Assembly: GCF_900177405.1 (NCBI RefSeq)
Contig: NZ_LT840185.1
Location: 248,001-312,000, forward strand
Source: Allosphingosinicella indica
Lineage (GTDB): Bacteria > Pseudomonadota > Alphaproteobacteria > Sphingomonadales > Sphingomonadaceae
Reading direction: 5' to 3'
DNA: 64,000 bases
The stretch's first letter is position 1. The number at the start of each line of letters is the position of its first letter. The notes beneath the pieces were generated by a model, which worked only from the letters and a program-made list of their open reading frames with translations, made no database searches and was not told the DNA's origin. The position numbers were made by a program, and so were the translations under genes. Positions 1 to 64,000 of this stretch are shown piece by piece.

Positions 1-419
1 GCATCGACGGACTGGTCTGGGCCGAGGAGAATGCCGAAAGCCTCAGCTTCGGCGATGCGGGCTTCGATGCCTACACCATCGCCTTCGGCATCCGGAACGT
101 CACCGACATACCGGCAGCGCTGCGCGAGGCGCATCGCGTGCTGAAGGTCGGCGGGCGCTTCTTCTGCCTGGAGTTTTCGACCACCACCTGGCCGGGCTTC
201 AAGACGATCTACGACCGTTATTCGCATGAGGTCGTGCCGCGCATCGGCAAGGCCGTCGCCGACGATGAGGACAGCTATCGCTACCTCATCGAATCGATCC
301 GCCGCTTCCCCGATATGCCGGCCTTCACCGCGATGATCCGCGAAGCCGGCTTCGCCAACGTTTCCGCGACACCGATCCTCGGCGGGCTCGTCGCCATCCA
401 CAGCGGCTGGAAGATTTGA
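1..419 (+). CDS. ubiE: UbiE, demethylmenaquinone / 2-methoxy-6-polyprenyl-1,4-benzoquinol methylase (3' part)
   Basis: This is the C-terminal part of the SAM-dependent C-methyltransferase of ubiquinone synthesis; the start lies before the window. Reading from base 3, the open frame shows the family pattern: an AFGIRN motif after the AdoMet fold, then EFS in the strand after GGRFFCLEFS, a DRYSHEVVPRIG stretch and the usual ending GLVAIHSGWK. The remaining length of about 138 residues fits the last half to two thirds of a 240-250 residue protein. The stop codon overlaps the TTG start of ubiB by three bases, so the two quinone genes are probably translationally coupled. Confidence 0.95.
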   Translation, partial: IDGLVWAEENAESLSFGDAGFDAYTIAFGIRNVTDIPAALREAHRVLKVGGRFFCLEFSTTTWPGFKTIYDRYSHEVVPRIGKAVADDEDSYRYLIESIRRFPDMPAFTAMIREAGFANVSATPILGGLVAIHSGWKI

Positions 420-1948
420 CCACGCCTGCAGTACACATCTGGCGGCTCCTGAAATGGGGCCGGGTGCTGGCGCGGCACGGCGCGTTGCGCGGGATCGAGC
501 GTGATCCCAACACGCCGACCCCGGTACGGCGGCTGGCGCGGATCGCGCGGTTCGGCGCGCGCGTGCCCAAGCAACCGGCCTATTCCGAAGCCTTCCAGGC
601 GATAGGCCCGGCTGCGATCAAGCTCGGCCAGGCGCTCGCGACCCGGCCTGATCTGGTCGGCGAAGATGCCGCGCACGACCTGCTCCGCCTCCAGGACCGG
701 CTGCCGCCCGCGCCTTTCGAACAGATCAAGGCTTCGGTCGAACAGGCGCTGGAAGGACCGCTCGAGCGCTTCTTCTCCGACTTCGATCCCGAACCGGTCG
801 GCGCCGCGTCGATCGCGCAGGTCCACCGCGCGGTGACCACCGACGGGCACCAGGTGGCGGTAAAGGTGCTTCGGCCCGGCATCGAAGATGATTTCGCCCG
901 CGCGCTCGACACCTATGAGTGGGCGGCGGCGCAGGTCGAGGCGATGGGCGGCGAGCCGGCGCGGCTCCGCCCACGGCTCGTCATCGCCCATTTCCGCCAG
1001 TGGACGATGCGCGAACTGGACTTGCGGCGCGAGGCCGCCTCCGCGTCCGAACTGCGCGAAGGCATGGCGGCAGAAAGCGGTTTCTTCGTCCCCGCGATCG
1101 ACTGGAGCCGCAGCGCACGCCGGGTGATGACGCTCGAATGGATCGACGGCATCAAGCTCACCGACCGCGCCGCGCTGGTCGAGGCGGGCCACGATCTGAA
1201 AGCGCTCGCCCGCACATTGGTGCGCGCCTTCCTGCGGCAGGCGGTGGTCGACGGCTTCTTCCACGCCGACCTCCACCAGGGCAACCTCTTCGCGCTGCCC
1301 GACGGGCGGCTGGCGGCCATCGACTTCGGCATCATGGGCCGCGTCGACCGCCAGGCGCGGCTGTGGCTCGCCGAGATTCTCTACGGTCTTATCACCGGCA
1401 ATTACCGCCGCGTCGCCGAAATCCATTTCGAGGCGGGATACGTGCCGCCGCACCACAATGTCGCCGAGTTCGCGACGGCGCTGCGCGCGGTCGGCGAGCC
1501 GATCCGCGGGCTGCCGGTCAAGGAAATCTCCGTCGGTCAGATGCTCGACGGCCTCTTCACCATCACCCGCGATTTCGACATGCCGACGCAGCCGCACCTG
1601 CTGCTGCTCCAGAAGACGATGGTGATGGAGGAAGGCGTCGCGACCGCGCTCGATCCCGACATCAACATGTGGGAGACGTCCGAGCCGTTCCTCAAGGAAT
1701 GGCTGCGCACCGAACTCGGCCCTGAAACCGCGCTCGCCGACAAGCTGGTGCGCGATTTCCGGACGCTTGCCGGGCTCCCCGATCTCGTCCGCCGGATCGA
1801 GCTCGCCTATCCCAAGCCCGGCGCCGCGCCGCCGCCGCCGCCGCTTCCCGATGTCATCGTCGTCCAGCCGCACCGCTACGTCGCGCTCGCCCTCACCGCC
1901 ATCCTCGCCGCCGCCGCCGGTGCCGGCGCGATGTGGCTGCTCCATTGA
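416..1948 (+). CDS. ubiB: UbiB, ABC1-family atypical kinase of ubiquinone biosynthesis
   Basis: Membrane-associated ABC1/ADCK-type kinase-like protein (510 aa) needed for ubiquinone synthesis; it is now regarded as an accessory ATPase rather than the C6 hydroxylase once assumed. The sequence shows the family signature KLGQ near residue 69, the alanine-rich loop AASIAQVH near 130-137 that replaces the glycine-rich loop, VAVKV with the ATP-binding Lys near 150, HADLHQGN at about 283-290 and AIDFG at about 301-305. A proline run and one transmembrane helix close the C-terminus (about 487-508), as expected for UbiB. The TTG start overlaps the ubiE stop codon, which supports this start and an operon. 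Confidence 0.95.
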   Translation: MTTPAVHIWRLLKWGRVLARHGALRGIERDPNTPTPVRRLARIARFGARVPKQPAYSEAFQAIGPAAIKLGQALATRPDLVGEDAAHDLLRLQDRLPPAPFEQIKASVEQALEGPLERFFSDFDPEPVGAASIAQVHRAVTTDGHQVAVKVLRPGIEDDFARALDTYEWAAAQVEAMGGEPARLRPRLVIAHFRQWTMRELDLRREAASASELREGMAAESGFFVPAIDWSRSARRVMTLEWIDGIKLTDRAALVEAGHDLKALARTLVRAFLRQAVVDGFFHADLHQGNLFALPDGRLAAIDFGIMGRVDRQARLWLAEILYGLITGNYRRVAEIHFEAGYVPPHHNVAEFATALRAVGEPIRGLPVKEISVGQMLDGLFTITRDFDMPTQPHLLLLQKTMVMEEGVATALDPDINMWETSEPFLKEWLRTELGPETALADKLVRDFRTLAGLPDLVRRIELAYPKPGAAPPPPPLPDVIVVQPHRYVALALTAILAAAAGAGAMWLLH

Positions 1949-1958
1949 TGCGCGCGAT

Positions 1959-1983
1959 TGATGCGCATATATCATGCGCATCA
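1959..1983. promoter_or_regulatory. Perfect inverted repeat over the ccdA start, candidate CcdA/CcdB operator
   Basis: TGATGCGCAT, five spacer bases (ATATC), then ATGCGCATCA form a perfect 10-base inverted repeat. The right arm contains the likely ccdA start codon. A further half site, TGATGCGC, occurs in direct orientation at 1946-1953 over the ubiB stop. Ribbon-helix-helix antitoxins of the CcdA family bind such palindromes and repress their own operon with the toxin as co-repressor, so this is the expected autoregulatory operator. The binding role is inferred; the symmetry is seen. Confidence 0.6.
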
Positions 1984-2231
1984 TGCCGAGCCTGAACCGC
2001 AAGTCCGCCACGCCGCGCCGCGCCACCAACGTGTCGCTTCCCGCCGATCTGATCGAGGAAGCGCGCAAGCTCGACATCAACATCTCGCAGGCCTGTGAGC
2101 AGGGACTGGCGCAGAAAATCTCCAAGACCCGCGCGGAAATATGGCAGGAAGAGAATCGCGAGGCGATCGAGGCTTGCAATGCCTGGGTCGAGGAGCACGG
2201 TCTCCCGCTCGCCAAATATCGCATGTTCTGA
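1974..2231 (+). CDS. ccdA: CcdA-like type II antitoxin
   Basis: An 85-residue antitoxin. The N-terminal half carries a ribbon-helix-helix DNA-binding fold (beta strand around ATNVSLP, residues about 18-24, then two helices), and the charged C-terminal half (KTRAEIWQEENREAIEACN) matches the CcdA region that wraps the toxin. Its stop codon overlaps the ATG of the toxin gene by one base, the usual coupled order antitoxin then toxin. A second in-frame ATG at 1983 is possible. The pair sits between ubiB and coaBC, which are core metabolic genes commonly close together in this group, so the module looks inserted. Confidence 0.88.
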   Translation: MRIMPSLNRKSATPRRATNVSLPADLIEEARKLDINISQACEQGLAQKISKTRAEIWQEENREAIEACNAWVEEHGLPLAKYRMF

Positions 2232-2530
2232 TGGCGCGCTTCGACGTGTATCGGCAACCTGGCGCCAGCGGTTATCTGCTGGACTGCCAGGCCGAGGTTC
2301 TTTCCCAGCTAAGCACGCGGTTCGTCGTTCCCCTCATCCCGCCCGATGCGGCGCCGCCGGCAAGCCATCGTCTGAACCCATCATTCCGTGTGGACGGGGA
2401 AGAGATGCTGATGTTCACGCAATTCGCCGCATCCGTGCCGGTGCGAGAGCTAGGAGTGCCTGTGGCGTCGCTCGGGGACGAACATGGTGCGATCATGAAT
2501 GCGCTCGACATGCTGATGACGGGTTATTGA
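2231..2530 (+). CDS. ccdB: CcdB-like type II toxin (gyrase-targeting family)
   Basis: A 99-residue toxin matching the CcdB family: FDVYRQP near the start, a YLLDCQAEVL strand, VVPLIP near 33-38, then MFTQFAASVPVRELG and the C-terminal helix with NALDMLMTGY. The family poisons DNA gyrase by trapping the GyrA-DNA intermediate. In E. coli F-plasmid CcdB the last three residues, Trp-Gly-Ile, are essential for toxicity. Here the protein ends Thr-Gly-Tyr, so the tryptophan and isoleucine are absent. It may be a weakened toxin, have another target, or use a different contact. Translation is coupled to ccdA by a one-base overlap. Confidence 0.85.
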   Translation: MARFDVYRQPGASGYLLDCQAEVLSQLSTRFVVPLIPPDAAPPASHRLNPSFRVDGEEMLMFTQFAASVPVRELGVPVASLGDEHGAIMNALDMLMTGY

Positions 2531-2531
2531 G

Positions 2532-3719
2532 ATGAACGGCAAGCGCATCCTGCTGATCGTCGGCGGCGGCATCGCGGCGTATAAGGCGGCCGAGCTCATC
2601 CGGCTGATCCGCAAGGACGGCGGTTCGGTGACCTGCGTGCTTACCAACGGCGGCGCGCATTTCGTGACGCCGATGACGCTGGCCGCGCTCAGCGAGAACA
2701 AGGTCTATTCCAGCCTGTTCGACCTCAAGGACGAGGTCGAGATGGGGCATATCCAGCTCTCGCGCGCCGCCGATCTCGTCGTGGTGGCGCCCGCGACCGC
2801 CGATCTGCTCGCGAAGATGGCTGCGGGCATCGCAGACGATCTGGCGACGACCTTGTTGCTCGCCACCGACAAACCCGTGCTCGCCGCGCCGGCGATGAAC
2901 GTCCGCATGTGGCAACATCCCGCGACGATGCGCAATGTGGCGCAGCTTCGCGCCGACGGCGTCATAGTGCTGGAGCCGGACGAAGGCGAAATGGCGTGCG
3001 GCGAATATGGCCCGGGCCGCCTGCCCGAGCCGCCGGCAATTCTGGACGCAATCCGCGCGCGGCTGGCGGGCAGCGTCGGGCCGCTGAGTGGACGCCACAT
3101 CGTCGTCACCGCCGGGCCAACCCACGAGCCGATCGATCCCGTGCGGGTGATCGCCAACCGTTCGTCGGGCAAGCAGGGCTTCGCGATCGCTGGGGCGCTG
3201 GCGGCGCTGGGCGCTCGCGTCACGCTCGTCGCCGGGCCGGTCGCGCTCGCCACCCCCACCGGCGTCATCCGGCAGGACGTCACGACCGCGCAGGAAATGG
3301 CCGAAGCGGTGGACGCCGCGCTGCCCGCCGACGCCGCGGTGATGGTCGCTGCTGTCGCCGACTGGCGTGTCGAGCCCGCGACGCAAAAGCTGAAGAAACG
3401 CAGCGGCCCGCCACCGCTCGAATGGCAACCCAATCCCGACATCCTCGCCGATCTCGCCGCCGATCCGCGCCGCCCACGCCTGCTCGTCGGCTTCGCGGCC
3501 GAAACGCACGATGTGCTCGCCGAAGCCGCCGCCAAGCGCGATCGCAAGGGCGCCGACTGGATCGTCGCCAACGATGTGTCGGGCGACGTGATGGGCGGCG
3601 AAGACAATCAGGTGCATCTCGTCACCGCCGACGGCACCGAAAGCTGGCCCGCCGCCTCCAAAGCCGAAGTCGGCCGCCTGCTCGCCGACCGCATCGCCGA
3701 CGCTATCAAGGACCAATGA
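2532..3719 (+). CDS. coaBC: CoaBC, bifunctional phosphopantothenoylcysteine decarboxylase / phosphopantothenate-cysteine ligase
   Basis: Bifunctional coenzyme A biosynthesis enzyme (395 aa). The N-terminal CoaC flavoprotein domain (about 1-180) has the active-site His near 73 (MGHIQLSR), the PAMN motif at about 120-123 and the reactive Cys in [10 protein letters not shown] near 156. The C-terminal CoaB ligase domain starts near 186 with [14 protein letters not shown] and the dimer/nucleotide motif NRSSGKQG, and later shows KLKKRSG and GFAAET. It lies one base after ccdB and overlaps dut. The order ubiB, coaBC, dut is common in sphingomonads. Confidence 0.97.
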
Positions 3720-4156
3720 TGATCGATATCCGTCTCCAGCGCCTTCCCCACGGCGAAGGATTGCCGCTTCCCGCCTATGCGACAGAACATGCCGCGGGGC
3801 TCGATGTCGTGGCGGCGGTGGATGTGACGCTGGCGCCGGGTGCGCGTCACGCGGTCGCCACCGGTTTTGCGATCGCCATCCCGCACGGTTACGAAATGCA
3901 GGTCCGCCCCCGCTCCGGGCTGGCACTCAAGCATGGCATCACCTGCCTCAACACGCCGGGAACGATCGACAGCGACTATCGCGGCGAGGTGAAGGTGATC
4001 CTCGCCAATCTCGGCGCCGAGCCGTTCGAGGTGAAGCGCGGCGAGCGGATCGCGCAGCTCGTGCCGGCGGCCGTCCAACAGGCGCGGTTCCACGAGGTCG
4101 ACGCGCTGGACGATACGGCGCGCGGCGCGGGCGGATTCGGTTCCACCGGCCGCTGA
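3719..4156 (+). CDS. dut: Deoxyuridine 5'-triphosphate nucleotidohydrolase (dUTPase)
   Basis: Trimeric dUTPase that hydrolyses dUTP to dUMP and pyrophosphate. All five family motifs are present in order: AGLDV (26-30), RPRSGLA (63-69), [13 protein letters not shown] (78-90) with the catalytic Asp region, RGERIAQLV (107-115) and the glycine-rich C-terminal [10 protein letters not shown] (135-144). The length of 145 aa is normal. Two ATGs lie next to each other at the coaBC stop (3716 and 3719); the second is chosen because the AAGGA at 3708-3712 is six bases from it and only three from the first. Coupled to coaBC. Confidence 0.96.
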
Positions 4157-4242
4157 TCCGGGCATCGACAGCCCTCCCCCTTTTGAGATACTATACGCAC
4201 CATTAAGCGGCATCCGGGCCGCTGAGGGTTGGGAGGCGTGAC

Positions 4243-4659
4243 ATGAAAGCTCTTGTCTTGGCGGCGGCGATGGTGCTCGGCGCGATGCCGGTCGCGGCGG
4301 CGGAAGTGCAGACGGCCGAAGGCGATTGGTCCAATCTTCCCGAGCTTCGGCTCGCCCAGCGGCGAGTGATCAGCCCGATCATGGTCGGCCAGATCCACAA
4401 TCTCATCGTGCTCGGCGAATGCTCGATCCCCGGCCAGAACAAAAAGAAGCTCGACATGACCGTGCCCTTTGCGGTGCAATTCTCGCCCGACGGAGCGTTG
4501 GAACGGGTGGTGATGAAGCCAGTCGGCTGCGCGCAGGCGGAAAGCATCCTCGGCGGCCAGGTCGTCGAGATGATCGCCGACGGCACCTTCAAGCGCCCCA
4601 AGTCGACCGTAGGCGAAGGCTGGTACAAGGGCGAGATCAGCTTCAGCTCGCAGACGTGA
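4243..4659 (+). CDS. Secreted hypothetical protein
   Basis: A 138-residue protein of unknown function with a clear signal peptide (hydrophobic core after MKALVL, cleavage probably after VAAA near residue 20). The mature part is about 118 residues with an ISPIMVGQIHNLIVLGECS segment and two cysteines (in GECSIP and VGCAQ) that could form a periplasmic disulfide. An IR-poor 80-base gap separates it from dut. Its TGA is overlapped by the GTG start of the following E1-like gene, so the two are coupled. I do not recognise the family. Confidence 0.8.
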   Translation: MKALVLAAAMVLGAMPVAAAEVQTAEGDWSNLPELRLAQRRVISPIMVGQIHNLIVLGECSIPGQNKKKLDMTVPFAVQFSPDGALERVVMKPVGCAQAESILGGQVVEMIADGTFKRPKSTVGEGWYKGEISFSSQT

Positions 4660-5414
4660 GTTTCAGCGACGCGCAGCTCGACCGTTACGCGCGTCACATC
4701 GTTCTGAAGGAGATAGGAGGAGCCGGCCAGTCCCGGCTCCTCTCTTCGCATGTGCTGCTGATCGGCGCGGGCGGGATCGGATCGCCCGCGATCCAGTACC
4801 TCGCCGCCGCTGGCTTCGGACGGCTGACCATCGTCGATGACGATGTCGTCGATCTCGCCAATCTTCAGCGACAGACCTTGTTCGACACCGGCGATATCGG
4901 CGACAGCAAGGCAGAGACGGCGTGCGCGGCGGTGGCGCGGCTCAACCCCGACGTCGAGTGCGCCGCGGTGACGGAGCGGCTGCAACCGGCCAACGCCGCG
5001 CGCCTGCTCGCCGGCGCCGACGTCGTGATCGACGGCTCCGACAATTTCGCGACGCGGCTGACGGTTAGTGACGCCTGCGTTGCTGAACGCATTCCGCTCG
5101 TCTCGGCCGCGCTCGGCATGTTCCAGGGCCAGATCGGCCTATTCCGCGGCCATGAGTCCGGTCAGCCCTGTTACCGCTGCTATGTCGGCGATGCGTTCGA
5201 CGCCGAGGATTGCGATACCTGCTCGGAGCTAGGGGTGCTGGGCGCGATGGCCGGCATCATGGGAAGCTGGGCCGCGATGGAAGCGATCCGCGCCGTCACC
5301 GGCTTCGGCCCCGATCAGGCGGGCAATATCCACATCTTCAACGGCACCGCCCCCACGATGCGAAGCGTCCGCATCGTCAAGGATCCTGCCTGCAAAGGCT
5401 GCGACCGGGCCTGA
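4656..5414 (+). CDS. MoeB/ThiF/HesA-family E1-like adenylyltransferase
   Basis: ATP-dependent enzyme that adenylates the C-terminal glycine of a ubiquitin-like sulfur carrier protein such as MoaD or ThiS. The 252 residues show the nucleotide-binding GAGGIGS at about 37-43, the Rxxx-Q region in NLQRQTLF (69-76), DGSDN at 126-130, a candidate catalytic Cys at 189 (TCSELGVLG, aligning with ThiF Cys184) and two zinc-binding pairs, CYRC at 172-175 and CKGC at 246-249. There is no rhodanese domain. The GTG start overlaps the stop of the preceding gene. Whether it serves molybdopterin or thiamine synthesis cannot be decided here. Confidence 0.9.
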   Translation: MSFSDAQLDRYARHIVLKEIGGAGQSRLLSSHVLLIGAGGIGSPAIQYLAAAGFGRLTIVDDDVVDLANLQRQTLFDTGDIGDSKAETACAAVARLNPDVECAAVTERLQPANAARLLAGADVVIDGSDNFATRLTVSDACVAERIPLVSAALGMFQGQIGLFRGHESGQPCYRCYVGDAFDAEDCDTCSELGVLGAMAGIMGSWAAMEAIRAVTGFGPDQAGNIHIFNGTAPTMRSVRIVKDPACKGCDRA

Positions 5415-5444
5415 CGGGCGCCGGTCGCATCCTCGTTCCCCCCC

Positions 5445-7970
5445 TCAGGTCTTCTTCGGCGCCTTCTTCGCGGCCGCTTTCTTCGCCGGCGCCTTTCGAC
5501 CCTTCTTCTTGGCCGGCCCCTTGGCGGCGCGGTCGTCGATGAGCTGGGCGGCCTCTTCCAGGGTCAGCGCGTCCGGCGCCACCGTCTTGGGCAGCGTCGC
5601 ATTGGTCGTGCCGTCGGTGACGTAGGGGCCGTATCGGCCCTCCATCAGCTTGAGCTCCAGCTCGGTGCGCGGGTGCTGGCCGAGCATCTTCAGCGGCTCG
5701 CGCGATGCACCGCGGGCGCCCGGCCCCTTCGCCGCCGCCTCGGCGAGTTTCACCACCGCAGCGTTCATGCCGGTCTCGAACACTTCGGCGGTCGATTGCA
5801 GCCGGGCATATTTGCCGTCGTGCGCGAGATAGGGGCCATAGCGGCCGATGCTGGCGGTGATCGGGTTGCCGGTCTCCGGATGATCGCCCACGGTGCGCGG
5901 CAGCGACAGCAGCTTGAGCGCCCATTCGAGATCGACGTCGCCCTGGGGCAGATCCTTGGGGATCGATCCGCGCTTCGCCTCCTTGCCGTCGCCGAGCTGG
6001 ACATAGGGGCCGAAACGCCCGGTGCGCAGCGTCACCGCTTCGCCGGTCGCGGGATCGCTGCCGAGCTCCACCGGCCCGGCATCGCCGCCCGCCGCTTCCC
6101 CGCCCTGGCCGAAGCGCCGGGTGAACTTGCATTCGGGATAGTTGGAGCAGGCGACGAACGCGCCAAACTTGCCGCCGCGCAGCGCCAGCCGCCCTTCCCC
6201 GCACGCCGGGCAGAGCCGGGGATCGGTCCCGTCCTCCTTGTCGGGAAACAGATACGGCCCGAGGAAATCGTCGAGCGCCGCCGTCACTTCGGACGGCTTC
6301 TGCTCCATGATCTCTGCGGTCTTCGGTTTGAAATCGCGCCAGAAGGCATCGAGCACCGCCTGCCACTGCGCGCGGCCGCCGGAGATGTCGTCGAGCTCTT
6401 CCTCTAGTCCCGCGGTAAAATCGTAGGAGACGTAGCGTTCGAAGAAGCGTTCGAGGAAGGCGGTGACCAGCCGGCCGCTCTCTTCGGGCCAGAAGCGGTT
6501 CTTCTCCAGCCGCACATATTCGCGGTCCTTCAGAGTCTGCAGCGTCGCGGCATAGGTCGAGGGTCGGCCGATGCCGAGCTCCTCCATCTTCTTGACCAGC
6601 GAAGCCTCAGAATAGCGGGGCGGCGGCTGGCTGAAATGCTGCTCGGCATGGACCGCCTTCTTGTGCGGCGCATCGCCTTCGCGAAGCCGCGGCAGGCGGC
6701 GCGAATCCTCGTCTTGATCGTCGTCACGCCCTTCCTCGTAGAGCGTCAGGAACCCAGGGAAGAGCACGACCTGCCCGGTCGCGCGAAGCGCCGTGCGACC
6801 GGTCGGGTCGGCAAGCTCCGCCGTCGTCCGCTCGAGCCGGGCCGAGGCCATCTGGCTCGCCAGCGCGCGCTTCCAGATCAGTTCGTACAGCCGCGCGTGA
6901 TCGCCGCTCCCCGCCCGGTCGCGGCCGAAATCGGTGGGCCGGATTGCCTCGTGCGCTTCCTGCGCATTCTTGGCCTTGGTCTCGTAATGGCGCGGCTTGT
7001 CGGGGACGAACCCCGCGTCGTAGCGGTCCGCCACCGCCTTGCGCGCCGCCGAGATCGCCTCCGGCGCCATCTGCACGCCATCGGTCCGCATATAGGTGAT
7101 CGCGCCGTCCTCGTAGAGCGCTTGCGCAAGCCGCATGGTGTGGCTGGCGGCGAAGCCCAGCTTGCGCGCCGCTTCCTGCTGCAAGGTCGAGGTGGTGAAC
7201 GGCGGCGGCGGGTTGCGCGACAGCGGCTTGGTCTCGACCGACTGGACGGTGAACCGCCCAGCCTCCACCGCCGCCTTCGCGGCCATTGCGCTGCCCTCGT
7301 CGCCCAGGGTCAGCCGATCGATCTTGTCGCCGTTGAAGCGGACGAGGCGGGCGAGGAACTCGGTGCCGTGGGCCTCCATCGTCGCCGCGACGCTCCAATA
7401 TTCCTGCGCCCGGAACAGCTCGATCTCGCGCTCGCGATCGACGACCAGCCGCAGCGCCACCGACTGCACGCGGCCCGCGGACTTGGCGCCCGGAAGCTTG
7501 CGCCACAGCACCGGCGAAAGCGTGAAACCGACCAGATAATCGAGCGCGCGGCGTGCGCGATAGGCGTCGATAAGGTCCTCGTCGAGCGCGCGCGGCTTCG
7601 TCATCGCCTCCGTGACGGCATTCTTGGTGATGGCGTTGAAGGTCACCCGCTCGACATTCGCAGGGAGCGCCTTGCGTTTCCGCAGCACCTCCTGGACATG
7701 CCACGAGATCGCCTCGCCCTCGCGATCGGGATCGGTAGCGAGGATCAGCGCGTCGGCCTTCTTGGCCTCGTCGGTGATCGCCTTGAGCTGCTTTGCCTTG
7801 TCGGCATAGGCCTCCCACTCCATCGCAAACCCGTCATCGGGGTTCACCGACCCATCCTTGGGCGGCAGATCACGGACGTGGCCGTAGGAAGCGAGCACGC
7901 GGTAGCCGCCCCCAAGATATTTTTCGATGGTCTTAGCCTTGGCGGGCGATTCGACGACGACGAGCTTCAT
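5445..7970 (-). CDS. topA: DNA topoisomerase I (type IA)
   Basis: Relaxes negative supercoils through a 5'-phosphotyrosine intermediate (841 aa). The Toprim domain is at the N-terminus with ESPAKAKTIEKYLG (catalytic Glu7) and DPDREGE at 80-86. The active-site tyrosine is Tyr293 in AITYMRTDG. The C-terminal third has one four-cysteine zinc finger (CPACGEG ... CSNYPEC), then several degenerate topoisomerase C-terminal repeats with GRYGPY and GRFGPY motifs, and a Lys/Ala-rich tail typical of alphaproteobacterial TopA. It is separated from dprA by 57 bases, a pairing common in this group. Confidence 0.97.
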   Translation of the reverse strand: MKLVVVESPAKAKTIEKYLGGGYRVLASYGHVRDLPPKDGSVNPDDGFAMEWEAYADKAKQLKAITDEAKKADALILATDPDREGEAISWHVQEVLRKRKALPANVERVTFNAITKNAVTEAMTKPRALDEDLIDAYRARRALDYLVGFTLSPVLWRKLPGAKSAGRVQSVALRLVVDREREIELFRAQEYWSVAATMEAHGTEFLARLVRFNGDKIDRLTLGDEGSAMAAKAAVEAGRFTVQSVETKPLSRNPPPPFTTSTLQQEAARKLGFAASHTMRLAQALYEDGAITYMRTDGVQMAPEAISAARKAVADRYDAGFVPDKPRHYETKAKNAQEAHEAIRPTDFGRDRAGSGDHARLYELIWKRALASQMASARLERTTAELADPTGRTALRATGQVVLFPGFLTLYEEGRDDDQDEDSRRLPRLREGDAPHKKAVHAEQHFSQPPPRYSEASLVKKMEELGIGRPSTYAATLQTLKDREYVRLEKNRFWPEESGRLVTAFLERFFERYVSYDFTAGLEEELDDISGGRAQWQAVLDAFWRDFKPKTAEIMEQKPSEVTAALDDFLGPYLFPDKEDGTDPRLCPACGEGRLALRGGKFGAFVACSNYPECKFTRRFGQGGEAAGGDAGPVELGSDPATGEAVTLRTGRFGPYVQLGDGKEAKRGSIPKDLPQGDVDLEWALKLLSLPRTVGDHPETGNPITASIGRYGPYLAHDGKYARLQSTAEVFETGMNAAVVKLAEAAAKGPGARGASREPLKMLGQHPRTELELKLMEGRYGPYVTDGTTNATLPKTVAPDALTLEEAAQLIDDRAAKGPAKKKGRKAPAKKAAAKKAPKKT

Positions 7971-8027
7971 AATGTCCCTTGCACTCTCACGTGTACGCGC
8001 GAGGGTGGAAAGCGACTGTGGGCCGCG

Positions 8028-9134
8028 TCAAGCGGTGAGGCTCACCCGTCCGCCGGCATGGCGTTCGAGGCGGCAGGCAATCTCCAGTTCGAGCAGCACG
8101 GTCTGCACCAGCGGCGCGGGCAAGCCGGACTGGCGAACGATCTCGTCCACCGGCACCGGTACCGGACTCAGCAGCGCGATCACCGCATCGCGCTCCGCAT
8201 CCCCCGCATCGACCGGCGCGACCGCCGGTTCCGCGACTCGGGCGGTGTCGCGCGCGGCGGATAGGAAACCACCGATCGGCGCCAGCGCCTCACGCACGTC
8301 GTCGGCCGACTGGACCAGCGTCGCACCCTCGCGGATCAGGAGGTTGCAGCCCTGCGCGCGCGGATCGAGCGGCGATCCCGGCACCGCCATCACTTCGCGC
8401 CCCGCTTCCGCCGCCAGCCGGGCGGTGATCAGCGATCCCGATTTCGGCGCCGCCTCGACCACCACCGTGCCGAGCGCGAGGCCGGCGATGATCCGGTTGC
8501 GATAGGGGAAATGCCGCGCGCGCGGCTCTGTCCCGGGCGGCTGCTCGGCAATCAGCAGCCCACGCTCTGCGATTGCCCGCTGCCGTGCCTCATTTTCGGG
8601 CGGGTAGAAGATGTCGATCCCGCCGGCGATGACGCCGATCGTCCCCGTCTCGATCGCCCCGTCGTGCGCTGCCGTGTCGATCCCGCGTGCGAGCCCGGAA
8701 ACGACCACCATCCCGCTCTCGCCGATCTTCTGTGCAAGCTGGCGTGCGAAGCGACATCCGGCGGCCGATGCGTTGCGCGCGCCGACCATCGCCGCCGCCG
8801 GCCTCTCGAGCAGCGCGAGATCGCCGCGCACGATGAGCGCAGGCGGCGCGCTTTCGATCTCTGCGAGAAGTGCGGGATAGAGACCCTGACCCAGAAACAG
8901 GTAGCGTGCGCCGAGCCGCTCGACCTGCTCCATTTCGCGCTCGACCGCCTCTCGGCTCGCCAGCTTCGGCGCTCTTCCCCCGCCGCGCGTCGCGAGTTGC
9001 GGCACAGCATCGAGCGCCGCCTCCGCCGATCCAAAGCGTCGCATCAGGTGCGTGAACGTGACGGGACCAATATTGTCGGACCGGATCAGCCGCAGCCGCG
9101 CGATCCGGTCGTCGTGGCGCTCGGCGTCAGCCAT
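8028..9134 (-). CDS. dprA: DprA, DNA-processing protein for natural transformation
   Basis: Loads RecA on incoming single-stranded DNA. The 368 residues contain the Rossmann-like core with VGARNAS (117-123), SGLARGIDTAAH (146-157), the extended FPYRNRIIAGL (209-219) and KSGSLITARLA, followed by a C-terminal winged-helix region (about 300-368) with VDEIVRQSGLP. The start chosen gives an N-terminal SAM-like helical domain of normal length and an 8-base overlap with the end of plsY. An open extension further upstream, antisense of plsY-coding bases, was rejected. DprA is often kept in non-competent bacteria too, so competence is not implied. Confidence 0.95.
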   Translation of the reverse strand: MADAERHDDRIARLRLIRSDNIGPVTFTHLMRRFGSAEAALDAVPQLATRGGGRAPKLASREAVEREMEQVERLGARYLFLGQGLYPALLAEIESAPPALIVRGDLALLERPAAAMVGARNASAAGCRFARQLAQKIGESGMVVVSGLARGIDTAAHDGAIETGTIGVIAGGIDIFYPPENEARQRAIAERGLLIAEQPPGTEPRARHFPYRNRIIAGLALGTVVVEAAPKSGSLITARLAAEAGREVMAVPGSPLDPRAQGCNLLIREGATLVQSADDVREALAPIGGFLSAARDTARVAEPAVAPVDAGDAERDAVIALLSPVPVPVDEIVRQSGLPAPLVQTVLLELEIACRLERHAGGRVSLTA

Positions 9135-9753
9135 GCGCTCCGCTGCCGACACGCGGCTCGGTGCCCGAAAGCAGCCGCTCGACATTGGCGCGGTGCTTCC
9201 AGAGCACGAGTAGGCCGAAGCCGAGATAGAGCAAGGTGAGATCAAACCGCCCGAGCATCGCGGCGGCAACCGGCGCAAGCAGCGCGGCGGTGATACCCGC
9301 GAGCGACGAATAGCGGCTGACGCCCAGCACGATCAGCCACACTGCGGCATAAGCCAAGCCCGACGGCCAGTGCAGCGCCATCATCACGCCGAACAAGGTC
9401 GCGACGCCCTTGCCACCACGAAAGCGCAGCCAGACGGGATAGATATGGCCCACCACCGTGCCAATCGCGGTGAGCAGGACATGCTCGGGTGATACCCAAG
9501 CGGTGATCAGCACCGCGGCGGCACCCTTCAATCCGTCGAGGACCAAGGTCAGCGCCGCGAGACCTTTGCGTCCCGTCCGCAGCACGTTGGTCGCGCCGAT
9601 ATTGCCCGATCCGATCGCGCGCAGATCGCCCGCGCCCGCCGCCCGCGTCAGCAGCACGCCGAAGGGGATCGATCCCATCAGATAGCCGAACAGCAGCGCC
9701 AGCAGCGGCGGCCAGAGCAGTTCCGGTTCCAAGCGCCCTCCAATCGAAGCCAA
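9127..9753 (-). CDS. plsY: PlsY, acyl-phosphate glycerol-3-phosphate acyltransferase
   Basis: Inner-membrane enzyme that transfers an acyl group from acyl phosphate to glycerol-3-phosphate, the first step of phospholipid synthesis. The 208 residues contain about five transmembrane segments and the conserved loops GSIPFG, GSGNIGATNVLRTGRKG and RFRGGKGVAT that form the active site. Length is normal. It precedes dprA with a short overlap. The upstream 50 bases separate it from the divergent murI and must hold both promoters. Confidence 0.95.
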   Translation of the reverse strand: MASIGGRLEPELLWPPLLALLFGYLMGSIPFGVLLTRAAGAGDLRAIGSGNIGATNVLRTGRKGLAALTLVLDGLKGAAAVLITAWVSPEHVLLTAIGTVVGHIYPVWLRFRGGKGVATLFGVMMALHWPSGLAYAAVWLIVLGVSRYSSLAGITAALLAPVAAAMLGRFDLTLLYLGFGLLVLWKHRANVERLLSGTEPRVGSGAHG

Positions 9754-9803
9754 ATCCTAGCAAACAATTATGGCTGCGCAATGTTTTGGAACGGAAGAGG
9801 ACC

Positions 9804-10649
9804 ATGGGTTTGCCGCGCGCCGCCGTGGCCGCTAAAGCCGCCACCGCGATGCCGACCACCGCCAGCCCGATCCTGATCTTCGATTCCGGTGTCGGCGGCC
9901 TCTCGGTGCTGGCGCCGATCCGCGCGCTGCTGCCACATGCGCCGATCGTCTATGCCGCCGACAATGCCGGCTATCCCTATGGCACGCGGAGCGAAGTAGA
10001 GATCACCGCACGCATCCCCGCGCTGCTCGGCCGGCTCGCCGAACGCTATGATCCGCGGCTGATCGTCATCGCCTGCAACACCGCCTCCACGATCGCGCTC
10101 GATGCGGTACGCGCCGCGCTCGACGTGCCGATCGTCGGCACCGTGCCCGCGATCAAACCCGCGGCGGCGCGGTCGAAGTCGCGCGCGATCGGCGTGCTCG
10201 GCACTGACGCCACCGTCCGTCAGCCCTATGTCGATCGCCTCGCCGCGGAGTTCGCCGCCGATTGCACCGTGCTGCGCCACGGTTCGGCCGAGCTGGTCGA
10301 TCTCGCCGAGGCAAAACTGCGCGGCGAGCCGCTCGATCCTGCCGCCTTTGCGCGCATCCTCGACGGGCTGCTCGGCCAACCTGGCGGCGACGCCATCGAC
10401 AGCATCGTCCTCGCCTGCACGCACTTCCCGCTGGTCGAGTCCGAGCTTGCCGCCGCCGCGCCGCGCCCGATCGCGTTCATCGACGGCAAGGAGGGCATAG
10501 CGCGGCGCACTGCTTGGCTGCTGCGCCACACGACGTGGCCGGAACAGCCACGGGCCGATACGGCGCTATTCACCCGTAATGGCGGAACGATCGACCGCTA
10601 CCGCGAAGGACTCGCGCAATTCGGCCTTTCAGGGATCGAAACGCTCTGA
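9804..10649 (+). CDS. murI: Glutamate racemase
   Basis: Cofactor-independent racemase supplying D-glutamate for peptidoglycan. The two catalytic cysteines are visible in IACNTAS and LACTHFPL, with the family opening [14 protein letters not shown] and the YAADNAGYPYG segment. The protein is about 281 aa. The ATG at 9804 is preferred because GGAAGAGG lies just upstream; a TTG at 9786 and an ATG at 9849 are also in frame, and the first 15 residues before IFDSGVGG are a low-complexity Ala-rich leader not common to the family. Confidence 0.94.
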   Translation: MGLPRAAVAAKAATAMPTTASPILIFDSGVGGLSVLAPIRALLPHAPIVYAADNAGYPYGTRSEVEITARIPALLGRLAERYDPRLIVIACNTASTIALDAVRAALDVPIVGTVPAIKPAAARSKSRAIGVLGTDATVRQPYVDRLAAEFAADCTVLRHGSAELVDLAEAKLRGEPLDPAAFARILDGLLGQPGGDAIDSIVLACTHFPLVESELAAAAPRPIAFIDGKEGIARRTAWLLRHTTWPEQPRADTALFTRNGGTIDRYREGLAQFGLSGIETL

Positions 10650-10721
10650 ATTGCGAACCGTTATCACTGGAAATCCGCCCCTCTTTTCCATTATGACCGC
10701 CCGGGACCGGGGAGCTTAGCT

Positions 10722-11936
10722 TTGGACTATCAGCGTATTTTCGCGCAGGCGATCGAGCGGCTGCATGCCGAAGGGCGTTATCGCGTCTTCATCGATATCC
10801 TGCGCAACAAAGGGAGCTTTCCCAACGCCCGCTGCTTCGCCGGCCACAACGGGCCGAAGCCGATCACTGTCTGGTGCTCGAACGATTATCTGGCGATGGG
10901 CCAGCATCCGCACGTCATCGCGGCGATGGAAGAGGCGCTGCACGATGTCGGCGCCGGATCGGGCGGCACCCGCAACATCGGCGGCAACACGCATTACCAT
11001 ATCGAGCTGGAGGCCGAGCTCGCCGATCTGCACGGCAAGGAAGCCGCGCTGATCTTCACCTCGGGCTACATCTCGAACGAGGCGACGCTCTCTACCGTCG
11101 CCAAGCTGCTTCCGGGCTGCATCATCTTCTCAGACGAGCTGAATCACGCCTCGATGATCGCCGGCATCCGCAACGCGGGCTGCGAGAAGAAGGTGTTCCG
11201 CCACAACGATCTCGCGCATCTCGAGGAACTGCTCGCCGCGGCGCCTGCCGACGCGCCGAAGATGATCGCCTTCGAAAGCGTCTATTCGATGGACGGCGAC
11301 GTGGCGCCGATCGCCGAGATCTGCGACCTCGCCGACAAATATAACGCGCTCACCTATCTCGACGAGGTCCACGCGGTCGGCATGTACGGCCCGCGCGGCG
11401 GCGGCATCTCGGACCGCGAAGATCTGGCGCATCGCCTGACCATCATCGAGGGCACGCTGGGCAAGGCGTTCGGCGTGATGGGCGGCTATATCGCGGCCGA
11501 CCGCAACATCGTCGACGTGGTGCGCAGCTACGCGCCCGGCTTCATCTTCACTACCTCGCTTTCGCCCGTGCTGGTCGCCGGCGCGCTGGCGAGCGTGCGG
11601 TATCTCAAAGCGTCGAGCGCCGAGCGCGAAGGCCAGCAGGCGGCCGCCAAGATGCTGAAGGCGCTGATGGCGGACGCCGGCCTGCCGGTAATGCCGTCCA
11701 CCACGCATATCGTGCCGTTGATGGTGGGCGATCCCGTGAAGGCGAAGCGGATCAGCGACATCCTGCTCGCCGAATATGGCGTCTATGTGCAGCCGATCAA
11801 TTATCCGACCGTGCCGCGCGGCACTGAGCGGCTGCGCTTCACCCCCGGCCCCGCGCACAGCGAGGCGATGATGCGCGAGCTCTGCACCGCGCTCGTCGAA
11901 ATCTGGGACCGCCTGGAACTCCGCATCGCCGCCTGA
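10722..11936 (+). CDS. hemA: 5-aminolevulinate synthase
   Basis: PLP-dependent condensation of glycine and succinyl-CoA, the first step of the Shemin (C4) haem pathway found in alphaproteobacteria. The 404 residues align with the family from the start ([11 protein letters not shown]), contain WCSNDYL, the glycine-rich [21 protein letters not shown] with the PLP-contacting Asp and His, and the Schiff-base lysine in [12 protein letters not shown]. The start is a TTG with a GGGGAG box 8-12 bases upstream; there is no in-frame ATG near. It is transcribed alone, with a lipoprotein gene convergent a few bases downstream. Confidence 0.96.
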
Positions 11937-11942
11937 ATGGCG

Positions 11943-12389
11943 TCAATCGCGGCAAAAGCCTTCTCCCGGCTTGATCATCACGCAGTCGGCCTTCCCGGCG
12001 AGATATTTGAGGCCCGTCTCGTCGCCGCTCGCCTTGCGGATCGTCTCGCGGGTGCCGTTGCGAGTGAAGACGATTGTGTTGCCCTCTGCGGTGCCGGTGA
12101 AACGGTCGCCTTCGCTGTCGAGATCGCCCTTCACAACGAGATCGTAGGTGCCCGACGCCGCGCCCGCTTCAACCGTCAGGAACAGCCCTTCCGGGCCGGT
12201 CCAGCGGCCGAGCCAGCCGTTCGTCGCTACCGCAGCAGTCTCGCCCGCCGCGGCGCCCTCGTCCACCGGCACCACATCGGTATCCACCGCGTTGGTGGTG
12301 ACCGCGGCATTGGTGTCGACACGCTCGCTGCCAGAGCCGCAGCCCGCCAGCAGCGTGGCGGCGGCGATGGCGGGAAGGAAGCGGATCAT
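11943..12389 (-). CDS. Hypothetical lipoprotein
   Basis: A 148-residue predicted lipoprotein of unknown function. It has a short signal peptide and lipobox LLAGC with the acylated Cys near residue 17, then a Val/Thr/Asp/Ala-rich linker (about 20-55) and a small folded part that begins at WLGRWTGPEG. Phrases such as GTYDLVVKGDLD and TIVFTRNGTRETI suggest a beta-rich domain. Two cysteines near the end (ADCVMI and GFCRD) could pair. It converges on hemA with a gap of six bases and is divergent from rpiB. Confidence 0.75.
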   Translation of the reverse strand: MIRFLPAIAAATLLAGCGSGSERVDTNAAVTTNAVDTDVVPVDEGAAAGETAAVATNGWLGRWTGPEGLFLTVEAGAASGTYDLVVKGDLDSEGDRFTGTAEGNTIVFTRNGTRETIRKASGDETGLKYLAGKADCVMIKPGEGFCRD

Positions 12390-12514
12390 GGCTCGGCCTT
12401 TCGAAATATCGTGACGGCACTCAACGTCCGATGCGCCAAATCCGCTCCATCAATGGTGGCTTTCCGCGACCCGAGACACTAGATATGCGGCATCCCGATT
12501 CACGGACCACAATC

Positions 12515-13000
12515 ATGGCGACCGACGACAAGCGCACGGTGCTGATCGCTTCCGATCACGCCGCGATTGAGCTCAAGGCCTTGCTGGTCGAGCATCTCCG
12601 CGAGGACGGCCACGACGTGACCGATCTCGGCCCCGACGGCCCCGCGTCGGTCGATTATCCCGATTACGGCTACAAGCTCGCCGAAGCCGTCGCTGCGACA
12701 CCGGGCGCGATCGGCGTCGCGCTCTGTGGCTCGGGCATCGGCATTTCGGTCGCGGTCAACCGTCACCCCGATTGCCGCTGCGCGCTCGTCTCCGAGCCGC
12801 TTTCCGCACGATTGGCGCGCGAGCACAATGACGCCAACGTCATCGCGATGGGCGCGCGGCTGATTGGGCCGGAAATGGCCAAGGCCTGCCTCGCTGCCTT
12901 TTTCGCCACACCGTTCGGCGGCGCCAAGGATTCGCAGGGGCGCCACCAGCGCCGCGTCGACAAGCTTTCCAACCCCCGTTTCGCGAAAGAACCCGCATGA
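12515..13000 (+). CDS. rpiB: Ribose-5-phosphate isomerase B
   Basis: Interconverts ribose 5-phosphate and ribulose 5-phosphate. The 161 residues show the RpiB/LacAB fold: [11 protein letters not shown] near the start, DYPDYG, the catalytic Cys in [10 protein letters not shown] and [11 protein letters not shown]. The start at 12515 gives a protein of near-standard length; an ATG at 12485 would add ten residues with no conserved content. Its TGA overlaps the glyA ATG by four bases (ATGA), so it opens an operon with glyA. Confidence 0.93.
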
Positions 13001-14307
13001 GCACGCGCCCTGTCGCTTCCAATGACGTCCAGCCCGAAGGCTTCTTCACGACCGCGCTGGCGGAGGCCGATACCGATGTCGCGGCCGGCATCGCCGCCGA
13101 GCTCGACCGGCAGCAGAACCAGATCGAGCTGATCGCGTCGGAAAATATCGTCTCCGCTGCGGTGCTGGAGGCGCAGGGATCGGTCCTGACCAATAAATAT
13201 GCGGAGGGCTATCCGGGGCGGCGCTACTATCAGGGCTGCGCGCCGTCCGACACGGTCGAAACGCTGGCGATCGAGCGCGCCAAGCAGCTCTTTGGCTGCG
13301 GCTTCGCCAACGTCCAGCCGCATTCGGGGGCGCAGGCGAACGGCGCGGTGATGCTGGCGCTGACCAAGCCGGGCGACACCATCCTCGGCATGAGCCTCGA
13401 CGCCGGCGGCCACCTCACCCATGGCGCCAAGCCCGCAATGTCGGGCAAATGGTTCAACGCAATCCAATATGGCGTGCGCGAGGACGATCACTGCGTCGAT
13501 TTCGATCAGGTCGCCGCACTGGCGCGCGAGCATCGGCCCAAGCTCATCATCGCCGGCGGCTCCGCCTACCCCCGCCACCTCGATTTCGCCCGCTTTCGCG
13601 CCATTGCCGACGAGGTCGGCGCGCTGCTGATGGTCGACATGGCGCATTTCGCCGGCCTCGTCGCCGCGGGCGAGCATCCGAGCCCGTTCGGCCATGCGCA
13701 TGTCGTCACCACCACGACGCACAAGACGCTGCGCGGCCCGCGCGGCGGCATGGTGCTGACCGACGACGAAGAAATCGCCAAGAAGATCAATTCGGCGGTT
13801 TTCCCCGGCCTGCAGGGCGGACCGCTGATGCATGTCATCGCCGCCAAGGCGGTCGCGTTCGGCGAGGCGCTGCGGCCCGAGTTCAAGAGCTACGCCAAGG
13901 CGGTGATCGCCAACGCGCAGGCGCTCGCCGGGCGGCTCAAGGAGCGCGGCGCCGATCTCGTCGCGGGCGGCACCGACACCCACCTCGCGCTGATCGATCT
14001 CCGCCCGCTCGGCATCACCGGCAAGGATGCGGATGAGGCGCTGGAGCGTGCCGGCATCACCTGCAACAAGAACGGCATCCCCAACGATCCGTTGCCGCCG
14101 GTAAAGACCAGCGGCATCCGCGTCGGCTCCCCCGCAGGCACGACGCGCGGCTTCGGCACCGCCGAGTTCCGCGACATCGCCGACATGATCGCCGACGTGC
14201 TGGAGGGGCTTCGCAACAACGGCGAGGGTGGCAATGCCGATGCCGAGCGCGCGGTGAACGCCCGTGTTCGCGCGCTTTGTGCCCGCTTCCCGATCTATCA
14301 AGGGTAA
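12997..14307 (+). CDS. glyA: Serine hydroxymethyltransferase
   Basis: PLP enzyme that converts serine and tetrahydrofolate to glycine and 5,10-methylene-tetrahydrofolate. The 436 residues include QIELIASEN near the N-terminus, [15 protein letters not shown]-like [15 protein letters not shown], the PLP lysine in [14 protein letters not shown], and a C-terminal region with NPLPPV-like [15 protein letters not shown]. It overlaps rpiB and is followed within a few bases by a small membrane protein gene and nrdR. Its product links to the glycine cleavage operon later in the window. Confidence 0.97.
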
Positions 14308-14312
14308 GGAAT

Positions 14313-14534
14313 ATGGACGATCCCAACCGGCCCGGCGAACGCTCGGTGATCAACGACATGGTCGATGAGGCGAAGGGCATCGCCAAGGACGGCTTTTCAC
14401 ATCCCTCCACCAAGCCGGTCGCGGTCGGCGCTGCCGTTGGCGCGGCGGCGGGGCTGCTGCTGCCGGTGCTGAGCATTCCAGTGGGGCTGCTCGGCGGCGC
14501 GGCGTTCATGCTCTACAAGCGGGCAAAACGCTAA
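14313..14534 (+). CDS. Small glycine-zipper-like membrane protein
   Basis: A 73-residue protein with a charged N-terminal half (NDMVDEAKGIAKDGF) and a single hydrophobic hairpin or helix of Gly/Ala repeats from about residue 35 to 66 (VAVGAAVGAAAGLLLPVL, then IPVGLLGGAAFML), ending in a Lys/Arg-rich tail. The Gly/Ala pattern resembles glycine-zipper membrane proteins. AAGGA at 14306-14310 supports this ATG. It lies between glyA and nrdR with gaps of five and three bases, so it is co-transcribed; no function is known to me. Confidence 0.75.
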   Translation: MDDPNRPGERSVINDMVDEAKGIAKDGFSHPSTKPVAVGAAVGAAAGLLLPVLSIPVGLLGGAAFMLYKRAKR

Positions 14535-14537
14535 GCG

Positions 14538-15008
14538 ATGCGTTGCCCGTTCTGCGCGCATGAAGACAGCCAGGTGAAGGACAGCCGCCCCACCGAGGAC
14601 GGCTCCGCCATCCGCCGCCGCCGCCAGTGCGAGGATTGCGGCGCGCGCTTCACCACCTTCGAGCGCGCCCAGCTCCGCGAGTTGACCGTGGTCAAATCGG
14701 GCGAGCGCCGCGAACCGTTCGATCGCGCCAAGCTCGATCGCTCGCTGTCGATGGCCCTCAGGAAGCGGCCGGTGCCGCAGGAGCGCGTCGACAAGCTAGT
14801 GTCCTCGATCCAGCGTCAGCTCGAAACGAGCGGCGATGCCGAAGTCCCGTCGAGCTTGATCGGCGAGATGGTGATGAACGGCCTCCAGGCGCTCGACCCG
14901 GTGGGCTACATCCGCTTTGCCAGCGTCTACAAGGACTTCCGCGAAGCCAAGGATTTCGAGGAATTCGCCGGGGCCGTGAAGGATGCAGCCGAAATCAACA
15001 GGCGTTGA
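14538..15008 (+). CDS. nrdR: NrdR, transcriptional repressor of ribonucleotide reductase genes
   Basis: Zinc-finger and ATP-cone repressor that senses ATP/dATP and binds NrdR boxes before nrd operons. The 156 residues start with a zinc ribbon of two CxxC pairs (Cys3/Cys6 and Cys31/Cys34) and [13 protein letters not shown], followed by an ATP-cone domain (about 49-139) with [16 protein letters not shown]. Length is standard. It is preceded by the small membrane protein gene and followed after one base by the GIY-YIG/TrmJ open frame, so it sits mid-operon. Confidence 0.97.
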
Positions 15009-15009
15009 T

Positions 15010-16158
15010 ATGCCGTTTTGGACCTACATTCTAAAATGCTCTGATGGCCGATATTATACCGGCCACACCGATGATTTAGAGGCGCGATTGGGCGCTCATC
15101 AGCGCGGCGAAATCGATGGCTTTACGAGCCGGCGCATGCCGGTCGAGCTGATGTGGGCGGAAGAATTTCCAACTAGGGATGAAGCTTTCGAAGCCGAATG
15201 GCGCGTTGGGGGCTGGTCGCGCGCGAAGAAGGAAGCATTGTTTGCGGGGGATTGGGCAAGCGTAAGCCATTTTGCAAAACCACCTGGTCGGCGAATCTCT
15301 CGACACGCCGTCTCGACAGGCTCGACGGCTGCTCGAGATGAGCGGGTGGAACAAGCAAAAACCGCTCATCTCGAGCCAGCGTCGAGCGAAGTCGAGACGC
15401 ACCGTCGAGAGACCCAATGCGACAAGGTAGGCGCAAACCCAGCCATCGTCCTCGTCCGCCCGCAACTCGGCGAGAATATCGGGAAGGCGGCGCGGGCGAT
15501 GCTCAACTTCGGGCTGACCGACCTCCGCCTCGTCGCGCCGCGTGATGGCTGGCCGAACCCGGCCGCGGGGCCGGCAGCCTCTGGGGCGGACATTGTGCTT
15601 GAGCGGGCACAGGTTTTCGGGACGGTCGCCGAGGCGGTCGGCGATTGCCAGCATGTCTTCGCGACCACGGTGCGCAAGCGCGGGCTGGTCGTCCCGGTCG
15701 TGACACCCGAGGAAGCTGCGGGTCAGGTGCATGCTCTGCCCGGCCGCTCCGCGTTTCTGTTCGGTGCCGAGCGATCAGGGCTCGAAACGGACGAGGTCGC
15801 GTTCGCGCAGGCGATCTGCACAGTGCCGATCAACCCCGGCTTCGGGTCGCTCAACCTCGCGCAGGCCGTGATCCTGATCGCCTATGAGTGGTCGAAAGGC
15901 CGCGATCTCGCGATGCCGACGATCGGCGATGAAGCCGAGCCCCGTGCAACCCAGGCGCAACTCGAAGGCCTGATCGGCCAATTCGACGCGGCGCTCGATT
16001 CCGCAGGCTATTTCTTCCCGCCCGATCGCACACCCGCGACGAAGAATACCATGCGCACCCTGCTCACCAAGGCCGGCTGGTCTAACCGTGAAATACAGGC
16101 GCTACGCGGGATGATCCGATGCCTGTCGGACAAGAAAGAGAGCGGCGACAAGCATTAA
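15010..16158 (+). CDS. trmJ: Fused GIY-YIG nuclease domain and TrmJ-type tRNA/rRNA 2'-O-methyltransferase
   Basis: One uninterrupted 382-residue frame carries two domains normally separate. Residues 1-90 are a GIY-YIG domain of the short UPF0213 type (WTYIL, then YYTGHTDD, with AHQRGEIDGFTSRRMPV). Residues about 142-300 are a SPOUT methyltransferase with PQLGENIGKAARAM, FLFGAERSGLETDE and NPGFGSLNLAQAV, and a C-terminal helical part, as in TrmJ that modifies position 32 of tRNA. Residues about 96-134 are encoded by a palindromic repeat. In-frame GTG codons inside the linker could start a separate TrmJ, but the usual ATG before NPAIVLVRP is absent. Confidence 0.85.
   Translation: MPFWTYILKCSDGRYYTGHTDDLEARLGAHQRGEIDGFTSRRMPVELMWAEEFPTRDEAFEAEWRVGGWSRAKKEALFAGDWASVSHFAKPPGRRISRHAVSTGSTAARDERVEQAKTAHLEPASSEVETHRRETQCDKVGANPAIVLVRPQLGENIGKAARAMLNFGLTDLRLVAPRDGWPNPAAGPAASGADIVLERAQVFGTVAEAVGDCQHVFATTVRKRGLVVPVVTPEEAAGQVHALPGRSAFLFGAERSGLETDEVAFAQAICTVPINPGFGSLNLAQAVILIAYEWSKGRDLAMPTIGDEAEPRATQAQLEGLIGQFDAALDSAGYFFPPDRTPATKNTMRTLLTKAGWSNREIQALRGMIRCLSDKKESGDKH
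15297..15411. repeat. Long palindromic repeat inside the GIY-YIG/TrmJ reading frame
   Basis: Two arms of about 49-50 bases (15297-15345 and 15362-15411) are imperfect reverse complements around a 16-base loop. The inner part, CTCGAGATGAGCGG paired with CCGCTCATCTCGAG, is perfect; the outer part holds CTCTCGAC against GTCGAGAG and TCTCGAC against GTCGAGA. The GTCGAGCGAAGTCGAGAC type of sequence is recognised from intergenic palindromes of sphingomonads. Here it lies between two protein domains and is open in the coding frame. Confidence 0.85.
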
Positions 16159-16210
16159 TGGCGCTCCCACGCGTGTTCAACGACGTTTCTTAATGCCACG
16201 GCTGTTTCAA

Positions 16211-16262
16211 TTTTGGAATTATTGCTTGGCAGAATAATTCTGCTACGTTCTAAATTCCAAAA
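16211..16262. promoter_or_regulatory. AT-rich nested palindromes upstream of a small secreted protein gene
   Basis: TTTTGGAATT at 16211-16220 pairs with AATTCCAAAA at 16253-16262, and inside it GAATTATT at 16216-16223 pairs with AATAATTC at 16233-16240. The stretch is clearly AT-rich against GC-rich neighbours and ends 18 bases before the next start codon. It could be an operator, a promoter with a DNA-bending element, or an RNA hairpin in the leader; sequence alone does not decide. Confidence 0.55.
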
Positions 16263-16279
16263 GAGTCAAGGATCGCGCC

Positions 16280-16582
16280 ATGACCTCTGCATATTACCTT
16301 TTGCCAGCTTTGGTCGGATTTTCAGTGGCGGCGGTTGCTGCCGATGTCCCGGAACGCGCTCCGGCACCGCCCGATGACAAGAAAATATGCAGAACCTATA
16401 CTGAAACCGGAAGTAGATTGCGAAAAACGCGTATTTGCGTAACCCAGCAGGAATGGGCTGATCGCCATCAGGCGGACAGAAGGCGCGCCGATGAAATGGC
16501 CGCCATGGGAGGCGGATACGTTCGACATGACCTTCTGGACAAGTGGGGTCGCCCGACCGTCTGTCCGGCGAGCAGATGTTAA
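16280..16582 (+). CDS. Small secreted hypothetical protein with a TGSR-type cysteine motif
   Basis: A 100-residue protein with an N-terminal signal-like hydrophobic segment (YLLPALVGFSVAAVAA) and a mature part rich in charged residues. The core KICRTYTETGSRLRKTRIC followed by VTQQEW recalls a family of small periplasmic proteins common in sphingomonads, with two cysteines likely to pair. A third and fourth cysteine close the protein (VCPASRC). Function is unknown. Codon use is somewhat less GC-rich than its neighbours and an AT-rich palindrome precedes it. Convergent with the chorismate mutase gene. Confidence 0.7.
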   Translation: MTSAYYLLPALVGFSVAAVAADVPERAPAPPDDKKICRTYTETGSRLRKTRICVTQQEWADRHQADRRRADEMAAMGGGYVRHDLLDKWGRPTVCPASRC

Positions 16583-16593
16583 AAAATAGAGCC

Positions 16594-16911
16594 TTAATCT
16601 TTGTCGGGCCGCTCGTCGAAGCGATCGAACTCGTAAGCGATCGAAGCTTCGACCAACCGCTCGTATAGATCGGCCACCGCCGCGTCTGGCACGTTTGCGG
16701 GCCGCGCCAGCCGTCGGGCGTTGGCAATCACCTCTGTCTTGCGCCCTTCGTCGCGCACCGCGCCGCGGTCCGGCTTGATGCGGGCGGCCGCGTCCATGTA
16801 GCGGAACCGCTCACCGATCAGCGCAACGATCTCCTCGTCGAGCCGGTCCACGCCGTGCCGCACCTCGGTCATCGTCCGGCAGTCCGCCGGTTTCACGCGT
16901 TCGCTTGCCAT
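16594..16911 (-). CDS. Chorismate mutase, AroQ class
   Basis: A 105-residue all-helical AroQ-type domain that rearranges chorismate to prephenate, or in some members acts as isochorismate pyruvate lyase. Visible are [19 protein letters not shown] with the active-site Arg and the following helix [15 protein letters not shown] with the catalytic Lys, then [11 protein letters not shown] and a C-terminal VEASIAYEF. The start chosen removes an upstream open extension that overlaps the rpsD leader. The [13 protein letters not shown] pattern is also seen in PchB-like lyases, so the exact reaction is uncertain. Confidence 0.85.
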
Positions 16912-17110
16912 GGGCGCCTGTCTAGCGTGTGCGAAGCGGCTGTCGAGGTTGACTTTTGCGCCGCTCCCCGCCATTGGCGCGCCTTCGCAATCGGCCCCGC
17001 ACCCCGGTGAAGCGGCGGCCCTGCCCCACATTGTTGGCCAGCAGAGCGAAATACCGGGATCGCGATCGCCCCCGGGCGGTCAACGTAGTTCGTATTGCAA
17101 AGGATTTATC

Positions 17111-17725
17111 ATGTCGAAGCGCTCCAGCGCAAAGTACAAGCTCGACCGCCGGATGGGCGAAAACATCTGGGGTCGTCCGAAGAGCCCGGTCAACAAGCGT
17201 GAATATGGCCCCGGCCAGCACGGCCAGCGCCGGAAGGGCAAGATGTCGGACTTCGGCATCCAGCTCCGCGCCAAGCAGAAGCTCAAGGGCTATTACGGCG
17301 ACGTCACCGAGAAGCAGTTCAAGAAGGCCTATATCGAGGCGTCGCGTATGAAGGGCGACACCGGCCAGAACATGATCGGTCTGCTCGAGCGCCGTCTCGA
17401 TGCGATCGTCTACCGCGCCAAGTTCGCGCCGACCATCTGGGCGGCCCGCCAGCTCGTCAGCCACGGCCACATCCGCGTCAACGGCGTGAAGTGCAACATC
17501 GCCTCGCGACGCTGCGCGGTCGGCGACGTCATCGAGCTCGGCTCGAAGGCGCAGGAAATGGCGCTGGTGATCGAGGCGCAGAGCCTCGCCGAGCGCGACG
17601 TGCCCGACTACATCGGCCAGGACGGCAACACGAAGGTCAGCTTTGTGCGCGTGCCGAGCCTCGACGAAGTGCCTTATCCGGTGAAGATGGAGCCGAACCT
17701 GGTCGTCGAGTTCTACTCGCGCTGA
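17111..17725 (+). CDS. rpsD: 30S ribosomal protein S4
   Basis: Primary 16S rRNA-binding protein of the small subunit, 204 residues. It shows the zinc-less alphaproteobacterial N-terminus [20 protein letters not shown], the [15 protein letters not shown] segment, the S4 RNA-binding domain (about 94-156) with [15 protein letters not shown] and [11 protein letters not shown], and the conserved ending [14 protein letters not shown]. It is transcribed alone with a strong terminator directly after. The roughly 200-base leader before it, shared with the divergent chorismate mutase gene, holds its promoter. Confidence 0.98.
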
Positions 17726-17744
17726 TCCGGATCCGGACGGATTG

Positions 17745-17779
17745 AAAAGGGGCGGCACTGCAAGGCGCCGCCCCTTTTT
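17745..17779. terminator. Bidirectional intrinsic terminator between rpsD and the S9 peptidase
   Basis: AAAAGGGGCGGC (17745-17756) and GCCGCCCCTTTTT (17767-17779) form a perfect 12-base stem with a ten-base loop and a T run on the plus strand. The minus strand also ends in a T run (CCCCTTTTC), so the hairpin can stop both convergent genes. Confidence 0.93.
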
Positions 17780-17782
17780 CTT

Positions 17783-19753
17783 TCACTTCATCGCGCCGTC
17801 GAGGAAGACACCGATCTTCTCGAGCATCTGAACGCGCACCTGCGAATCCACCAGGCTGTGCTCCAGATCGCGGTAGCGGACGAGTTCGCTCTTCTTGCCC
17901 GCCGCCTTGAGCGCAGCCTGCATCTTGTCCGACTGATCGATCGCGACGTTACGATCCTGATCACCATGGAACATCAGCACCGGCGCCTTTATCGCGGCGA
18001 CGTTGCGGAGCGGCGACCCCTCGACGACATGCGGCCCGGAGCCGATGTAATTCTTTACCAGCCGCTCATTGGTGAAACCGCGCGATTCGTCCTTGGTCAT
18101 CTGGAAATCGGTGACCGGCGCGATCGCGACGACAGCCTTGTACAGATCGGGCTCGACGACGCTCGACTGCAAAGCTGCATAGCCGCCGTAGGACCACCCA
18201 AGGATCGCGAGCTTGCCCGGCGCCGCAATTCCTTCCGAACCCAGCCATTTCGCGCCGGCGGTAATGTCCCCGATCGAGGTGCGCCAGCTCCGGAAGCCGT
18301 TCTGGGCGAGCCATTCGTCGCCATAACCCGACGACCCACGGTAGTTGGGCTGGAGCACGGCATAGCCCTTGGCGGCGAGGAACTGCGACAGCCAGTCGAA
18401 GCCCCATTCGTCGCGCGCGCTCGGGCCGCCATGGGGCAGCACGATCGCGGGCAGATTCTTGGCCTCCTTGCCCGCTGGCACGGTGAGATAGGCGGGCACC
18501 ATAGTCCCGTCCGACGCGGGATAGGAAACCGCCTTCACGTTGGCGAGCCGTGACTTTTCGAGGGCCGGCCGCGCGACCACGACCTCGGCCAGCTTCTTGC
18601 TCGGTTTGTCGAAGACGTAATAGCGGCCCGGGTCGGCGTCGCTCCCCGCATAGATCAACAGCGTGTTGTGATCCCGGCTCGATCCCGCGAACTGCACCAG
18701 CGGAAGATTTGGCAGCGCCTTCGACAGCGATTCCGCCAGCGCCTTATATTCGGGATCGAAATAGACCTCGTGGCGCCGTTCCTCGGCAAAGGTCACGCCG
18801 ATGATCCGATCGCCTTCCGCGATGCGGACGACATCGTCGACGTCCACCTTCGGGTTCGCATAGGCGAGATCAGTCGCCATCGAGCCGTCGAGCTTGACCC
18901 GATACAACGCCCAGCGCCCCTCGAGCTTCTTCAGCGTATAGACGCTGTCCACTTCTGCATCGATCGCGAGCGGGATCATGCCGACGCGGGTGTTACTGTC
19001 ATAGGTCCCGAACGGCTTCCATTCCTTCGAGCCGGTCGGCCGATAGAAATATTCGTACAGGCTGGTGAGCTGCTGCGACGTGCCCCGCTCGCTCCGCCGC
19101 ACTTCCATGATGCGGACATTGCCGCGCCCGTCGCTCATATAGTCGGACGCGACCTTGCTCGGCGGCTCGACCTGCGAGGCTTTGGTAGTGCGCACGTCAA
19201 TCCGGTCCACGCCAAGCCCATTCTTATCGCGCGCCAGGCGGGTGCCGATCATCCCGGCTTCGGGAATATATTCCCGGTTCATCAGGATGGCACCGCCGTC
19301 CTGCGGCAGCCAGTCGAGCACCGATCCGTCGAACTGCCGCAGCCGCGCATCATTGAACGAAGCGCGCTGCCCCAGCTGGGTGACGTTGCCGCCATCCATG
19401 TCGAGGCTGACCATCCGCGCGAACGGAATGAGATAACCCACCTGCTCCACCAGCGCGGAGACCTGACAGACAATCCGCGTATTGCTGACGAACTTGCACC
19501 AGTGCAGGCGATCCGGCTTGCCGGTGGAGCTCAACACCGGCTTTGGCTCGCCGTCGAGCTTGCTCGCCAGCACCACCGTCGACGCGCCCGGCCCCGGCGT
19601 CAGATACAAGATGCTCTTGCCGTCCGGCGAGATGTCGATGTCTTCAACGCTTTCGCGCATGCCGAACATCATCGCCGTCTCGTCCTTGGCGAAGACGACG
19701 GACGGCGCCGCCAGCGCGAGCGCCGACGCGAAATAACCCAGCGATTTTAGCAT
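17783..19753 (-). CDS. Exported S9-family (prolyl oligopeptidase) peptidase
   Basis: A 656-residue serine peptidase of the S9 family (dipeptidyl or acylaminoacyl peptidase type). A signal peptide (LGYFASALALAAPSVVFA) sends it to the periplasm. The N-terminal two thirds is a beta-propeller-like region with a DIDISPDGKSILYL blade, and the C-terminal alpha/beta-hydrolase domain has the nucleophile in GWSYGGYAALQ (Ser near 521), the acid in FHGDQDRN (near 600) and the His in RDLEHSL (near 632). The start ATG follows a strong GGGGAGG box. It is divergent from another exported peptidase, suggesting joint use of peptides. Confidence 0.92.
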   Translation of the reverse strand: MLKSLGYFASALALAAPSVVFAKDETAMMFGMRESVEDIDISPDGKSILYLTPGPGASTVVLASKLDGEPKPVLSSTGKPDRLHWCKFVSNTRIVCQVSALVEQVGYLIPFARMVSLDMDGGNVTQLGQRASFNDARLRQFDGSVLDWLPQDGGAILMNREYIPEAGMIGTRLARDKNGLGVDRIDVRTTKASQVEPPSKVASDYMSDGRGNVRIMEVRRSERGTSQQLTSLYEYFYRPTGSKEWKPFGTYDSNTRVGMIPLAIDAEVDSVYTLKKLEGRWALYRVKLDGSMATDLAYANPKVDVDDVVRIAEGDRIIGVTFAEERRHEVYFDPEYKALAESLSKALPNLPLVQFAGSSRDHNTLLIYAGSDADPGRYYVFDKPSKKLAEVVVARPALEKSRLANVKAVSYPASDGTMVPAYLTVPAGKEAKNLPAIVLPHGGPSARDEWGFDWLSQFLAAKGYAVLQPNYRGSSGYGDEWLAQNGFRSWRTSIGDITAGAKWLGSEGIAAPGKLAILGWSYGGYAALQSSVVEPDLYKAVVAIAPVTDFQMTKDESRGFTNERLVKNYIGSGPHVVEGSPLRNVAAIKAPVLMFHGDQDRNVAIDQSDKMQAALKAAGKKSELVRYRDLEHSLVDSQVRVQMLEKIGVFLDGAMK

Positions 19754-19877
19754 GTTTCCTCCCCTGCTGTGCTCCTGCCTAGCGCGTGGGGGAAGCATAA
19801 CGCAACCGGTTCGATCGCTTGCCTTGCGCCGAAACGGAGGCACCGCCTATAGCCGCGGGCAAGCAGAGGAGATGCCG

Positions 19878-21545
19878 ATGTTGCGCGCCGCCCTTTCCCT
19901 CGTCCCCGCGCTGGTGCTGGCCGGTTGCGCCGCTGCCGGCCCGGCCGACCGACCCGCGGCCGCCAACCGCGCCGCCACGCCCGAGATCTCCGTGGCGACG
20001 CTGGCCGATGTCACGCGCATCCTCTCGTCCGACGAATATGAGGGCCGCGCGCCGACCACGGCGGGGGAGGAGAAGACCGTCACCCTGCTCGCCGACCACT
20101 TCGCCAAGGCGGGGCTGAAGCCCGGCAACAACGGAAGCTGGTTCCAGAACGTGCCGCTGGTCGAGACCACCGCGGCGCCGACCGCGCTGAGCGTGACCGG
20201 CGGCAAGGCGCCGCTCAGCCTCGCCTTCCGCACCGACATGGTCGCCAATTCCTATCGCGTGCAGCCAAGTGTGTCGGTCAAGGACAGCGACATCGTCTTC
20301 GTCGGCTATGGCATCAACGCGCCTGAGCGTGGCTGGAACGATTATGCCGGGCTCGACGTCAAGGGGAAGACCGTCGTCATCCTGGTCAACGATCCCGACT
20401 GGCAAAACGAGGGGCTGGAAGGTCCGTTCGGCGGGCGGGCGATGACCTATTACGGGCGCTGGACCTACAAATATGAGGAAGCTGCGCGACAGGGCGCCGC
20501 CGCCGCCTTCATCGTCCACGACACCGCCCCCGCCGCCTATGGCTGGAACGTCGTCCAGTCGTCTTGGACGGGCGCGCAGTACAATATGGACGCTGCCAAC
20601 AATCACATGGACCAGTCGAGCGTCATCGGCTGGCTGACCAACGACGCCGCGCAGCGCCTGTTCGCCGCCGCGGGCCAGGATCTGGCACAGCTTACCGTCG
20701 CCGCGAAGCAGCCGGGCTTCAAGGCCGTGCCGTTCGGTCTCAAGGCCTCCGTTTCACTGACCCAGAAGATCAAGCGCCAAGCGTCGCGCAACGTGATCGG
20801 CATCCTGCCCGGCACCACGCGGCCAGACGAATATGTCATCTACACCGCGCATTGGGACCACCTCGGCCGCTGCGAAGCGGACGCGTCCGGCGACGACATC
20901 TGCAACGGCGCGCTCGACAACGCCACCGGCACCGCCGCGCTGGTCGCGCTGGCCGAGGCCTACCAGAAGGCGGGAGCACCCGAACGGTCGGTGATCTTCC
21001 TCGCCGTCACGGCAGAGGAATCCGGGCTGCTCGGATCGCGCTATTATGGCGAGAATCCGGTCTATCCGCTCAACAAGACGGTCGGCGGGGTCAACATGGA
21101 CGGACTCAACGTCACCGGAACCAGCCGCGACTTCGTGGTCATCGGCCCCGGCAAGTCAGAGCTCGAGGATTATCTGAAGCGCGAGACCGATGCGCGCGGC
21201 CTGGTCCTCAAAAACGAGCCGACGCCCGAGGCGGGCTATTATTACCGCTCGGACCATTTCAGCCTCGCCAAGTTCGGTGTGCCGATGCTGTACGGCGAGG
21301 GCGGCGAGGATCTGGTCGAGGGCGGCGTCGCGGCCGGGCGCGCCGCCTCCGAGGATTATCGCACCAACCGCTACCACCAGCCGAGCGACGAGTTCGATCC
21401 CAACTGGAAATGGGACGGCGCGGTGCGCGATCTGGAAATCTATTATGCGATCGGCCGCGCGCTTGCCGACAGCGACGCCTGGCCTAACTGGCGCGAGGGC
21501 GACGAATTCCGCGCGATCCGCGACCGGAGCCGGACCGGCCGGTGA
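19878..21545 (+). CDS. Lipoprotein M28-family metallopeptidase
   Basis: A zinc-dependent aminopeptidase-type protein, about 555 residues. The N-terminus is a lipoprotein signal (LVPALVLAGC), so it is anchored to a membrane. A PA-domain insert (about 130-250, with VFVGYGINAPERGW and DVKGKTVVILVNDPDW) precedes the catalytic domain, which shows the metal ligands in TAHWDHLG, NGALDNATGTAA, AEESGLLGS and the later YYRSDHFSLAKFG. AGAGGAG at 19865-19871 points to the ATG at 19878 rather than 19872. It overlaps the following agmatine deiminase gene by four bases. Confidence 0.92.
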   Translation: MLRAALSLVPALVLAGCAAAGPADRPAAANRAATPEISVATLADVTRILSSDEYEGRAPTTAGEEKTVTLLADHFAKAGLKPGNNGSWFQNVPLVETTAAPTALSVTGGKAPLSLAFRTDMVANSYRVQPSVSVKDSDIVFVGYGINAPERGWNDYAGLDVKGKTVVILVNDPDWQNEGLEGPFGGRAMTYYGRWTYKYEEAARQGAAAAFIVHDTAPAAYGWNVVQSSWTGAQYNMDAANNHMDQSSVIGWLTNDAAQRLFAAAGQDLAQLTVAAKQPGFKAVPFGLKASVSLTQKIKRQASRNVIGILPGTTRPDEYVIYTAHWDHLGRCEADASGDDICNGALDNATGTAALVALAEAYQKAGAPERSVIFLAVTAEESGLLGSRYYGENPVYPLNKTVGGVNMDGLNVTGTSRDFVVIGPGKSELEDYLKRETDARGLVLKNEPTPEAGYYYRSDHFSLAKFGVPMLYGEGGEDLVEGGVAAGRAASEDYRTNRYHQPSDEFDPNWKWDGAVRDLEIYYAIGRALADSDAWPNWREGDEFRAIRDRSRTGR

Positions 21546-22522
21546 CGATCCGCCGCCAGCCTGCCGAATGGGCGCCGCATGCCTGGGTATGGATCGGTTT
21601 TCCGAGCCATGCCGAGCTCTGGGAAGACGATCTGGAGCCGGCGCGTGCCGAAGTCGCCGCGTTCGCCGCCGCCGTCCATGCCGCCGGGCGCGGCGAGGAA
21701 GTGCGGCTCGTCGCAGCGGACGAGGAATCCGCAGCGGTTGCGCGGCGGCTGGCGCCGTTCGCGACGGTGATCGTCGAGCCGTTCGGCGACATCTGGCTGC
21801 GCGATACCGGGCCGATCGTGCTGGGCAGCGGCGATGAACGGCTTGCGGCGCGGTTCGGCTTCAACGGCTGGGGCGGCAAATATGATCTGCCCGGCGATGA
21901 AAGCGTCGGATCGGGCATCGCGGCGGCGGCGGGTCTGCCGGTGGCTCAGCATGGCTGGATTCTGGAAGGCGGCGCGATCGATGCCGATGGGTCGGGTGTG
22001 ATCGTCACCACCGAGCAATGCCTGCTCAACCCCAATCGCAATCCCGCGATGGACCGCGCCAAGGTTGAGGCACGGCTGCGCACCGATCTCGGTGTCGAGC
22101 GCATCCTCTGGCTCGGCGACGGATTGCTCAACGACCATACCGACGGCCATGTCGACAACCTGGCCCGCTTCGTCGGTGCGGGGCGGGTGGCGATCCCGGT
22201 TCCGGCGGACGCCGACGATCCCAATGCTGCCGTTTACGCGGACGCCAAGGCGCGCGCGGAAACCTTCGGCCTGGAGGTCGTCGCGCTCCCCTCGCCCGGC
22301 CTGGTTGAGCGCGACGGCGAGATCATCCCCGCTTCTTACATGAACTTCTACATCGGCAATGCATCGGTGGTGGTGCCGGTCTACGGCGCCACCAATGATG
22401 ATGCCGCGGTCGCCGCCATCGCCGGGCTCTTTCCGGGACGCGAGGTGGTTGGCCTCCGCGCTGATCACATCCTCACCGGCGGCGGCAGCTTCCACTGCAT
22501 CAGCCAGCAGGTGCCGGTTTAA
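21542..22522 (+). CDS. aguA: Agmatine deiminase
   Basis: Converts agmatine to N-carbamoylputrescine and ammonia. The 326 residues match the family: PAEWAPHAWVWIGFP at the N-terminus, DIWLRDTGPI, FNGWGGKYDLPGDE, LEGGAIDADGSG, the catalytic His region NDHTDGHVDN and the active-site Cys near 319 in GGGSFHCISQQ. The GTG start overlaps the TGA of the M28 peptidase gene. It is followed by the gene for the next enzyme of the pathway, separated by a palindromic repeat. Confidence 0.96.
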   Translation: MTIRRQPAEWAPHAWVWIGFPSHAELWEDDLEPARAEVAAFAAAVHAAGRGEEVRLVAADEESAAVARRLAPFATVIVEPFGDIWLRDTGPIVLGSGDERLAARFGFNGWGGKYDLPGDESVGSGIAAAAGLPVAQHGWILEGGAIDADGSGVIVTTEQCLLNPNRNPAMDRAKVEARLRTDLGVERILWLGDGLLNDHTDGHVDNLARFVGAGRVAIPVPADADDPNAAVYADAKARAETFGLEVVALPSPGLVERDGEIIPASYMNFYIGNASVVVPVYGATNDDAAVAAIAGLFPGREVVGLRADHILTGGGSFHCISQQVPV

Positions 22523-22527
22523 CGGTT

Positions 22528-22607
22528 CGTCATTGCGAGCGAAGCGAAGCAATCCATATTGGTAGCAAGGATGGATTGCTTCGTCGCATCCGCTCCTCGC
22601 AATGACG
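22528..22607. repeat. Palindromic repeat, GTCATTGCGAGC family, copy A
   Basis: A palindrome with ends CGTCATTGCGAGC and CGCAATGACG, containing AAGCAATCCAT on the left and ATGGATTGCTTCGTC on the right. The same sequence pattern recurs at 55837-55928. Such dispersed palindromes are known in many alphaproteobacteria. This one lies between aguA and aguB and would form a stem in the mRNA. Confidence 0.85.
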
Positions 22608-22623
22608 GTTCAGGAGATTACGA

Positions 22624-23472
22624 TTGACCAAGCTCACCGTCGCCGCGCTCCAGCTCGCCTTCACCGATTGCGTCGAGGACAATATCGCCGCCGTCTCCGA
22701 ACTGGTGCGCGAGGCGGCCGCCAAGGGCGCGAAGCTGATCCTTCCGCCCGAACTGTTTGAAGGCCATTATTTCTGCCGCACGCAGGACGAGGGCCATTTT
22801 GGCCGCGCGCTGCCGACCGCCGAACATCCCGCCGTGAAGGCGATGCAGGCGCTCGCCGCGGAGCTCGGCGTGTACATCCCGACGTCTTTCTTCGAGGCGG
22901 ACGGGCATCATCACTACAACAGTCTGGCGATGATCGACGACGGCGGCGCGGTGATGGGCGTCTATCGCAAGAGCCACATCCCCGATGGCCCCGGCTATTC
23001 GGAGAAATTCTACTTCCGCCCCGGCAACACCGGCTTCCGCACCTTCAAGACGCCGCTCGGCACCGTCGGTCCGGCGATCTGCTGGGATCAATGGTATCCC
23101 GAGACTGCGCGCAGCCTGATGCTGCAGGGCGCGGAAATCCTGCTGTTCCCGACCGCGATCGGCACCGAGCCGCACGATCCCGATCTCGATACGTCGCGGC
23201 TGTGGCGGCGCGCGATGATCGGCCATGCCGTCTCCAATGTCGTCCCCGTCGTCGCCGCCAACCGTATCGGTAGTGAGGACGGCCAGCGCTTCTACGGCCA
23301 CAGCTTCATCTGCGACGAGCGCGGCGACATGCTGGCGGAGTTCGGCGCGGAGGAGACCGGCGTGCTGATCGCGACCGTCGATCTCGATCAGGCGTGCCGC
23401 CATCGCGCCGCTTTCGGCTTCTTCCGCGACCGGCGGCCCGATCTCTACGGCCGCATCGCCGAGGACGCCTAG
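22624..23472 (+). CDS. aguB: N-carbamoylputrescine amidase
   Basis: Nitrilase-superfamily hydrolase that splits N-carbamoylputrescine into putrescine, CO2 and ammonia. The Glu-Lys-Cys triad is visible in LPPELFEGHYF, YRKSHIPDGPGY and AICWDQWYPE; length of 282 aa is normal. The TTG start has AGGAG at 22612-22616 seven bases upstream. With aguA it forms a complete arginine-decarboxylase-derived route to putrescine. The two genes are split by a palindromic repeat but probably remain one transcript. Its end overlaps a convergent micro-gene by four bases. Confidence 0.95.
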   Translation: MTKLTVAALQLAFTDCVEDNIAAVSELVREAAAKGAKLILPPELFEGHYFCRTQDEGHFGRALPTAEHPAVKAMQALAAELGVYIPTSFFEADGHHHYNSLAMIDDGGAVMGVYRKSHIPDGPGYSEKFYFRPGNTGFRTFKTPLGTVGPAICWDQWYPETARSLMLQGAEILLFPTAIGTEPHDPDLDTSRLWRRAMIGHAVSNVVPVVAANRIGSEDGQRFYGHSFICDERGDMLAEFGAEETGVLIATVDLDQACRHRAAFGFFRDRRPDLYGRIAEDA

Positions 23473-23639
23473 CGCCGCCGCTCGCGCAGCTTGCGGGCGA
23501 TGCCGCGCAGGATGAGATAGGTCGCGCCGGCCACGAGCAGCGCGCTCGCTGCCAGCCCCGCGATGCCGACACCGACCCACAGACCCGCGTGAATCAGGAT
23601 CAGCATGAAGTCCGCGATCGCCGCGGTCGCCTGGATCAT
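23469..23639 (-). CDS. Micro-protein with one or two membrane segments, coupled to the uracil-DNA glycosylase gene
   Basis: A 56-residue frame. The ATG at 23639-23637 overlaps the TGA of the upstream uracil-DNA glycosylase gene (ATGA), and its stop overlaps the end of convergent aguB. The product has a hydrophobic segment (FMLILIHAGLWVGVG) continuing to another (AGLAASALLVAGATYLIL), then an Arg/Lys-rich tail (RKLRERRR). The tight start overlap and membrane-plus-basic pattern support a real gene. No family is recognised; too short for many gene finders. Confidence 0.6.
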   Translation of the reverse strand: MIQATAAIADFMLILIHAGLWVGVGIAGLAASALLVAGATYLILRGIARKLRERRR

Positions 23640-24301
23640 TGCGCCAGCTCCAGCGCCCGCGCGAACACCGCTTCGAACATCGGCGCGGTGAGCCGCCCGG
23701 TGTTCTGGTTGTAGCGCGAGCAGTGATAGCTATCGACGAGGGTGCGGCCATCGGGCAGGCGATGTTCGGCGAGATGGCCGAACTTATAGGCGGAGAGCTT
23801 GCCGCCCGCCGTTCGCACCGCCGATCCGTGCGCGATCTGGCCGAGCGCCACCAGCACCCGCGCGCGCCGCATCATGGCAAGCTGCGCCTCGTAGAACGGC
23901 CGGCAGGTCGCGATCTCCTGCGGGGTCGGCTTATTTTGCGGCGGTAGGCATTTCACCGAATTGAGAATCGCTACGCCATTGAGGCGCAGACTATCGTCGG
24001 GCCGCTCGGCATAGACGCCCTCCGCCAATCCGAACTTTCCAAGCGTCTCGAACAGCAATACGCCGGCATGATCGCCGGTGAAGGGACGCCCGGTGCGGTT
24101 GGCGCCATGCTTGCCGGGGGCGAGCCCGACGATGACGAGCCAGGCATCGGGATCGCCGAACGCGGGGACCGGCGCGTTCCACCAGCCGGGGTGCGCCTCG
24201 CGCAATTCTTCGCGGAATGCGACCAGCCGCGGACAGAGCGGACAATCGCGCGACGGCTCGCCCGCTAGCGCGGCGGGTTGGGAAAAGCTGGCGGTCAGCA
24301 T
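23636..24301 (-). CDS. Uracil-DNA glycosylase, family 5 (UdgB-like)
   Basis: Iron-sulfur uracil-DNA glycosylase of base excision repair, about 221 residues. Cysteines at about 20, 23, 118 and 133 (CPLC, VKCLPP, ATCRPF) fit the [4Fe-4S] ligands. The active-site segment GLAPGKHGANRTGRPFTGD is the mark of family 5, which lacks the usual polar Asn/Asp of family 4. The C-terminal YHCSRYN motif also matches. The start was taken at the ATG giving LTASFSQPAAL; more upstream codons run into the folK promoter. Coupled to a micro-protein gene downstream. Confidence 0.88.
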   Translation of the reverse strand: MLTASFSQPAALAGEPSRDCPLCPRLVAFREELREAHPGWWNAPVPAFGDPDAWLVIVGLAPGKHGANRTGRPFTGDHAGVLLFETLGKFGLAEGVYAERPDDSLRLNGVAILNSVKCLPPQNKPTPQEIATCRPFYEAQLAMMRRARVLVALGQIAHGSAVRTAGGKLSAYKFGHLAEHRLPDGRTLVDSYHCSRYNQNTGRLTAPMFEAVFARALELAQ

Positions 24302-24325
24302 GGCTTGGAGTCTAGGCGGCGGGTG

Positions 24326-24835
24326 ATGGGGAAGACAAGCTATGCGATCGCGCTTGGTTCCAACCGGCGCCACGGCCGCCACGGCGCGCCGGAGGCGGTT
24401 CTGCGCGCCGCAGTGGCGGAAATCGGCAAGCTGGGCGACGTTATTCGCGTCTCGCGCATCATTAGCACGCCGCCGCTCGGGCCAGCGGGGCGCAGCTTCG
24501 CCAATGCCGCGCTGCTGCTCGAATCAGAGCTGAACCCTCCGGCGCTGCTCGCCGCACTGAAAACCGTCGAGCACCGCTTCGGCCGCCGCCGCGGGCGGCG
24601 CTGGGGGCCGCGCGTGCTGGATCTCGACATCATCCTCTGGTCCGGGGGGATGTGGGCCGGGGATGGTCTGACCGTCCCCCACCCAGCCTTCCGAACCCGC
24701 GGCTTCGTCCTTGAGCCGCTCGCCGAGATCGCGCCGCTTTGGCGCGATCCTGTCAACGGCCGCACCGTCCGCCAGCTTCGCGCGCGGTTGACCCGGCCCC
24801 GCCCCGCTCCTAGGTGCGTCGCGAAGGGCCGTTAG
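24326..24835 (+). CDS. folK: 2-amino-4-hydroxy-6-hydroxymethyldihydropteridine pyrophosphokinase
   Basis: Transfers pyrophosphate from ATP to the pterin precursor of folate. The 169 residues show ALGSNRRHGRHG at the N-terminus, FANAALLLES in place of the usual NxV stretch, a RWGPRVLDLDIIL motif with the metal-binding aspartates, and VPHPAFRTRGFVLEPLAEIAP. The reading frame runs into the adjoining tRNA-Lys gene, so its last residues (AKGR) and stop codon are encoded by the tRNA 5' acceptor and D-stem bases. Start at ATG 24326; a GTG at 24323 is equally placed. Confidence 0.93.
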   Translation: MGKTSYAIALGSNRRHGRHGAPEAVLRAAVAEIGKLGDVIRVSRIISTPPLGPAGRSFANAALLLESELNPPALLAALKTVEHRFGRRRGRRWGPRVLDLDIILWSGGMWAGDGLTVPHPAFRTRGFVLEPLAEIAPLWRDPVNGRTVRQLRARLTRPRPAPRCVAKGR

Positions 24836-24901
24836 CTCAGTCGGTAGAGCAACTGACTTTTAATCAGTAGGTCGCTGGTTCGAACCCAGCACGGCTCACC
24901 A
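24826..24901 (+). tRNA. tRNA-Lys (anticodon TTT)
   Basis: A 76-base cloverleaf: acceptor GGGCCGT pairs with ACGGCTC, D-arm AGCTCAGTCGGTAGAGC, anticodon arm with the TTT triplet in CTTTTAA, T-arm GGTTCGAACC. The discriminator A and an encoded CCA follow. The first ten bases overlap the end of folK. Confidence 0.98.
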
Positions 24902-24924
24902 CTCTTCGTTTCGGGGATCCGGCC

Positions 24925-25359
24925 ATGACACTGTTCCGCCTCGCCGCCGCGGCGCTCGCCTGCGCGATGCCGGCCGCCGCCATCGCCACGGTCACCGTCT
25001 ATCGCGATCCCGGCTGCGGCTGCTGCGTCAAATGGGCGGAGCACGCCAAGCGCGAACTGAAGCGTGAGGTCCGCATCGTCAACACGGGTGATCGCGCCGC
25101 CGTCGCCGCGCGCCACGGCGTGCCGCGCGAGCTTGCGTCCTGCCACACTACGATCATCGATGGCATGGTGTTCGAAGGCCATGTGCCGATCGCCGATGTC
25201 CGTCGCGCGTTGGCCAGCAAGCCCAAGGGCGTCCGCGGCCTCGCGGTGCCGGGCATGCCGATCGGATTGCCCGGCATGGAAGTTCCCGGCGCCAAGCCGC
25301 AGCCATATGCGGTGATCGCCTTCGGCCCCGCCGGCAACCGCGTCTTCGCCCGCCACTGA
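24925..25359 (+). CDS. DUF411 periplasmic metal-binding protein
   Basis: A 144-residue exported protein of the DUF411 family, which is tied to copper or other metal handling. It has a signal peptide ending around PAAAIA and a CGCCVKW motif with three cysteines near residue 31-34, preceded by VYRDPG. The later segments CHTTIIDGMVFEGHVP, the glycine-rich VPGMPIGLPGMEVPG and ending YAVIAFG are typical. It stands just after tRNA-Lys; no copper gene is adjacent, so the metal is unknown. Confidence 0.9.
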   Translation: MTLFRLAAAALACAMPAAAIATVTVYRDPGCGCCVKWAEHAKRELKREVRIVNTGDRAAVAARHGVPRELASCHTTIIDGMVFEGHVPIADVRRALASKPKGVRGLAVPGMPIGLPGMEVPGAKPQPYAVIAFGPAGNRVFARH

Positions 25360-25474
25360 TCCGTGCCGCCGTCGCGTAAAGTCACGGCCGCGCATCTCCC
25401 CATTTCCGGCTATGGCGCGCGGCGTCCGGCTTCGCTTATAAGCCCCGACGATGAAACGCCCGGGGGGAACGCGC

Positions 25475-26176
25475 ATGATCCGCACCGCAGCGCCGATTTC
25501 GGCGGCGCTGGTGGTATGGCTCGGCATGCTGCTGTGGGGCGGGCTCGAATCGCCGCTCGACAATAGGATCGGCGAATCGCTCTACGCGGGCGATAATGCG
25601 GTGCTCGCCGATCTCGCGCGGTTCGCGACCGAGCTCGGCGGCTGGATCGTCCTGACGCTGGTCACGCTGGGCGCGGTCATCTGGCTCGTCCGGCGTCAAT
25701 CACGCCGGTCGCGCGCAGCGATCCTGATATTCACCGTGCTCGTCGGCCGCATGTTCGTCGAGCTGCAGAAGATCACGTTTGGGCGGCTGCGGCCCACCGA
25801 CGAATTCCACCTCGTCACCGTTGATTCGTTTAGCTTTCCGAGCGGCCATGCCGCCAATGCGACGATTACCTATCTCGCCATCGCGCTGCTGTTGCCGCAG
25901 GCACGGAGCGGGAAGGCGATGGCGGTTGGTGCCGCCTTCATTCTTGCTGCCGCCATCGGGCTCAGCCGGATCGTGCTCGGCGTCCACTGGCCGAGCGACG
26001 TGATGGCCGGCTGGGCGTTCGGGCTGTTCTGGGTGTTCCTGTGCCTCCGCCTTTCCAGCGCGCGCGAAGCGGCCCAGCAGGCCGAGACTGCGGAGCCGGG
26101 TGCGCGCCCGCGCCGGTTCGGCCAATGGCGCCGCGGCTTCCGCAAGCCACCGCCGCCTCCCGCCAGTCAGCGCTGA
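25475..26176 (+). CDS. PAP2-family membrane phosphatase
   Basis: Integral membrane phosphatidic acid or undecaprenyl diphosphate phosphatase-like enzyme (about 233 aa). About five or six transmembrane helices are seen. The three catalytic motifs are present: KITFGRLRP (KxxxxxxRP), FPSGHAANAT (PSGH) and SRIVLGVHWPSD (SRxxxxxHxxxD). The C-terminal tail is Pro/Arg-rich and cytoplasmic. A run of Gs, at 25460-25467, makes ATG 25475 the better start than 25451. Convergent overlap of ten bases with the next gene. Confidence 0.9.
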   Translation: MIRTAAPISAALVVWLGMLLWGGLESPLDNRIGESLYAGDNAVLADLARFATELGGWIVLTLVTLGAVIWLVRRQSRRSRAAILIFTVLVGRMFVELQKITFGRLRPTDEFHLVTVDSFSFPSGHAANATITYLAIALLLPQARSGKAMAVGAAFILAAAIGLSRIVLGVHWPSDVMAGWAFGLFWVFLCLRLSSAREAAQQAETAEPGARPRRFGQWRRGFRKPPPPPASQR

Positions 26177-26775
26177 CGGTGCAGCACCACCGATAGATTG
26201 TTCGCCGGCATCGACACCACGCGGTCAAGTGCGAAGCCCCGCGCCTCCGCCTCGGCCACGACATCCTCGAGCAGCCGCAGCCCCCATTCCGCATCGCGCG
26301 CCTTGAGCGAGGCATCGAACGCTTCGTTGCTTTCAGCGGTTGGGACGCCGGCCTGCCGATACGGGCCGTAGAGATAGAGCGGCGCACCGGGCGGTAGCAA
26401 TCGCGCAGCGCCGTCGAGCAGCCCCAGCGTCGCAGCCCATGGGCTGATGTGGACCATGTTGATGCACAGGATCGCGTCCGCGGCGTCCACCGGCCAGCCG
26501 TCGGGCGCCGCCGCATCGAGCGGAACCGGCGCCATCAGGTTCGGCGCCTCCTCGGCGCCGCGCCACGCCTCCACCGAGCGCAGCGCGACGGGATCGGCAT
26601 CGGTCGGCTGCCAGAGCAGGTTCGGGAACGTGCGCGCGAAATGGACCGCATGTTCACCAGTGCCGCTGGCGATCTCCAGCACGGTGCCGGTGGTGGGCAA
26701 AACATCCCGCAACACCGCCGCGATCGGCTCGGCATTGCGCGCAACGTGAGGGGCGGATCGGCGGTCGTCGGTCAT
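26167..26775 (-). CDS. DUF938 methyltransferase-fold protein
   Basis: A 202-residue member of the DUF938 family with a class I SAM-dependent methyltransferase fold. Motif I is LEIASGTGEHAVHFA near residues 33-47, followed by the acidic WQPTDADP and the ILCINMVHISPW segment. The C-terminal MPANNLSVVLHR is typical of the family. Its substrate is not known. It overlaps the convergent PAP2 gene by ten bases and lies upstream of nothing shared; the glycine cleavage genes run in the same direction but start 22 bases away from its other end. Confidence 0.85.
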   Translation of the reverse strand: MTDDRRSAPHVARNAEPIAAVLRDVLPTTGTVLEIASGTGEHAVHFARTFPNLLWQPTDADPVALRSVEAWRGAEEAPNLMAPVPLDAAAPDGWPVDAADAILCINMVHISPWAATLGLLDGAARLLPPGAPLYLYGPYRQAGVPTAESNEAFDASLKARDAEWGLRLLEDVVAEAEARGFALDRVVSMPANNLSVVLHRQR

Positions 26776-26797
26776 GTGTGTTCCCAGGGCCCGCTGC

Positions 26798-28369
26798 TTA
26801 CTCCGCCGCCTCGGCCGTCTCGACCGAATTCTTCCACACCAGCACAGGCTTGCGCGCGGCCAGCGTCTCGTCGAGGCGGCGGCGGGGCGCGTGGACGGGT
26901 GCGGCCTTCAGCGTCTCATCGCCGGCCTTCGCACGCTCGGCGACGCTGCGCAGTGCGCCGATGAACTGATCGAGCGCCGTCTTGCTCTCAGTCTCGGTCG
27001 GCTCGACCAGCATCGCGCCGTGAACAACCAGCGGGAAATACATGGTCATCGGGTGGAAGCCCTCGTCGATCAGCCCCTTGGCGAGATCGAGCGTACTGAG
27101 ACCGCCCGCGAAACCCTTGTCGCTGAACAGTGCCTCATGCATGCACGGCCCGCTCGCGCCGAACGGCGCATCGAGCACGCCGTCGAGGCTGCGCAGCACG
27201 TAATTGGCGTTGAGCACCGCATCGCCCGACACCTGCCGCAGCCCGTCCGCGCCGTGGCTCAGGATGTAGCTCAATGCGCGGCTGAACATGCCCATCTGGC
27301 CGTGGAAGGCGGTCATCCGGCCGAAGCTCTGGCCGTGATGCTCGCCGACGGTTTCTTCCTCGACGAGGACGTAGTGATCGCCCTGCTTCTCGACGAAGGG
27401 CAACGGCGCGAAGGGCGTCAGCGCTTCCGAGAAAACCACCGGGCCGGAACCCGGCCCGCCGCCGCCGTGCGGGGTGGAGAAGGTCTTGTGGAGATTGATG
27501 TGCATCGCATCGATGCCGAGATCGCCCGGACGCACCCGGCCGACGATCGCGTTAAAATTGGCGCCGTCGCAATAGACGAGGCCTCCCGCCGCATGGCACG
27601 CCTCAGAGATCGCGATCATCTCCGGCTCGAAGAGGCCGCAGGTGTTGGGGTTGGTGATCATCACCGCCGCCACGTCCGGCCCCAGCCGCGACTTCAGCGC
27701 CTCCAGATCGACCCGCCCGGCGGGGGTCGCCGGGATATTCTCGACACGATAGCCGCAGAAGGCCGCGGTCGCGGGATTGGTGCCATGCGCGCTTTCGGGC
27801 ACGAGGATCACTTCGCGGGCGTCGCCGCGCGCTTCCAGCGCCGAACGGATCGCGAGCAGACCGCACAATTCGCCATGCGCGCCAGCCTTGGGGCTCATCG
27901 CCACCGAATGCATGCCGGTGAGCTTCACCAGCCATTCGCCGAGGCTCGCGATCAATTCCAGCGCGCCCTGCACCGTATCGACCGGCTGGAGCGGATGAAT
28001 GTCGGCAAAACCCGGTAGCCGCGCCATCCGCTCGTTGAGCCGCGGATTGTGCTTCATCGTGCACGAGCCGAGCGGGAAGAGACCGAGATCGATGGCGTAA
28101 TTCTGCCGGCTGAGGCGCGTGTAGTGCCGCACCATCTGCGGCTCCGACAGGCCGGGCAGCCCGATCGGTGCGCTGCGCGCGAGATTCCCGATCCGGCCGG
28201 CAGGCCGCGCGACCGGTTCGAAGTCGACGCCGCAGCCGTCCGCTTCGTCCATCTCGAAGATCAGCGGCTCTTCCAGCATGAGCGCGCGATTGCCGGTGAA
28301 GGTGGGTGCGCCGGCGGCATCGCCCGCTTCGGGGCGCTCGGGGCGCCATCCGCTCTGATTGATGCTCAT
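26798..28369 (-). CDS. gcvPB: Glycine dehydrogenase (decarboxylating), subunit 2 (P-protein beta)
   Basis: PLP-carrying half of the split glycine cleavage P-protein (523 aa). The Schiff-base lysine lies in [19 protein letters not shown], and the [10 protein letters not shown] segment with NTCGLFEP follows the family. The C-terminal half contains [21 protein letters not shown]. It overlaps gcvPA by four bases (ATGA), so the heterodimer subunits are coupled. It carries out glycine decarboxylation and passes the aminomethyl group to lipoyl-GcvH. Confidence 0.97.
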
Positions 28370-29724
28370 TTCAGCGCTCCTTCCAGCGCGTCGGCCAGCG
28401 CTTCGACATCCTCTTCGGTCACGGTCTCCGTCACTGCGACCACCAGTCCCTTCTCGAGCGCGTCCACGCCCGGATAGAGGCGGCCCAGCGAAACGCCGCC
28501 AAGCACCCCCTGATCGGCCAGCGTGCGCACCACCGGTCGCGCCTCGACCGACAGCCGGAGCGTGAATTCGTTAAAGAAGGTCTCGTTGACCAGGCTCACG
28601 CCCGGCACCTTCGACAGCCGCTCTGCCGCGGCCGCGGCCTTGGTATGGTTCAGTTCGGCCAGTTGCCGGAGTCCCGCCTCGCCCAGCAGCGTCATGTGCA
28701 CCGAAAAGGCGAGCGCGCAGAGGCCCGCGTTGGTGCAGATGTTCGAGGTCGCCTTCTCGCGGCGGATATGCTGCTCGCGGGTCGACAGCGTCAGCACGAA
28801 GCCGCGCTTGCCTTCCGCGTCCACCGTCTCGCCGCACAGCCGGCCCGGCATCTGGCGGACGAATTTCTCCTTGCAGGCGAACAGGCCAACATAGGGCCCG
28901 CCGAAATTGAGGCCGACGCCGATCGACTGGCCTTCACCCACCACGATGTCCGCACCCATCTCGCCGGGCGACTTGATGAGGCCGAGTGCGACCGGCTCGG
29001 TCACCACCGCGATCACCAGCGCGCCATTGGCGTGTGCCTTTTCGACGATCGGCGAGAGATCGGCGATGCGGCCGAAGATATCGGGATATTGGACGACGAC
29101 GCAGCTCGTCTCGCCATCGATCGCGCCCAGCAGCCGCTCCGCGTCGGTTTCGGCTTCCAGCGCCGGCAGCGCGGTCTCCAGCGCATCGCCGGTGAAGCGC
29201 GCCATCGTCTTGGCGAGCGACACGTAATGCGGATGGAGCCCGGCCGAGAGGATCGCCTTGCCGCGCCGCGTCACACGCCGCGCCATCACGATCGCCTCCC
29301 AGCAGGCGGTCGAGCCGTCGTACATCGAGGCGTTGGCCACGTCGCAGCCATAGAGCCGCGCGACCTGCGTCTGGAACTCGAACAGCGCCTGCAGCGTGCC
29401 CTGCGCGATTTCCGGCTGATACGGCGTGTAGCTGGTCAGGAATTCGCCGCGCTGGATGATGTGATCCACGCTGGCGGGTATGTGATGGCGATAGGCGCCC
29501 GCGCCCAGGAAGAAGGGCACCTCGCCCGCGACCATGTTCTTGCGCGCCATCGCGCCCAATTGGCGCTCGACCGAAAGCTCGCTGGCATGATCGGGCAGAT
29601 CGCGGATCGCACCGGTCAGCCGCGCCGCCTCCGGCACGTCGACGAACAGATCGTCGATCGACTTGGCGCCGACGACCGCGAGCATGTCTGCGCGGTCGGC
29701 ATCGGACAGGGGAAGGTAGCGCAT
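28366..29724 (-). CDS. gcvPA: Glycine dehydrogenase (decarboxylating), subunit 1 (P-protein alpha)
   Basis: The alpha half of the split P-protein (452 aa), which pairs with GcvPB and shapes the active site but carries no PLP lysine. It begins [15 protein letters not shown], includes [11 protein letters not shown], the [18 protein letters not shown] stretch, [14 protein letters not shown]-like [18 protein letters not shown] and later [17 protein letters not shown], all characteristic. The spacing to gcvH is 31 bases, and it is followed by gcvPB. Confidence 0.97.
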
Positions 29725-29755
29725 CGAGAATCTATCCTAGCAAGTTCGCCACAAA

Positions 29756-30127
29756 TTACTGGCTGTCGCAGAAAGCCTTATATTCGTCGGCGCCCATGAG
29801 TTCGCTGAGCTCGTGATTGTCTGAGAGGATGAGCTTGAAGAACCAGCCGTCGCTCTCCGCCGCGCTGTTGACCAGCGACGGATCGGCTTCCAGCGCGGCA
29901 TTGGCCTCGGTCACTTCCCCTGAGACCGGCGCATAGACATCGCTCGCCGCCTTGACCGATTCGACCACCGCGGCGTCGCCGCCCTTCTTCACCTGCGTCC
30001 CCGCCTGCGGCAGTTCGACGAACACGATGTCGCCGAGCTGGCCCTGCGCATAATCGGTGATGCCGATGGTCGCGCGGTCGCCCTCGATCGCGATCCACTC
30101 ATGCTCCTTGGTGTAATAGACGCTCAT
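29756..30127 (-). CDS. gcvH: Glycine cleavage system H protein
   Basis: Lipoyl carrier of the glycine cleavage system (123 aa) that shuttles the aminomethyl group between P, T and L proteins. The lipoylation lysine is Lys59 in [14 protein letters not shown], preceded by the usual TKEHEW opening and GDIVFVELP. Its start ATG overlaps the gcvT stop (ATGA). The lipB gene at the end of this window makes the octanoyl donor that begins its modification. Confidence 0.97.
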
Positions 30128-31230
30128 TGCGGCGCTCCCTTGCGGTGATAGCGGTGGGGGACGAAGGGCATGGGCACGACCTCCGCCTGGAAAAGCTTGC
30201 CGCGCTGAGACAGCGTGACGGCCGAGCCGGGCGCCGCGGACGCCAGCGGCACATAAGCCATCGCTATCGGCGCCTCTAGACTGGGTGAGAAGCCGCCCGA
30301 AGTGACGCGGCCGACCTCATTGCCCTCGCCATCGAGCACCATCGCGCCCTCGCGCACCGGCTGGCGGCCCTCGACGCGCAGGCCGACGCGGCGCTGGATC
30401 GATCCGCCCTCCAGTTCCTTCAGGATGCGCTCGGCGCCCGGAAAGCCACCCTCGCCGCGGCGGCGCTTGGAGATGGCGAAGGTCAGGTCCGCGGCGACGG
30501 GCGTCGTCTGTTCGTCGAGATCATGGCCGTAGAGCGGCAGCCCCGCTTCGAGCCGCAGGGAATCGCGCGCGCCCAGCCCGATCGGCTTCACCTCGGGCTG
30601 CTCCAGCAGCGCATCGGCGACACGTTCCACATCGCGCGCCTGCACCGAAATCTCGAACCCGTCCTCGCCGGTGTAGCCCGACCGGCTGACCCAGGCGGCG
30701 ATCCCCGCCACCTCGTAGGCGCCGCCCTGCATGAAGCCGAGTTCTGAGACACCGGGCGCGATCCGCTCGAGCGCGTCCACCGCTTTCGGCCCCTGCAGCG
30801 CGAGCAGCGCCTGCTCCTTCATATGATCGAGCACCACGCCGGCCGGCAGCTTGGCCTTCAGATGGTCGATGTCGCCATCCTTGGTCGCGCCGTTGACGAC
30901 GAGGTAGAAGGTGTCGCCACGCCGCGTGGCCATCAGATCGTCGATGATCCCGCCCTCGGCGTTGAGCAGAAGCGAATAGCGCAGCCGCCCGTCCTTCAGG
31001 ATTTTGAGATCGGCCGGCAGCAGCGCTTCTAGCGCCGCATCGAGCCCGGTCCCTGCGATGATGATCTGGCCCATGTGGCTGACGTCGAACAGCCCCGCCG
31101 ATTCGCGCACCCATTTGTGCTCGGCCATGATGCCTTCATACTGGATCGGCATCTCATAGCCGGCGAACGGCACCATCCGCGCACCGTGCGCGCGGTGCCA
31201 GGCATCCAGCGGAAGGGTTTGATCGGTCAT
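30124..31230 (-). CDS. gcvT: Glycine cleavage system T protein (aminomethyltransferase)
   Basis: Transfers the C1 unit from aminomethyl-lipoyl-GcvH to tetrahydrofolate, yielding 5,10-methylene-THF and ammonia (368 aa). Family segments include [12 protein letters not shown] near the N-terminus, FDVSHMGQ with the catalytic Asp region, [10 protein letters not shown] and [20 protein letters not shown]. The first gene of the operon, it directly follows a tandem glycine riboswitch. Its product feeds the same folate pool as glyA. Confidence 0.97.
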
Positions 31231-31289
31231 CGTTCAGCGCGCTCCCGTGGCCGTCGGACCGCGGCCCGCAGCAGGCCGCGTCAGCATCC

Positions 31290-31480
31290 GACGCCCCCTC
31301 TGTCACTGGACCTGAGAGCTTTCGTCACCGCCTTTGCGACGACTTACCCCTTCGGTGGGATGCCGCGCGTTCGCGCCATCCGCTTTCCAGAGCGCCTTGC
31401 GGCCGCGCGGTCCTTTTGCCTGAGAGATTCCGGGGCGGTTGCTCCTTCGGCGGCGGCTCTTACGAACCGCCCTCTCCCGC
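31290..31480 (-). promoter_or_regulatory. Tandem glycine riboswitch before gcvT
   Basis: On the minus strand the roughly 190 bases upstream of gcvT carry two glycine aptamers in a row. The first has the conserved CCGAAGGAGCAA followed by CTCTCAGGCAAAAGGACC (about 31381-31480). The second has the matching ACCGAAGGGGTAA and CTCTCAGGTCCAGTGACAGA (about 31290-31370). A short linker separates them. This is the well-known gcvT motif, which turns on glycine cleavage when glycine is abundant. It fills most of the only gene-free stretch above 300 bases; outside it, 31231-31289 and 31481-31539 hold the leader end and the promoter side with no further feature seen. Confidence 0.95.
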
Positions 31481-31539
31481 GCGCCACCCGCCGGAAACCG
31501 GCGGCGACGACGCCGCTGTGGCGCGTCGCCAGAGCCGAG

Positions 31540-32370
31540 TCAACGGGCCTGGCGTGCTTCCGGCCCTATCGTCACGATCCAGAAATCCGGCGGCGTTCCG
31601 AAGCGCAGCGGCAGGAGGCTCGTGCCGAGCCCGGCACTGACAATCACCGTACGATTTCCATCACGAACCAAACCGCAGGCGTAACGCTCACCATGCCGGG
31701 ACATCGTTGCGACCGCACCGATCCAGGGCAGCCGGATCTGGCCGCAATGCGTGTGGCCGGCAAACACCAGACGAACGGATTCGGGGAGTTCTGGCGTGAT
31801 GTCCGGACTGTGAGACAGCGCGATGACCGGCCCGCGCGCGGATGCAACCGCTGCTGTCAGCCGCGGCACATCCGAATGGCCCGTGAAATCGTCGTCGGAA
31901 CCCGCCACCAGCAATGGCCCGCGCCGCGCGACCTGATTGTCCAGGACGAGCACCCCAACCGCCGGCAGCGCGCGTCGAAACGCGTCCGCGTCGCGCCAGT
32001 GGTCGTGATTGCCAAGCACCGCCGTGACACCATAGCGCGCCGCCAGCTTCCCCAGCGGCGCAACCGCCTCGTCAGCAGAATACCGCCGCGTCGCGACACG
32101 TTTGTCGCTGACAAAGTCGCCCGCCAGCAGCACCATGTCCGGCCGTTGCGCGTTCACCTGCGCCACAATAGCGGCGAGCCTTTGCGGCGGCATGTCCGGA
32201 CCCGCCACGTGGAGGTCACTAAGCAGGGCAATGCGCAGCGGCGGGGTCGCGTCCGACCAATCCGGCATACCCACGAACGCGCGACGCACCACGGGCTCGG
32301 CGATAGCATTGGAATAACCCAAGGCCGCCACAAAGAGTGTGGCGACGACCAGCGCGACGAGGACTCGCAC
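31540..32370 (-). CDS. Calcineurin-like metallophosphoesterase (YkuE type)
   Basis: A 276-residue metallophosphoesterase with a membrane anchor or signal sequence (LVALVVATLFVAALGY). The metal-binding motifs are in order: LSDLHVAG, LLAGDFVSD, VLGNHDHW, SHSPD and AGHTHCGQ. The ending GTPPDFWIVTIG resembles YkuE-like lipid or peptidoglycan-precursor phosphatases; the substrate is unknown. It lies upstream of the gcv leader on the same strand but reads away from it, so it is not in that operon. Confidence 0.9.
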   Translation of the reverse strand: MRVLVALVVATLFVAALGYSNAIAEPVVRRAFVGMPDWSDATPPLRIALLSDLHVAGPDMPPQRLAAIVAQVNAQRPDMVLLAGDFVSDKRVATRRYSADEAVAPLGKLAARYGVTAVLGNHDHWRDADAFRRALPAVGVLVLDNQVARRGPLLVAGSDDDFTGHSDVPRLTAAVASARGPVIALSHSPDITPELPESVRLVFAGHTHCGQIRLPWIGAVATMSRHGERYACGLVRDGNRTVIVSAGLGTSLLPLRFGTPPDFWIVTIGPEARQAR

Positions 32371-32395
32371 CGATCGCCTCCCCTATTCCTGCGCT

Positions 32396-33034
32396 TTAGC
32401 GGGTCGCGTTGTAGCGGAGCTGGTCTTCGGTGAGCTGGAAGCCGACGAGCACTTCGAAGGTCGCGCGCTGGACGGCGACGCGGACGGCGGGATCGGACAG
32501 CGGATCGAGCGCCGCGTCGGCATCGCCGGGCTTGCGCTCGCGCGTCACCTGCTTGCGGATATCCTCCGGCAGCGTGGCGGCGGAACGCAGCACCTGCGCA
32601 TTGGCGGTCGCGGTGGTCGAGGCACGGAGCTGGCCGTCCTCGAAGCGCAGCGCGACGCGGCCGAGGCGCTTGGCGATCACGTTCGATCCGCCCTGCACGA
32701 CGGTCGAGAAATAAGGCAGCACCACCTCGCGCGCGCCGCTGGCGTCGCTGCGCCGGCCGGACACTTCGAAGGTCAGGTTGCTCTGCACATATTCGCCGCT
32801 CTCGTCGCAGGTCGCGCGGAGGTTCGAGATGTTGGCGACAACGTCGATCGCGCTCGCGTCGCGGCTGGTCGGCGGGTTGAACAGGGTCACGTCGCCGGTC
32901 GCGGCGGGAATCGCGACCGCCGGGCAGGCCGAACGCGTCACGGTGATGCCGGTCGCCTGGATCTGGCCGTCGGAGCTGCATCCTGCGAGCGCCAGAAGAG
33001 ATAAGGCGGCGCCCGCCGCTGTGGTCTTGAACAC
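32396..33034 (-). CDS. Hypothetical lipoprotein
   Basis: A 212-residue lipoprotein with lipobox LALAGC (Cys near 19) and mature start SSDGQIQATG. The chain is beta-rich with a segment VVANISNLRATCDESGEY and QSNLTFEVSGRR, and a C-terminal region VQRATFEVLVGFQLTEDQLRYN that ends the protein. Two further cysteines (SACPAV and ATCDES) may form a disulfide. I recognise a sphingomonad-type conserved lipoprotein but no function. It is divergent from ispH and just upstream of the phosphoesterase gene on the same strand. Confidence 0.78.
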   Translation of the reverse strand: MFKTTAAGAALSLLALAGCSSDGQIQATGITVTRSACPAVAIPAATGDVTLFNPPTSRDASAIDVVANISNLRATCDESGEYVQSNLTFEVSGRRSDASGAREVVLPYFSTVVQGGSNVIAKRLGRVALRFEDGQLRASTTATANAQVLRSAATLPEDIRKQVTRERKPGDADAALDPLSDPAVRVAVQRATFEVLVGFQLTEDQLRYNATR

Positions 33035-33106
33035 GAAAGACGATCCTCGATCTATGAAGCAGCAATCACCCCTGCCAGAGCGGCGGGATCATAGGAAGCG
33101 GCTTTC

Positions 33107-34087
33107 ATGCCCGCAAGCAATCCGGTAGACGCGCCGCACATGGCTTCGAAACCCGCACTCACCTTGCTCATCGCGGCACCGCGCGGCTTTTGCGCCGGTG
33201 TCGATCGCGCCATCCAGATCGTCGAGCTGGCGATCGAGCGCTATGGCGCGCCGGTCTATGTGCGGCACGAGATCGTCCACAACAAATATGTCGTCGACAC
33301 GCTGAAGGCGAAGGGCGCGATCTTCGTCGCCGAGCTGGACGAGGTGCCAGACGGCGTTCCGGTGGTCTTTTCGGCGCACGGTGTTCCCAAGGCGGTGCCG
33401 GCCAAGGCGGAGGAGCGGGGACTCGAATATCTCGACGCTACCTGCCCGCTCGTCTCCAAGGTGCACCGCCAGGCCGAGCGGCTGGTCGATCAGGGGCGTC
33501 ACATCCTGTTCATCGGCCATGCCGGCCATCCGGAGGTGGTTGGCACGTTCGGACAGGTGCCCGAGGGCCAGATGACGCTGATCGAGACAATCGAGGACGT
33601 CGCGACGGTGGAGGTCGCCGATCCCGACTGCCTCGCCTTCCTCACCCAGACGACGCTTTCGGTGGACGACACGGCGGAGATCGTGGCGGCGCTGCAGGCG
33701 CGCTTCCCGGCGATCAAGGCGCCGCGCGGCGAGGACATCTGCTACGCCACTTCCAACCGCCAAGGCGCCGTGAAGGCGATCGCCAAGCGGTGTGACGCGA
33801 TGCTGGTGATCGGGGCGTCGAACAGCTCCAATTCTGTCCGCCTCGTCGAAGTCGCGGAACGCGAGGGCGCGAGGGCGCGGCTGGTGGCGCGCGCCGCGGA
33901 GATCGATCTCGACTGGCTTGAGGGGGTGCGGACGCTCGGCATCACCGCCGGCGCCTCGGCGCCCGAGGTGCTCGTCCGCGAGGTCGTCGACCGTCTCGCC
34001 GAGCATTTCGATGTCACCGAGACTGCGGTCGAGGGCGTGGAGGAGCGCATGGTGTTCAAGCTGCCCCGCGCGTTGCAGGCGGCCTGA
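33107..34087 (+). CDS. ispH: 4-hydroxy-3-methylbut-2-enyl diphosphate reductase
   Basis: Last step of the MEP isoprenoid pathway, forming IPP and DMAPP with a [4Fe-4S] cluster. The three ligand cysteines are in [11 protein letters not shown] (near 29), [10 protein letters not shown] and [20 protein letters not shown] and the catalytic Glu in LTQTTLS region are also present. The 326 residues include an N-terminal ten-residue lead before the usual start; an ATG at 33140 gives the shorter form. The upstream gene, a lipoprotein, is divergent. rnhA follows with a 10-base gap. Confidence 0.95.
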
Positions 34088-34098
34088 CCCAAGCACCG

Positions 34099-34548
34099 AT
34101 GACCGAAGTCGAGATTTTCACCGACGGCGCCTGCAAGGGCAATCCGGGGCCGGGCGGCTGGGGCGCGGTGATCCGTTCCGGCGCACGCGAGAAGGAGCTC
34201 TCCGGCGGCGAGCAAAGGACCACCAACAACCGGATGGAGCTGACCGCCGCGATCCGCGCGCTGGAAGCGCTCAACCGCCCCTGCCACGTGACGCTCACCA
34301 CCGACAGCGTCTATGTCCGCGACGGCATCACCAAGTGGATCCACGGCTGGCAGCGCAACGGCTGGCGCACCGCGGACAAGAAACCGGTGAAGAATGCCGA
34401 GCTGTGGCAGGAGTTGCTCGCGGCCGTGACGCCGCACCGGATCGATTGGCGCTGGGTGAAGGGCCATGCCGGCCACCCGGAGAACGAACGCGCCGACCAG
34501 CTTGCCTGCGCGGCCGCGCTTCAGTTCGTTAGGCGGCCAGGCGCGTAA
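34099..34548 (+). CDS. rnhA: Ribonuclease HI
   Basis: Cleaves the RNA strand of RNA-DNA hybrids. The 149 residues contain the four catalytic acids: Asp9 in [17 protein letters not shown], Glu47 in NNRMELTA, Asp69 in TTDSVYV and Asp133 in ENERADQLA, plus [11 protein letters not shown]. It follows ispH closely. Its 3' end overlaps the convergent FAD oxidoreductase gene by 28 bases, which encode FVRRPGA here. Confidence 0.97.
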
Positions 34549-35645
34549 GGCGCGGGATCGATTGCGGCCACCATCGCGTCGGGCGCGCGGCCGAGCAGCA
34601 GAGCCGCCGCCAGTTTCGCCGCCGCGGGCGCAGTCTGAATGCCGAACCCGCCCTGCCCCGCGAACCAGAAGAAATCCGCCGCGTCCGGCGCGAAGCCATA
34701 GACCGGAAGACGATCGGGCGCGAAGGTGCGCAGCCCCGCCCAGCTATGCTCGACGCGCTCGACCCGCCAGTCGACCACCTCCTGAAGCCGCGCGATCGCC
34801 GTCGCGACGTCGATTTCCTCCGCCGCGGCGTCGCACGGATCGCAGGGCGTCTCGTCGTGCGGGCTGAGCCACAGCCGCCCGCCAGTCTCAGGCTTGAAAT
34901 AGAAAGTGCCCAGCGCATCGATGACGAGCGGCATATCCTCCGGGGCGGGCGGATCGACGCGAAGCTGCACCATAGTCCGCCGATAGGGCTTGAGGCCGAG
35001 CGGACGCACGCCGGACGCCGACGCCACCGCATCGGCCCAAGCCCCCGCGGCGTTGACGATGATGCCTGCCTCGACCGGGCCAGCGCGGGTATCGATCCCC
35101 CACCCGTCGGATACCCGCTGCGCGGCCTCGACACGGGCATCGGTCATCAGCGCAGCGCCGGAAGCGCGTGCGGCACGAAGATAGGCGACGTGGAGCGCAG
35201 CGGCGTCGATGTCGGTGCAGCTAGGTTCCAATACACCGTCGGTCCAATCGCTCCGTAACCCCGGCACCAGGCCTGCCACCGCAGATCGATCGAGACGATC
35301 TAGCGCGACGCCGCTGCCCGCGAACTGCGACTCGAACCCATCCAGCGCCGCCCGCCCCGCCGCATCGCGCGCGAGATGGAGCTCGCGGCGTTCCGAGAGG
35401 AACGGTCGGTCAGCGAAGTCGCCGGGTGGCTGAGCGAGAAACGGCCCCGAAGCGCTGGTCAACGGCTGCACCGCGGGGCCGCCATAGGTCTCCGACCAAA
35501 AGGCCGCCGAGCGCCCTGTCGCATGATAGCCGGGCTGGCTCTCCGCCTCGATCAGCACCACCGAGGCATACGGGGCGATCTCCGCCGCGATGCTGGCGCC
35601 GGCGATCCCAGCGCCGAGCACCGCAATGTCGTAGCGCACTGTCAC
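34521..35645 (-). CDS. FAD-dependent oxidoreductase (DAO / glycine oxidase family)
   Basis: A 374-residue flavoenzyme of the D-amino-acid-oxidase superfamily. It opens with a beta-alpha-beta FAD fold, [18 protein letters not shown], and has the [15 protein letters not shown] segment, [15 protein letters not shown] and [12 protein letters not shown] near the end. Substrate cannot be told. A GTG start, at the end of the lipase-like gene with which it overlaps (GTGA), is chosen over the GTG six bases further in. It is coupled to that hydrolase gene. Confidence 0.87.
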
Positions 35646-36580
35646 CGCGCCGGCGCGTGCCGGTCGAGGAACGCGTCGATGCGGGCGAAGGCGTCGAGCC
35701 GGACGGGATCGCTCTCGCGCAGCAGTTCGTGGGCGGCATCCGGATACATGAATAGCTCGGCGCCCGGCACCAGGCCCGCCGCGCGGCGGATCGCCGACGG
35801 GCTCACCAGCCGATCCTTGTCGGTCCCGATCAAGAGTAGTGGCAGCGAAACCCCGGCCAGCGCCCGCGGCGTCAGCATCGCGGCGGAGCGGTAGGCGGCG
35901 GCGAGCCAGCCCCAAGTCGGCGGGCCGAGCGAGAAGCGCGGCTGCTCACCCTTCCACCATTGCTCGTCGTCGAACCGCTCGGCCGATCCGGTGAGATAGA
36001 CCTGCCTGAATTTGGCCGAGGGCGACCCCGCCGGCCCTTCCCGCCACGCCGGGCGCTTGCCGGCGATCCGCGCGGCCGCGGTCGCCACCCACGGCGCGAG
36101 CAACTCGGGGAGCGGCGCCGAATTGATCGCCAGCATCGGCGCGACCAGCACCGCGGCGTCGAGCGCCGGGCGGCGCTCGGCGAGGATACGCATCGCGAGA
36201 TGCCCGCCCATCGAGTGCGCGATCAGCGCGTGCGGGCCGGGGGTGGCGTCGATCCAGTCGGCGATCAGCGCCGCGCCGTCGGCCACCAGCGGATCGAAGC
36301 TGTCGAGATGCCCGCGCTCGATATCGCCTGCCGATCCGCCCTGCCCGCGCCAGTCGAACGCGGTTACCTGCCAGCCAAGCCCCTGCCAGTGCGCGAAACT
36401 TTCGAGATATTTCTCGATGAAGTCGCCCCGCCCGCCAGCGAAGATCAGGCTGCCCCGCGTGCCGCTCCCCGCCACGGGCGGCCAGTCCAGCCGCCGGATC
36501 GTCCAGCCGTCGGAAGCGCGCCATTCGGACAGCGCAGCGCCGGCGGGAATCGCGCGGCGGTCGAAGGGCGGAGCGAGCAT
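35642..36580 (-). CDS. Alpha/beta hydrolase, monoacylglycerol lipase-like
   Basis: A 312-residue alpha/beta hydrolase of the serine aminopeptidase S33/monoacylglycerol lipase type. The N-terminal strand is LIFAGGRGDFIEKY, followed by AFDWRGQGGSAG, the nucleophile in IAHSMGGHLAMR, LLIGTDKDRLVSP carrying the acid, and MYPDAAHELLRES with the catalytic His. No signal peptide is seen. It overlaps the FAD oxidoreductase gene by four bases. It is divergent from the Tad locus with only 48 bases between starts. Confidence 0.88.
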   Translation of the reverse strand: MLAPPFDRRAIPAGAALSEWRASDGWTIRRLDWPPVAGSGTRGSLIFAGGRGDFIEKYLESFAHWQGLGWQVTAFDWRGQGGSAGDIERGHLDSFDPLVADGAALIADWIDATPGPHALIAHSMGGHLAMRILAERRPALDAAVLVAPMLAINSAPLPELLAPWVATAAARIAGKRPAWREGPAGSPSAKFRQVYLTGSAERFDDEQWWKGEQPRFSLGPPTWGWLAAAYRSAAMLTPRALAGVSLPLLLIGTDKDRLVSPSAIRRAAGLVPGAELFMYPDAAHELLRESDPVRLDAFARIDAFLDRHAPAR

Positions 36581-36586
36581 GACCGC

Positions 36587-36610
36587 TGGTTACGAATTCG
36601 AAAGTAACCA
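36587..36610. promoter_or_regulatory. Inverted repeat in the divergent hydrolase/cpaA gap
   Basis: TGGTTAC at 36587-36593 and GTAACCA at 36604-36610 form a perfect 7-base inverted repeat with a 10-base spacer holding GAATTCGAAA. It sits in the centre of the 48-base divergent gap and could be an operator for either or both genes. The function is inferred. Confidence 0.4.
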
Positions 36611-36628
36611 CGTCTAGTAGGCATTGGC

Positions 36629-37096
36629 ATGAACGGGGGACTTGCCGACCTGCTGGTGGCCGTGCTCGCGGCGATGCTGATCGTCGCGGTGATCGGCGAC
36701 GTGCGTGAGCGGCGCATCCCCAACTGGCTCAACGGCGCGATCGCGCTGGCCGCCATTCCCTTCTGGATCGCGTCCGGGCTCGGCCTTGCCGAGATCGGCA
36801 TCCAGATCGGCGCCGCGCTGGTCGTCTTCCTGCTCTTCGCCATTGCCTTCCGCTTCGGCGCGATGGGCGGCGGCGACGTGAAGCTCCTCGCCGCGCTCGC
36901 CTTGTGGCTACCACCGCTGGCCATGCTGGAGCTGCTGGTGGTCATGTCGCTCGCCGGCGGCGCGCTCACGATCGCCATGGCGCTCCGTCACCGGCTTGCC
37001 CGCGCGGAGGGCAAACTGAAGATTCCTTACGGAGTCGCAATCGCGTTCGGCGGCTTCTGGTTGATCGGCGAACGCTATCTTAACCAATTCGGATGA
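36629..37096 (+). CDS. cpaA: CpaA/TadV-type prepilin peptidase
   Basis: Type IV prepilin leader peptidase for Flp/Tad pili. The 155 residues have about five or six membrane helices and the two active aspartates of type A24 peptidases, in VIGDVRERRIPN near residue 25 and GGGDVKLL near residue 79 (GxGD). It opens the pilus locus and precedes cpaB by 46 bases. It lacks the N-terminal methylase domain, as usual for Tad systems. Confidence 0.93.
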   Translation: MNGGLADLLVAVLAAMLIVAVIGDVRERRIPNWLNGAIALAAIPFWIASGLGLAEIGIQIGAALVVFLLFAIAFRFGAMGGGDVKLLAALALWLPPLAMLELLVVMSLAGGALTIAMALRHRLARAEGKLKIPYGVAIAFGGFWLIGERYLNQFG

Positions 37097-37142
37097 ATAG
37101 AGAGCCCGGGCCGCGATGGCCGGGGCAGGAGGCGTCAGCGTC

Positions 37143-38159
37143 ATGGATGTGAAGAAGATCGTGCTGTTGGTCGGCGCGCTCGCCATTGCGGCGATGACCG
37201 CCATCATGGCCAAGAACATGTTCACCGGCGCCGCGGCGCCCCAGGCCGCGGCAGCGCAAGTGCCGGCGAACGGACCCGAAATCCTGGTCGCCACCCGCCC
37301 GCTGCCCGTCGGCACCATCATCGATGCCGAGGCACTGCGCTACCAGCGCTGGCCCGAAGAGCTCGTTCAGCCCGTCTACTTCGTGAAAGCGAACGGCGCC
37401 GACGCCGCGTCGCTGATCGGCACGGTGGTACGTAACGAGATCACCGCCGGCCAGCCGCTCACCCAGGGCTCGCTGATCAAGCCCGGCGAGCGTGGCTTCC
37501 TTGCCGCGGCGCTCGGCCCGGGCATGCGCGCCGTCACGGTTGCCGTGTCCAGCACTAGCGGTGTTGCCGGCTTTATCTTCCCTGGTGATCGTGTTGATGT
37601 CGTTCTCACCCAAGAGGTTGCCGGTGGCGGCGATGGTTCGCCGCTCCGCGTCGCCGAGACGGTGCTGAGCAACGTTCGCGTCCTCGCCACGGATCAGCGG
37701 ATGTCGGGCACCGACGAGAACGGTAAGCCGGTGGTCAACTCCACCTCCACCGTCACGCTCGAGACCACGCCGCGCATCGCCGAGAAGATCGCCGTCGCTC
37801 AGACGCTGGGCACCGTTTCGCTGTCGCTGCGCTCGATCGCCGACAACAGCGCGGACCTGGAACGGGCGATCGCCGCCGGCGAGGTCAACGTGCCCGACGG
37901 TGACGATCCCGCCGCCGAGCAGAAGATGCTGCTAGCGGTCGCCAATCGCCCCAGCGAGGGCGGCGGCGCAACCTTCACGACGGGCGCGGACGTCTCGCGC
38001 TTCGCCCGCCGCACCGTCCCGGCCAAGCCGGCGCAGGGCCCCGTCTTGCAGGAAGGCGTCCCCGCCCCTGCCGGCGCTGCCCCCGCCGTCCCGGCCGGCC
38101 CGATCGTCCGCGTCGCCCGCGGCAACAGTGTCACCGTCGTCCCGGTGGGAGCGAAGTAA
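37143..38159 (+). CDS. cpaB: CpaB/RcpC pilus assembly protein
   Basis: Inner-membrane and periplasmic component of Flp pilus assembly, 338 residues. One N-terminal membrane segment (IVLLVGALAIAAMTAIMA) is followed by a SAF-like domain (about 50-110, with ILVATRPLPVGTIID and RNEITAGQPL) and an RcpC core with FIFPGDRVDVVLTQE and ETVLSNVRVLATDQ. The C-terminus is Ala/Pro-rich. The ATG is taken with GGAGG about 12 bases upstream; an earlier ATG at 37116 is possible. It is followed by cpaC with no more than one base between. Confidence 0.93.
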   Translation: MDVKKIVLLVGALAIAAMTAIMAKNMFTGAAAPQAAAAQVPANGPEILVATRPLPVGTIIDAEALRYQRWPEELVQPVYFVKANGADAASLIGTVVRNEITAGQPLTQGSLIKPGERGFLAAALGPGMRAVTVAVSSTSGVAGFIFPGDRVDVVLTQEVAGGGDGSPLRVAETVLSNVRVLATDQRMSGTDENGKPVVNSTSTVTLETTPRIAEKIAVAQTLGTVSLSLRSIADNSADLERAIAAGEVNVPDGDDPAAEQKMLLAVANRPSEGGGATFTTGADVSRFARRTVPAKPAQGPVLQEGVPAPAGAAPAVPAGPIVRVARGNSVTVVPVGAK

Positions 38160-38160
38160 G

Positions 38161-39783
38161 ATGAACCACGCAAATCTTCTCCGCCGCTTTGGCGTCGCCA
38201 CGGCGATGACCGCGGTGATCGCGACGAGCATCGGCGGCGTCATGCCCGCCGTCGCCCTCGCCCAGTCCCAGGCGGGCAGCTATCGGCCGACGACCGAGCT
38301 GTTCCTCTCCATCGGCGAAGGCGAGCTCGTCTCGCTTCCCCGCAATGTGGCGAATGTCTGGACCTCGAACGCCGACGTGGCCGATGTCCAGATCAACAAT
38401 TCGCGGCAGATCGGCCTGTTCGGCAAGGCGAACGGCGAAGCGACGATCATCGCGACTGGCGCCGACGGCCGCGTCGTCTACGGTGCCAAGGTTCGGGTCA
38501 GCCAGAACATCAGTTCGATCAACGACGTGCTGCGGGCCGCGATGCCCGATGCCAACATCTCGGTCACCTATGTCGGCCAGGTCGCGGTCATCAACGGCAC
38601 CGTGGCTTCTCCGGAAGACAGCGCGCAGGCCGAGATGCTCGTGCGCACCGTTCTCAACCCCGGCGTCAACCCGAATGCTACCGAAGGTCTGCGCATCCTG
38701 CCCGTGAATCGTCTACGGACGGCCACGCCGCTGCAGGTGATGCTCAAGGTCAAGATTGCCGAGGTCAGCCGCACGCTGGTCAAGGAGATCGGCGTCAACC
38801 TGCTGACCAACGACAATAGCGGCGGGTTCCTGTTCGGCATCGGCCGCGGCAACGCGGGCACGATCAGCCCGATCAACGGTCCGATAAATCCGATCACCGG
38901 CCTGCCGACGCGGCTGGGCACCAACTATACGTTCAACAACAAAGAAGGCGCGACGAGCCTCGGCGCGGCGGGCCGCCTACTCGGCCTCGACGTGCTGGGC
39001 ACGCTCGATCTTGCCGAGAACACCGGCCTCGTCACCACGCTCGCAGAGCCGACGCTGACCGCGCTTTCGGGCGAGACCGCCAGCTTCCTCGCCGGCGGCG
39101 AATTTCCGATCGCGACCACGAGCGGCCTCAACGGTACCGAGATCGAGTTCAAGGAATATGGCGTCAGTCTCGCCTTCACGCCGACCGTCCTCGACGGCGG
39201 CCGCATCTCGATGCGCGTGCGTCCGGAAGTGTCGGAGCTCACCAGCGAGGGCGCGATCCGCTTCGGCGGGATCGAGATCCCGGCGCTCAGCACCCGCCGC
39301 GCGGAAACGACGGTCGAGCTCGGCTCGGGCCAGAGCTTCATGATCGGCGGCTTGCTGCGCAACAGCTCGAACAACGGGGTCGAGAAGGCGCCGTTCCTGG
39401 GCAATCTGCCGATCATCGGCGCGCTGTTCCGCTCCACTAGCTTCCGCCGCAACGAGACGGAGCTGATGATCATCGTCACGCCGTATCTGGTGAAGCCGGT
39501 ATCGGCGAGCCAGATCGCGCTGCCGACCGACGGCTTCCGCACCGCCAACGATGCGGAGCGCGTGCTGCTGGACCAGCAGCATGACGCCCGCAGCGGCGAG
39601 CAGCGTCCGGAGCCGCGCGTCGGCCCGCCGCAGACGGTTGCGCCCGGCATCGGTGTCATCAGCGACGCCTCGGTGCCGCAGCCGCCTGCGCCGGATGCCC
39701 AGCGCATGCAGCAGGCGCAGCTTCCGCCGCAGCGGACCGCTCCGCAGCAGCCCGCCGCCCCCACCCCGGGCTTCAGCTTCTGA
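38161..39783 (+). CDS. cpaC: CpaC/RcpA outer-membrane secretin
   Basis: Secretin forming the outer-membrane channel of the Flp pilus system, 540 residues. It has a signal peptide, the BON/N1-like pilus assembly domain with NVANVWTSNADVADVQ and GKANGEATIIATGADG, and a secretin domain with AEPTLTALSGETASFLAGG, EFPIA and VTPYLVKPV near 440. The tail is Pro/Gln-rich. Start at ATG 38161 follows the cpaB stop by one base. Confidence 0.95.
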   Translation: MNHANLLRRFGVATAMTAVIATSIGGVMPAVALAQSQAGSYRPTTELFLSIGEGELVSLPRNVANVWTSNADVADVQINNSRQIGLFGKANGEATIIATGADGRVVYGAKVRVSQNISSINDVLRAAMPDANISVTYVGQVAVINGTVASPEDSAQAEMLVRTVLNPGVNPNATEGLRILPVNRLRTATPLQVMLKVKIAEVSRTLVKEIGVNLLTNDNSGGFLFGIGRGNAGTISPINGPINPITGLPTRLGTNYTFNNKEGATSLGAAGRLLGLDVLGTLDLAENTGLVTTLAEPTLTALSGETASFLAGGEFPIATTSGLNGTEIEFKEYGVSLAFTPTVLDGGRISMRVRPEVSELTSEGAIRFGGIEIPALSTRRAETTVELGSGQSFMIGGLLRNSSNNGVEKAPFLGNLPIIGALFRSTSFRRNETELMIIVTPYLVKPVSASQIALPTDGFRTANDAERVLLDQQHDARSGEQRPEPRVGPPQTVAPGIGVISDASVPQPPAPDAQRMQQAQLPPQRTAPQQPAAPTPGFSF

Positions 39784-39809
39784 TCCGGCAGGACAAGGAC
39801 TTAGCGAAC

Positions 39810-40463
39810 ATGGCACCCATCCGCACTTTCGCCGGCCTCGCCCTGATCGGCACCGCGCTGGCCGGCTGCTCGAGCTACACGAACGGGCTCAGCACGCATC
39901 ACAATCCCAGCCTCTATTCGGTCAACCAGCCGGTCGTGCAGCGCACCGACTATGTGTTCGACGTCGCCACCCAGGGTGGCGGCGTGCCGGGCACCGAACT
40001 CTCGCGGCTCGACGCCTGGTTCGCCTCGCTGAACCTCGGCTACGGCGATCGCGTCTCGATCGACGACGCCGGCGGCTATGCCGGCGGCGCGCGCGACGAT
40101 GTCGGCCGCGTTGCGGGCCGCTACGGTCTGCTCGTCGCCGACGGCGCACCGGTCACTGCCGGTCAGGTGTCTCCGGGCGCCATCCGTGTCGTCGTCAGCC
40201 GCAGTAGCGCGCATGTCCCCGGCTGCCCGGTGTGGGACGAGAAGCAGCTCGGTGCACGGATCACCACCAGCCCGAATTTCGGCTGCGCAACCAATTCCAA
40301 CCTCGCTGCGATGATTGCCGATCCCAACGATCTGGTGCTCGGCCAGGCCGGCGCCGCCAGCGTCGATGCTGCGACCTCGACCAAGGCGATCAAGACCTAT
40401 CGCGAACGCCGGCCGACCGGCGCCGAAAATCTGAAGGCGGAAGCCACCACGGGGGGCAAGTAA
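39810..40463 (+). CDS. cpaD: CpaD pilus assembly lipoprotein
   Basis: Conserved CpaD/pilus (Caulobacter type) component, 217 residues. Signal and lipobox GTALAGCSSY (Cys near 18) put it in the outer membrane with CpaC. Family features include DYVFDVATQGGGVPGTELSRLDAWF and GCATNSNLAAMIADPNDLV with a PGC.VW pair (GCPVWDEK). It overlaps cpaE by one base (TAATG). Confidence 0.9.
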   Translation: MAPIRTFAGLALIGTALAGCSSYTNGLSTHHNPSLYSVNQPVVQRTDYVFDVATQGGGVPGTELSRLDAWFASLNLGYGDRVSIDDAGGYAGGARDDVGRVAGRYGLLVADGAPVTAGQVSPGAIRVVVSRSSAHVPGCPVWDEKQLGARITTSPNFGCATNSNLAAMIADPNDLVLGQAGAASVDAATSTKAIKTYRERRPTGAENLKAEATTGGK

Positions 40464-41740
40464 TGAACGCGCCATTCCATAGCGCTCGCGGCGCAAGCCT
40501 GCGCGATCCCTTCTCGGCCTATGTCGCCGACGATGCGACGGCGGAGCTGATCCGCCCGATCGCGGTCGAGCACGGCTGGGCGCCGGAGAAGGTCAACAAG
40601 GGTGGCCTGCGCAACGCGGTGCAGTCGCTCTCGGTCTCGGCTAGTCCCAACATCCTGTTCGTGGACCTGAGCGAAAGCGGCGACCCGCTGAACGACATCA
40701 ACAGCCTGGCCGAAGTCTGCGAGCCCGGCACCGTGGTGATCGCCGCGGGCCAGGTGAACGACGTCCGCCTCTATCGCGATCTGCTGTCGAGCGGCATCCA
40801 GGATTATCTCCTGAAGCCGTTCAGCCAGGATCAGCTTCGTGACGCCTTCGCCAATGCGCAGCTCACCATCTCCGGGCCGCGCGTCAACGAGCCGTCGATC
40901 GATCGTCCGCATGTCGTGGCCGCCGTGATCGGCGTGCGCGGCGGCGTCGGCGCGTCGACGGTCGCTTCGTCGCTGGCGTGGCTGATGGGCGATCAGGCCG
41001 GGCGCTCGACCGCCCTCCTCGATCTCGACATCCACTTCGGCACCGGTGCGCTCGCGCTGGATCTGGAGCCGGGCCGTGGCCTTACAGACGCGATCGAGAA
41101 TCCTAGCCGCATCGACGGATTGTTCATCGAGCGCGCGATGGTCCGCGCCAACGACAAGCTTTCGGTGCTGTCGGCGGAGGCGCCGATCAATCAGCCGCTG
41201 CTGACCGACGGTTCGGCTTTCTTCCAGCTTCAGGAAGAGATGCGCAACGCGTTCGAGACGACGGTGCTCGATCTGCCGCGCAACATGCTGGTCCAGCATC
41301 CGCACCTCGTCCACGATACGCATGTCTGCGTCGTCGTCGTCGAGTTCACGCTCGCCGCGACCCGCGATGCGATCCGCATCCTCTCGTGGCTGAAGGCGAA
41401 TGCGCCGCAGGCCCGCGTGGTGGTGGTCGCCAATCGCGTGCCGCCGGGCGGCAGCCAGGAAGTGTCGCGCAAGGAGTTCGAACGCTCGATCGAGCGCAAG
41501 GTCGATATCGTCCTGCCGCTCGATGCCAAGATCGCCTCGCAGGCCGCCAAGCTCGGCCAGCCGGTCGCCAAGGTCGCCGGCGGCGCCAAGATTGCGGCGC
41601 CGCTCAACCAGCTCGTCAAGGCGACACTGTCGGGCGTCGACGGCGACGAAGAGGGCGATGTCGCTCCTGGCTCGCTGCTCGGCAAGATCGGCAATTTCAA
41701 GCAGTTCATCGGCAAGAAGCCGAAGGCCATAGCCGCGTGA
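40463..41740 (+). CDS. cpaE: CpaE/TadZ pilus localization ATPase
   Basis: MinD/ParA-type ATPase that places the Tad machine at the cell pole. The 425 residues comprise an atypical receiver-like domain (about 1-140, LFVDLSESGDPLNDI, YLLKPFSQDQLRDAF) and a P-loop ATPase starting near 150 with GVRGGVGASTVASSLAW (deviant Walker A, with Ala-Ser-Thr) and LLDLDIHFG. The ATG overlaps the cpaD stop. The next pilus gene is 57 bases downstream, yet the expected cpaF is not present. Confidence 0.93.
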   Translation: MNAPFHSARGASLRDPFSAYVADDATAELIRPIAVEHGWAPEKVNKGGLRNAVQSLSVSASPNILFVDLSESGDPLNDINSLAEVCEPGTVVIAAGQVNDVRLYRDLLSSGIQDYLLKPFSQDQLRDAFANAQLTISGPRVNEPSIDRPHVVAAVIGVRGGVGASTVASSLAWLMGDQAGRSTALLDLDIHFGTGALALDLEPGRGLTDAIENPSRIDGLFIERAMVRANDKLSVLSAEAPINQPLLTDGSAFFQLQEEMRNAFETTVLDLPRNMLVQHPHLVHDTHVCVVVVEFTLAATRDAIRILSWLKANAPQARVVVVANRVPPGGSQEVSRKEFERSIERKVDIVLPLDAKIASQAAKLGQPVAKVAGGAKIAAPLNQLVKATLSGVDGDEEGDVAPGSLLGKIGNFKQFIGKKPKAIAA

Positions 41741-41796
41741 CGCGCGGTAGTGTGATCGTGATCGCCGGCGCTGCCGGATAAGGGCCGGAGACGCCG

Positions 41797-42765
41797 ATGC
41801 TTCCGATGCTGATGATAATGGCGGGAATGGGCGGCGCGCTGGCGCTGCTCTATTTCGCCATGGCCGGCCCCTCGACCGCCAAGGCGCAGGCGCGCCGGCT
41901 CGAGGGCTTGCGCGAGCGGCATAGCCGGTCGGCGGAGGTCGCCGCGCAAGCGCAGCTTCGCAAGATCACTGCCGCACGCGACAACCGCATCGAGAACCTG
42001 GCGCAGCGCTTCATCCCGAACCCGGCGCTGCTCCGCCAGCGGCTGGAGCGGACGGGCCGCACCTGGACGCTCGGCCAATATGCGATGGCATCAGCTGGCC
42101 TTGCAATCGTCGTCGCGTTCCTCCTCTCGGTGCGCGGCGCGCCGGGCCTGTTTTCGATCATGATCGGCCTCCTGGTCGGCATCGGCCTGCCGCATCTTGT
42201 CGTGGGCTTTCTCGTCAAGCGCCGCGTCAACCAGTTCACCACGCGCTTTCCGGATGCCATCGAGCTGATGGTGCGCGGTCTCCGCTCGGGCCTGCCGATC
42301 TCGGAGACGATCCAGATCGTCGCCTCGGAAATCCCCGGCCCGGTTTCGGTCGAGTTCCGCGAAGTCTCCGACAAGATGAAGATCGGCCGGACGATGGAAG
42401 CGGCGCTGCAGGACGTGGCGGACCGGCTCGGCACGCCGGAATTCCAGTTCTTCGTGATCACGCTGGCGATCCAGCGCGAGACCGGCGGCAACCTTGCCGA
42501 AACGCTCTCCAACCTCGCCGACGTGCTCCGCAAGCGCGCGCAGATGAAGCTCAAGATCCGGGCGATGTCCTCCGAATCCAAGGCCTCCGCCTACATCATC
42601 GGCGCGCTGCCCTTCATCGTCTTCACGATGATCTGGATCATCAACCGCAAATATATGGCGGAATTCTTCAGCGATCCGCGCCTGATGGTGATCGGCGCGG
42701 GCGGCCTCCTCTGGATGTGCATCGGCGCCTTCATCATGGCGAAGATGATCCGCTTCGAAATCTAG
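41797..42765 (+). CDS. tadB: TadB (CpaG) inner-membrane platform protein
   Basis: GspF-type inner-membrane protein of the Tad secretion system, 322 residues. The N-terminal membrane segment (LPMLMIMAGMGGALALLYF), cytosolic helical part with KARRLEGLRERH and the T2SF domain with RFPDAIELMVRGLRSGLPI and LAIQRETGGNLAETLSNLADVLRKR are seen, then two C-terminal membrane helices. It is followed after 12 bases by tadC, and would normally be preceded by cpaF. Confidence 0.93.
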   Translation: MLPMLMIMAGMGGALALLYFAMAGPSTAKAQARRLEGLRERHSRSAEVAAQAQLRKITAARDNRIENLAQRFIPNPALLRQRLERTGRTWTLGQYAMASAGLAIVVAFLLSVRGAPGLFSIMIGLLVGIGLPHLVVGFLVKRRVNQFTTRFPDAIELMVRGLRSGLPISETIQIVASEIPGPVSVEFREVSDKMKIGRTMEAALQDVADRLGTPEFQFFVITLAIQRETGGNLAETLSNLADVLRKRAQMKLKIRAMSSESKASAYIIGALPFIVFTMIWIINRKYMAEFFSDPRLMVIGAGGLLWMCIGAFIMAKMIRFEI

Positions 42766-42777
42766 GATATTCGATCG

Positions 42778-43776
42778 ATGCAGCCCGCAACCGGACCGAC
42801 CCTCTTTGGCATCGACGTGATCTTCGTGGCGACGGCGCTGTCCGCCATCGCCACCTTCGCGGTGCTCGTCGCCATCTATGCCGCAACCACGGTGCGCGAT
42901 CCGATGGCGAAGCGGATGAAGGCGCTGAACGACCGGCGCGAGCAGCTCAAGGCCGGCATCGTCGCCTCGACCTCCAAGCGCCGCAAGAAGATCAGCAACC
43001 GCAACGAGGCGACCGACTGGGTGCGGAGCCTCCTCGGCTCGCTCAAGATGCTCCAGGACGAGCAGGTCGAGAAGGCGCAGAAGAAGCTGATGCAGGCCGG
43101 CATCCGTTCCAAGGATCTCGCCTTCGTCGTCATCTTCGCGCGCTTCGTGCTGCCGCTGACCATCGGCACCTTCGTGATCGTCGGCATCTATGTGCTCGAC
43201 TGGTTCCCCGAATGGGGCGCGTTCAAGAAATATGCGCTCGCCGCCGGCACTCTGGTCGGCTGCTACAAGGCGCCGGATCTGTGGCTCAAGAACAAGATCA
43301 CCAAGCGTACCGCGGCGATCCGCAAGGGCTTGCCGGATGCTCTCGATCTGCTGGTGATCTGCGCCGAAGCCGGTCTCACCGTCGATGCCGCGTTCGGCCG
43401 CGTCGCGCGGGAATTGGGCAAGGCCTACCCCGAGCTCGGTGACGAGTTCGCACTGACCTCGATCGAGCTCGGCTTCCTCACCGATCGGCGCCAGGCGTTC
43501 GAGAATCTCGCCAACCGCATCGATCTGGAATCGATCCGCGGCGTGGTGACGACCATGATCCAGACCGAGAAATACGGCACGCCGCTCGCGTCGGCGCTGC
43601 GCGTCCTCTCGGCGGAATTCCGCCACGAGCGGATGATGCGCGCCGAGGAAAAAGCCGCGCGTCTGCCGGCGATCATGACGGTGCCGCTGATCCTGTTCAT
43701 CCTGCCGACGCTGTTCATCGTCATCCTCGGCCCCGCGGCCTGCTCGATCACCGACAGCTTCATCAACCGGCAATAA
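42778..43776 (+). CDS. tadC: TadC (CpaH) inner-membrane platform protein
   Basis: Second GspF-type protein of the Tad platform, 332 residues. It has an N-terminal membrane helix, a basic cytoplasmic part (KKLMQAGIRSKDLA), two central helices, and the T2SF domain with GLPDALDLLVICAEAGLTVDAAF and ELGFLTDRRQAFENLANRIDL, with a C-terminal membrane helix (MTVPLILFILPTLFIVILGP). It partners TadB. A stem-loop and a small coiled-coil gene follow. Confidence 0.93.
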   Translation: MQPATGPTLFGIDVIFVATALSAIATFAVLVAIYAATTVRDPMAKRMKALNDRREQLKAGIVASTSKRRKKISNRNEATDWVRSLLGSLKMLQDEQVEKAQKKLMQAGIRSKDLAFVVIFARFVLPLTIGTFVIVGIYVLDWFPEWGAFKKYALAAGTLVGCYKAPDLWLKNKITKRTAAIRKGLPDALDLLVICAEAGLTVDAAFGRVARELGKAYPELGDEFALTSIELGFLTDRRQAFENLANRIDLESIRGVVTTMIQTEKYGTPLASALRVLSAEFRHERMMRAEEKAARLPAIMTVPLILFILPTLFIVILGPAACSITDSFINRQ

Positions 43777-43792
43777 GGAACCAGCGCGCGTC

Positions 43793-43826
43793 CCGGCGAT
43801 TGTTTCAGCAACGAAGCAATCGCCGG
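43793..43826. terminator. Perfect 10-base stem-loop after tadC
   Basis: CCGGCGATTG (43793-43802) pairs with CAATCGCCGG (43817-43826) around a 14-base loop. It falls between tadC and the next gene, with no T run after it. It may be a weak terminator or an mRNA 3' stabiliser. Confidence 0.4.
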
Positions 43827-43837
43827 AGTAAGCGCGA

Positions 43838-44095
43838 ATGGAACCCTTCACCCTGACCCAATGGGTCGTCGTCCTGCTGGTCTTCTTCCTGGGAATCTTC
43901 CTGGGCGGGTTCGTGTTCGCGAGCACCAAGTGGAAGCGCCGTTACCGCGAGGAATCGCGGCTGCGTGCCGAAGAGGTCAAGCTGCGCGAGGAGGAAGTCC
44001 GCCGCCGCGAAGTGCTGGAGGCCGAGCGCAAGCATTTCGAAGCACGCGACATCGCCGCGCGCGCGCACGACGACCGGCCGTTGCCGCCGCGCTGA
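43838..44095 (+). CDS. Small membrane-anchored coiled-coil protein
   Basis: An 85-residue protein with one transmembrane helix at residues about 8-28 (VVVLLVFFLGIFLGGFVF) and a long charged, probably coiled-coil helix after it (RRYREESRLRAEEVKLREEE and on to about 65). No known motif is seen. Its place right after the Tad locus suggests a related role or simple neighbourhood; I would not infer function. Confidence 0.7.
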   Translation: MEPFTLTQWVVVLLVFFLGIFLGGFVFASTKWKRRYREESRLRAEEVKLREEEVRRREVLEAERKHFEARDIAARAHDDRPLPPR

Positions 44096-44162
44096 TCTGG
44101 CGGCGGTGATCACTTTCTGACGCCACCGCCACCCAAACCCTCCCCCATCGAAGGGGCGGGCT

Positions 44163-46829
<2,667 letters not shown>

Positions 46830-46960
46830 GCGCCGACCCTCACGCGAATGTTCCCAATGTTCGCACTGGCCATGGGGGTTCGGAAAATCCCTTTCGCCGC
46901 TCGGTTATCGGTCAACGCTCTTCCTCTTTTCGGGGCGTGTAGGACAGGGGTTTGGCGCGG

Positions 46961-47092
46961 GGCGCCTCCCCTCCCTGCAAGGGAGGTGTCGGGGGTGGGT
47001 TCGGCGGAAGGGTCACGTGCGGCTTGAGCGAAGAGCTCGCTGCGCTCGCTACCCACCCCCGGCCCCTCCCTTGCAGGGAGGGGAGAGGCGCC
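46961..47092. repeat. Palindromic repeat between glyS and ppdK
   Basis: Arms at 46961-47000 and 47051-47092 are inverted: GGCGCCTCCCCTCCCTG and GGGAGGGGAGAGGCGCC at the ends, with GGGGGTGGGT facing ACCCACCCCC inside. Each arm holds its own hairpin (CTCCCTGCAAGGGAG on the left, CTCCCTTGCAGGGAG on the right). The centre carries another short inverted GAGCGAAGAGCTCGCTG area. It looks like a two-hairpin-per-arm intergenic element related in plan to those near 49359 and 51724 though with different loops. Confidence 0.8.
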
Positions 47093-47106
47093 GTGCAACG
47101 CTCCCA

Positions 47107-49353
47107 TCACCCCTCGATCCGGGAGAAATCGGCGACGCGGTGGACGGCTTTGCGCATCCGCGCGAGCAACGCGAGCCGCGCCTCGCGCTTGGCGGGATCG
47201 GGATCGTTGACCGTCACCTTGTCGAAGAAGGCATCGACCGGCCCACGGAGCGCGGCCAGCGCCGTCATCGCGCGCTCGAACTCCTCGTCCTTCACCGCCT
47301 GCGCGACCTTGGGCTCGGCGATGTCGAGCGCGTCGTCCAGATCGGATTCCTCTGCAAGCGGGCTGTAGGAGAAGCCCTTGTTCCGCCCGTTCTGGCCGCT
47401 CCACTCCTCCTTCTTGAGGATGTTGGCGGCGCGCTTGTAGCCTGCGAGGAGATCAGCGCCCTGCGGCGATTCGACGAAGGATTGCAGCGCCTTCACCCGC
47501 GCGATCATACGGACGATATCGTCCTCCGCCGCGCCATCTTCGCGGCCGAGCGCGAACACCGCGTCGATCAGATCGTGGCGGACGCCCGCCTCGCGCTGCT
47601 GCACCTTCAGGCGATCGGCGAAGAAATCGAGGATCGCCTCGGCGAGATCGTTCGCCTCTTCGATCACCTTGCCGCGCTCGAGATTGGGGGTCAGCGACGA
47701 CTTCCAGCGGACGACGACATGATCGCCGTGGCGGTAGGTGTAGGTGCCGACCTCGGCGGTGATGACATGCTCGTCGTCATCCTCGTCGAGCAGATCGGGG
47801 AAGCTGACCGACGACAGAGCACCGAGCCGCGATACGATGAGCAGCACCGCCGCCTGGACCAGCACGTCGCCCAGCGGCAGGCGCAGCCCAGCCTTGGTCA
47901 GCATCTGAAGCAGGCCGAGCGCGGCGCGGCGGAGCGCGAACGGATCGCGCGAGCCGGTAGGCTTCTCGCCGATCGAGAAGAAGGCGACGAGCGTGTCGAG
48001 GCGATCGGCGATGTTGACCGCCAGCGTCACCGGATCGGCAGGCACCGCGTCGCCCTGCCCCGCCGGCCGGTAATGATCGCGGACCGCACCCGCGATCGCC
48101 TCGCTCTTGCCCTGCGCGCGCGCGAGATAGCCGCCGAGCGTGCCCTGCAGTTCGGGAAACTCACCGACACTTTGCGTCAGGAGATCGGCCTTGGCGAGCC
48201 GCGCGGCGGCAGCGACCTCCGCCTTGTCGGCGCGAACGAATCGCTCTTGCACCAGCCATTCGGCGAGCTTCGCGACGCGCTCCACCTTGGCGGCGACGGT
48301 GCCGAGCTTTTCGTGGAAGACGATCTGGTCGAGCTTCTTCGCCTGCTCTTCGAGCGGCACCTTGAGATCATTCTCCCAGAAGAACTTGGCGTCGCTGAGC
48401 CGCGCCGAGAGCACCTTCTGGTTACCCGCGACGATCGCCGCGCCGCCATCCGACGCGTCGATATTCGCGGTGCAGACGAAGGCGGGCGCAAGCGCGCCGG
48501 CGGCGTCATTGACGGCAAAATACTTCTGATTGGTGCGCATGGTGAGCTGGATCACCTCGCGCGGCACGTCGAGGAAGGCCGGATCGAAGCGGCCGAGCAG
48601 CGGCACCGGCCATTCGGTGAGCCCCGCATTCTCGGCGAGCAGGCCCTCGTCGTCGACCAGCGCCAGCCCCGCGTCCGCGGCGGCCCTGGCGGCGCTCTCG
48701 GCGATGATCGCCCGGCGCTCGGCGGGATCGAGGATGACGTGGCAGGCGCGCAGCTTCTCGGCATAATCGCCCGCGCTGCCGATGGTGATCGGGCCCGGAT
48801 GGTGGAAGCGATGGCCGACGGTCGCGGCGCCCGAGCGGATGCCGGCGATCTCGAAATCGACGATCTCCTCGCCGAGCAGCGCGACGACGCCCTGCAGCGG
48901 GCGGACCCAGCGCAGGCTTTCGGTCGAGACGGATGCGGCGCCCCAGCGCATCGATTTTGGCCAGGGGAAAGCGCGGATGATCGCCGGGATGGCTTCGGCG
49001 AGGACGTCGGCGGTGCGGCGGCCTGGCTGATCGAGCGTCGCGAACCAGATGCCGTCGCGATCGACGAGCTGATCCTGCTTAAGGCCGGTCTTGCGGAGGA
49101 AGCCCTCCAGTGCCTGCGGCGGCGCCGAGGTGCGCGGCCCCTTCACTTCCTCGCTGACCGCCGCCGTCTCCAGCGGCAATCCGCGCGCGACGAGCGCGAG
49201 GCGGCGCGGCGTCGCCCAGGTCTCGACCGCTTCCGCCGCAAGGCCGGCATCCGCAAGCCGTTCGGCGAACAGGCGCGCGAGATCCGCCGACGCCTTCGCC
49301 TGCATCCGCGCCGGAATTTCCTCGGATCGCAGCTCAAGCAGGAAATCGGTCAC
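47107..49353 (-). CDS. glyS: Glycine-tRNA ligase, beta subunit
   Basis: Beta subunit of the bacterial-type alpha2beta2 glycyl-tRNA synthetase, 748 residues, somewhat longer than in E. coli. It begins TDFLLELRSEEIPARM as usual, contains WATPRRLALVARGLP, LTEWPVPLLGRFD, FVCTANID, and an HD-domain-like middle with KADLLTQSVGEFPELQGTLG, plus the C-terminal anticodon-binding part with RVKALQSF. The GTG start overlaps the stop of the DUF559 gene (GTGA); thus the chain glyQ, nuclease, glyS is translated in close coupling. Confidence 0.96.
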   Translation of the reverse strand: MTDFLLELRSEEIPARMQAKASADLARLFAERLADAGLAAEAVETWATPRRLALVARGLPLETAAVSEEVKGPRTSAPPQALEGFLRKTGLKQDQLVDRDGIWFATLDQPGRRTADVLAEAIPAIIRAFPWPKSMRWGAASVSTESLRWVRPLQGVVALLGEEIVDFEIAGIRSGAATVGHRFHHPGPITIGSAGDYAEKLRACHVILDPAERRAIIAESAARAAADAGLALVDDEGLLAENAGLTEWPVPLLGRFDPAFLDVPREVIQLTMRTNQKYFAVNDAAGALAPAFVCTANIDASDGGAAIVAGNQKVLSARLSDAKFFWENDLKVPLEEQAKKLDQIVFHEKLGTVAAKVERVAKLAEWLVQERFVRADKAEVAAAARLAKADLLTQSVGEFPELQGTLGGYLARAQGKSEAIAGAVRDHYRPAGQGDAVPADPVTLAVNIADRLDTLVAFFSIGEKPTGSRDPFALRRAALGLLQMLTKAGLRLPLGDVLVQAAVLLIVSRLGALSSVSFPDLLDEDDDEHVITAEVGTYTYRHGDHVVVRWKSSLTPNLERGKVIEEANDLAEAILDFFADRLKVQQREAGVRHDLIDAVFALGREDGAAEDDIVRMIARVKALQSFVESPQGADLLAGYKRAANILKKEEWSGQNGRNKGFSYSPLAEESDLDDALDIAEPKVAQAVKDEEFERAMTALAALRGPVDAFFDKVTVNDPDPAKREARLALLARMRKAVHRVADFSRIEG

Positions 49354-49817
49354 GCCAGATCCTCCCCGGCACGGGGAGGGGGACCAGCCGCAGCCTGGTG
49401 GAGGGGGTTCTCCGCCTCCGCTATGACCCCGCAGATCACGCTGTCGATGTCACGCAGCACATCCGATGCATTGATATGCAGTATGCGATAGCCGTTTTGT
49501 TTCAGAAACATGTCCCGCCTGTCATCATGGGCGGGGCGATCACCCCAGTCATGTGCTTCGCCGTCGATTTCGACGACGAGCTTCACCGCGAGGCAACAAA
49601 AGTCGGCGATATAAGGGCCGATTGGGTGCTGCCTCCGAAAGCGATGGCCGGTGGCGCTGTCGCGCAGGCGTTGCCACAACAGCACTTCCGGCAAGCTCAT
49701 TTCACGGCGCAAGTCCCGAGCTTGGTAAGTTTCCCGGCGCCGGAGCGGCGATACGCCCCCTCCACCACGCTTCGCGCGGTCCCCCTCCCCGTTCCGGGGA
49801 GGATTTGATTGCGCCAT
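49350..49817 (-). CDS. DUF559 endonuclease-domain protein bracketed by inverted repeats
   Basis: A 155-residue protein of the DUF559 family, whose fold is the PD-(D/E)XK / Vsr-like nuclease type. The core at residues about 30-135 shows LRREMSLPEVLLWQRLRD, RFRRQHPIGPYIADF (Asp72), VVEIDGEAHD (Glu83, Asp85) and RDMFLKQNGYRILHI, consistent with a nuclease active site. Residues about 5-21 and 137-153, of low complexity (GGGGV; AAAGPPPRAGED), are encoded by the flanking palindromic arms. The ATG overlaps the glyQ stop and its stop overlaps the glyS start, so it is placed exactly within the operon. Target and role are unknown; a DNA nuclease role is inferred. Confidence 0.82.
   Translation of the reverse strand: MAQSNPPRNGEGDRAKRGGGGVSPLRRRETYQARDLRREMSLPEVLLWQRLRDSATGHRFRRQHPIGPYIADFCCLAVKLVVEIDGEAHDWGDRPAHDDRRDMFLKQNGYRILHINASDVLRDIDSVICGVIAEAENPLHQAAAGPPPRAGEDLA
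49359..49407 (+). repeat. Family-1 palindromic arm, nuclease 3' side
   Basis: Reads ATCCTCCCCGG then ACGGGGAGGGGGACC and ends GGTGGAGGGGG. It encodes the C-terminal low-complexity residues of the DUF559 protein in reverse orientation. The first hairpin is CCTCCCCG with CGGGGAGG. Confidence 0.85.
49756..49804 (-). repeat. Family-1 palindromic arm, nuclease 5' side
   Basis: On the minus strand it reads ATCCTCCCCGG, A, ACGGGGAGGGGGACC... and ends GGTGGAGGGGG, differing from the other arm mostly in the short second hairpin. It encodes the N-terminal NPPRNGEGDRAKRGGGG-like stretch of the nuclease. Confidence 0.85.
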
Positions 49818-50686
49818 CACGCGGCCCACCCGTTCTTTTCCATCCACGCCTGGCAGCTTCCCTTGGCGAGATCGCGGACGCGGCCGATATAGGCCTGGCG
49901 CTCGGCGACCGAGATGACGCCGCGCGCCTGCAGCGTGTTGAAGATGTGGCTGGCCTTGATCGCCTGATCATAGGCCGGGAGCGGCAGCTTCGCCGCGATG
50001 CAGCGGCCGCATTCCTCGGCGGCGTCCTTGAACCAGCGGAACAAGGTGTCGGTGTTCGCCACCTCGAAGTTCCAGGTGCTGAACTGGCGCTCATTTTCCT
50101 GGAAGACGTCGCCATAGGTCACGCCCTCGTCGTTGAAGGCGAGATCGTAGACGCTGTCGACGCCCTGGATGTACATCGCCAGCCGCTCGAGCCCGTAGGT
50201 GAGTTCGCCCGCGACGGGCTTGCAGTCGAAGCCGCCGACCTGCTGGAAATAGGTGAATTGCGTCACTTCCATGCCGTCGCACCAGACTTCCCAGCCGAGG
50301 CCCCAGGCGCCGAGCGTCGGGCTTTCCCAATCGTCCTCGACGAAGCGGATGTCGTGGAGCAAGGGATCGATGCCGATCGCGGCGAGGCTGCCGAGGTAGA
50401 GGTCCTGGAGGTCCGCAGGGCTGGGCTTCAGGATCACCTGATATTGGTAATAATGGCCGAGCCGATTGGGGTTTTCGCCATAGCGGCCGTCGGTCGGGCG
50501 GCGGCTGGGCTGGACATAGGCGGCCTTCCACGGATCGGGGCCGAGCGCGCGCAAGGTGGTCGCGGGATGGAAAGTGCCCGCGCCCATCTCCATGTCATAG
50601 GGCTGGAGGATGACGCAGCCTCTGTCGCTCCAATAATCGTGGAGCGTCAGGATCAGGCGCTGAAAGCTTAAAGGTTTGGCTGCCAA
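49817..50686 (-). CDS. glyQ: Glycine-tRNA ligase, alpha subunit
   Basis: Alpha subunit of glycyl-tRNA synthetase, about 289 residues. It contains [19 protein letters not shown] near the start, [63 protein letters not shown] and [18 protein letters not shown]. There is no ATG before the conserved N-terminus; the TTG at 50686 gives a length in line with the 300-residue family, and a TTG at 50770 would add an uninformative leader. Its TGA overlaps the DUF559 ATG. Confidence 0.93.
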
Positions 50687-50808
50687 GGTTGCGCACCGCC
50701 GGGAGTGAGAGGGCAAGCCGCTTTGGCGCAATGCAGCATCGCCGGTCAAGCAAGCTGGCGTTAAGGGCAATGACGCCAGTTCGCCGGCGCAAAGGATGAG
50801 GATTGTTC

Positions 50809-51720
50809 ATGCGGTTGATCGATCGGGTTTCGCTCCACTGGAAGAAGGCGGTCGCCGCCGCGGCGGCGCTGGCGCTCCCGGGCTGCGCAACAGTGGATGC
50901 GCGCCATGCCGCCGCCGACCACCCGCGCCCGGCGATGTGGAAGCTCGCCGATGAAGACACGACGATCTACCTGCTCGGCACGATCCACCTGCTGCCGCCG
51001 GGCTATCAGTGGCGCACCGCGGCGATCGATGCGGCGGTGAAGCAGTCCGACGAGCTGGTCGTCGAGGTCGTGCCCGACAAGGATGCGACGCGGATGGCGC
51101 GGCAGATAATGTCGGTGGGCGTCGACGGCAGCCTTCCGCCGCTGCTCGAGCGCGTACCCGCAGACAAGCGCGAGACGCTGCGCGCGCACATGGCGCAGGC
51201 AAAGATGCCCGAGGGCTCGCTCGACAAGCTCAAGACCTGGGCGGCGGCGCTGGCGCTGGTCTCGCGCTCGTTCAAGGACATGGGGTTCGAGGCGGATGCC
51301 GGCGTCGAACGCGGGCTGACCGCCGATTATGCGGGCAAAAAGGTGAGCGGGCTGGAGACCGCCGAGCAGCAGTTTGGCTTCTTCGACAAGCTGAGCGAGG
51401 ACGCGCAACGCGCCTTCCTCACCGCGACGCTCGACGATCCCGCCGCGGCGAAGGACCAGTTCCACGAGATGCTGGCGGCGTGGACGCGCGGCGACGTCGC
51501 GGGGATCGCGAAGAGCTTCAACAGCGACACCTCGCTCTCGCCGGAGCTGCGCGAAGTGCTGCTGACGGAGCGCAACGCGAATTGGGCCGGCTGGCTGCAA
51601 AAGCGGCTCGACGAACCCGGCACGGTGCTGGTCGCGGTCGGCGCCGGCCACCTTGCCGGGCCGGAATCGGTACAAAAGATGCTGAAGGAGCGCGGCCTGA
51701 AGGTCGAGCGCGTGCAGTAG
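50809..51720 (+). CDS. TraB/GumN-family protein
   Basis: A 303-residue exported protein of the TraB/GumN (PF01963) family. It has an N-terminal hydrophobic stretch and lipobox-like LALPGC, then [15 protein letters not shown] with the GTIH motif, [11 protein letters not shown], and near the end the [18 protein letters not shown] motif with the GxGH pair typical of the family. Members are proposed membrane-linked proteases or hydrolases; the activity here is not shown. AAGGATGAGGA upstream supports the ATG at 50809. A palindromic repeat directly follows its stop. Confidence 0.88.
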
Positions 51721-51723
51721 TAA

Positions 51724-51849
51724 GTCCTCCCCGGGCGCTGCCCGGGGAGGGGGACCGTCCGCAGGACGGTGGAGGGGCATTACGGACTCGGCATACCCCT
51801 CCACCGTGCTTCGCATGGTCCCCCTCCCCTGCGTTTCGCAGGGGAGGAT
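51724..51849. repeat. Solo family-1 palindromic element without a gene
   Basis: Left arm 51724-51777 and right arm 51796-51849 are inverted with an 18-base centre. The left arm reads GTCCTCCCCGGG, then a hairpin loop, GGGGAGGGGGACCGTCC and GGTGGAGGGG; the right arm mirrors it, with ACCCCTCCACCG and TCCCCCTCCCCT. This has the same plan as the arms around the DUF559 gene (CCTCCCC, GGGGAGGGGGACC, GGTGGAGGGG). It lies between a TraB gene and a convergent small membrane gene. Confidence 0.85.
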
Positions 51850-51853
51850 TTAT

Positions 51854-52066
51854 TTAGCGCCGGCGGAGCCCGTATCGAATGCCGAACGCGCCAAGAGTCG
51901 CGAGCACTGCCCCCGCGATCGCCCAGCCGGGATTAAAGCCTTCGATTGTCTCGCAATCGCCGACGCAGGCGATCGGCTCGATGCGGACGAGGCCGAGGCC
52001 CTGCACCAGCCACAGCCCGCCCAGCAGCAGCGCCAGCACGCCCAGGATCAGTATAGCGATGCGCAT
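51854..52066 (-). CDS. Small two-helix membrane protein
   Basis: A 70-residue hypothetical protein with two membrane segments ([21 protein letters not shown] and [20 protein letters not shown]), a short loop containing two cysteines ([13 protein letters not shown]), and a basic end (RRR). A GGTGAGGGG box lies before the ATG. Its stop is next to the solo palindromic repeat. It is divergent from rplY with a 159-base gap that holds the rplY promoter. No known family function. Confidence 0.7.
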
Positions 52067-52225
52067 TGTCGTCCCCTCACCTTGCGCGACGGCGGTAGCA
52101 TGTGCCGCGCGCGGCCGCCACGTGCCTTGCCCTTCGCGCCACCGTCGGCTATGCGCGCGCCTTCCCCGCTCATGGTCATCCCTGGAGGCGTGAGGCCGGG
52201 GCATATTCTATTGGAGAAACAAGCA

Positions 52226-52906
52226 ATGAGCGAACAGCTGACGCTGTCGGCCGAGCTGCGCGAAAAGGCAGGCAAGGGAGCCTCCCGCGCAATCCGCCGC
52301 GAGGGCCGCGTGCCCGCCGTGATCTACGGCAACAAGGAAGAGCCGCTGAGCATCCACGTCGAGGAAAAGGCGCTGGTGAAGGCGCTGCAGACCGGCCACT
52401 TCACGAACACCGTCGTGATGATCGACGCCAAGGGCAAGACCAGCCGGACGCTGCCGAAGGACGTGCAGTTCCACCCGGTGACCGACCGCCCGGTCCACGT
52501 CGATTTCCTGCGCATCTCGGCGCATTCGAAGGTGACCGTGGAAGTGCCGATCCGCTTCCTCAATGAAGACGAGGCGCCCGGCCTCAAGCGCGGCGGCGTG
52601 CTCAACACCGTCCGTCACGAGCTGGAAGTGATCTGCGACGCCTCGAACATCCCGAGCGAGATCGAGATCGATCTCACCGGCCTCGAGATCGGCGATTCGA
52701 TCCATATCTCCAACGTCACGCTGCCCAAGGGCGTCGAATCGGCGATCGACGATCGCGATTTCACGATCGCCACCGTGGTCGCGCCGTCGGCGATGAAGTC
52801 CGAGGAAGGCGAAGAAGCGGCTGAAGCCGGCGACGTCCCGACCGTGGGCGAGGACGAAGGCGAGGAAGCCGAGGGCGAGACGCCGGAAGGCGAAGCCCAG
52901 GGCTGA
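52226..52906 (+). CDS. rplY: 50S ribosomal protein L25/general stress protein Ctc (long form)
   Basis: 5S rRNA-binding protein, 226 residues, in the long CTC form with an N-terminal L25 domain ([47 protein letters not shown]) and a C-terminal TL5 beta domain ([37 protein letters not shown]). The tail is very acidic ([27 protein letters not shown]). A GGAGAAAC box precedes the ATG. It is followed by pth as in many alphaproteobacteria. Confidence 0.97.
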
Positions 52907-53032
52907 TAGGTTCGCATGGCCCCGCTCGGGCGCTGGCTCGCATCGCTCTTCGGCGCAAAGCCAGTGGAGCTGCACGGCCAGCCGTCCGCAGCGGGGCCAG
53001 ACGCGGACGATAGTTTCGAGGAGGCGGCGCCC

Positions 53033-53602
53033 GTGCAGATCTGGGTCGGCCTCGGCAATCCCGGCGCGCAATATGCGATGCACCGGCACAATGTCGGCTT
53101 CATGGCGGTCGACGCCATCGCCGAAACGCACGGCTTCGAGCCGGTCAAGAAGGCTTTTCACGGCTGGGCGCAGCAGGGCCGCATCGGCGGCAACCGTATC
53201 CTGCTATTGAAACCGGCCACCTTCATGAACGAGAGCGGCCGCGCCGTCCGCGCAGCGCTGGATTTCTTCAAGCGAGAGACGGGCGACGTCACCGTCTTCC
53301 ATGACGAGCTCGATCTCGATCCTTTCCGCGTGAAGGTGAAGACCGGCGGCGGGACCGCCGGCCACAACGGCCTGCGCTCCACCGACGCGCATATCGGCGC
53401 CGATTTCCGCCGCGTCCGCATCGGCATCGGCCATCCCGGCAACAAGGCACGGGTGACCGGGCATGTCCTCGGCAATTACGCCAAGACCGAGGTCGACGAC
53501 CTCGCGGACATGCTGGGCGCGATCGCCGCCGAGGCGCCCTGGCTCGCCGACGGCGACGACGCGCGGTTCATGAACGAAGTCGCGCGGCGGCTGGCGGATT
53601 GA
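53033..53602 (+). CDS. pth: Peptidyl-tRNA hydrolase
   Basis: Recycles peptidyl-tRNA that drops off the ribosome. The 189 residues start with QIWVGLGNPGAQYAMHRHN (Asn9, catalytic His19), and show LLLKPATFMNESG, VFHDELDLDPFRVKVK and GGTAGHNGLRS. The GTG at 53033 is chosen for the strong AGGAGG seven bases upstream and for the normal length; a longer frame from an ATG at 52916 would add 39 residues with no family match (a WLASLFGAKPVELHG leader). Confidence 0.93.
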   Translation: MQIWVGLGNPGAQYAMHRHNVGFMAVDAIAETHGFEPVKKAFHGWAQQGRIGGNRILLLKPATFMNESGRAVRAALDFFKRETGDVTVFHDELDLDPFRVKVKTGGGTAGHNGLRSTDAHIGADFRRVRIGIGHPGNKARVTGHVLGNYAKTEVDDLADMLGAIAAEAPWLADGDDARFMNEVARRLAD

Positions 53603-53610
53603 CGCGCCCC

Positions 53611-53788
53611 CTTCTCCCCGGTGGGGGAGAAGGATAGCGCAGCTTGGCGCAACGCCCCCTAGCGGAGATTGGATGAGGGTCGCCTCGGCGCCGCGCGCTC
53701 GCTTGTGCGAGCGCTCACCCCTCACCCAGCTCCGACTAGGCTCGCTACGCTCACCAAGTCTCCGCAACCCTCCCCCTCGAGGGGAGAG
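53611..53788. repeat. Palindromic repeat between pth and the glutathione transferase gene
   Basis: Outer hairpins CTTCTCCCC with GGGGGAGAAG on the left and CCTCCCCCTCGAGGGGAGAGG on the right, with inner GGATGAGGGT facing ACCCCTCACCC, and TAGCGGAGATTGG facing a reverse copy in CCAAGTCTCCGC. It is built on the same two-hairpin-per-arm plan as the other elements but from a different consensus. Confidence 0.75.
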
Positions 53789-53793
53789 GGAAA

Positions 53794-54498
53794 TTAGGCC
53801 TTCTTAGGAATCTCCAGCCCGCGTTGCACTGCCGGCCGCGCAAGGCCGCGGTCGAGCCAGGCGGGAACGTTCTTCAGCGCGTCATAGTCTACCAGCTCGC
53901 GGGCGCCATAGAAGGTGATGAGGTTGCGCACCCAGCCGAGCGTCGCGATGTCGGCGATCGTGTAATCGTCGCCCATGATCCAGTCGCGGCCTTCCAGCCG
54001 CCGGTCGAGCACGCCGAGCAGGCGCTTGGCCTCGGCGACGTAGCGGTCACGCGGCCGCTTGTCCTCGAAGTCCTTGCCCGCGAACTTGTTGAAGAAGCCG
54101 ACCTGCCCGAACATGGGGCCGATCCCGCCCATCTGGAACATCACCCACTGGATCGTCTCATAGCGGCGCGCCGGATCGGCGGGCAGGAACTGCCCGGTCT
54201 TCTCGCCAAGATAGATCAGGATCGCGCCCGATTCGAAAAGTCCCAGCGGCTGGCCGCCGGGCCCGTCGGGATCGAGGATCGCCGGGATCTTGCCGTTGGG
54301 ATTGAGCGACAGGAAAGCATCGTCGTGGCTCTCATTCTCGGTGATGTCGACGAGATGCGCCTCATAGGGCAGCCCCGTCTCCTCCAGCATGATCGACACC
54401 TTCACGCCGTTGGGCGTGTTCAGCGAATAGAGCTGGAGCCGGTCCGAATGCTTCGCCGGCCAGCGCCGCGTGATCGGAAAAGCGGAAAGATCGGCCAT
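53794..54498 (-). CDS. Glutathione S-transferase family protein (YghU/YfcG type)
   Basis: A 234-residue Nu-class GST-like protein with thioredoxin-type N-terminus (LYSLNTPNGVKVSIMLEETGLPYEAHL), a typical SLNPNGKIPAILDPDG segment and a C-terminal helical domain with AEAKRLLGVLDRRLEG and YTIADIATLGWVRN. The family includes glutathione-dependent disulfide-bond oxidoreductases. A GAGGAG box lies upstream of the start. It is flanked by palindromes on both sides. Substrate unknown. Confidence 0.9.
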   Translation of the reverse strand: MADLSAFPITRRWPAKHSDRLQLYSLNTPNGVKVSIMLEETGLPYEAHLVDITENESHDDAFLSLNPNGKIPAILDPDGPGGQPLGLFESGAILIYLGEKTGQFLPADPARRYETIQWVMFQMGGIGPMFGQVGFFNKFAGKDFEDKRPRDRYVAEAKRLLGVLDRRLEGRDWIMGDDYTIADIATLGWVRNLITFYGARELVDYDALKNVPAWLDRGLARPAVQRGLEIPKKA

Positions 54499-54610
54499 GA
54501 AGCTGCTCCTCGGAATGCGTAGCGTGCCGCCCAATTGGGAAGCGCAGCGACACTTTTGAAGGCCGCACTGGCAAGCCGCGCCGCCAGCCGCTATCGGGCT
54601 GCTCGAATTG

Positions 54611-54726
54611 GCCCTCTCCCGCTTGCGGGAGAGGGTTGGGTGAGGGTCAGGTGTGAGCAAAGGGTGCGGTGCCGGCAGGCCAGCACACACCCTCTCCCCG
54701 ACCCTCTCCCGCAAGCGGGAGAGGGA
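54611..54726. repeat. Palindromic repeat overlying the ychF ribosome-binding site
   Basis: Left GCCCTCTCCCGCTTGCGGGAG and right CCTCTCCCGCAAGCGGGAG are each hairpins, with GGTTGGGTGAGGGTCAGGTGT facing ACACACCCTCTCCCCGACC. The right-hand end, GCGGGAGAGGGA at about 54715-54726, is a Shine-Dalgarno-like run three bases from the ychF start codon. Confidence 0.85.
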
Positions 54727-54728
54727 GT

Positions 54729-55829
54729 TTGGGTTTTCGTTGCGGTATCGTGGGGCTGCCGAATGTCGGCAAGTCCACCCTGTTCAATGCGCTGACGGAG
54801 ACGGCGGCGGCGCAGGCGGCCAATTACCCCTTCTGCACGATCGAGCCCAACGTCGGCCGCGTCGCAGTGCCCGATCCGCGGCTGCAGACCATCGCCAAGA
54901 TCGGCAAGTCCGCGCAGGTTATCGAGACCCAGCTCGAATTCGTCGACATCGCCGGGCTGGTGCGCGGCGCTAGCAAGGGCGAAGGGCTCGGCAACCAGTT
55001 CCTGGGCAACATCCGCGAGGTGGATGCGATCGTTCATGTGCTGCGCTGCTTCGAGGGCGGCGACGTGACACACGTCGAGGGCAAGGTCGATCCGATCGCG
55101 GATGCGGAGACGGTGGAAACCGAGCTGATGCTCGCCGATCTCGAAAGCCTCGAGAAGCGCGTCCCAGCGCTCGTCAAGAAGGCGCAGCAGGGTGACAAGG
55201 AAGCCAAGATCCAGGCGAGCGTGCTGGGCCAGGCGCTCGACCTGCTGCGCGATTCCAAGCCCGCGCGGCTGACCGAGCCGAAAGACGAGGAAGAGCGCAA
55301 GGCGCTCGACCGCGCACAACTCCTCACTGCCAAGCCGGTGCTCTACGTCTGCAATGTCGACGAGGGCGACGCGGCGGGCGGCAATGCGCACAGCGCGCGG
55401 GTGTTCGAAAAGGCGGCGGCGGACGGCGCCAAGGCGGTGGTCATCTCCGCCGCGATCGAGGCGGAAATCGCGACGATGCCGATGGAGGATCGCAAGGATT
55501 TTCTCGGCGATCTCGGGCTCGAGGAAACCGGCCTCGCGCGAATCATCCGCGCCGGCTACGATCTCCTCCATCTCATCACCTTCTTCACCGTAGGCCCCAA
55601 GGAAGCGCGCGCCTGGACGGTGGAAAAGGGATCGAAGGCGCCCCAGGCCGCGGGCGCGATCCATTCCGACTTCGAACGCGGATTCATCCGCGCCGAGACG
55701 ATCGCCTATGACGATTTCGTCGCCAGCGGCGGCGAGGCAGGCGCGCGCGATGCCGGCAAGCTCCGCTCCGAAGGCAAGGACTATGTCACCCGCGACGGCG
55801 ACATCATGCTGTTCCGCTTCAACGTGTAG
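54729..55829 (+). CDS. ychF: YchF, ribosome-associated GTPase/ATPase
   Basis: Obg-family P-loop protein (366 aa) with ATPase activity. G1 is [19 protein letters not shown]3 [16 protein letters not shown], the NVDEG segment replaces the usual NKxD, and the TGS domain is at the C-terminus (about 282-364) with [16 protein letters not shown]. It starts at a TTG encoding the usual first residue of [11 protein letters not shown], directly after a palindrome, so the repeat supplies its ribosome-binding site. An in-frame ATG at 54669 inside the palindrome would add 20 residues of repeat-derived sequence. Confidence 0.95.
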
Positions 55830-55836
55830 CCACTAT

Positions 55837-55928
55837 CGTCATTGCGAGCGGAGCGACGCAATCCAGCGGCCTTCGCGCGCCGCCAGGTCCGTAATGGATT
55901 GCTTCGTCGCTGCGCTCCTCGCAATGAT
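55837..55928. repeat. Palindromic repeat, GTCATTGCGAGC family, copy B
   Basis: Ends CGTCATTGCGAGCGGAGCG and CTCCTCGCAATGAT, with CGACGCAATCCAGC on the left and TGGATTGCTTCGTCG on the right. It shares the pattern of the copy at 22528-22607. It lies between ychF and a MaoC gene, just after the ychF stop. Confidence 0.85.
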
Positions 55929-55942
55929 TAGGCACATTAGGA

Positions 55943-56407
55943 ATGACGGAGACGGCCTTGCTCTATCTCGAAGATCTGAAAGTCGGCCAGAAGGCGGCGT
56001 TCGGGGCGTATCAGGTGACGCGCGAAGAGGTGCTGGCGTTCGCGCGGAAATATGATCCGCAGCCCTTTCACCTCTCGGACGAGGCGGCGGCGAAGACGCA
56101 TTTCGGGCGGATTGCGGCGAGCGGATGGCACACCACCGCGATGGTAATGGCGATGATCGTCGAGAACATCCACCGCACCGGGGAGCAGGGGTTAGGATCG
56201 CCCGGGATCGATGAACTGCGCTGGCTGAAGCCGGTCTATCCGGGCGATACGCTGCGCTGCGAGACCGAAGTGCTGGAAGTCCGCCCCTCGCGCAGCAAGC
56301 CGCACCTCGGCTCCTACCGGGCAAGCATGACCGTGCTCAACCAAAACGACGTCCCGGTGATGACCTACATCTCCAACGTGCTGATCGCGCGGCGGCCTGC
56401 CGGCTGA
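55943..56407 (+). CDS. MaoC-like dehydratase/hydratase
   Basis: A 154-residue single hot-dog-fold protein of the MaoC family. It has LYLEDLKVGQKAAFGAYQVT, the catalytic-type segment FARKYDPQPFHLSDEAA, with Asp and His, and FGRIAASGWHTTAMVM. Members hydrate enoyl-CoA or related acyl thioesters; here the substrate is unknown. A palindrome precedes it. The 3' end nearly meets a convergent lipoprotein gene. Confidence 0.88.
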   Translation: MTETALLYLEDLKVGQKAAFGAYQVTREEVLAFARKYDPQPFHLSDEAAAKTHFGRIAASGWHTTAMVMAMIVENIHRTGEQGLGSPGIDELRWLKPVYPGDTLRCETEVLEVRPSRSKPHLGSYRASMTVLNQNDVPVMTYISNVLIARRPAG

Positions 56408-56410
56408 GCC

Positions 56411-56971
56411 TTAATCCGGGCGGCGCTGCCCGGGCCGAACGTCGCTGCGCGGATTACGGGTCACCGGACGGGCGGTCACGCCCTGCCGCTGGCGGATCGC
56501 CTGGCCACGGACGCCTGGGTTGGCCTCGCGCAGGCCGCGCTCGATCGGCATCGTGCGGCCGCGATAATTACGGCCACGATCGCCGCGCCATTCGCGCCGG
56601 TCGCGACGGAAATCGCGCCAGTTGGCGGTGACTTCGCCGCCGCGCCATGCCGAGCGGCGACCTTCCCAATAACGCCGGTCACGGTCGCGCCAGCGATGCG
56701 GGCGCCGGCCGCGATCATAGACGTAATAGCCCGAGCCCGGATAATAGAAGCCGTTATACCAGCCCCAATAAGGCTGGCCGAAGCCCTGATAGCCCGACGC
56801 GTAGAAATCATACTGATCGGCGGCGACATAGGGATTGGAATAGGGGTCGGCATAGCCGGCCGTGCCGTAGCCGGCGTCGAACCCGCCATAGCCGTAGCCA
56901 TCCGCGCATGCGCCGAGCGACGCTGCGGCAGCCACGGCGATGAGAGCATTGCGAAGGCGGGATGCAGACAT
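56411..56971 (-). CDS. Gly/Tyr- and Arg-rich lipoprotein
   Basis: A 186-residue predicted lipoprotein with signal and lipobox SLGACADG (Cys near 22). The mature N-terminal half is rich in Gly, Tyr, Asp and Phe in repeated short patterns (GYGYGGFDAGYGTAGYADP; YQGFGQPYWGWYNGFYYPGSG), and the second half is full of Arg, Trp and Asp (RPHRWRDRDRRYWEGRR), then basic and disordered. Composition suggests a surface or stress-related protein; I name no function. Convergent to the MaoC gene. Confidence 0.72.
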   Translation of the reverse strand: MSASRLRNALIAVAAAASLGACADGYGYGGFDAGYGTAGYADPYSNPYVAADQYDFYASGYQGFGQPYWGWYNGFYYPGSGYYVYDRGRRPHRWRDRDRRYWEGRRSAWRGGEVTANWRDFRRDRREWRGDRGRNYRGRTMPIERGLREANPGVRGQAIRQRQGVTARPVTRNPRSDVRPGQRRPD

Positions 56972-57062
56972 TGTCGCTACTCCGGAAGAACGCGGGCGCA
57001 CGTCACGCCCGAATTCCTTAACGCCGGAACGGCTTAGCGGTTGCATGAACAGACTCACTGCG

Positions 57063-57080
57063 CCCCGGCGTCTGCCGGGG
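57063..57080. terminator. GC hairpin downstream of petC
   Basis: CCCCGGC and GCCGGGG form a 7-base stem with a 4-base loop, about ten bases past the petC stop on the minus strand. There is no T run. It could end the petABC transcript or act as a 3' barrier. Confidence 0.45.
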
Positions 57081-57089
57081 GAGCGCAGA

Positions 57090-57947
57090 TCAATGCCGCT
57101 TACGGTCCGCCCAGATGTTCTTGTAGGACAAATAGGCGAGGATGCTGGCGAAGAGCAGGAAGATCAGCACCGCGATACCAGTGCGATGGCGGTTCTCCAG
57201 CTTCGGCTCGGCGGTCCACACAAGGAAGGCGGTCACGTCGGTCGACATCTGGTCGATCGTCGGCTTGGTGCCGTCGGCATACGTCACCTGGCCTTCGGCG
57301 GTCAGCGGCTGCGGCATCGCGAGGTTGAGGTTCGCGAAATATGGATTGAAGTGCAGCCCCGTACCCGGACGATTTTCAACCGGGAGCGGCTTGCCGTCCT
57401 CGTTGCGGTAGGTCGCCGGATCGCGATAGCCGATCAGCAGCGAATGTACATAGGCCGGGCCGCCCTCGCGCGCCTTGGTGATGAGCGAGAGATCGGGCGG
57501 ATAGGCATTGCTGTTCGCCGCCCGCGCCGCCGTCTCGTTGGCATAGGGGTTCGGGAACTTGTCAGCCGGGATCGCCTTGCGGGTCGTTGGCTCGCCGGTG
57601 TTGGGATCGACCGAGGGCACTTCGATCGCCCACTGATCGGCGATCGCCTTGATCTCCGGCTCGTCATAGCCGAGATCGTGGAGATCGCGGAACGCGACGT
57701 AGTGCAGGCTGTGGCAGGCCGCGCAGACTTCCTTGTAGACCTGGAAGCCACGCTGCAGCTGCTGGCGATCGAACTTGCCGAAGGGGCCGTCGCTGGCGAG
57801 CTTCAGCGGCTCGGGATGCTTATGGAATGCATATTCCACCGGCTTGACGGGCGGCTCCTTCACATAGGCGACAACGCCCGTGAACAGCGAGATGAGCAGC
57901 ACTCCGACGAAGCCGAGCCCGACGATGCCCCCGATCACACGTACCAT
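57090..57947 (-). CDS. petC: Cytochrome c1 of the bc1 complex
   Basis: Haem-c subunit of ubiquinol-cytochrome c reductase, 285 residues, anchored by a C-terminal helix (about 255-275, TGIAVLIFLLFASILAYLSY). An N-terminal membrane segment acts as signal. The haem-binding CAACH is at residues 75-79 and the later PYFANLNLAMPQPL contains the axial Met. It ends the petABC operon. The order petA, petB, petC is normal for this group. Confidence 0.97.
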   Translation of the reverse strand: MVRVIGGIVGLGFVGVLLISLFTGVVAYVKEPPVKPVEYAFHKHPEPLKLASDGPFGKFDRQQLQRGFQVYKEVCAACHSLHYVAFRDLHDLGYDEPEIKAIADQWAIEVPSVDPNTGEPTTRKAIPADKFPNPYANETAARAANSNAYPPDLSLITKAREGGPAYVHSLLIGYRDPATYRNEDGKPLPVENRPGTGLHFNPYFANLNLAMPQPLTAEGQVTYADGTKPTIDQMSTDVTAFLVWTAEPKLENRHRTGIAVLIFLLFASILAYLSYKNIWADRKRH

Positions 57948-57962
57948 GATCCGATCTATCCC

Positions 57963-59267
57963 TTAATGCGCGGAGGCCGGCGCGGTGCCGCCCTGCCCCA
58001 ATGGCGCCGCTTCCTGCTTCTCGCCGTGCAGCACCGAGTCGGTGATCGACGCAGGCAGCGGCAGCGGCCGCTCGAGCTTCGAGAGCAGCGGCAGGATGAT
58101 GAGGAAGTGCGCGAAATAATAAGCCGAAGCGATCTGGCTGATCATCACGAACGGCTCTTCCGCCGGCGCGCCGCCGCAATAGCCGAGGATCGCGACGTCG
58201 ATCAGCAGCAGCCAGAAGAACTGCTTGAAGCGCGGGCGGTAGTTGCCCGAGCGGACCGGCGACTTGTCGAGCCACGGCAGCGCGAAGAGCAGCAGGATCG
58301 ACGCGAACATCGCGAGCACGCCCCACAGCTTTGCCGGCAGGATGAAGTCGACGGTGAAGGCGCGCAGGATCGCGTAGAACGGCCAGAAATACCATTCGGG
58401 GACGATGTGCGCCGGAGTCGAGAGCGGGTTCGCCTCGATGTAATTGTCCGCATGGCCGAGGAAGTTCGGCATGAAGAACACGAAGATCGACAGGCCGATC
58501 AGCGCGACCGCGAGGCCGAAGCCGTCCTTGGCGGTATAATAAGGATGGAACGGCACCGTGTCCTGCGGCGACTTCACGTCGACGCCGGTCGGGTTGGACG
58601 ATCCCGGAATGTGCAGCGCCCAGATGTGCAGGATGACGACACCCGCAATCACGAACGGCAGCAGATAGTGGAGCGAGAAGAAGCGGTTGAGCGCGGCATT
58701 GTCGGGCGCGAAACCGCCGAGCAGCCACGTCTGGATCGGCTCGCCGACCACCGGGATCGCGCCGAACAGGCCGGTGATGACCTTGGCGCCCCAGAAGCTC
58801 ATCTGGCCCCACGGAAGCACATAACCCATGAAGGCGGTGGCCATCATCAGCAGGAAGATGACGAGGCCGAGCATCCACACCATCTCGCGCGGCGCTTTGT
58901 AGGAACCGTAATAGAGGCCGCGGAAGATATGGATGTAGACGACGACGAAGAAAAAGCTGGCGCCGTTGGCGTGGAGATAGCGCAGCAGCCAGCCCTGGTT
59001 GACGTCGCGCATGATATGCTCGACCGACTGGAAGGCGATCGCGCCATTGGCGGCGAAATGCATCGCCAGCACGATGCCGGTGACGATCTGCAGCACCAGC
59101 GCGAAGCCGGCGAGCACGCCGAAATTCCAGAAATAATTGAGGTTGCGCGGCACGGGATAGCCGGCGCCCACCGAATTGTAGACCAGCCGCGGCAGCGGCA
59201 GACGGCTGTCCATCCACTGCATGAACGGATTCTTCGGCGTATATTGCTGCGCCCAGGGGAAGCTCAT
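57963..59267 (-). CDS. petB: Cytochrome b of the bc1 complex
   Basis: Integral membrane subunit with two haems b, 434 residues. It shows [42 protein letters not shown] with the histidine ligands, [20 protein letters not shown], and the Qo motif [14 protein letters not shown]. It lies 15 bases upstream of petC and 11 downstream of petA. The C-terminal tail after the last helix is long and rich in Ala and Gly, as in other alphaproteobacteria. Confidence 0.97.
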
Positions 59268-59278
59268 CGGATCCTACC

Positions 59279-59848
59279 TCAGCCTATCTGGACAATTGTG
59301 TCAGAGGTGAACGTATATTCCGGCACCTCCAGATTGAGCGGCGCCGGGCCTTTGCGGATGCGCGCGGCAGTGTCGTAGTGCGAACCGTGGCAGGGGCAGA
59401 AATAGCCGCCATATTCGCCCTTGTTCTCGCCCTCCGCGGCGCCCAGCGGCACGCAGCCCAAGTGCGTGCAGACGCCGAGCGTGATCAGCCAATTGCGGCG
59501 CCCCTCTTCGGTGCGCTCGGCCAGCGTCTGCGGATCGCGCAGTTCGCTCAGCGGCACGGCGTTCGCGGCCTGCTGCTCGGCGGGGGTGAGGTTGCGGATG
59601 AACACCGGCTGCTTGCGCCAGATCGTCTTGATCGCCTGGCCGGACTGGATCGCGGAAACGTCGACCTCGATCGAGGCGAGCGCGAGCACGTCGGCCGATG
59701 GGTTCATCTGGTTGATGAGCGGATAGAGCACCGAGAGGCCGCCGACGCCGGCAGCACTGACCGCGGCGATATTGATGAAGTCCCGGCGGCGAACGCCATC
59801 GCCCTCCACCGCGCCATCATGGTCTGGGGTTTGTTCGACCGTCGCCAT
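59279..59848 (-). CDS. petA: Rieske iron-sulfur subunit of the bc1 complex
   Basis: [2Fe-2S] subunit of ubiquinol-cytochrome c reductase, 189 residues. RRRDFIN near residue 20-25 and a following hydrophobic stretch ([17 protein letters not shown]) form a Tat-type signal anchor. The cluster motifs are CTHLGC at 127-132 and CPCHGSHYD at 151-159. The start chosen ([13 protein letters not shown]) removes an Arg-rich upstream extension that crosses the promoter side. It opens the operon. Confidence 0.97.
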
Positions 59849-60057
59849 TTCCAACCTTCGAGCGAAACTGATCCGATATGCGAAATGCCGCCACCGGCCT
59901 AGCGATGGACGGAGGCGACGCATTCGCAACGAGATGCCGCGATAAGGAGCCCCCTTGGCGCGGCGTCGGGGCCTGATAGCCGCCAAGGGCGCAATTTGCC
60001 AACAGCGATTTTGACCGGGGTTTCACGGTGATGCCGCGGGGCGCTATGGCAAGAGCG

Positions 60058-60510
60058 ATGCGGATCGCCCTCTATCAGCCCGACCAGCCCGGCAATATGG
60101 GCGCGATCCTGCGCCTCGCCGCCTGCACCGGGGCGCAGGTCGACGTCATCGAACCCTGCGGCTTCGCCTTTTCGGACAGGGGATTGAAGCGCGCCGGGAT
60201 GGATTATGTCGAGATCGCCGCGGCGACCCGGCATGCGAACTGGGGCGCTTTCGAGGAGGTCGTCCAAGGGCGCATCGTGCTGCTGACCACCAAGGGGGCC
60301 ACGCGGCTCGACGAGACGGCCTTCCAGCCCGGCGACACCTTATTGATGGGATCGGAGAGCAGCGGCGTTCCGGACGACGTCCATGCCCGCGCCGATCTTC
60401 GCGTTCGCATTCCGCAGGTGGAGGGTACGCGCTCCCTCAACCTCGCGGTCGCCGCGGGCATGGCGCTGACGGAGGCATTGCGGCAGACGCGTGGCTGGCC
60501 CAGAGGATGA
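60058..60510 (+). CDS. trmL: TrmL-type tRNA (cytidine/uridine-34-2'-O)-methyltransferase
   Basis: SPOUT methyltransferase that modifies the wobble base of tRNA-Leu. About 150 residues, the minimal SPOUT domain, with MRIALYQPDQPGNMGAILRL at the start (N.G..R motif), LLMGSESSGVPDDVH and LNLAVAAGMALTEAL carrying the knot. The start at ATG 60058 matches the family; 12 bases upstream another ATG adds MARA. It overlaps hemF by four bases. Confidence 0.94.
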   Translation: MRIALYQPDQPGNMGAILRLAACTGAQVDVIEPCGFAFSDRGLKRAGMDYVEIAAATRHANWGAFEEVVQGRIVLLTTKGATRLDETAFQPGDTLLMGSESSGVPDDVHARADLRVRIPQVEGTRSLNLAVAAGMALTEALRQTRGWPRG

Positions 60511-61376
60511 GCGGAACAGGCAATGGAGGCTCCGTGATCGAGATCGACGACCAGCAGCAGGCGGCGCGCGACTGGTTCGAATCGCTGCGCGATAGCATTT
60601 GCGCCGAATTCGAGGCGATCGAGCGCGAGGCGGGCAGCGACGCGGCGTTCGAATACAGCCCGTGGGACCGGATCGATCCGGATGGTGCGCCCGGCGGCGG
60701 CGGCGTGCGCGGGCTGATGAAGGGCAAGGTGTTCGAGAAGGTCGGCGTCAATGTCTCCACCGTGGGCGGCCGCTTCAGCCCGGAATTCGCCGCCTCAATC
60801 CACGGCGCGTCGGAAAACCCCAGCTTTTTCGCCACTGGCATAAGCCTCGTCGCCCACATGGCGAACCCGCACGCGCCCGCGGTGCATATGAACACGCGCT
60901 TCCTGTGCACCACGAAGCGCTGGTTCGGTGGCGGCGCGGATCTCAACCCGCCGATCCCCTATCAGGAGGATACCGACGCGTTTCACGCGTGCCTGCGCGC
61001 CGCCTGCGCGGCGCACGACCCGACCTATTATCCGCGGTTCAGCAAATGGGCGGAGGAATATTTCTTCATCCCCCATCGCGGCGTCCATCGCGGCGTCGGC
61101 GGCATCTTCTACGATCATCTCGAAGATCATTTCGAAGCAAATTTCGCCTTCACCCGCGGCGTCGGCGAGGCGTTTCTCGACATCTTCCCGAAGCTGGTGC
61201 GCAAGCGCATGGACACGCCGTTCGACGATGCCGACCGCGCCCGCCAGCTCGAATGGCGGGGCCGCTATGCCGAGTTCAACCTGATCTACGACCGGGGGAC
61301 GTTGTTCGGGCTAAAGACCGGGGGGAATATCGACGCGATCCTGATGAGCCTGCCGCCGCTCGCGACGTGGAGCTGA
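60507..61376 (+). CDS. hemF: Oxygen-dependent coproporphyrinogen III oxidase
   Basis: Aerobic conversion of coproporphyrinogen III to protoporphyrinogen IX in haem synthesis, 289 residues. Typical segments: GRFSPEFAASIHGASENPSFFATGISLVAH-like pattern broken as HMANPHAPAVHMNTRFL, the WFGGGADLNPP motif, HRGVHRGVGGIFYDH, and ERVGxxRGG-like YDRGTLFGLKTGGN near the end. It overlaps trmL. hemA at the other end of the window supplies the same pathway. Confidence 0.96.
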   Translation: MSGTGNGGSVIEIDDQQQAARDWFESLRDSICAEFEAIEREAGSDAAFEYSPWDRIDPDGAPGGGGVRGLMKGKVFEKVGVNVSTVGGRFSPEFAASIHGASENPSFFATGISLVAHMANPHAPAVHMNTRFLCTTKRWFGGGADLNPPIPYQEDTDAFHACLRAACAAHDPTYYPRFSKWAEEYFFIPHRGVHRGVGGIFYDHLEDHFEANFAFTRGVGEAFLDIFPKLVRKRMDTPFDDADRARQLEWRGRYAEFNLIYDRGTLFGLKTGGNIDAILMSLPPLATWS

Positions 61377-61380
61377 GGAT

Positions 61381-61971
61381 TTGGGCCTGACCCCGATTGA
61401 GCCGGGCCATATCGGCACGGTCGTCACCTATCTGGAAATGGTCGAGCGACCGCGGGCTGCGCCGATGCCCGATTCGCCGCTGCGCATGGCCGCATGGAAG
61501 GATCCTGCTCCGGACAAGTACCGCACGCTCTTCGAGCGGGTCGGCGGGCGCTGGCTCTGGTATTCCCGGCTGGCGATGGGCGATGCGGCGCTCGCCGCGG
61601 CGATGGCCGACGTCCATGCCGTCGTCGATCCGCGCGGCGTCGAGGTCGGCATAGTCGAGCTCGACTTCAAAACGGCCGGCCAGTGCCTGATCCGCTTCCT
61701 GGGGCTGGTGCCCGAACTCGCCGGTAAGGGCCACGGCCGCTGGCTCTTCGCCGAGACGCTGGCGCGCGCCTGGGCGCCCGGCGTCGAGCGCGTTGCGGTC
61801 AACACCTGCACGCTCGACCATCCCGCGGCGCTCTCCGCTTACCTCCGCGCCGGCTTCACCGCCTACGCCCGCGCGTTCGAGAGCTTTCCCGATCCGCGCC
61901 TCGCCGGGCTGTTGCCGCGCGACGTGGCGCCTCAGGCGCCGATCGTCCCCTCGCCCGAAAGCTGGCGGTAG
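61381..61971 (+). CDS. GNAT-family N-acetyltransferase
   Basis: A 196-residue acetyltransferase. The acetyl-CoA loop is the LGLVPELAGKGHGRWLFAE segment near 105-123 (R/QxxGxG/A type), preceded by a VGIVELDFKT strand and followed by VERVAVNTCTLDHPAALSAYLRAGF. The substrate is unknown. Starts at a TTG right after the hemF stop, with AGGA between; alternate starts further in would cut the first strand. The 3' end overlaps a convergent membrane gene by 40 bases. Confidence 0.83.
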   Translation: MGLTPIEPGHIGTVVTYLEMVERPRAAPMPDSPLRMAAWKDPAPDKYRTLFERVGGRWLWYSRLAMGDAALAAAMADVHAVVDPRGVEVGIVELDFKTAGQCLIRFLGLVPELAGKGHGRWLFAETLARAWAPGVERVAVNTCTLDHPAALSAYLRAGFTAYARAFESFPDPRLAGLLPRDVAPQAPIVPSPESWR

Positions 61972-62714
61972 ACGCGGGCGGTCAGCACCACGAAGAAGGC
62001 CGAGGCGATGCCGTTGAGCAGCCCCAGCGTCACCAGCATGATGAAATGGCTGAGCGTGCCGGGATCGGGTGCGCCGAGCGTCAGCGCGACGATCGCACCA
62101 ACGACGAAGCTCACCGCCATCATGATCAGCAGCAGCACGATCATCACGAGCACGAGGAGGCCGAGCAGCCGCGCAAAATGGCCGGCGGTGAGCCGCCAGC
62201 TCGCCTTCAGGATCGCAACGGGGCCGAGGGCGGTGTCGGCGGCCACCGCCGTCACCAGAAGCAATCGCACCCCGACGAGGATCGCGATCGGGATCAGCAT
62301 GAAAATCACGACCGCGACGGCGCTTTGCGGGTTCGAGACCAGCAATATGGCGATCAGCGACAGCGGCACCATCGCCACCACCATGGCGAGCGCGATGAGT
62401 AGCACCGCTCCGAGCAGTGGCCACATCCGCCGTGCCGCCGCTCCAATCGCGGCGCCGACAACCGTCTCCCGGCGCAGCGCCAACATCGCGATGGCGACGG
62501 ATCCGATCAGCGTCACCGCCATCAGCGGGATGATCAGCAGCGCCGCGGCCCCGACCTGGGGCGCTTCGCCTTCGACAGGCGTCGGCGTCAGCCACTGGAC
62601 GAAGATCGAGGGAAAGGCGATGAGCGCCAGCGCCACCGGGAAGATCAGCCCGCCCTCGGCCCTGAGAAACGCGGTGGTTTCGCTCCACGCCTTGTCGATG
62701 GATAGGGTCTTCAT
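61932..62714 (-). CDS. Six-helix integral membrane protein
   Basis: A 260-residue membrane protein of unknown function with about six hydrophobic helices (for example [56 protein letters not shown]). Shape and spacing recall the GPDPase-membrane/DUF7847-type domain proteins, but this is not certain. It overlaps the GNAT gene by 40 bases at its 3' end and is divergent from lipB by 29 bases, suggesting overlapping promoters. Confidence 0.72.
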
Positions 62715-62743
62715 GCGCTCCGTCCGTTGCCTATCTTCCTGCT

Positions 62744-63430
62744 ATGCATAAGCCGCCCGCTTCGCAATCCGCCGCCGTCGACGGCGTGGAATGGCGCTTG
62801 TCGCCGGGGCCAACGAACTATGAGGTCGCGCTGACGGAGATGGAGGCGCGCGCCGCCGCGGTGGGCACCGGCGAGGCGCCCGAACTGGCGTGGCTGCTCG
62901 AACACCCGCCGCTCTACACCGCCGGCACCAGCGCCGACCCGGCGGAGCTGTTCAACCCGCAGGGGTTTCCAGTTCACAAGGCCGGGCGCGGCGGGCGTTA
63001 CACTTACCACGGTCCCGGCCAGCGCGTCGGCTATCTGATTCTCGATCTCAACCGGCGCGGGCGCGACGTGCGCTGCTTTGTCCATGCGCTGGAAGGCTGG
63101 GTGATCGCGGCGCTCGGCGAGCTGGGCGTCGCGGCGTTCCGCGCGCCGGGGCGGATCGGCATCTGGGTGGCGGAGAGCGGCACGGAAGCGAAGATCGGCG
63201 CGATCGGCGTGCGCGTCCGCCGCTGGGTCACGATGCACGGCTTCGCGGTCAACGTCGATCCCGATCTGGGCCATTTTTCCGGCATCGTGCCGTGCGGAAT
63301 TGCGGAGTTTCCCGTCACCAGCCTTGCGAAACTCGGCATCCCCGACGCGCAAAATGCTTTGGATGCGGCACTTTATCGCACCTTCGCGCGTTTTCTGGCC
63401 TCACTCGGTACGTGCATGGAGGAGGCTTGA
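62744..63430 (+). CDS. lipB: Octanoyl-[ACP]:protein N-octanoyltransferase
   Basis: Moves the octanoyl group from ACP to lipoyl domains. The 228 residues contain [19 protein letters not shown] (about 81-99), the active Lys150 in [11 protein letters not shown], and catalytic Cys184 in [13 protein letters not shown]. Length is normal. Its targets include GcvH in this window. The end of the gene carries a hairpin. Confidence 0.96.
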
Positions 63431-63441
63431 GGGCCTCCTCC
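63418..63441. terminator. Stem-loop at the lipB stop
   Basis: GGAGGAGGC (63418-63426) and GCCTCCTCC (63433-63441) form a perfect 9-base stem with a 6-base loop that holds the lipB TGA. There is no T run, so termination strength is doubtful. Confidence 0.5.
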
Positions 63442-63519
63442 ATTCTGTATATTGTGGACGGGATTTGGCAAAAGAACGGGCACACCCCGATCCAAATCCA
63501 TAGCTAGGGAGTTTCCAGA

Positions 63520-63807
63520 ATGCGTGCAATTTTCAAGAACGTCCTGACCGGCTCGATGGTTGCCGGCGCCGCTCTCCTCGTCGCTGCTTGCGGCGGTTCG
63601 GAGACGGCTGAAGTCAACAACACCATGACCGAGATGGACGCGACCGATCCGATGATGGACGGCACGACCAACGACGTCACCGCCGTCGACGGCGCGATGG
63701 GTATGGACAACAACATGGCCATGGACGCGAACATGACGATGGACGCCAACATGACCGGCGACAACGCCATGATGATGAACGACGCCAACATGAGCAACGG
63801 GATGTAA
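63520..63807 (+). CDS. Met/Asn/Asp-rich lipoprotein
   Basis: A 95-residue predicted lipoprotein: signal with LLVAACGG (acylated Cys near 24), then a highly biased mature part built of short repeats such as MDNNMAMDANMTMDANM and MMMNDANMSNGM. Methionine is extremely frequent. Met-rich periplasmic segments can bind copper or scavenge oxidants, but none is shown here. No family is recognised. An intrinsic terminator follows. Confidence 0.8.
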   Translation: MRAIFKNVLTGSMVAGAALLVAACGGSETAEVNNTMTEMDATDPMMDGTTNDVTAVDGAMGMDNNMAMDANMTMDANMTGDNAMMMNDANMSNGM

Positions 63808-63836
63808 TTCCCGAAGCCATCAGGTTTCGAATTCGG

Positions 63837-63868
63837 AAGGGCCGTCCGGGCGACCGGGCGGCCCTTTT
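63837..63868 (+). terminator. Intrinsic terminator after the Met-rich lipoprotein gene
   Basis: AAGGGCCG (63837-63844) pairs with CGGCCCTT (63859-63866), with further pairing inside (CCGGG facing CCGGG), and then a T run. The hairpin is downstream of the stop by about 30 bases. Confidence 0.85.
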
Positions 63869-63995
63869 GCGTGGCGGGAAACCGGTAGGCACGTGCCAAG
63901 GCCTTGATTTCCGGTTGCCCGGAGTACCCCGTTAATCATAGGGACAGGCCAGCCGCAGGATGGTCCGAACGCGGTCGCGTAAAGGGGTTGAGGTA

Positions 63996-64000
63996 ATGGC
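63996..64000 (+). CDS. Probable start of the next gene (cut by the window end)
   Basis: An ATG at 63996 follows GAGG at 63990-63993, in a run of about 130 bases after the terminator with no other coding sign. Only two codons are visible, so nothing can be said of the product. Confidence 0.3.

Follow-up and report, generated by a model that had tools for sequence, protein, structure and literature searches.

What is a nuclease gene doing between two genes for glycyl-tRNA synthetase subunits, and why is it enclosed by two inverted palindromic repeats? We examined this question in the window, the whole analyzed stretch of 64,000 nucleotides from Allosphingosinicella indica, and at DUF559 genes within and outside the genus.

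The nuclease gene at the glyQ-glyS junction

The frame of the nuclease gene (Table 1) runs on the minus strand from an ATG at 49817 to a TGA at 49350-49352, crossing both arms, and upstream of the ATG it stays open to a GTG at 49847. The neighboring genes are taken to be glyQ, from its protein and its position adjoining glyS, and, presumably, glyS itself. Both ends overlap the neighbors, as an earlier note on this DNA had described: the glyQ stop and the DUF559 start share TGATG, and the DUF559 stop and the GTG start of glyS share GTGA. Its placement of a DUF559 gene between the two synthetase genes, with inverted arms on both sides, was confirmed by the frames, the PF04480 match, and the arm pair.

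Table 1. Positions of the features found in the window
Feature	Position	Strand	Remarks
Inverted doublet, another triplex-type repeat	46970..47083	.	just past the glyS end
glyS (presumed), glycyl-tRNA synthetase beta subunit	47107..49353	-	N-terminal motif used for relatives' sites
DUF559 (Vsr-like/EDxHD PD-(D/E)XK) nuclease gene	49350..49817	-	155 aa from ATG
Arm, type A, at gene 3' end	49356..49407	+	C-tract 49361-49367, loop, G-tract 49373-49379, second hairpin 49380-49399, mirrored G-tract 49400-49406
PF04480 core of nuclease	49422..49733	-	profile match, E 2.2e-28 (G000:C1:297422-297733)
Arm, inverted copy, at gene 5' end	49756..49807	-	complements of C-tract 49796-49802, G-tract 49784-49790, mirrored G-tract 49757-49763
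glyQ (presumed), glycyl-tRNA synthetase alpha subunit	49817..50770	-	extent is that of the TTG frame
Gene-less inverted doublet, type A arm (REPIN-like), L157	51726..51847	.	18-nt spacer
Inverted doublet of CCCTCTCCC/GGGAGAGGG type	54612..54733	.	

In the longer GTG frame, which has 165 residues, the PF04480 profile matched residues 39-142 (E 2.3e-28), and the score of 98.7 bits, against a curated cutoff of 20.6, places the protein in DUF559. Residues E44, W48, Q63, D72, E83, D85, and H89 were invariant among 41 aligned DUF559 sequences, and the active-site pattern was kept in 174 of 181 DUF559 cores. In the predicted fold, most of the core had a pLDDT above 90; the closest folds were 3hrl and the homing endonuclease I-Bth0305I (3r3p), with Vsr (1vsr) ranking sixth, and I-Bth0305I was also matched by sequence profile (E 2e-5). 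Annotation of the window as a defense system was rejected, the match being a weak one to DpdF alone (E 0.0012).

The window arms are 52 nt each, 87% complementary, and 348 nt apart; the 49-base arms of the earlier note (49359-49407 and 49756-49804) fall within them. The pair scored 35 against a threshold of 18. The arm motif occurred at nine places in the window genome with at most three mismatches, and the reversed pattern occurred at none. In DNA folding against shuffled sequences, the left arm did no better than the shuffles (z of -0.95), and the right arm had a z of -3.5. By eye, we saw no GTAG tag at the hairpin foot of the window arms and no clear target-site duplication at the glyQ-glyS or the Sinorhizobium/Shinella junction.

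The earlier note was right that the reading frame passes through both arms, and such read-through was found at 52 of 96 DUF559 loci. Across these 96 loci, the 5' arm was open in the core frame in 64 and in the other two frames in 55 and 66; for the 3' arm, the corresponding counts were 74, 81, and 75. Because read-through showed no frame preference, we consider the coding of protein ends by the arms a by-product that is not selected. The idea of arms as functional protein ends was therefore rejected, and the importance that the note gave them as coding sequence (residues of about 5-21 and 137-153) was not borne out.

Inverted arms at DUF559 genes within and outside the genus

The link between arms and DUF559 genes extends well beyond the window. 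Among 26 genomes of the genus, inverted arms were found at 97 of 113 testable DUF559 places (96/109 in the main test and 1/4 in a supplementary test), and the remaining 16 fell below the threshold, three of them with short or weak matches. The listing held 119 DUF559 rows, two of which, in G010, are one place (L142). The main test covered 112 places, 3 of them untestable at contig ends; among the remaining six, two were untestable, one was armed, and the three with short or weak matches were unarmed. The bracketing was specific: at an arm score of at least 18, a threshold chosen after the first score distribution had been seen, arms were found at 65 of the first 72 DUF559 loci and at 5 of 1669 control positions, the latter drawn only from those first loci that were 9 kb or longer.

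Outside the genus, 44 of 69 loci, taken from 68 genomes with the best-scoring places first, had arms (controls, 1/145), and 25 had none at the same threshold. In a set of named loci, enriched in type A since arm-encoded tails were part of the query, arms were present at 73 of 78 (controls, 1/470); two of the 80 loci had been dropped as the core was not found, and four of the five loci under the threshold had arm-like matches at 16-17.

Architecture of the arms

The type A second-hairpin stems comprised 102 distinct sequences in which 98.3% of positions were paired, versus 41% after shuffling, and 79 of the 97 odd-length second hairpins carried a GNA triloop. In 159 of 178 arms having a first hairpin, the third tract mirrored the second, either perfectly or with a single mismatch. 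Among 151 asymmetric tracts, the mirror arrangement beat the direct copy 94 to 18, with 39 equal; subtype B3 was an exception (direct 12, mirror 4). A G-quadruplex was rejected as the common feature, since a single one of the 64 type A arms had the strict motif; this motif was frequent in B arms (26/34 B1, 37/42 B2, and 18/20 B3; 8/32 in C arms), and a G-quadruplex is thus still possible for the B types.

As described in the available part of the report on BoxC/PIT/TM repeats, these are intergenic and consist of a C-tract, a loop, a G-tract, a loop, and a third tract, with five inverted pairs in E. coli K-12 and further occurrences in cyanobacteria, Neisseria, and Pseudomonas (PMC4666352). The same part of the report gives intrastrand triplex formation for the E. 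coli motif and states that no mobility gene was found in the context of these orphan repeats (PMC4666352). In sequence, most of the arms examined here share the Y tract, the R tract, and the mirrored R tract, whereas type A arms have a hairpin in the second loop, which sets them apart from the motif as far as that report describes it. The match is one of architecture. On this basis, the arm repeats fit the published triplex motif and are not new in kind. Of the undescribed system that the earlier note suspected, the repeats are therefore not the new part; the part that stands is their link to DUF559, of which we found no description in the literature available to us.

Arm type follows nuclease clade

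Arm type and nuclease have diverged together. On a tree of 94 nuclease cores, five arm types required 10 changes, versus 53.4 when shuffled (0/200), with 16 of the 96 arm labels assigned by hand before the tree was made. The tree left out L036 (short) and L117 (with a stop) and includes L142, a gene whose frame is broken and which was translated straight on in a single frame, on a long branch. Type A arms formed one clade (32/32), and the arm type was that of the nearest protein neighbor in 84 of 94 cases, versus 20.7 expected. A label-free Mantel comparison of arm and nuclease gave an r of 0.67 (0/1000) and, for pairs below 45% identity, an r of 0.32 (0/1000).

The number of type A copies also correlated with the number of DUF559 genes of other clades (rho of 0.56 vs 0.61); for 16 genes that lacked measured arms, the clade was taken from the nearest neighbor. 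Only four genomes were without clade A, and these held 0, 1, 1, and 14 type A copies; G013, whose clade A gene lies at a contig end, is without type A copies.

Gene-less doublets, occupied sites, and empty sites

In the window genome, all 11 gene-less type A sites were inverted doublets in the orientation of the DUF559 arms, five of them with a degenerate partner; a further nine such doublets, in three other genomes, had been selected among the listed sites for their pairing. The type A doublet in the window had a DNA fold z of -8.9.

At the glyQ-glyS junction of relatives, DUF559 was mostly absent: it was present in 2 of 25 genomes, both times with arms. Gene-less triplex-type doublets occupied the junction in 6 of 25, including one in G016 that faces the opposite way. 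Nine genomes had other insertions there, which looked by eye to be mostly other palindromes, and in 8 the two genes were 0-27 nt apart. A peptidase-thioesterase site was occupied in 2 of 23 genomes, and a Sinorhizobium element had a matching empty site on a Shinella replicon. In being absent from otherwise equal sites of relatives, the DUF559 gene resembles a homing endonuclease gene. At the yqeY-dnaG site, a DUF559 gene was read in eight genomes of the genus, and this element looks vertically kept.

DUF559 and palindromes also co-occurred across the phylum. In counts over 299 genomes that ignore kinship, at least five CCCTCTCCC/GGGAGAGGG palindromes were found in 44 of 77 genomes with a strong DUF559 match and in 13 of 222 without; these 13 hold 5-107 palindromes, and 33 of the 77 had fewer than five. 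A profile search for Y1 transposase (PF01797) gave no match in the window genome and none in 15 of the 26 genomes of the genus, one of these with 205 type A copies; we therefore rejected the idea that RAYT moves these repeats in general.

Comparison with known repeat systems

To judge from the available parts of the reports on REPIN/RAYT systems, the likeness is that repeats flank the enzyme gene, that the repeat also occurs dispersed as inverted doublets without a gene, and that repeat and enzyme, the latter in a single or few copies, have diverged together (PMC3116915, PMC3733652). As far as those reports describe them, the systems differ in enzyme and in repeat: here a Vsr-like PD-(D/E)XK enzyme (PF04480) accompanies G/C-tract triplex/hairpin arms, whereas RAYT is a Y1 (HuH) transposase and REPINs are GTAG-tagged hairpins. 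The predicted fold of the window nuclease resembles I-Bth0305I (EDxHD/Vsr-like) and Vsr. To our knowledge, neither of these has inverted palindromes on both sides and gene-less doublets dispersed in the genome. In passing, we noticed no intron or intein here.

The CGTC-type REPs, as far as the available part of their report goes, are likewise palindromes, mostly alphaproteobacterial, and were published without a dedicated transposase (PMC3733652). Some of the same sites carry them in inverted pairs, but their sequence is different, and here they bracket GIY-YIG genes, not DUF559. From a listing of 94 GIY-YIG rows, 24 were set aside because their frame length and score marked them as UvrC, and 3 fragments were left out; 67 were tested, 1 of them untestable, and CGTC-type repeats bracketed 57 of 66 nuclease genes, a few of which fall less clearly into the two main kinds (one resembles a UvrC fragment). 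Of the 24 UvrC rows, which represent a host gene whose product has a GIY-YIG domain, 4 served as controls, and none of these 4 had arms.

A probable gene-bearing repeat element and its alternatives

What the window contains is probably a palindromic repeat element in its gene-bearing form, belonging to a system that resembles REPIN/RAYT but has an unrelated nuclease as its enzyme. The gene-bearing form would be a Vsr-like DUF559 nuclease between two inverted triplex- or hairpin-forming arms, and the gene-less form an arm doublet with a short spacer, dispersed through the genome. The nuclease may bind the folded arm, in single-stranded or in extruded form and possibly at the replication fork, and then nick or cut the arm foot; ensuing repair or replication would copy units into intergenic sites, gene-bearing ones rarely and gene-less doublets more often. 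A gene once placed could persist for long at one site, such as yqeY-dnaG. The earlier note's mobile or homing-like element thus holds as a recurring nuclease-palindrome unit whose logic is that of REP/RAYT and whose enzyme is unrelated; homing in the strict sense was not supported, and cleavage and transposition by DUF559, and hence movement, we infer. Neither of the two outcomes that the note named as refuting its idea came about, since most relatives lack DUF559 at the junction and arms accompany DUF559 genes at other places.

One alternative, which we regard as unlikely, is that another agent spreads the arm doublets and a homing-type DUF559 invades their spacers. The nuclease would cut a doublet and be copied in by break repair, and therefore sit between inverted arms; indeed, the gene occupies the position of the gene-less doublet's spacer, a homing endonuclease is among the nearest matches to the predicted fold, and target specificity would give clade-specific arms. 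However, no other mobilizer appeared in 15 of 26 genomes in a search that covered Y1 transposases only, palindromes are rarer without DUF559 (13/222 vs 44/77), and cutting tens to hundreds of genomic doublets would be expected to harm the host.

It is less probable still that DUF559, as a Vsr-like repair nuclease specific for structures or mismatches, serves to remove or tame folded repeats, with selection keeping gene and repeat together and neither now mobile. This would leave unexplained the direct bracketing, the paralogues within one genome that each have their own arm type, the gene-less doublets at sites empty elsewhere, and the empty Shinella site, although Vsr is among the matches to the predicted fold and, in the available part of a report on Caulobacter, the DUF559 protein VsrA triggers an SOS response in a fraction of cells lacking the methyltransferase ScmA, with very-short-patch repair proposed by its authors (PMC12907096). 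Coincidence, with palindromic repeats and DUF559 genes gathering in the same tolerant intergenic gaps, is very improbable and was rejected on the arm-score controls (5/1669, 1/145, and 1/470) and the 4 UvrC genes without arms, and nuclease clade predicts arm type, even though the glyQ-glyS junction is a hot spot with other insertions in 9 of 25 genomes.

If the window does hold a gene-bearing repeat element, DUF559 may be the missing partner of a common orphan DNA repeat family. Whether DUF559 and GIY-YIG, small nuclease folds unrelated to each other, are dedicated partners that both create and spread two large groups of orphan palindromes, the BoxC/PIT repeats and the CGTC-type REPs, respectively, making REP systems a convergent class, we regard as evenly balanced. 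The REP class would then be defined by a folded DNA repeat and a small nuclease that reads it, with RAYT as only one branch; nuclease folds would join the possible REP movers, and a function would be suggested for DUF559, a large family "of unknown function." The bracketing of DUF559 by BoxC-like and of GIY-YIG by CGTC-type repeats makes the question of what moves these repeats testable with small enzymes and short oligonucleotides.

DUF559 genes in other settings

E. coli ycjD had no bracketing arms; by eye, palindromes of similar look lie downstream of it. The DUF559 gene tested in Azospirillum brasilense had no arms, and the Azospirillum element was at the same place in all seven Azospirillum records found, with a score of 14 in the one tested for arms. 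In phages, there were two weak matches to the window protein. In Neisseria gonorrhoeae, the motif was present on both sides of the gene, but as direct and not inverted copies.

Organization of the glyQ-glyS locus

On the minus strand of the window (G000:C1:248001-312000; source genome, 2.81 Mb in a single contig), the gene order was glyQ, the DUF559 gene, and glyS, with overlapping stop and start codons. The earlier note had placed a DUF559 gene framed by inverted arms between glyQ and glyS, and this was confirmed by the PF04480 match of the protein (E 2.3e-28) and by a pair of 52-nt arms. The reported overlaps of the DUF559 start with the glyQ stop and of the DUF559 stop with the glyS start were also found, in the joints TGATG and GTGA, respectively. 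The protein's nearest named relatives were from sphingomonads. From outside to inside, each arm consisted of CCTCCCC, a loop, GGGGAGG, a second hairpin (GGGACC...GGT), and GGAGGGG. In DNA folding against shuffled sequences, the right arm folded better (z -3.5), the left arm no better (z -0.95), and the gene-less doublet (folded as 51715-51860) far better (z -8.9). The window additionally contained two doublets of other repeat types.

Coordinates of features (window positions unless a locus is named)
Feature	Position	Remark
Inverted arms, 52 nt, 87% complementary	49356-49407 and 49756-49807	Bracket the DUF559 gene
Gene-less type A doublet	51726-51847	
GIY-YIG gene, GHTDDL type	15016-15231	Arms absent, score 10
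Palindromes of similar look to the arms, after ycjD	2310-2562 of locus L449	sapF-ycjD-fabI region of E. coli; palindromes judged by eye

Bracketing of DUF559 genes in other genomes

The search for arms beside DUF559 genes in other genomes, proposed in the earlier note, showed that bracketing by inverted arms is the rule, not an oddity. In the window genome, all three PF04480 genes lay within inverted arms, one with a different arm type. DUF559 was present in 25 of the 26 genomes of the genus (119 rows in total), and 97 of 113 testable places were armed (arm score of at least 18), comprising 96 of the 109 testable among 112 loci and 1 of the 4 testable among the six remaining places. Among the first 72 genus loci, 65 were armed, compared with 5 of 1669 control positions, which were taken from longer loci only. 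Outside the genus, arms were found at 44 of 69 loci (same family, 8/9; same class, 20/33; same phylum, 16/27), compared with 1 of 145 controls. The named loci, mostly from sphingomonads, were armed in 73 of 78 cases (controls, 1/470), although this set was biased to type A because the query contained arm-encoded tails. Plasmid-record loci showed arms in 5 of 6 cases, and three of six further records tested (Pseudanabaena, Deinococcus, and Azospirillum lipoferum) had inverted arms scoring at least 18.

In Azospirillum, seven records (L442 and six others) had a DUF559 gene at an identical position, upstream of a prfA-like sequence. No arms were found at the one of these records tested, and this armless gene is possibly a domesticated copy. 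DUF559 genes adjoined genes annotated as BREX PglX or DUF1156 in loci from Synechocystis (L455) and Picosynechococcus (L454), where a second life in defence islands is possible.

Arm type and nuclease phylogeny

Arm type follows the nuclease. The five arm types showed 10 changes on the tree of 94 nuclease cores, compared with 53.4 with shuffled labels, and type A, the type of the window, formed one clade of 32 (support, 100/99). The nearest neighbour had the same arm type for 84 of 94 cores (expected, 20.7). Because 16 of the 96 arm labels were assigned by hand, a label-free test was added. The Mantel r was 0.67, and 0.32 for protein pairs of <45% identity, each value being reached in 0 of 1000 permutations.

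Architecture of the arms

In 159 of the 178 arms with a first hairpin (192 arms in all), the third tract mirrored the second, with A to T permitted and no more than one mismatch. Among 151 asymmetric tracts, the mirror prevailed over the direct copy by 94 to 18, with 39 equal, and subtype B3 was reversed (direct copy, 12; mirror, 4). A mirrored third tract is the rule of purine-type intrastrand triplexes (class II C-G-G motif), the architecture of BoxC/PIT/TM repeats. According to the available text of PMC4666352, E. coli K-12 carries 23 copies of these repeats with five inverted pairs, and its authors saw no associated mobility gene and left the origin unexplained.

The second loop of type A was itself a hairpin, with 102 distinct stems. 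Its positions were paired in 98.3%, compared with 41% in letter shuffles, for the 167 of 216 arms matching the pattern used. A GNA triloop was present in 79 of 97 odd-length type A second hairpins. C-GNA-G loops in DNA are exceptionally stable, which hints that folded DNA is the form that is read. Extraordinarily stable DNA and RNA mini-hairpins are described in the literature (available text of PMC10527192).

Gene-less copies and co-occurrence with DUF559

The type A motif showed 0 to 205 matches per genome in the 26 genus genomes, and the reversed pattern showed none in any of them. All 11 type A sites outside DUF559 in the window genome were inverted doublets oriented as the DUF559 arms; in five, one partner was degenerate. 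Nine doublets from three other genomes, chosen because they were already pairs, were alike in form, and gene-less spacers were 17 to 30 nt where measured.

Type A copies were commoner in the 22 genomes with a clade A nuclease (0 to 205) than in the four without (0, 1, 1, and 14; p 0.007). This test is weak, because copy number was correlated nearly equally with the count of other-clade DUF559 genes (rho 0.56) and of clade A genes (0.61). G008, the one genome of the genus in which DUF559 had no match, contained a single type A copy; by eye, an apparent decayed DUF559 relic lay downstream of its yqeY (L284). In genome G005, contig C103 carried ten type A repeats in tandem at exact 169-nt steps, which inflates the count of 71 for this genome. 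Co-occurrence was also counted across 299 genomes of the phylum. Of the 77 with a strong DUF559 match (E 1e-20 or better), 44 carried at least five copies of CCCTCTCCC(2-8)GGGAGAGGG; of the 222 lacking one, 13 did (odds ratio, 21). These counts use a single palindrome pattern and ignore shared ancestry.

Empty and occupied sites

When the glyQ-glyS joint was compared among 25 genomes, as suggested earlier, DUF559 was found in only two (G000, the window's genome, and G023), both armed, and no insert in eight (overlap to 27 nt). Gene-less triplex-type doublets occupied six, one in the opposite orientation, and other inserts, by eye mostly other palindromes, occupied nine. At the peptidase-thioesterase joint, DUF559 was present in 2 of 23, and a thioesterase-like frame was seen by eye within the 170 nt examined in 11 of 23. 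The yqeY-dnaG site contained DUF559 in 8 of 24 genomes, and a ninth yqeY-adjacent gene was found in G019, whose contig ends there. Because these nine genes all fell inside one supported group of 15 on the nuclease tree, the yqeY-dnaG insertion appears to be old. Two inverted units, each about 130 nt long, flanked the DUF559 gene in Sinorhizobium sp. K101, and Shinella sp. PSBB067 showed the same gene joint without the gene-plus-unit insert. Elements of Sphingomonas parapaucimobilis were located inside sufB-sufC and between transhydrogenase genes.

Mechanism and relation to known systems

These observations establish that nuclease and repeat form a unit, matched by clade, which also has gene-less derivatives and empty sites. 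The nuclease would recognise the folded arm and then nick or cut DNA, and repair or replication would copy the element. In the main rival explanation, the doublets are spread by something else, and DUF559 invades their spacers. DUF559 as a repair enzyme, like Caulobacter VsrA, would account for the enzyme activity (available text of PMC12907096) but leaves the anatomy of gene plus arms unaccounted for. RAYT/REPIN is the same kind of system as the DUF559 unit, with an enzyme, flanking palindromes, and gene-less doublets; however, enzyme and repeat both differ, and the DUF559 system is thus not a member. No link between DUF559 and palindromic repeats was found in a search of mostly titles and abstract starts, which left subscription papers and bioRxiv largely uncovered. 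The link may be undescribed in this literature, and a description elsewhere is possible.

GIY-YIG genes and CGTC-type palindromes

Small GIY-YIG genes (PF01541) with CGTC-type palindromes (for example, at loci L308, L316, L317, L314, L299, and L302) are a second nuclease-repeat pairing. At some yqeY sites without DUF559, a GIY-YIG gene lay beside another palindrome. Among genus PF01541 genes other than UvrC, 57 of 66 testable were inside inverted arms; the controls and the UvrC genes gave 1 of 142 and 0 of 4, respectively. By a coarse pattern, CGTCAT...-type arms accompanied 18 of 30 GVTxDL-type genes, and arms like CGTCCCGAGCGAAGTCGAGG accompanied 19 of 27 GHTDDL-type genes. In the available text of PMC3733652, CGTC REPs are described as having no transposase of their own, and no paper in the collection searched joined 'GIY-YIG' with 'repetitive extragenic palindromic'.

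Enzyme features and distant DUF559 genes

The Glu, Trp, Gln, Asp, Glu-x-Asp, and His positions were invariant in 41 aligned sequences, and the conserved residue pattern was retained in 174 of 181 nuclease cores. In the predicted model, the mean pLDDT was 81.6, with most of the core above 90 and the ends encoded by the arms at about 55-70. The model matched the folds of 3hrl (Neisseria gonorrhoeae) and the homing endonuclease I-Bth0305I (3r3p), with Vsr sixth. A strict triplex motif lay 187 nt downstream of one N. gonorrhoeae DUF559 gene, not necessarily that of 3hrl, and a near copy lay upstream, the copies being direct, not inverted. The E. coli DUF559 gene ycjD, which has sapF and fabI as its neighbours in annotated strains, was matched in 3365 of 5426 genomes and not in 2061, and was not bracketed when tested. 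A 49-nt stretch of one palindrome after ycjD occurred at a median of 14 places per E. coli genome. In strain EcE.ESBL.COL, efflux genes followed sapF in place of ycjD.
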